Assembly: GCA_016208345.1 (NCBI GenBank)
Contig: JACQYG010000331.1
Span: forward strand, 1 to 14,497
Direction: 5' to 3'
DNA length: 14,497 nt
Source: Chloroflexota bacterium
Lineage (GTDB): Bacteria > Chloroflexota > DTOL01 > JACQYG01
In this document: positions 1-14,497 of the stretch, piece by piece
Layout: each line of letters starts with the position of its first letter
Position numbering within the stretch: position 1 is the first letter of the stretch
Program-made: the position numbers and the translations under genes
Notes under the pieces: generated by a model
Seen by the model: only the letters and a program-made list of their open reading frames with translations
What the model was told of the DNA's origin: nothing
Databases searched by the model: none

Positions 1-1
1 C

Positions 2-1276
2 CTGGCCCTCTGTTGGCGCATCCACCGGGCCATCCAGGCCCGCCATGGACGCGCGGCGCGGGCGTTGCTCCCCGATAGCCCGGGTCGTCACACCCTGCAA
101 CGGGGGCTAGCCGCCCTCCTGCGGGATTTCCGACGCCTTTGCGAGAGCATTGCCCTCCTAGGGGAATGCACCCCGCGAGGGCTAGATGCGGTGTCCTCCC
201 TGGGTGAGCGACTGATGGTGCGCCTCTTCGCCGCAGCCCTGGAGGTGAACGGCGTGCCCGCCCGGCCGGTAGAGGCCAGCGCCTTCCTGGTCACCGATGA
301 CCACTACGGCGAGGCTATTCCTCTCTTAGAGGAGACCAGTACCCGATCCCGGGCCCTATTGGGGCCTCTTCTGGCGGAAAGGATAACGCCCGTGGTCACC
401 GGGTTCATTGGCACAACCGAAGATGGTGTCATCACTACCCTGGGTAGAGGTGGCAGCGACTACTCCGCGGCCATCCTGGGGCGTTGCCTGGGGTGCCGGG
501 AGATTTGGATCTGTACCGACGTCGATGGCGTCTTGACCGCCGATCCGCGCCTGGTGCCGGAAGCCGACACTATCCCGGAGCTGTCCTATGCCGAGGCGGC
601 GGAGCTCTCTTACTTCGGGGCCAAGGTGCTCCACCCTAAGACCATCCTGCCAGCACTGGAGGCGGGCATCCCCGTGCGCGTGGTCAATGCCTCCCACTCG
701 GAAGGCCCAGGGACCCTCATCGTTGCCCAAGAGCGGTCTACAGCGGTGACAGTTAAGGGAATCACGGCCATCCGGGGCCTCAGCCTGGTCACCGTGGAAG
801 GCCGAGGGATGGTAGGGGTGCCGGGCATCGCCGCCAGGGTCTTCGCTGCGGTGGCCCGGGAACGGATCAGCGTGCTGATGATCTCCCAGGGTTCTTCTGA
901 GCAGAGCATCTGCTTCGTCATCCCCCAGCCGGTGGCCGAACGGGCTCGAACGGCACTGGAGGCGGAATTCCAGCAGGAGTTGGCCCGGCGGGCCATTGAT
1001 CGGGTGACAATCCAATTGCCGGTGGCCATCGTCGCCGTGGTAGGGGCGGGGATGCGAAGGACACCGGGCATCGCCGCCAGGGTCTTCGGTGCCCTGGGAG
1101 CTAATGGCATCAATGTCATCTGTATTGCTCAGGGCTCCTCGGAGTGCAACGTTTCCCTGGTGGTAGACGAGCCAGAAATGCCTGCTGCGGTGCGGCACAT
1201 CCACCGTGCCTGCGGGCTCGGCCGGACCGCCAGTGAAGAGTGGAGGGTGGAACCAGCGCCTGAGGCGCGAGGGTAG
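2..1276 (+). CDS. lysC: Aspartate kinase, 5'-truncated by the window edge
   Basis: Phosphorylates L-aspartate to 4-phospho-aspartate, the first step toward threonine, methionine and lysine; cytoplasmic. The frame is open from base 2, so the N-terminal KFGG nucleotide-binding segment (roughly 40 residues by comparison with the family) lies upstream. The TTG at 65 is internal and is not a start. Visible motifs are SLGERL near 200-225, GRGGSDYSA near 443-470, TDVDGV near 515-530 and LSYFGAKVLHP near 605-640. Two C-terminal ACT regulatory domains follow, each with a GIAARVFxA..I.V..I.QGSSE pattern (about 770-960 and 1015-1180), as in feedback-controlled aspartokinases. The kinase order and ACT pair resemble the kinase half of E. 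coli ThrA, but a stop separates it from the dehydrogenase encoded 2 nt downstream. First visible gene of the threonine cluster. Which amino acid inhibits it cannot be read from the sequence. Confidence 0.95.
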   Translation: MALCWRIHRAIQARHGRAARALLPDSPGRHTLQRGLAALLRDFRRLCESIALLGECTPRGLDAVSSLGERLMVRLFAAALEVNGVPARPVEASAFLVTDDHYGEAIPLLEETSTRSRALLGPLLAERITPVVTGFIGTTEDGVITTLGRGGSDYSAAILGRCLGCREIWICTDVDGVLTADPRLVPEADTIPELSYAEAAELSYFGAKVLHPKTILPALEAGIPVRVVNASHSEGPGTLIVAQERSTAVTVKGITAIRGLSLVTVEGRGMVGVPGIAARVFAAVARERISVLMISQGSSEQSICFVIPQPVAERARTALEAEFQQELARRAIDRVTIQLPVAIVAVVGAGMRRTPGIAARVFGALGANGINVICIAQGSSECNVSLVVDEPEMPAAVRHIHRACGLGRTASEEWRVEPAPEARG

Positions 1277-1278
1277 CG

Positions 1279-2571
1279 ATGTCGGATGTGGTGCAGATCG
1301 GGCTACTAGGCCTGGGGGTGGTGGGGGGCCAGGTACATCGCCTCCTCACCGAGAAGGCGATGGTCATTGCCCAGCGGGGTGGCCGCGCCGTCACCGTGCG
1401 GCGGATACTGGTGCGGAATGCTGCCAAGCCCCGGGCGACGGGCGTAGAGCGGTCACTCATTACCACCGATGCCAGGGACATCCTGGACGACCCGGCCGTC
1501 GATGTGGTCATCGAACTCATCGGGGGGGAGCGACCGGCGGCAGATTACATACGACAGGCCCTCCAGGCCGGCAAGCACGTCATCACCGCCAACAAGGAGG
1601 TCATGGCCAAACAGGGTCCCCTGCTCCTGGCCTTGGCCCGGGAGCAAGGAGTGGGCCTTTACTATGAGGCCAGTGTGGGTGGGGGTATCCCCCTCATCGC
1701 CCCCTTCCGGCGCGACCTGGTGGCTAATCGGATCAGGTCCATCCGGGCGATCCTCAACGGTACCACCAATTACATCCTCACGCGTATGGCTAACGGGGGC
1801 GCGGAATTGGGCACCGCTCTGGCTGAGGCCCAGGCCGCCGGCTATGCCGAGGCTGACCCCGCCAAGGATCTGGACGGCATGGATGCCGCCTGTAAACTGG
1901 CGATCCTGGCTACTCTGGCCTACCATGCTCCGGTTACCTTAGACGTTGTGTATACCGAGGGAATCCGCGGCCTGGCCGCCAGGGACTTCCGCTATGCCCA
2001 AGAGATGGGATATGCCATCAAACTGTTGGCTATCGCTCAGGAGCAGGATGGAACCATCGAGGCTCGGGTGCACCCAGCCTTCTTGCCCGCTCACACCTTC
2101 CTGGCCCAAGTACATGGGGTGTACAATGCGGTGGTGGTGGAAGGGGATCTGACCGGCCCGGTCCTATTTTATGGGCAGGGGGCTGGGGCCACCCCCACCG
2201 CCAGCGCCGTGGTGGCCGACCTGATCGGGTTTCTAAAGAACATGGACCAGGAGGGTTACCGCGACCCGGGCTTTTTGGCCGAGGGAACTGTATCTATTCG
2301 TCCCATGAGCAAGGTACGCGCCCGCTATTACCTGCGGATGCCAGTGGAGGACCGCCCAGGCATCCTTGCGGAGATCGCTCGCATCCTGAGCGATGGGCAG
2401 ATCAGCATTTCTTCTCTCTTCCAGAGGCACATGGACCAAACCGCCAGGACCGCTGACGTCGTCCTCATGACCCAGCGCACCCAGGAGGAGGCCATGCAAC
2501 GGGCCCGGGCAGAGTTGTCCACACTGGCAGTGGGGCGAGAGAGCCCAGGCCTTATTCGGGTAGAGGAATAG
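1279..2571 (+). CDS. hom: Homoserine dehydrogenase with C-terminal ACT domain
   Basis: Reduces aspartate 4-semialdehyde to homoserine with NAD(P)H; cytoplasmic. The 430-residue product has the Rossmann GLGVVG motif (residues 11-16), ELIGG (79-83) and TANKE (103-107). The catalytic region has SVGGGIP (132-138), LNGTTNYI (159-166), then E191 and the DLDGMDAACK block (D202 and K206 fit the conserved Asp and Lys). A C-terminal ACT domain (about 335-425, core PVEDRPGILAEIARIL) makes this the long, feedback-regulated class found in Bacillus and Corynebacterium rather than the short ACT-less class. The ATG lies 2 nt after the lysC stop, with a weak GAGGG purine stretch before it, so translational coupling is likely. 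No frameshift or missing key residue is seen. Confidence 0.97.
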   Translation: MSDVVQIGLLGLGVVGGQVHRLLTEKAMVIAQRGGRAVTVRRILVRNAAKPRATGVERSLITTDARDILDDPAVDVVIELIGGERPAADYIRQALQAGKHVITANKEVMAKQGPLLLALAREQGVGLYYEASVGGGIPLIAPFRRDLVANRIRSIRAILNGTTNYILTRMANGGAELGTALAEAQAAGYAEADPAKDLDGMDAACKLAILATLAYHAPVTLDVVYTEGIRGLAARDFRYAQEMGYAIKLLAIAQEQDGTIEARVHPAFLPAHTFLAQVHGVYNAVVVEGDLTGPVLFYGQGAGATPTASAVVADLIGFLKNMDQEGYRDPGFLAEGTVSIRPMSKVRARYYLRMPVEDRPGILAEIARILSDGQISISSLFQRHMDQTARTADVVLMTQRTQEEAMQRARAELSTLAVGRESPGLIRVEE

Positions 2572-2644
2572 AAAGGAACCAAGAGGAAACCAAGTGGAAA
2601 GGCCGTCTTCCCATTTTCCTGCTTCCTGTTGGAGATTGGTGCCT

Positions 2645-3694
2645 ATGAAGACAGGTATCCTGGCCCGCTACCGCGAGCATCTTCCCGTCACCGACAGCAC
2701 TCCGCCTCTTTCGCTCGGCGAGGGCGACACGCCACTGGTGCGAGCAGAGCGACTGAGCGCCGTGATTGGGGCTGAGGTCTGGCTGAAGCTGGAGGGATGT
2801 AACCCGACGGGCTCCTTCAAGGACCGGGGGATGGTAGTGGCGGTGGCCAAGGCAATGGAGGCCGGGTCCCGGACAGTCATCTGCGCCTCCACCGGGAATA
2901 CCGCGGCCTCGGCCGCGGCCTACGCGGCGAAGGCAGGCCTCATGGCCATCGTCGTCGTCCCTGCCGGGAACATCGCTCTAGGGAAGTTGGCCCAGGCCAT
3001 CATCCACGGGGCCCGGGTGCTGGCCCTGCAGGGGAATTTCGACCAGGCTCTGGCCGTGGTTCAGGAGCTTGTAGCCCGGCATGCGGTGGCCCTGGTTAAC
3101 TCGGTGAACCCTGACCGCATCCAGGGACAGAAGACGGCGGCTTTCGAAGTCTGCGACCTCCTGGGAGAGGCTCCTGACATCCTCGCCATCCCTGTGGGGA
3201 ATGCGGGGAACATCACCGCCTACTGGCGAGGCTTCCAGCAGTACCATGCCGCCAGCCATATCCGCAGGCTCCCTCAGATGTGGGGTTTCCAGGCAGCGGG
3301 GGCAGCCCCCATCGTCCGGGGAAAACCGGTGGCGGAGCCTCAGACAGTAGCCACGGCCATCTGCATCGGGAATCCGGCTAGCTGGCACGGGGCCGTGGCT
3401 GCCCGGGATGAGTCGGGCGGCATCATCGAGGCGGTGAGCGACGAGGAGATCCTGTCCGCTCAGGGCTTCTTGGCCCGGGCCGAGGGGGTCTTCTGCGAGC
3501 TGGCCTCGGCCGCCTCAGTAGCGGGCATACGGAAGCTGGCCCGAGAGGGGCGGGTTCCGCCAGGGGTCTGTATCGTTTGCATCCTCACCGGGAGCGGTTT
3601 GAAGGATCCGGCGAGCGCGGTGGCGGGGGTCACGCCACCCCAGGCCGTCCCCGCGGAACTGGAGCGCGTGGAGAGGGAGTTAGGGTGGAGTTAG
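2645..3694 (+). CDS. thrC: Threonine synthase, short form without zinc ribbon
   Basis: PLP enzyme that converts O-phosphohomoserine to threonine and phosphate; cytoplasmic. From ATG 2645 the product is 349 residues, close to the Bacillus ThrC length, and begins as that family does (RYREHLPVTDSTPPLSLGEG). The PLP lysine is K59 in NPTGSFKDRGM; CASTGNTAASAAAYAAKAG follows, and the phosphate-cradle loop reads PVGNAGNITAYWRGF. An in-frame GTG at 2594 has a better Shine-Dalgarno (GAGGA, 6 nt away) and would add 17 residues; I prefer 2645 because the extra residues do not look like the family. The gene sits between hom and thrB and overlaps thrB by 10 nt, so it is the likely housekeeping threonine synthase. 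A second, clearly different ThrC paralogue starts at 5412. Confidence 0.95.
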   Translation: MKTGILARYREHLPVTDSTPPLSLGEGDTPLVRAERLSAVIGAEVWLKLEGCNPTGSFKDRGMVVAVAKAMEAGSRTVICASTGNTAASAAAYAAKAGLMAIVVVPAGNIALGKLAQAIIHGARVLALQGNFDQALAVVQELVARHAVALVNSVNPDRIQGQKTAAFEVCDLLGEAPDILAIPVGNAGNITAYWRGFQQYHAASHIRRLPQMWGFQAAGAAPIVRGKPVAEPQTVATAICIGNPASWHGAVAARDESGGIIEAVSDEEILSAQGFLARAEGVFCELASAASVAGIRKLAREGRVPPGVCIVCILTGSGLKDPASAVAGVTPPQAVPAELERVERELGWS

Positions 3695-4641
3695 GGAGAG
3701 CAACTATTTCCGACTCAAAAGTTATCGTGCGCGTCCCTGCCACTGCTGCCAACCTGGGACCGGGGTTCGATTGTTTGGGAATGGCATTGGGGCTGTACAA
3801 TGTCGTCACCGCCGAGGCCACCCCTTCCCAGCTCACGGTGCGCATTATCGGTGAGGGGGAGGATGCATTGCCCCGAGGGGCGGAGAACCAGGTCCTCCGG
3901 GCCATGCGGGCCGTCTTTCGCCGGGTTGGAAGGCGGCTAACCGGCCTGAGCCTGGAACTCCAGAATGCCATCCCCGTCGCCCGAGGCCTTGGCTCCAGCG
4001 CTGCGGCCACGGTGGCCGGGCTGGTGGCAGCTAACTCCCTCTGCGGCGAGGCCCTTTCCCGTGACCAGATCCTGGCCCTGGCCATACAACTGGAAGGGCA
4101 TCCCGACAACGTGGCTCCGGCCTTTTTAGGCGGCATGGTGGTCGTCGTCCAGGAGACGGGGCGGGCAATATATGCCCACGTGCCGGTCCCAGCAGGCCTC
4201 AAAGCCGCCCTCTTTGTCCCTGACTTCGCCATGCTCACGAAAGAGGCAAGACGGGTGCTCCCGCGCCGGGTGGAGCGGGCTGATGCCGTCTACAATATCG
4301 GCCGAGCAGCGCTCCTGGTGGCCGCCCTGACTCAAGGCCGACTGGAGTTGCTGGACGTAGCGACACGAGATCGACTCCACCAGCCCTACCGGGAGGCCCT
4401 CTTCCCGGCAATGCCACGGCTCTTTGGGGCAGCGCGGGAGGCGGGCGCCCTGGGGGTCTTCCTGAGCGGGGCGGGGTCAACCGTCCTGGCCCTTTGCCAG
4501 GAAAATGCCGAGGGAGTCACACAGGCCATGGCCACCGCAGCGCGGGAAGCCGGGATCGGAGGTCGGCTTCTGGTCATCCCACTGAGCCCCCAGGGGACCG
4601 AGTCCACCCTGGTCCGATCCAATACGACCGGACCGGCCTGA
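3685..4641 (+). CDS. thrB: Homoserine kinase (GHMP family)
   Basis: Phosphorylates homoserine to O-phosphohomoserine, the threonine synthase substrate; cytoplasmic. The frame is open back to 3577, but GTG 3685 gives the expected length (318 aa) and puts the conserved VRVPATAANLGPGFDCLGMA block near residues 16-35. A purine-rich GGAGTTAGG precedes it inside the end of thrC. Other GHMP motifs are the ATP loop PVARGLGSSAAA (residues 98-108), LEGHPDNVAPAFLGG (137-150) and the C-terminal FLSGAGST. The 10-nt overlap with thrC suggests coupled translation. Its product is the probable shared precursor of threonine and, if the ThrC-like enzyme at 5412 works as inferred, of homocysteine. I see no clear intrinsic terminator between its stop and the promoter at 4781. 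Confidence 0.96.
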   Translation: MELGRATISDSKVIVRVPATAANLGPGFDCLGMALGLYNVVTAEATPSQLTVRIIGEGEDALPRGAENQVLRAMRAVFRRVGRRLTGLSLELQNAIPVARGLGSSAAATVAGLVAANSLCGEALSRDQILALAIQLEGHPDNVAPAFLGGMVVVVQETGRAIYAHVPVPAGLKAALFVPDFAMLTKEARRVLPRRVERADAVYNIGRAALLVAALTQGRLELLDVATRDRLHQPYREALFPAMPRLFGAAREAGALGVFLSGAGSTVLALCQENAEGVTQAMATAAREAGIGGRLLVIPLSPQGTESTLVRSNTTGPA

Positions 4642-4780
4642 AAAGTTACACACCTGGGTGATCGAGACGACCAAAATCCATGTTTAGGGATAACTGCTGC
4701 CCGTGAGAGGGGCAAAGAACTGGAATGATGTGGACATGGCAACCGGGGTTCCAAAGATCATTCAGTTTGGCGCTAAACCC

Positions 4781-4809
4781 TTGACAAATCCCGCCATTTG
4801 TGTTAAATA
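4781..4809 (+). promoter_or_regulatory. Sigma-70-like promoter of the SAM-I/T-box leader
   Basis: A perfect -35 TTGACA at 4781-4786 is followed after 17 nt by TAAATA at 4804-4809, a 4/6 match to TATAAT. It lies in a locally AT-rich stretch about 25 nt upstream of the SAM-I aptamer, so transcription would start near 4815. This would make the region downstream a transcription unit separate from thrB. The 139 bp between the thrB stop and this promoter hold nothing I recognise. Confidence 0.75.
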
Positions 4810-4833
4810 ATTCCCAATCTGGATTGGCTTTCC

Positions 4834-4931
4834 TGCTCTTACAAAGAGGTGGAGGAGCAGGGCCGATGAGACCTGGCAATCAGGCGACGGACTATGGTGT
4901 CTACTCTGGCAGGCGTACGCTTGCGAGAGAA
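4834..4931 (+). promoter_or_regulatory. SAM-I (S-box) riboswitch aptamer
   Basis: The sequence follows the S-box order: P1 5' strand CTCTT (4836-4840), then AAGAGGTGGAGG, then GGCCGATGAGACC and TGGCAAT (4861-4880), then GGTGTCTACTCTGGCAGG (4896-4913, matching the usual GGTGCTAATTCCTGC), and P1 3' strand GAGAG (4925-4929). The S-box family binds S-adenosylmethionine and turns off methionine or sulfur genes by termination. GAGAG can pair either with the P1 CTCTT or with CTCTTC in the terminator 5' arm (4964-4969), which is the usual mutually exclusive switch. The element sits upstream of a T-box in the same leader. Identification is by recalled consensus; a covariance-model search was not run. 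Confidence 0.9.
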
Positions 4932-4960
4932 GAAGGAAAAACAGCGCTGTTATCCTGGCG

Positions 4961-4989
4961 AACCTCTTCCATGACCGAAGGGGTTTTTT
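4961..4989 (+). terminator. Intrinsic terminator of the SAM-I riboswitch
   Basis: AACCTCTTC (4961-4969) pairs with GAAGGGGTT (4977-4985) around a 7-nt loop (one G-T pair), followed directly by a T tract ending at 4989. It lies 30 nt after the aptamer P1 helix and shares the CTCTT sequence with the P1 5' strand, so it is the expected SAM-dependent off switch. Confidence 0.88.
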
Positions 4990-5014
4990 GTTACCCGAAA
5001 AGCACATCTTCAAA

Positions 5015-5390
5015 GGTTACGACGGGAAGAGTAAGTGGGCCAAAGTACCGGCCACAGAGAGCCGCAGTAGCTGGGAAGCGGCGCTGGGAAGGCCTACCGA
5101 AGATGATCCCCGAACCGCCCGCTGAAATGGGTTGGCTTCTTCTGGAGAAGAGACCGACTGCAGAGTAGGTGGGGCCGGAAGCCTTGCCTAAAGGCTATAC
5201 AGCCACCGTTATCGCAGGCTGGAGTATCGGAATTCAGTGATCGGTGCTGCTCAGTGGTCACTGTCTTCCCGTACTTACCGAGGTCGCCGTCGTGAGGCGG
5301 CGACGAAGCGGGGTGGTACCGCGAGGTCAACGCCTCTCGTCCCTGCCCGTGTCGAGGACTTCGACGCGGCTTGGGACGGGGGCGTTTTTT
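5015..5390 (+). promoter_or_regulatory. T-box leader, probably tRNA-Met responsive
   Basis: Complete T-box layout. The stem I base pairs GGTT (5015-5018) with AACC (5113-5116) and GGGA with TCCC. The S-turn is AGTA (5030-5033) opposite GAA (5099-5101). AGAGAG is at 5056-5061, with distal hairpin GCCGC/GCGGC (5061-5065/5078-5082). A stem III hairpin GTCGCC/GGCGAC (5283-5288/5299-5304) precedes the canonical GGTGGTACCGCG at 5312-5323. The nucleotides after GAA read GATGA, allowing GAT (Asp, 5102-5104) or ATG (Met, 5103-5105). ATG is favoured because it is followed by one purine and then the base stem, and because the antiterminator TGGT would pair with discriminator A73 (tRNA-Met) rather than G73 (tRNA-Asp). 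The SAM-I element upstream fits methionine. The T-box call is secure; the specifier reading is not. Confidence 0.9.
5331..5390 (+). terminator. T-box terminator before the ThrC-like gene
   Basis: CGCC (5331-5334) and CGTCCC (5338-5343) pair with GGGACG (5373-5378) and GGCG (5381-5384). The stem encloses a second hairpin (CGTGTCG/CGACGCG) and ends in six T residues at 5385-5390. The 5' arm overlaps the sequence that would pair with the T-box motif in the antiterminator, as in this class. Confidence 0.88.
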
Positions 5391-5411
5391 ATTCGGAGGA
5401 GGGGTGAGGGA

Positions 5412-6707
5412 ATGACCTATGTTAAGGCACTGCGCTGCCGGGAGTGCGGGCGAGAGTACCCTCAGGGGCCGACACACGTCTGCGAGTTCTGCTTCGGGCC
5501 CTTGGAGGTGGCTTATGACTACCAGGCCATCCAGCGGGACATCAGCCGGGAGGCTATCGCTGCCGGTCCAGGCAGCATCTGGCGATACCAGGCCCTCCTG
5601 CCCGTCCAACGGGCTTCCCAGGCCGACCTGGGCGCCGGCTGGACGCCGCTGATAAAGGCCAACAACCTGGCCAGGGCCCTGGGCTTACGGGAACTCTACC
5701 TCAAAAACGATTGCGTCAATCCCACCTACTCCTTCAAGGATCGGGTGGTGGCGGTGGCCACGGCCAAGGCGTTGGAGTTCGGCTTCGACACCCTGGCCTG
5801 CGCTTCCACGGGCAACCTGGCGGCGGCGGTCTCCGCCCAGGCGGCAAAGGCCGGGCTGCGGGCCTACGTCTTCATCCCTGCCGACCTGGAGCAGGGTAAG
5901 ATCGTTGGCGCGGCCGTCTATGGAGCCACCCTGGTGTCCGTTCAGGGAAATTACGACCAGGCCAACCGCCTGGCCAGCGAGGTGGCCGACCGCTACGGCT
6001 GGGCTTTCGTCAATATCAACCTGCGCCCCTACTATGCCGAGGGCTCCAAGACCCTGGCCTTTGAGGTGGCCGAACAGCTGGGCTGGCGGGTCCCCGACCA
6101 CGTGGTGGTCCCCATCGCCTCCGGATCGCTGTTCACCAAGATCTGGAAGGGTTGGAACGAGCTGGCCGAAGTGGGCCTCCTCGATGGCCAACGACCCCGA
6201 ATGACCGGTGCACAGGCGGCGGGCTGCTCGCCGGTGGCCGCCGCCTTCGCTACCGGGAGCTGGGACATCCGACCGGTGAAGCCCTGGAGCATCGCCAAAT
6301 CGCTGGCCATAGGCAACCCGGCCGATGGCCACTATGCCCTGAAGGTGGCTCGCGAATCGGGCGGTTACATCGAGATGGTCCAGGAGCAGGAGATCGCCCA
6401 GGGGGTTGCCCTCCTGGCCCGCACCGAGGGTCTCTTCGCCGAGACAGCCGCGGGCGTCACCGTGGCGGCCCTCCAGCAACTGGCTACCCGGGGGAAGATC
6501 GGCTGCGACGAGGTGACCGTGGCCTACATCACTGGCAACGGCCTGAAGACCCAGGAGGCGATAGCGGAGGCCCTGGCCCCCGCCCTGGTCGTATCGCCCA
6601 CCCTGACCTCCTTCGAGCAGGCCCTGGCCAGGCAGATACCTCCCTCGGACCGAAGTCGCGAGGCAGGGGCTAAAACTCACACACGAAGGGAGAGTTTCCA
6701 GAAATGA
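5412..6707 (+). CDS. thrC: Threonine-synthase-like PLP enzyme with N-terminal zinc ribbon
   Basis: Fold-type II PLP enzyme of the ThrC family, 431 residues. ATG 5412 has GGAGGAGGGG just upstream; the longer frame from 5244 lies inside the T-box and is not used. An N-terminal zinc ribbon has C9, C12, C24 and C27. The PLP lysine is K109 in NPTYSFKDRV, followed by CASTGNLAAA. The phosphate loop reads PIASGSLFTKIWKG (near 234-247) instead of the PVGNAGN of the ThrC at 2645. From memory this zinc-ribbon/ASGSL form resembles the threonine synthase annotated in cyanobacteria. It is translationally coupled to a CysO-like sulfur carrier and sits behind SAM-I and T-box switches. Annotation by similarity is threonine synthase; the regulation and partner make homocysteine formation from O-phosphohomoserine a real alternative, which is inferred. 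The last ~25 residues look unstructured. Confidence 0.92.
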   Translation: MTYVKALRCRECGREYPQGPTHVCEFCFGPLEVAYDYQAIQRDISREAIAAGPGSIWRYQALLPVQRASQADLGAGWTPLIKANNLARALGLRELYLKNDCVNPTYSFKDRVVAVATAKALEFGFDTLACASTGNLAAAVSAQAAKAGLRAYVFIPADLEQGKIVGAAVYGATLVSVQGNYDQANRLASEVADRYGWAFVNINLRPYYAEGSKTLAFEVAEQLGWRVPDHVVVPIASGSLFTKIWKGWNELAEVGLLDGQRPRMTGAQAAGCSPVAAAFATGSWDIRPVKPWSIAKSLAIGNPADGHYALKVARESGGYIEMVQEQEIAQGVALLARTEGLFAETAAGVTVAALQQLATRGKIGCDEVTVAYITGNGLKTQEAIAEALAPALVVSPTLTSFEQALARQIPPSDRSREAGAKTHTRRESFQK

Positions 6708-6979
6708 GCAGCATCGTGCGCATCCCCACCCCGCTCAGGAAGCTGACGTCGGGGGCACGGGAGATCAGCGTCAACAGTGAGACCGTCGGCGCCTGCATCG
6801 CTCAGTTGGAGGCGCGGTTCCCCGGCCTGGGCGAGCGCCTCTGCGACGAGCGGGGTGAGCTGCGTCGCTTCATCAACGTCTATGTCAACGGCGAGGATGT
6901 GCGCTTCCTGGCCGGGCTGGCTACGCCGCTCTGCCCTGGCGATGAGGTCTACATCGTTCCGGCGATGGCTGGAGGGTAG
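6704..6979 (+). CDS. CysO/MoaD/ThiS-like sulfur-carrier protein
   Basis: Small ubiquitin-like protein (91 aa) ending in AMAGG, the exposed Gly-Gly that this family adenylates and converts to a thiocarboxylate to donate sulfur. The pattern IPTPLR, then LE.RFPGLGERL, RRFINVYVNGEDVRF, and IVPAMAGG matches my recollection of Mycobacterium tuberculosis CysO more closely than MoaD or ThiS; CysO gives sulfur to a fold-type II PLP enzyme (CysM) to make cysteine. Here its partner is the ThrC-like enzyme: the ATG overlaps the preceding stop (ATGA, 4-nt overlap), with AAGGGAGAG upstream, so the two are probably made together. No E1-like activating enzyme (MoeB/ThiF type) and no Mec-type JAMM protease is in the window; they would have to be elsewhere. 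Membership in the family is firm, the pathway is inferred. Confidence 0.92.
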   Translation: MSSIVRIPTPLRKLTSGAREISVNSETVGACIAQLEARFPGLGERLCDERGELRRFINVYVNGEDVRFLAGLATPLCPGDEVYIVPAMAGG

Positions 6980-7073
6980 CTCCGGGCTGGATTAAGGGAC
7001 GATGAAAGCGATTGACATCGCTAAGAGTGAGATGTCAGGTCATCGGAGACCTATGAAAGAGCGCGGTAAGGTA

Positions 7074-7103
7074 TTGACTTTCCTGGTCCAACTGTGGTAT
7101 ATT
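7074..7103 (+). promoter_or_regulatory. Sigma-70-like promoter of the Leu T-box leader
   Basis: TTGACT (7074-7079) and TATATT (7098-7103) are separated by 18 nt and lie just upstream of T-box stem I, predicting a start near 7110. The preceding 94 bp after the sulfur-carrier stop contain a short hairpin (AGCGAT/ATCGCT, 7007-7022) without a T tract and nothing else recognisable. Confidence 0.7.
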
Positions 7104-7351
7104 GATGGCAATTGAAAACCGGCGATGACGGGGAATAGTAGAGAGCGCGTGCCCCTTCCAGAGAGCTGGCCGTGATGGTGTGAGCCAGCAGGGAGACGCC
7201 CTTGAACTCGCCTCTGAGCCATTGGGTCGAACGGGGAGGCTCGGAAACGCGCCCCCAGCCAGTAGACCTGGTCGGCTGGCACCCGATACAGTGCTCAAGT
7301 GGATTGCACTGGAGGGCTCCAAGTGTAGAGAGCCCACAGGCGGACAAAGCT

Positions 7352-7457
7352 CCCGTCCCCCTTCTGGTCGCTCGAAGGTGCCACCTATCTAGCTTGCCAG
7401 ACCCGCCGCGGGTCACTGGCTAAAGGGTGTCTCGTTAGACCAGGGGACGGGGTTTTT
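7352..7457 (+). terminator. Extra internal terminator within the Leu T-box leader
   Basis: CCCGTCCCC (7352-7360) pairs perfectly with GGGGACGGG (7443-7451), followed by G and five T residues (7453-7457), then GTTTT. The loop of about 80 nt contains its own strong hairpin (GCCAGACCCG/CGGGTcaCTGGC, about 7395-7419). The 5' arm context AAAGCTCCCGTCCC (7346-7359) differs by one base from AAAGCTCTCGTCCC in the T-box terminator (7525-7538), as if the expression platform had been duplicated. Confidence 0.65.
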
Positions 7458-7524
7458 GTTTTCGTGCCAACGCGCTGATTCGCCTGAAGGCACGGTGCAG
7501 TCAATTAGGGTGGTACCGCGGGTT

Positions 7525-7560
7525 AAAGCTCTCGTCCCTTATTGGGACGAGAGCTTTGTT
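7525..7560 (+). terminator. T-box terminator, perfect 14-bp stem
   Basis: AAAGCTCTCGTCCC (7525-7538) and GGGACGAGAGCTTT (7544-7557) form a perfect 14-bp stem with loop TTATT, followed by a T-rich stretch. It directly follows the T-box motif and contains the CTCGTCCC segment typical of T-box terminators. Confidence 0.93.
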
Positions 7561-7610
7561 TATTCCAAGAGAACACGCCTTGGTCAGGCAGAGAAAACAG
7601 GAGGATGCGG

Positions 7611-7796
7611 ATGGAGATGGAGACAAAGAGGAACCAGAGCGACCAGACCCAAGCGAGCCAAACGGGCATGCCACAAACAGCGGCGGCCTCCGGCAAGAAC
7701 GGCACGACCGCAAAGGAGCCGCCAGTGGAACCCGGTGGGGTGATGCAGGCAGAGCCCACCAACGACTTCCTGCATATGGAACACGTTGGAGTATAG
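7611..7796 (+). CDS. Hypothetical 61-aa ORF downstream of the Leu T-box
   Basis: Not recognised. ATG 7611 follows AGGAGG (7599-7604) with 6 nt spacing, 50 nt after the T-box terminator, so translation is plausible; ATG codons at 7605 and 7617 are in the same frame. The product is hydrophilic and rich in Q, T, P, G and A, with one leucine, no membrane segment and no motif I know. It looks disordered. It is the only ORF with a good ribosome-binding site between the T-box and the secG promoter. It could be a small regulated protein, the remnant of a lost branched-chain amino acid gene, or non-coding. After its TAG the frame stays open to about 7935, also without recognisable content, and 7797-7906 shows no other feature. 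Confidence 0.35.
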   Translation: MEMETKRNQSDQTQASQTGMPQTAAASGKNGTTAKEPPVEPGGVMQAEPTNDFLHMEHVGV

Positions 7797-7906
7797 CGTA
7801 TCAGCGGCCGCTTGGTAGGGTCCGGCGAGATGGGACAGGCGGTAGTGAAAGCTATACAGGGGTGGGTGACGTGGTGCCAGGCGCAAGCACCGTCGTGGCA
7901 GCGCTA

Positions 7907-7935
7907 TTGTCACCGGCCGGGGGATGTGCTATAAT
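7907..7935 (+). promoter_or_regulatory. Sigma-70-like promoter of secG
   Basis: TTGTCA (7907-7912), 17-nt spacer, perfect TATAAT (7930-7935). The predicted start near 7942 leaves a leader of about 20 nt that carries the GGAGGT ribosome-binding site of secG. Confidence 0.85.
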
Positions 7936-7962
7936 CCGTGCGCTTGATTCGGAGGTGCCCTT

Positions 7963-8190
7963 TTGTCAGCATATCTCAACGTGGCGCAGATCATTATATC
8001 GGTAGCCTTGATCGCAGCAATCCTGCTCCAAGCCAAGGGGGCAGGTGGGCTTGGCGGCCTCTTCGGTGGAGACGGCTCGGTATTCCGCAGCCGCCGGGGC
8101 GTCGAGAAAACCCTCTTCAACTTCACCATCGCCCTGTCCGCGGTTTTCCTCCTGATCTCGCTGTTCAGCGCGGCCGGCTTCGGCCGCTAG
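7963..8190 (+). CDS. secG: Protein translocase subunit SecG
   Basis: Small inner-membrane subunit of the SecYEG translocon. The 75-residue product has two hydrophobic segments (about residues 3-21 and 50-70) joined by a loop with the family pattern LLQ.KGAGGLGGLFGG and a short FRSRRG stretch, then TLFNFTIALSAVFL. The start is TTG 7963: GGAGGT (7951-7956) lies 6 nt upstream, and no ATG or GTG would keep the first membrane segment intact. It has its own promoter and is followed after 17 nt by the solute-binding protein gene, so the two are probably co-transcribed. Length is normal for SecG. Confidence 0.93.
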   Translation: MSAYLNVAQIIISVALIAAILLQAKGAGGLGGLFGGDGSVFRSRRGVEKTLFNFTIALSAVFLLISLFSAAGFGR

Positions 8191-8207
8191 GCAACTACCT
8201 GCGGTGA

Positions 8208-9869
8208 GTGAGAAGAGTGCCCACCAGCACATGGAAAGGGCAAGTCATCATTGCTCTGGTCGGCTCCCTGGCGGTCGTCGCCCTCGTCGGCTATTTTGCC
8301 TTTAACACCGCAACCCAGACCGTCCCTGCGCCCGGCGGAACCTTCGTAGAGGGCCTTGCCGGGAGCCCAACCAATCTAAATCCTCTCCTGGCACCGCTGT
8401 ACGGGGTCGACCAGGACTTTATCCCCTTGCTGTTCAGCGGCCTGACCAAGGTCACAGGGAAGGGAGATATCCTTCCGGACCTGGCCGAGAGCTGGACTAT
8501 CTCTCCCGATGGCCGCAGCTATGTCTTTCAACTCCGAAAAGATATCAAGTGGCACGACGGGGCGCCGTTTACTGCCGATGACGTGATCTACACCGTGAGG
8601 GCGCTGCAGCATCCGGATTATCCGGGACCTCCCGACCTGGCCAGGCTCTGGCGCAACGTTGCCGTGGAGCAAAACGGCGATTTCGCCGTGAAGTTCACGC
8701 TCAAAGACACCTTTGCCCCCTTCCTGGAATACACGTCCATCGCATTGCTCCCAGCACACCTCTTGACGGCCATACCGGTGAAAGAGTTGGCGACAACGCA
8801 GTTCAATGCCCAGCCGGTGGGCACCGGCATGTACCGGATCAAAGAGGTCAGCGCCAAGAACATAATCCTGGATGCGAACCCCAACTACCATGGGGCCAGG
8901 CCCTTCCTGGCACGACTGCAATTCAAATTTTACATCAACGGGAACGCTGCCCTGAACGCACTGGCTCAGGGCGAGGTCATGGCGGTGGGGCGGCTTTCAC
9001 CGGGCGACCTGCCCAAGCTGCGGGAAAACCCCCGGCTGACCATATACAGCTCCCCGCTCTCCAGCTACGCCGTGATCTTTCTGAACCTGAAAATGCCCTT
9101 CTTCCAGGACCGGCTGGTCCGCCAGGCCTTGATCTACGCCATTGATCGCCAGAAGCTCATCGATGTGATCCTGGGCGGGCAAGGCCAAAAGGCCGATAGC
9201 CCCATCTTGCCCAGTTCCTGGGCTTATAATCCCCGGGTCAAACGCTACGACTACAACCCAGACCAGGCCAAAGCCCTGTTGGACAAGGCAGGGTGGAAGG
9301 TCACCAACGGCGTACGCGAGAAAGACGGGATCAAACTTGAGTTTACCCTGCGCACCAACGACGATGGGATTCGGACGCGGATCATCCAAGAGGTGAGCAG
9401 GGAGCTGACGGAGGTAGGGGTTAAAGTGGACCCGCAGGTGAGCCCCGCTGCAGAACTCGTCCGCGAATACCTGATGCCCAGGCGATTCGATGCCTTGCTC
9501 TATATGTGGGCCAATCTGCCCAGCGACCCAGACCCTTACGAGATGTGGCACTCTTCGCAGACCGGAGAGGACGGCCTTAATTTCTGCTTTTTCGCCAACC
9601 GCCAGGCCGACGAGCTTCTGGAGAACGCCCGCCGCACTCTCGACCGGGCGGAGAGGACCAAAATGTACCAGGAGTTCCAGGAGACATTTGCCGAGGAGGC
9701 CCCGGTAATTCTGCTCTATTATCCCATGCACAGCTACGCCGTGAACAAAGAGGTCAAAGGAGTTCAGGTCGGGCCCCTAACCAGCCCCAGCGACCGCTTC
9801 CGACAGATTGACCAGTGGTACATCGCCACCCAGAAGAAGATCTTGACGGAGAAGGTCAAGGTGAGGTGA
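8208..9869 (+). CDS. Peptide/oligopeptide ABC transporter substrate-binding protein (SBP family 5)
   Basis: Extracytoplasmic solute-binding protein of the OppA/DppA family, 553 residues. An N-terminal hydrophobic segment (residues about 12-32) with basic residues before it acts as signal sequence or anchor; no lipobox cysteine is visible, so it is probably membrane-anchored or cleaved rather than a lipoprotein. Family motifs: GSPTNLNPLLAP (52-63), LAESWTISPDG and IKWHDGAPFTADDVIYTV near 100-130, PVGTGMYRIKE near 204-214, NPNYHG, then RQALIYAIDRQKLIDVILGG and YDYNPDQAKALLDKAGW. The start is GTG 8208, 17 nt after secG, with a weak ribosome-binding site; GTG 8217 is possible. No permease or ATPase genes follow, so it is an orphan and its ligand cannot be read from the sequence. 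Confidence 0.92.
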   Translation: MRRVPTSTWKGQVIIALVGSLAVVALVGYFAFNTATQTVPAPGGTFVEGLAGSPTNLNPLLAPLYGVDQDFIPLLFSGLTKVTGKGDILPDLAESWTISPDGRSYVFQLRKDIKWHDGAPFTADDVIYTVRALQHPDYPGPPDLARLWRNVAVEQNGDFAVKFTLKDTFAPFLEYTSIALLPAHLLTAIPVKELATTQFNAQPVGTGMYRIKEVSAKNIILDANPNYHGARPFLARLQFKFYINGNAALNALAQGEVMAVGRLSPGDLPKLRENPRLTIYSSPLSSYAVIFLNLKMPFFQDRLVRQALIYAIDRQKLIDVILGGQGQKADSPILPSSWAYNPRVKRYDYNPDQAKALLDKAGWKVTNGVREKDGIKLEFTLRTNDDGIRTRIIQEVSRELTEVGVKVDPQVSPAAELVREYLMPRRFDALLYMWANLPSDPDPYEMWHSSQTGEDGLNFCFFANRQADELLENARRTLDRAERTKMYQEFQETFAEEAPVILLYYPMHSYAVNKEVKGVQVGPLTSPSDRFRQIDQWYIATQKKILTEKVKVR

Positions 9870-9950
9870 TTCGGAGAGGAGGGCGAAGAGACAGGTGATA
9901 TCCCATAAACTATGGACGGGTTCGATTGGCTCCAGTAGAGTAGCGTTACA

Positions 9951-9979
9951 TTGACAGTCCCCAGACCCTGGTATATAAT
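9951..9979 (+). promoter_or_regulatory. Sigma-70-like promoter of the zinc-ribbon gene
   Basis: Perfect consensus: TTGACA (9951-9956), 17-nt spacer, TATAAT (9974-9979). The predicted start near 9986 leaves about 45 nt before the ATG. This is the strongest promoter match in the window and suggests high expression of the next gene. Confidence 0.9.
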
Positions 9980-10030
9980 CGCCAAAAAGCATGTCCAGCT
10001 ATCTGTACATAGCCCACAAGGAGGTACACC

Positions 10031-10654
10031 ATGGCCGAATTGATCTCTTTCACGCGAAACTACGAAGATCACAGCAACGAAAGCGGGTTCCAGTTTGAGT
10101 TCTTTTGCGATCGCTGCAGTGACGGTTACCGCTCCAGCTTCGTCCAGTCCAAGTCAGGCACTGCCAGCTCTGCCCTGGATATGGCCTCCAGCCTGTTTGG
10201 CGGCATCTTCGGCGCCGCCTCCAGCGCCAGCGAGCGGGTCCGGGAGGCAGCCTGGGGACGAGAACGGGACGACGCTTTCAAGGCGGCCATCAATGAGGTG
10301 AAGCCGCTCTTCAAGCGTTGCCCTCGCTGTACCCATTACGTCTGCGAGAGCTGCTGGAATGAGGAGGCCGGGCTCTGTATGGACTGCGCTCCGAAGATGG
10401 CCGGCGAGCTGGCCGCCACTAGGGCTCGGGTGGGCGTGGAACAGATGACAGAGGCGGTGGAGAAAGCCAAGGTTTTCAGCGGAGATATCAGTGCCAGGCA
10501 AACCTTGTGCCCCAACTGCGGAAAGCCGGTGGGCAGCGAGAAATTCTGCGGCAACTGTGGCTCTCCGTTGGGATTCCGCAAGTGCCCCCAGTGCGGCTTC
10601 CAGAATAACCCGGGCCAGCGTTTCTGCGGCGAATGTGGGACGAAGCTGATGTGA
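10031..10654 (+). CDS. Multi-zinc-ribbon protein of unknown function (eight CxxC pairs)
   Basis: No function can be assigned. The 207-residue product has 16 cysteines arranged as eight CxxC pairs: C26/C29, C97/C100, C105/C108, C116/C119, C160/C163, C173/C176, C185/C188 and C199/C202. The last four pairs form a double zinc ribbon of the type CPNCG..FCGNCG and CPQCG..FCGECG ending at the C terminus. A middle segment (about 41-90) is Ala/Ser/Gly-rich, with ASSLFGGIFGAASSA followed by charged helix, and contains no cysteine. There is no clear signal peptide. The ATG is preceded by AGGAGGT with good spacing, the promoter is near-perfect, and a strong terminator follows, so it is a well-expressed single gene. 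Four bound zinc ions are inferred from the cysteine count. It may be a protein-interaction or nucleic-acid-binding adaptor. Confidence 0.85.
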   Translation: MAELISFTRNYEDHSNESGFQFEFFCDRCSDGYRSSFVQSKSGTASSALDMASSLFGGIFGAASSASERVREAAWGRERDDAFKAAINEVKPLFKRCPRCTHYVCESCWNEEAGLCMDCAPKMAGELAATRARVGVEQMTEAVEKAKVFSGDISARQTLCPNCGKPVGSEKFCGNCGSPLGFRKCPQCGFQNNPGQRFCGECGTKLM

Positions 10655-10712
10655 GCGGCAGATCGGTGAATCGATAGATCAGGAGATCAGTAAGCCCATA
10701 GGCCAGAGTTTT

Positions 10713-10743
10713 GGGCAGGGATTCGCTCCCTGCCCCGTTTTTT
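10713..10743 (+). terminator. Strong intrinsic terminator after the zinc-ribbon gene
   Basis: GGGCAGGGA (10713-10721) pairs perfectly with TCCCTGCCC (10727-10735) around a 5-nt loop, followed by CG and a T tract running to 10743. It isolates the zinc-ribbon gene from the cyclase gene. Confidence 0.93.
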
Positions 10744-10789
10744 CCCCACCAGACGGGCCCAGGTACTTCCAGGCAGACGTTCCTAGTGA

Positions 10790-10818
10790 TTGCCTGGCGA
10801 CGGGAACTGCGGTATAAT
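10790..10818 (+). promoter_or_regulatory. Sigma-70-like promoter of the adenylate cyclase gene
   Basis: TTGCCT (10790-10795), 17-nt spacer, perfect TATAAT (10813-10818). Transcription would start near 10825, leaving about 35 nt of leader before ATG 10861. Confidence 0.82.
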
Positions 10819-10860
10819 ACCGTCGATGAGAAAACCGCCTCAACTCCCGAGTAATGATCG

Positions 10861-13841
<2,981 letters not shown>

Positions 13842-13924
13842 CCCGATCCACCGTGTCTCCACAGATAGGCTGTTCATGGTCAGCCTCGTGGCCTGACCCG
13901 GCAGCCTGTCCCCATTACGAGAAA

Positions 13925-14497
13925 ATGATACTTACCAATCGTCTGGCCAAATATCGTGATAGCGGTATAAGTCTGGCCTTATACTCGCTTTATCGCACGG
14001 GCACACTCCTGGCCAGAGTCACCCCCCGCCCTGTGGAGCGGCGCATATCGGAGGTCCTCGGCAACGCCATATATTTGGCCTGGCCCAGGCGCCGCAAGGC
14101 CGTGAAACACAATTGCGCCCGCATCATGCGTCGGCACCCGAGCGACCCCCTGGTGGCGCGCACCGCCCGCTCCACCTTTCGCAACTACGTCAGAAACGTG
14201 CTGGAGGTATTGCGCTTCGCCGAGCTCTCGGCCAGCGATGTCCAGAGAAACATGGCAATCACCGGACAGGAGAACCTGGAGGAAGCGCTCAGGCGAGGGC
14301 GGGGGGCCATTATCATATCGTGTCACTTCGGCAACTGGGAGGTGGGGGGTGCCACCCTGGCCTGGCTATATTGCTACCCAATCAACGGCGTAGCTGAAAC
14401 CGCTGGCTTCGCCCGCATCACCCAGATACTCCTACGTCACCGTGCCCAAAGCGGTATCAAGATCATCCCCATGGAGACATCCCTACGCCACGTCTAC
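13925..14497 (+). CDS. LpxL/HtrB-like lipid acyltransferase, 3' end beyond the window
   Basis: The reading frame from ATG 13925 is open to the last base (191 codons). It belongs to the LpxL/HtrB/PatA-like acyltransferase family, which moves acyl chains onto glycolipids at the cytoplasmic face of the membrane. The HX4E catalytic motif is H134...E139 in SCHFGNWEVGG; before it are RSTFRNYVRNVLEVLRF (82-98) and ITGQENLEEALRRGRGAIII (112-131), and after it NGVAE and IKIIPMETSLR, all in family order. About one third of the protein is missing at the C terminus. The ribosome-binding site is weak (GAGAA). In a Chloroflexota-like organism without lipid A, the substrate would more likely be a phosphatidylinositol-mannoside-type glycolipid than lipid A; this is inferred. 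Confidence 0.88.
   Translation, partial: MILTNRLAKYRDSGISLALYSLYRTGTLLARVTPRPVERRISEVLGNAIYLAWPRRRKAVKHNCARIMRRHPSDPLVARTARSTFRNYVRNVLEVLRFAELSASDVQRNMAITGQENLEEALRRGRGAIIISCHFGNWEVGGATLAWLYCYPINGVAETAGFARITQILLRHRAQSGIKIIPMETSLRHVY

Follow-up and report, generated by a model that had tools for sequence, protein, structure and literature searches.

A putative MetM/MetO homocysteine synthase pair behind a SAM-I-like aptamer and a tRNA-Met T-box in a Chloroflexota bacterium

Two overlapping genes of a Chloroflexota contig very probably encode a MetM/MetO pair, in which a ThrC-family enzyme would make homocysteine from O-phosphohomoserine with the thiocarboxylate of a small carrier protein as sulfur donor. 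The genes lie in a stretch of 14,497 nucleotides, hereafter the window, and the proposal builds on observed gene content, homology, clade membership, gene linkage, pocket replacements and leader elements.

Results

A second ThrC-family enzyme downstream of a threonine operon

The pair follows a hom-thrC-thrB operon, with the genes arranged as listed here:

2-1276, + strand: aspartate kinase, first gene of the operon, its 5' part cut by the window end (NCBIfam aspartate kinase models)
1279-2571, + strand: homoserine dehydrogenase, hom (NF004976, 505.7 bits, cut-off 205)
2642-3694, + strand: canonical threonine synthase, thrC1, without a zinc ribbon and with a PVGNAGN loop (TIGR00260, 305.9 bits, cut-off 167.1)
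3697-4641, + strand: homoserine kinase, thrB (TIGR00191, 280.2 bits, cut-off 168.25)
5412-6707, + strand: putative MetM-type homocysteine synthase, metM (431 amino acids, PALP family; zinc ribbon, ASGS loop and N-x-N-x-R-P-(Y/F)-Y pocket motif)
6704-6979, + strand: MetO-type sulfur carrier of the ThiS/MoaD type, metO, ending in Ala-Gly-Gly (PF02597, 60.3 bits)

The product of 5412-6707 is thus a second ThrC-family enzyme beside the canonical one. Its sequence shows an N-terminal C-x2-C...C-x2-C zinc ribbon and a PIASGSLF phosphate loop, in contrast to the PVGNAGN of its neighbour; the start of thrC1 may instead be an upstream GTG (2594), and even when read from there the protein contains no zinc ribbon. 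The initial annotation had placed the pair at exactly these coordinates, and its description of a standard thrC next to thrB, of a further ThrC-like enzyme with a zinc ribbon and a divergent phosphate loop, and of an overlapping Gly-Gly carrier agrees with what we find. Its suggestion of methionine control is likewise borne out by a SAM-I-like aptamer and a T-box with an AUG specifier, both scoring below the Rfam gathering thresholds, and the similar cyanobacterial gene pair that it mentioned turned up in our survey.

Clade and pocket residues set the enzyme apart from threonine synthase

Family models name the enzyme a threonine synthase: it passes NF006050 narrowly (303.4 against a cut-off of 303) and TIGR00260 clearly (293.8 against 167.1). 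These NCBIfam models do not separate MetM from ThrC. Cysteate synthase was rejected as an assignment (TIGR03844, 81.8 bits against a cut-off of 324.9). In a tree built with 56 of the 82 MetM sequences, 55 of them with a carrier observed alongside, all 56 fall into one clade apart from 30 ThrC1 sequences and a third paralogue (branch support 100/99, one label change). The window thrC1 groups with the 29 other ThrC1 proteins in a clade of their own, and the 5412-6707 enzyme lies away from ThrC, with cyanobacterial and actinomycete homologues. In the tree, Nonomuraea and cyanobacterial homologues stand in for Streptomyces albulus MetM; the Nonomuraea enzyme, whose gene adjoins metO, is 55% identical to that of the window, and cyanobacterial homologues other than that of Microcystis are 59-62% identical.

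The same division is visible in individual alignment columns. A zinc ribbon is present in 82/82 MetM sequences and in 0/30 ThrC1 proteins, whose upstream frames were also read, while N203, R205 and Y208 (window-enzyme numbering) are found in every one of the 82 and are replaced by S, N and R in all 30 ThrC1. S237 is kept in 80 of the 82, the corresponding ThrC1 residue being N in 30/30. The N-S-x-N-x-x-R phosphate-site pattern of ThrC is absent from the MetM proteins, all 82 of which read N-[IV]-N-x-R-P-[YF]-Y, and an exact ASGS loop takes the place of PVGNAGN in 78. In the present sample, the loop, the pocket motif and the zinc ribbon are marks that divide MetM from ThrC. On the grounds of the separate clade and the changed pocket, a plain duplicate of ThrC was rejected.

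It is unlikely that the enzyme is nonetheless a second threonine synthase, or a threonine deaminase, with a carrier devoted to a different thiolation. Three residues that we take to form the ThrC phosphate site, Ser, Arg and Asn, have been replaced. A canonical ThrC already sits beside thrB in the window, and a close ThrC1 (E<=1e-100) occurs in 35 of the 41 MetM genomes; moreover, the leader appears to read Met, a different T-box of the same genome perhaps reading Thr, and a carrier accompanies metM in nearly all loci, as described below. Beyond the family models, this alternative draws on a Microcystis homologue for which both threonine synthase and threonine deaminase activities are reported in vitro (PMC12172450).

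The carrier gene is almost always linked to metM

The predicted MetO is a 91-residue ThiS-family protein with a Gly-Gly end (C-terminus PAMAGG), and its start codon overlaps the metM stop as ATGA. The solved structure nearest to it is 3dwg_C (E 1.3e-24), which we take to be CysO of Mycobacterium tuberculosis, and the Nonomuraea carrier is 51% identical. A role as MoaD in molybdopterin synthesis was discarded, since the SAMP1 and MoaD_arch scores fall below the NCBIfam cut-offs and the linkage is to metM instead.

A survey of gene neighbourhoods, which the initial annotation had proposed as a check, extends this linkage well beyond the window. In 79 of 80 related loci, metM is followed by a same-strand carrier frame that ends within 2.1 kb downstream (within 750 bases in 74), and in the one locus without it the sequence ends 410 bases on. 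Such pairs were found in Chloroflexota, Cyanobacteriota, Nitrospirota, Nitrospinota, Myxococcota, Pseudomonadota (Zetaproteobacteria) and one actinomycete. The examined stretch also contains a ThiF gene at 32 of the 80 loci, nearly all from Zetaproteobacteria, and a JAB peptidase gene neighbours metM in a Nitrospirota locus; in the window and at most Chloroflexota loci of this survey, no ThiF was found in the vicinity of metM. These neighbours point to genes for carrier activation and trimming.

Many beta/gamma-replacement PLP enzymes accept free sulfide, and a homocysteine synthase of this kind could use its carrier as a helper and not as an obligatory donor. In the Microcystis work, Na2S was tried and gave an unidentified peak (PMC12172450). 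Against this reading, which we regard as improbable, stand the near-universal carrier linkage, the ThiF and JAB neighbours in other phyla, and the stop/start overlap of enzyme and carrier, which is seen both here and in a Nitrospirota locus.

Other homocysteine routes are sparse in MetM genomes

The genome that contains the window is 74% complete and a second genome of the same genus 84%, and since their class holds only these two, the marker counts below are to be read against 14 control genomes as the sole yardstick, with no comparison group that lacks MetM. No homoserine acyltransferase (PF04204 or full-length TIGR01392) was detected in either genome, and no HcyBio domain (PF01837) in these two or in 33 others, that is, in 35 of the 41 MetM genomes. 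Both metA and full-length metX are missing from 34/41, a PF01053 enzyme (E<=1e-40) is missing from 30/41 and present in 13 of the 14 controls, and all four of the tested markers of other routes are absent from 26/41. MetM is not always the sole route, because metX or metA is present in 7 of the 41 genomes and HcyBio in six cyanobacterial ones.

For the window's own genome, the initial annotation had asked whether the other routes are missing. This is so for metA, full-length metX and HcyBio, so that a conventional or HcyA-type route was set aside, although each of these absences is weak because the genome is 74% complete. It is not so throughout: the own genome and its relative each encode one full-length PF01053 enzyme. 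In the former this CGS/CGL-type protein (contig C1) passes the cystathionine gamma-synthase model (524.4 bits, cut-off 513), and its gene overlaps one for cystathionine beta-synthase (560.2 bits, cut-off 510.25), in a region whose GC content of 0.50, against 0.62, suggests acquisition. With these two reservations, no full conventional pathway was found in the genome. That homocysteine comes from this enzyme, perhaps in a plant-like reaction from O-phosphohomoserine with the MetM pair as an accessory, is highly improbable despite the model score and its presence in both genomes, given the overlap with the beta-synthase gene (an arrangement of reverse transsulfuration), the suggested acquisition, and the failure to detect in the own genome any acyltransferase or, for the beta-lyase step, another full-length PF01053 protein.

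A SAM-I-like aptamer and a T-box in series precede metM

Between thrB and metM lies a long leader with the following elements:

4781-4808, + strand: promoter-like TTGACA ... TTAAAT just 5' of the leader, read by eye
4834-4934, + strand: divergent SAM-I-like aptamer (RF00162, 37.9 bits, E 2.7e-6; gathering score 44.4)
4960-4986, + strand: intrinsic terminator 1, between aptamer and T-box (10-pair stem and T run, -11.9 kcal/mol)
5010-5347, + strand: T-box leader (RF00230, 69.1 bits, E 3.4e-14; gathering score 93)
5103-5105, + strand: T-box specifier triplet AUG (Met), GAA-G-AUG-A in the specifier loop, read from the Rfam alignment
5329-5386, + strand: terminator 2, of the T-box (fold of -41.4 kcal/mol, then a U run)

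The order is thus aptamer, terminator, T-box with an AUG specifier, terminator. The promoter-like site, which a consensus scan did not return, is identical in the same-genus genome, where the aptamer (30.4 bits with RF00162, likewise below the gathering score) and the T-box recur and the stem of terminator 2 differs by one substitution. The T-box match spans the full model (1-219), with GGTGGTACCGCG present and the motif, stem I with its specifier and the terminator all found. The stem and T-run scan that located terminator 1 returned 3 sites against 2.7 expected.

The aptamer forms standard pairs at 27 of 33 model pairs and retains the GCAA and GGUG of P3. The near-invariant J1/2 guanine is an A. 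Of the 8 pairs of P1, 5 form when the stem is read in the Rfam register (structure string slid by +2, 90.8% paired), and a shift made by eye gives 5 contiguous ones. With J1/2 and P1 altered, SAM is a candidate ligand, and with the guanine missing there is a small chance that ligand or affinity has shifted. In 20 of 42 scanned loci (from a set of 81), Nonomuraea included, a SAM riboswitch above the gathering score immediately precedes metM. Among the loci examined, the combination of aptamer and T-box occurs only in the window's genus, and a literature search, thin on subscription papers, found no published description of it.

Discussion

A candidate pathway can be assembled from these observations. 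ThrB would supply O-phosphohomoserine, and an E1 of the MoeB/ThiF type would adenylate the Gly-Gly end of MetO, which then becomes a thiocarboxylate. The candidate E1 is the genome's only ThiF match, an E1-type protein fused to a second carrier domain, in keeping with the E1-like activator anticipated by the initial annotation. MetM, as a PLP enzyme, would eliminate phosphate from O-phosphohomoserine and add the carrier sulfur, and the resulting homocysteine would be methylated to methionine. Separately, a methionine synthase at positions 2760-3800 of locus L110 is a guess, with a weak Pfam match (E 0.017) and no solved relative.

A two-input RNA gate may control the expression of metM-metO, and we give this proposal about even chances. 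Terminator 1 would respond to the SAM-I-like aptamer and terminator 2 to the tRNA-Met T-box, so that the operon would open only when little charged tRNA-Met and a weak SAM signal together report want. In all of this we infer the reaction, which protein serves as E1, the aptamer ligand and the gate logic. The stacked elements would be well suited to studying how RNA control of a single amino acid responds to two signals. The enzyme's naming also has consequences: where a source gives proteins of this clade a name, the names listed read threonine synthase, and because of this label such organisms may be mistaken for methionine auxotrophs.

Carrier thiocarboxylates serve enzymes in other organisms too. 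CysM of M. tuberculosis is a PLP enzyme that uses the thiocarboxylate of the Gly-Gly carrier CysO; the donor type is thus shared (by prediction here), whereas the product of CysM is cysteine, made from O-phosphoserine, and the window's genome has elsewhere a cysK/M-type gene of its own with a carrier-MoeB fusion. The HcyS-dependent MetY of Wolinella succinogenes does form homocysteine via a carrier thiocarboxylate, but it is a MetY-type enzyme acting on O-acetylhomoserine, and neither metX nor metA was found in the window's genome. The HcyA-type route (HcyBio, PF01837) is likewise an alternative to the acyl-homoserine routes, although it belongs to a different Pfam family from MetM.

The closest parallel is the MetM/MetO system of Streptomyces, reportedly described by Hasebe and colleagues in 2024, in which metM and metO are presumably adjacent and MetO is assumed to act as the thiocarboxylate. 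Sequence predictions on clade, linkage, control, pathway markers and E1 held, and the reaction suggested by the initial annotation, from O-phosphohomoserine and carrier thiocarboxylate to homocysteine, is very probably right; the novelty it implied is lost, since the mechanism was reportedly published for Streptomyces in 2024. According to a paper that cites that work, Streptomyces MetM converts O-phosphohomoserine to homocysteine, and in S. albulus a SAM riboswitch lies upstream of metM and the carrier is named metO (PMC12172450). The same paper describes a similar gene pair in Microcystis aeruginosa, whose ThrC is 51.6% identical to S. albulus MetM and is reported to make threonine and to deaminate it in vitro; it has no SAM riboswitch according to its authors, who stress threonine deamination and doubt that its cellular role is fully that of MetM (PMC12172450). 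The window resembles Streptomyces in combining a ThrC-family enzyme with a sulfur carrier, in its (predicted) O-phosphohomoserine substrate and in a SAM-I-like element upstream, and differs in a divergent aptamer, an added tRNA-Met T-box and a host from a Chloroflexota class with two sampled genomes.

A probable MetM/MetO gene pair follows thrB

The ThrC-family enzyme (MetM) and ThiS-family carrier (MetO) genes overlap downstream of the threonine genes, arranged as follows.

From the window start to 4641: aspartate kinase (cut), hom, thrC1 and thrB, with thrB ending at 4641
After thrB and before the enzyme gene: leader-bearing stretch, 770 bases
5412-6707: ThrC-family enzyme (MetM), 431 residues
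6704-6979: ThiS-family carrier (MetO), 91 residues, its ATG overlapping the TGA of the enzyme gene

The window is contig C291 of an assembly (G000) of 2.10 Mb that is 74% complete, from a class represented by two genomes in the collection searched. The nearest named relative is an African mine assembly filed as Ktedonobacter racemifer FI88_62_8 (97% in the enzyme), and the matches listed after it are mostly from Chloroflexota.

MetM enzymes form a clade with an apparently rebuilt pocket

We built a tree from 87 proteins: 30 canonical threonine synthases (ThrC1), one third paralogue and 56 of the 82 MetM enzymes. A branch with full support (100/99) sets off all 56 MetM sequences, and a carrier adjoins 55 of them. 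Motifs were examined in all 82 enzymes, from 80 loci, the window and Nonomuraea. An N-terminal C-x2-C...C-x2-C ribbon is present in every one of them and in none of the 30 ThrC1 proteins, with the upstream frame read as well; the third ThrC-like paralogue of G000 also has it. In the alignment, all 30 ThrC1 proteins carry N-S-x-N-x-x-R and PVGNAGN. The counterpart of the first motif in the MetM clade is N-[IV]-N-x-R-P-[YF]-Y; N203, R205 and Y208, as well as N185 and K243, occur in 82/82, S237 in 80 and an exact ASGS in 78. The phosphate-loop difference that the initial annotation had noticed in the window (PIASGSLF versus PVGNAGN) is thus a mark of the clade.

The replaced columns align with Asn154, Ser155, Arg160 and Asn188 of a solved Thermus-type ThrC (chain 1uim_A), residues that presumably contact the substrate phosphate. 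The SFKDR motif, which carries the PLP lysine in this fold, is retained in the clade. Because the presumed phosphate-contact columns are replaced across the clade, the substrate pocket appears to have been rebuilt with SFKDR kept, and the enzyme at 5412-6707 is, judged from the tree and these motifs, not an ordinary ThrC.

The third paralogue (L009:106-1359, contig C17 of G000) has 417 residues, an SVGDG loop, a zinc ribbon and a long branch, and the same-genus genome gave no match to it at E<=1e-60. The open frame at L009:1356-2588, perhaps an intein, has intein-splicing and DUF559 matches and flanks that resemble a DNA methyltransferase by eye.

The carrier is linked to the enzyme and may be activated by a MoeB fusion

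A same-strand carrier frame lies downstream of metM in 79 of the 80 related loci, with its end no more than 750 bases past the metM stop in 74 and no more than 2.1 kb past it in all 79; at the sole locus without one, just 410 bases of sequence remain. This neighbour survey, a check proposed at the outset, bears out the enzyme-carrier linkage. The best solved relative of MetO is 3dwg_C (E 1.3e-24), presumably M. tuberculosis CysO. Of the 120 best-listed carrier homologues, taken irrespective of linkage to metM, 81 end in an exact Gly-Gly, 34 have one to six extra residues and 5 show neither; the extra residues suggest that some carriers are trimmed at the C-terminus.

A gene of the E1-type activator family ThiF falls within the fetched stretch of 32 of the 80 loci, nearly all from Zetaproteobacteria; among Chloroflexota-like loci only L022 has one. 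The gene order is metM, metO, a NIL-domain gene, cysK/M and ThiF in Mariprofundus erugo (L074), and cysK/M, ThiF, metM, metO, ThiF and a JAB peptidase in a Nitrospirota genome (L056). In M. erugo the NIL-domain protein (L074:6641-6886), a stand-alone protein encoded after metO and before cysK/M, is a possible methionine sensor or partner. The one ThiF match in G000 is a carrier domain fused to MoeB (L004:1177-2280), adjoining a cysK/M gene; its carrier domain and MetO share 46% identity over 87 residues, and the fusion may activate MetO. The Gly-Gly of the fusion is internal, and only cleavage could make it a free C-terminus; ahead of the MoeB part it is kept in 119 of the 120 best-listed homologues (its own sequence included), mostly at the same distance.

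Markers of other homocysteine routes are often missing

Pathway markers were counted in 41 enzyme-bearing genomes: G000, the same-genus G001 and a further 39, each reached from a different one of the 80 loci. As no metX match reached the model's own cut-off in these genomes or the controls, metX was counted as full-length at E<1e-30; PF01053 (the CGS/CGL-type family) was counted at E<=1e-40. Full-length metX occurs in five genomes (one weak, E 3e-31), metA in two, and HcyBio, marking the HcyA-type route, in six, all cyanobacteria. A PF01053 enzyme was present in 11 of the 41, versus 13 of 14 control genomes at the same threshold. Both acyltransferases are absent from 34/41 and all four markers from 26/41, an association of MetM with missing conventional routes and not proof, since the set was picked by enzyme presence, with completeness given for two of the 41 and without a MetM-lacking comparison group. 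At least two ThrC-like genes (E<=1e-30) were found in 39/41 and a close ThrC1 (E<=1e-100) in 35/41, so threonine supply is usually covered.

For G000 itself, the initial annotation proposed checking for an E1-like activator and for the absence of metA/metX, metB, metY/metZ and HcyA-type genes. In this 74% complete assembly no metA, full-length metX or HcyBio was found, and one ThiF and one full-length PF01053 enzyme are present. The gene of the PF01053 enzyme overlaps that of a cystathionine beta-synthase, a pair that fits reverse transsulfuration, and a PF01053 gene is also present in the same-genus genome. The stretch L001:98-4000 (contig C1) holds a membrane protein (PF03601), the CGS/CGL-type enzyme and the cystathionine beta-synthase; its GC of 0.50 versus 0.62 for the window suggests horizontal acquisition.

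A SAM-like aptamer and a T-box are stacked before metM

Of 42 loci scanned, 20 (6/15, 9/14 and 5/13), Nonomuraea among them, have a SAM riboswitch above the gathering score directly 5' of metM; none of the five cyanobacteria scanned does. A 21st riboswitch, in L065, lies about 1.1 kb upstream. The aptamer of the window (4834-4934) is a poor SAM-I match (37.9 bits versus a gathering score of 44.4; 27 of 33 model pairs standard), in which the near-invariant G of J1/2 is A and, in the Rfam register, P1 forms 5 of 8 pairs. By eye, P1 could also be shifted so that CUCUU pairs with GAGAG, five pairs in a row. GAGAG also pairs with the 5' half of the terminator (-9.2 kcal/mol versus -11.9 for the terminator, in a fold of that piece), and this sharing matches the usual arrangement of an expression platform. 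For the hairpin and T run at 4960-4986, 3' of the aptamer, three such elements were found against 2.7 expected, not beyond chance, and the fold of 4930-5000 has a z of only -0.54. Since SAM-I variants with altered J1/2 and P3 loop sense spermidine (PMC10853860), SAM is only a candidate ligand of this aptamer.

Elsewhere in G000, L110:1283-7051 carries a SAM riboswitch (73.7 bits), then mtnA, a short, weakly recognised and thus possible methionine-synthase-like protein, a PfkB kinase, a gene that is GNAT-like by eye and SAM synthetase, a predicted salvage and SAM operon.

The T-box at 5010-5347 (E 3.4e-14, under its gathering score) has AUG at the specifier position. Specifiers of six further T-boxes in G000 read from alignments as CUC, UGG, GUC, ACC, AUC and CCG, some less surely, with loop length differing by one base. 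UGG, GUC, ACC, AUC and CCG belong to L096, L101, L103, L105 and L107; the CCG T-box directly precedes a tRNA gene and the ACC T-box directly follows one. The second T-box of the window (7116-7542; 104.3 bits, above gathering score; specifier read as CUC, Leu) precedes no obvious amino-acid gene: downstream lies a 60-65 codon open frame, which has a 6-base indel in the same-genus copy and is open there by eye, then secG.

The terminator ahead of metM (5329-5386) is strong (-41.4 kcal/mol; z -2.34 for 5305-5405). In the same-genus genome the leader is conserved: the 770 aligned bases differ by six substitutions, one of them in the stem of this second terminator, and aptamer P3 has a 46-base insertion. 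A search of the 80 loci and the window, 81 sequences of which some reach less than 1.2 kb upstream, showed the T-box core pattern 5' of metM in just two, the window and its copy from the same genus (L012); Rfam scans of metM loci found no T-box at the gathering score, below which the window's own also falls.

Comparison with known systems

T-boxes for methionine have been described in Lactobacillus and Staphylococcus (PMC3771891, PMC3766115, PMC2494555); the 2008 survey places Chloroflexi T-boxes at an ile tRNA ligase and trp genes of two Dehalococcoides genomes (PMC2494555). Mixed leaders as such are already known, because a 2025 survey of contiguous riboswitches mentions T-box and SAM combinations on a thiamine operon (PMC12452182). 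No mixed T-box and SAM leader on metM was found in the literature searched, and the stacked leader of this one small lineage is apparently unreported.

In Streptomyces, metO reportedly adjoins metM and MetO reportedly serves as the thiocarboxylate donor. A 2025 paper cites Hasebe et al. on Streptomyces MetM, which converts O-phosphohomoserine to homocysteine and has a SAM riboswitch upstream in S. albulus; it also mentions homologues in cyanobacteria and a metO gene that the Microcystis carrier beside thrC resembles (PMC12172450). For the Microcystis homologue the paper reports threonine synthase and deaminase activity, and its authors doubt a full MetM role there. These points lower our certainty; we still consider it highly probable that the enzyme at 5412-6707 is a homocysteine synthase. 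The initial proposal, in which O-phosphohomoserine supplied by ThrB and the carrier thiocarboxylate give homocysteine, is right in outline, and its central idea, a ThrC-like enzyme working with a carrier to make homocysteine, is already published as MetM/MetO.
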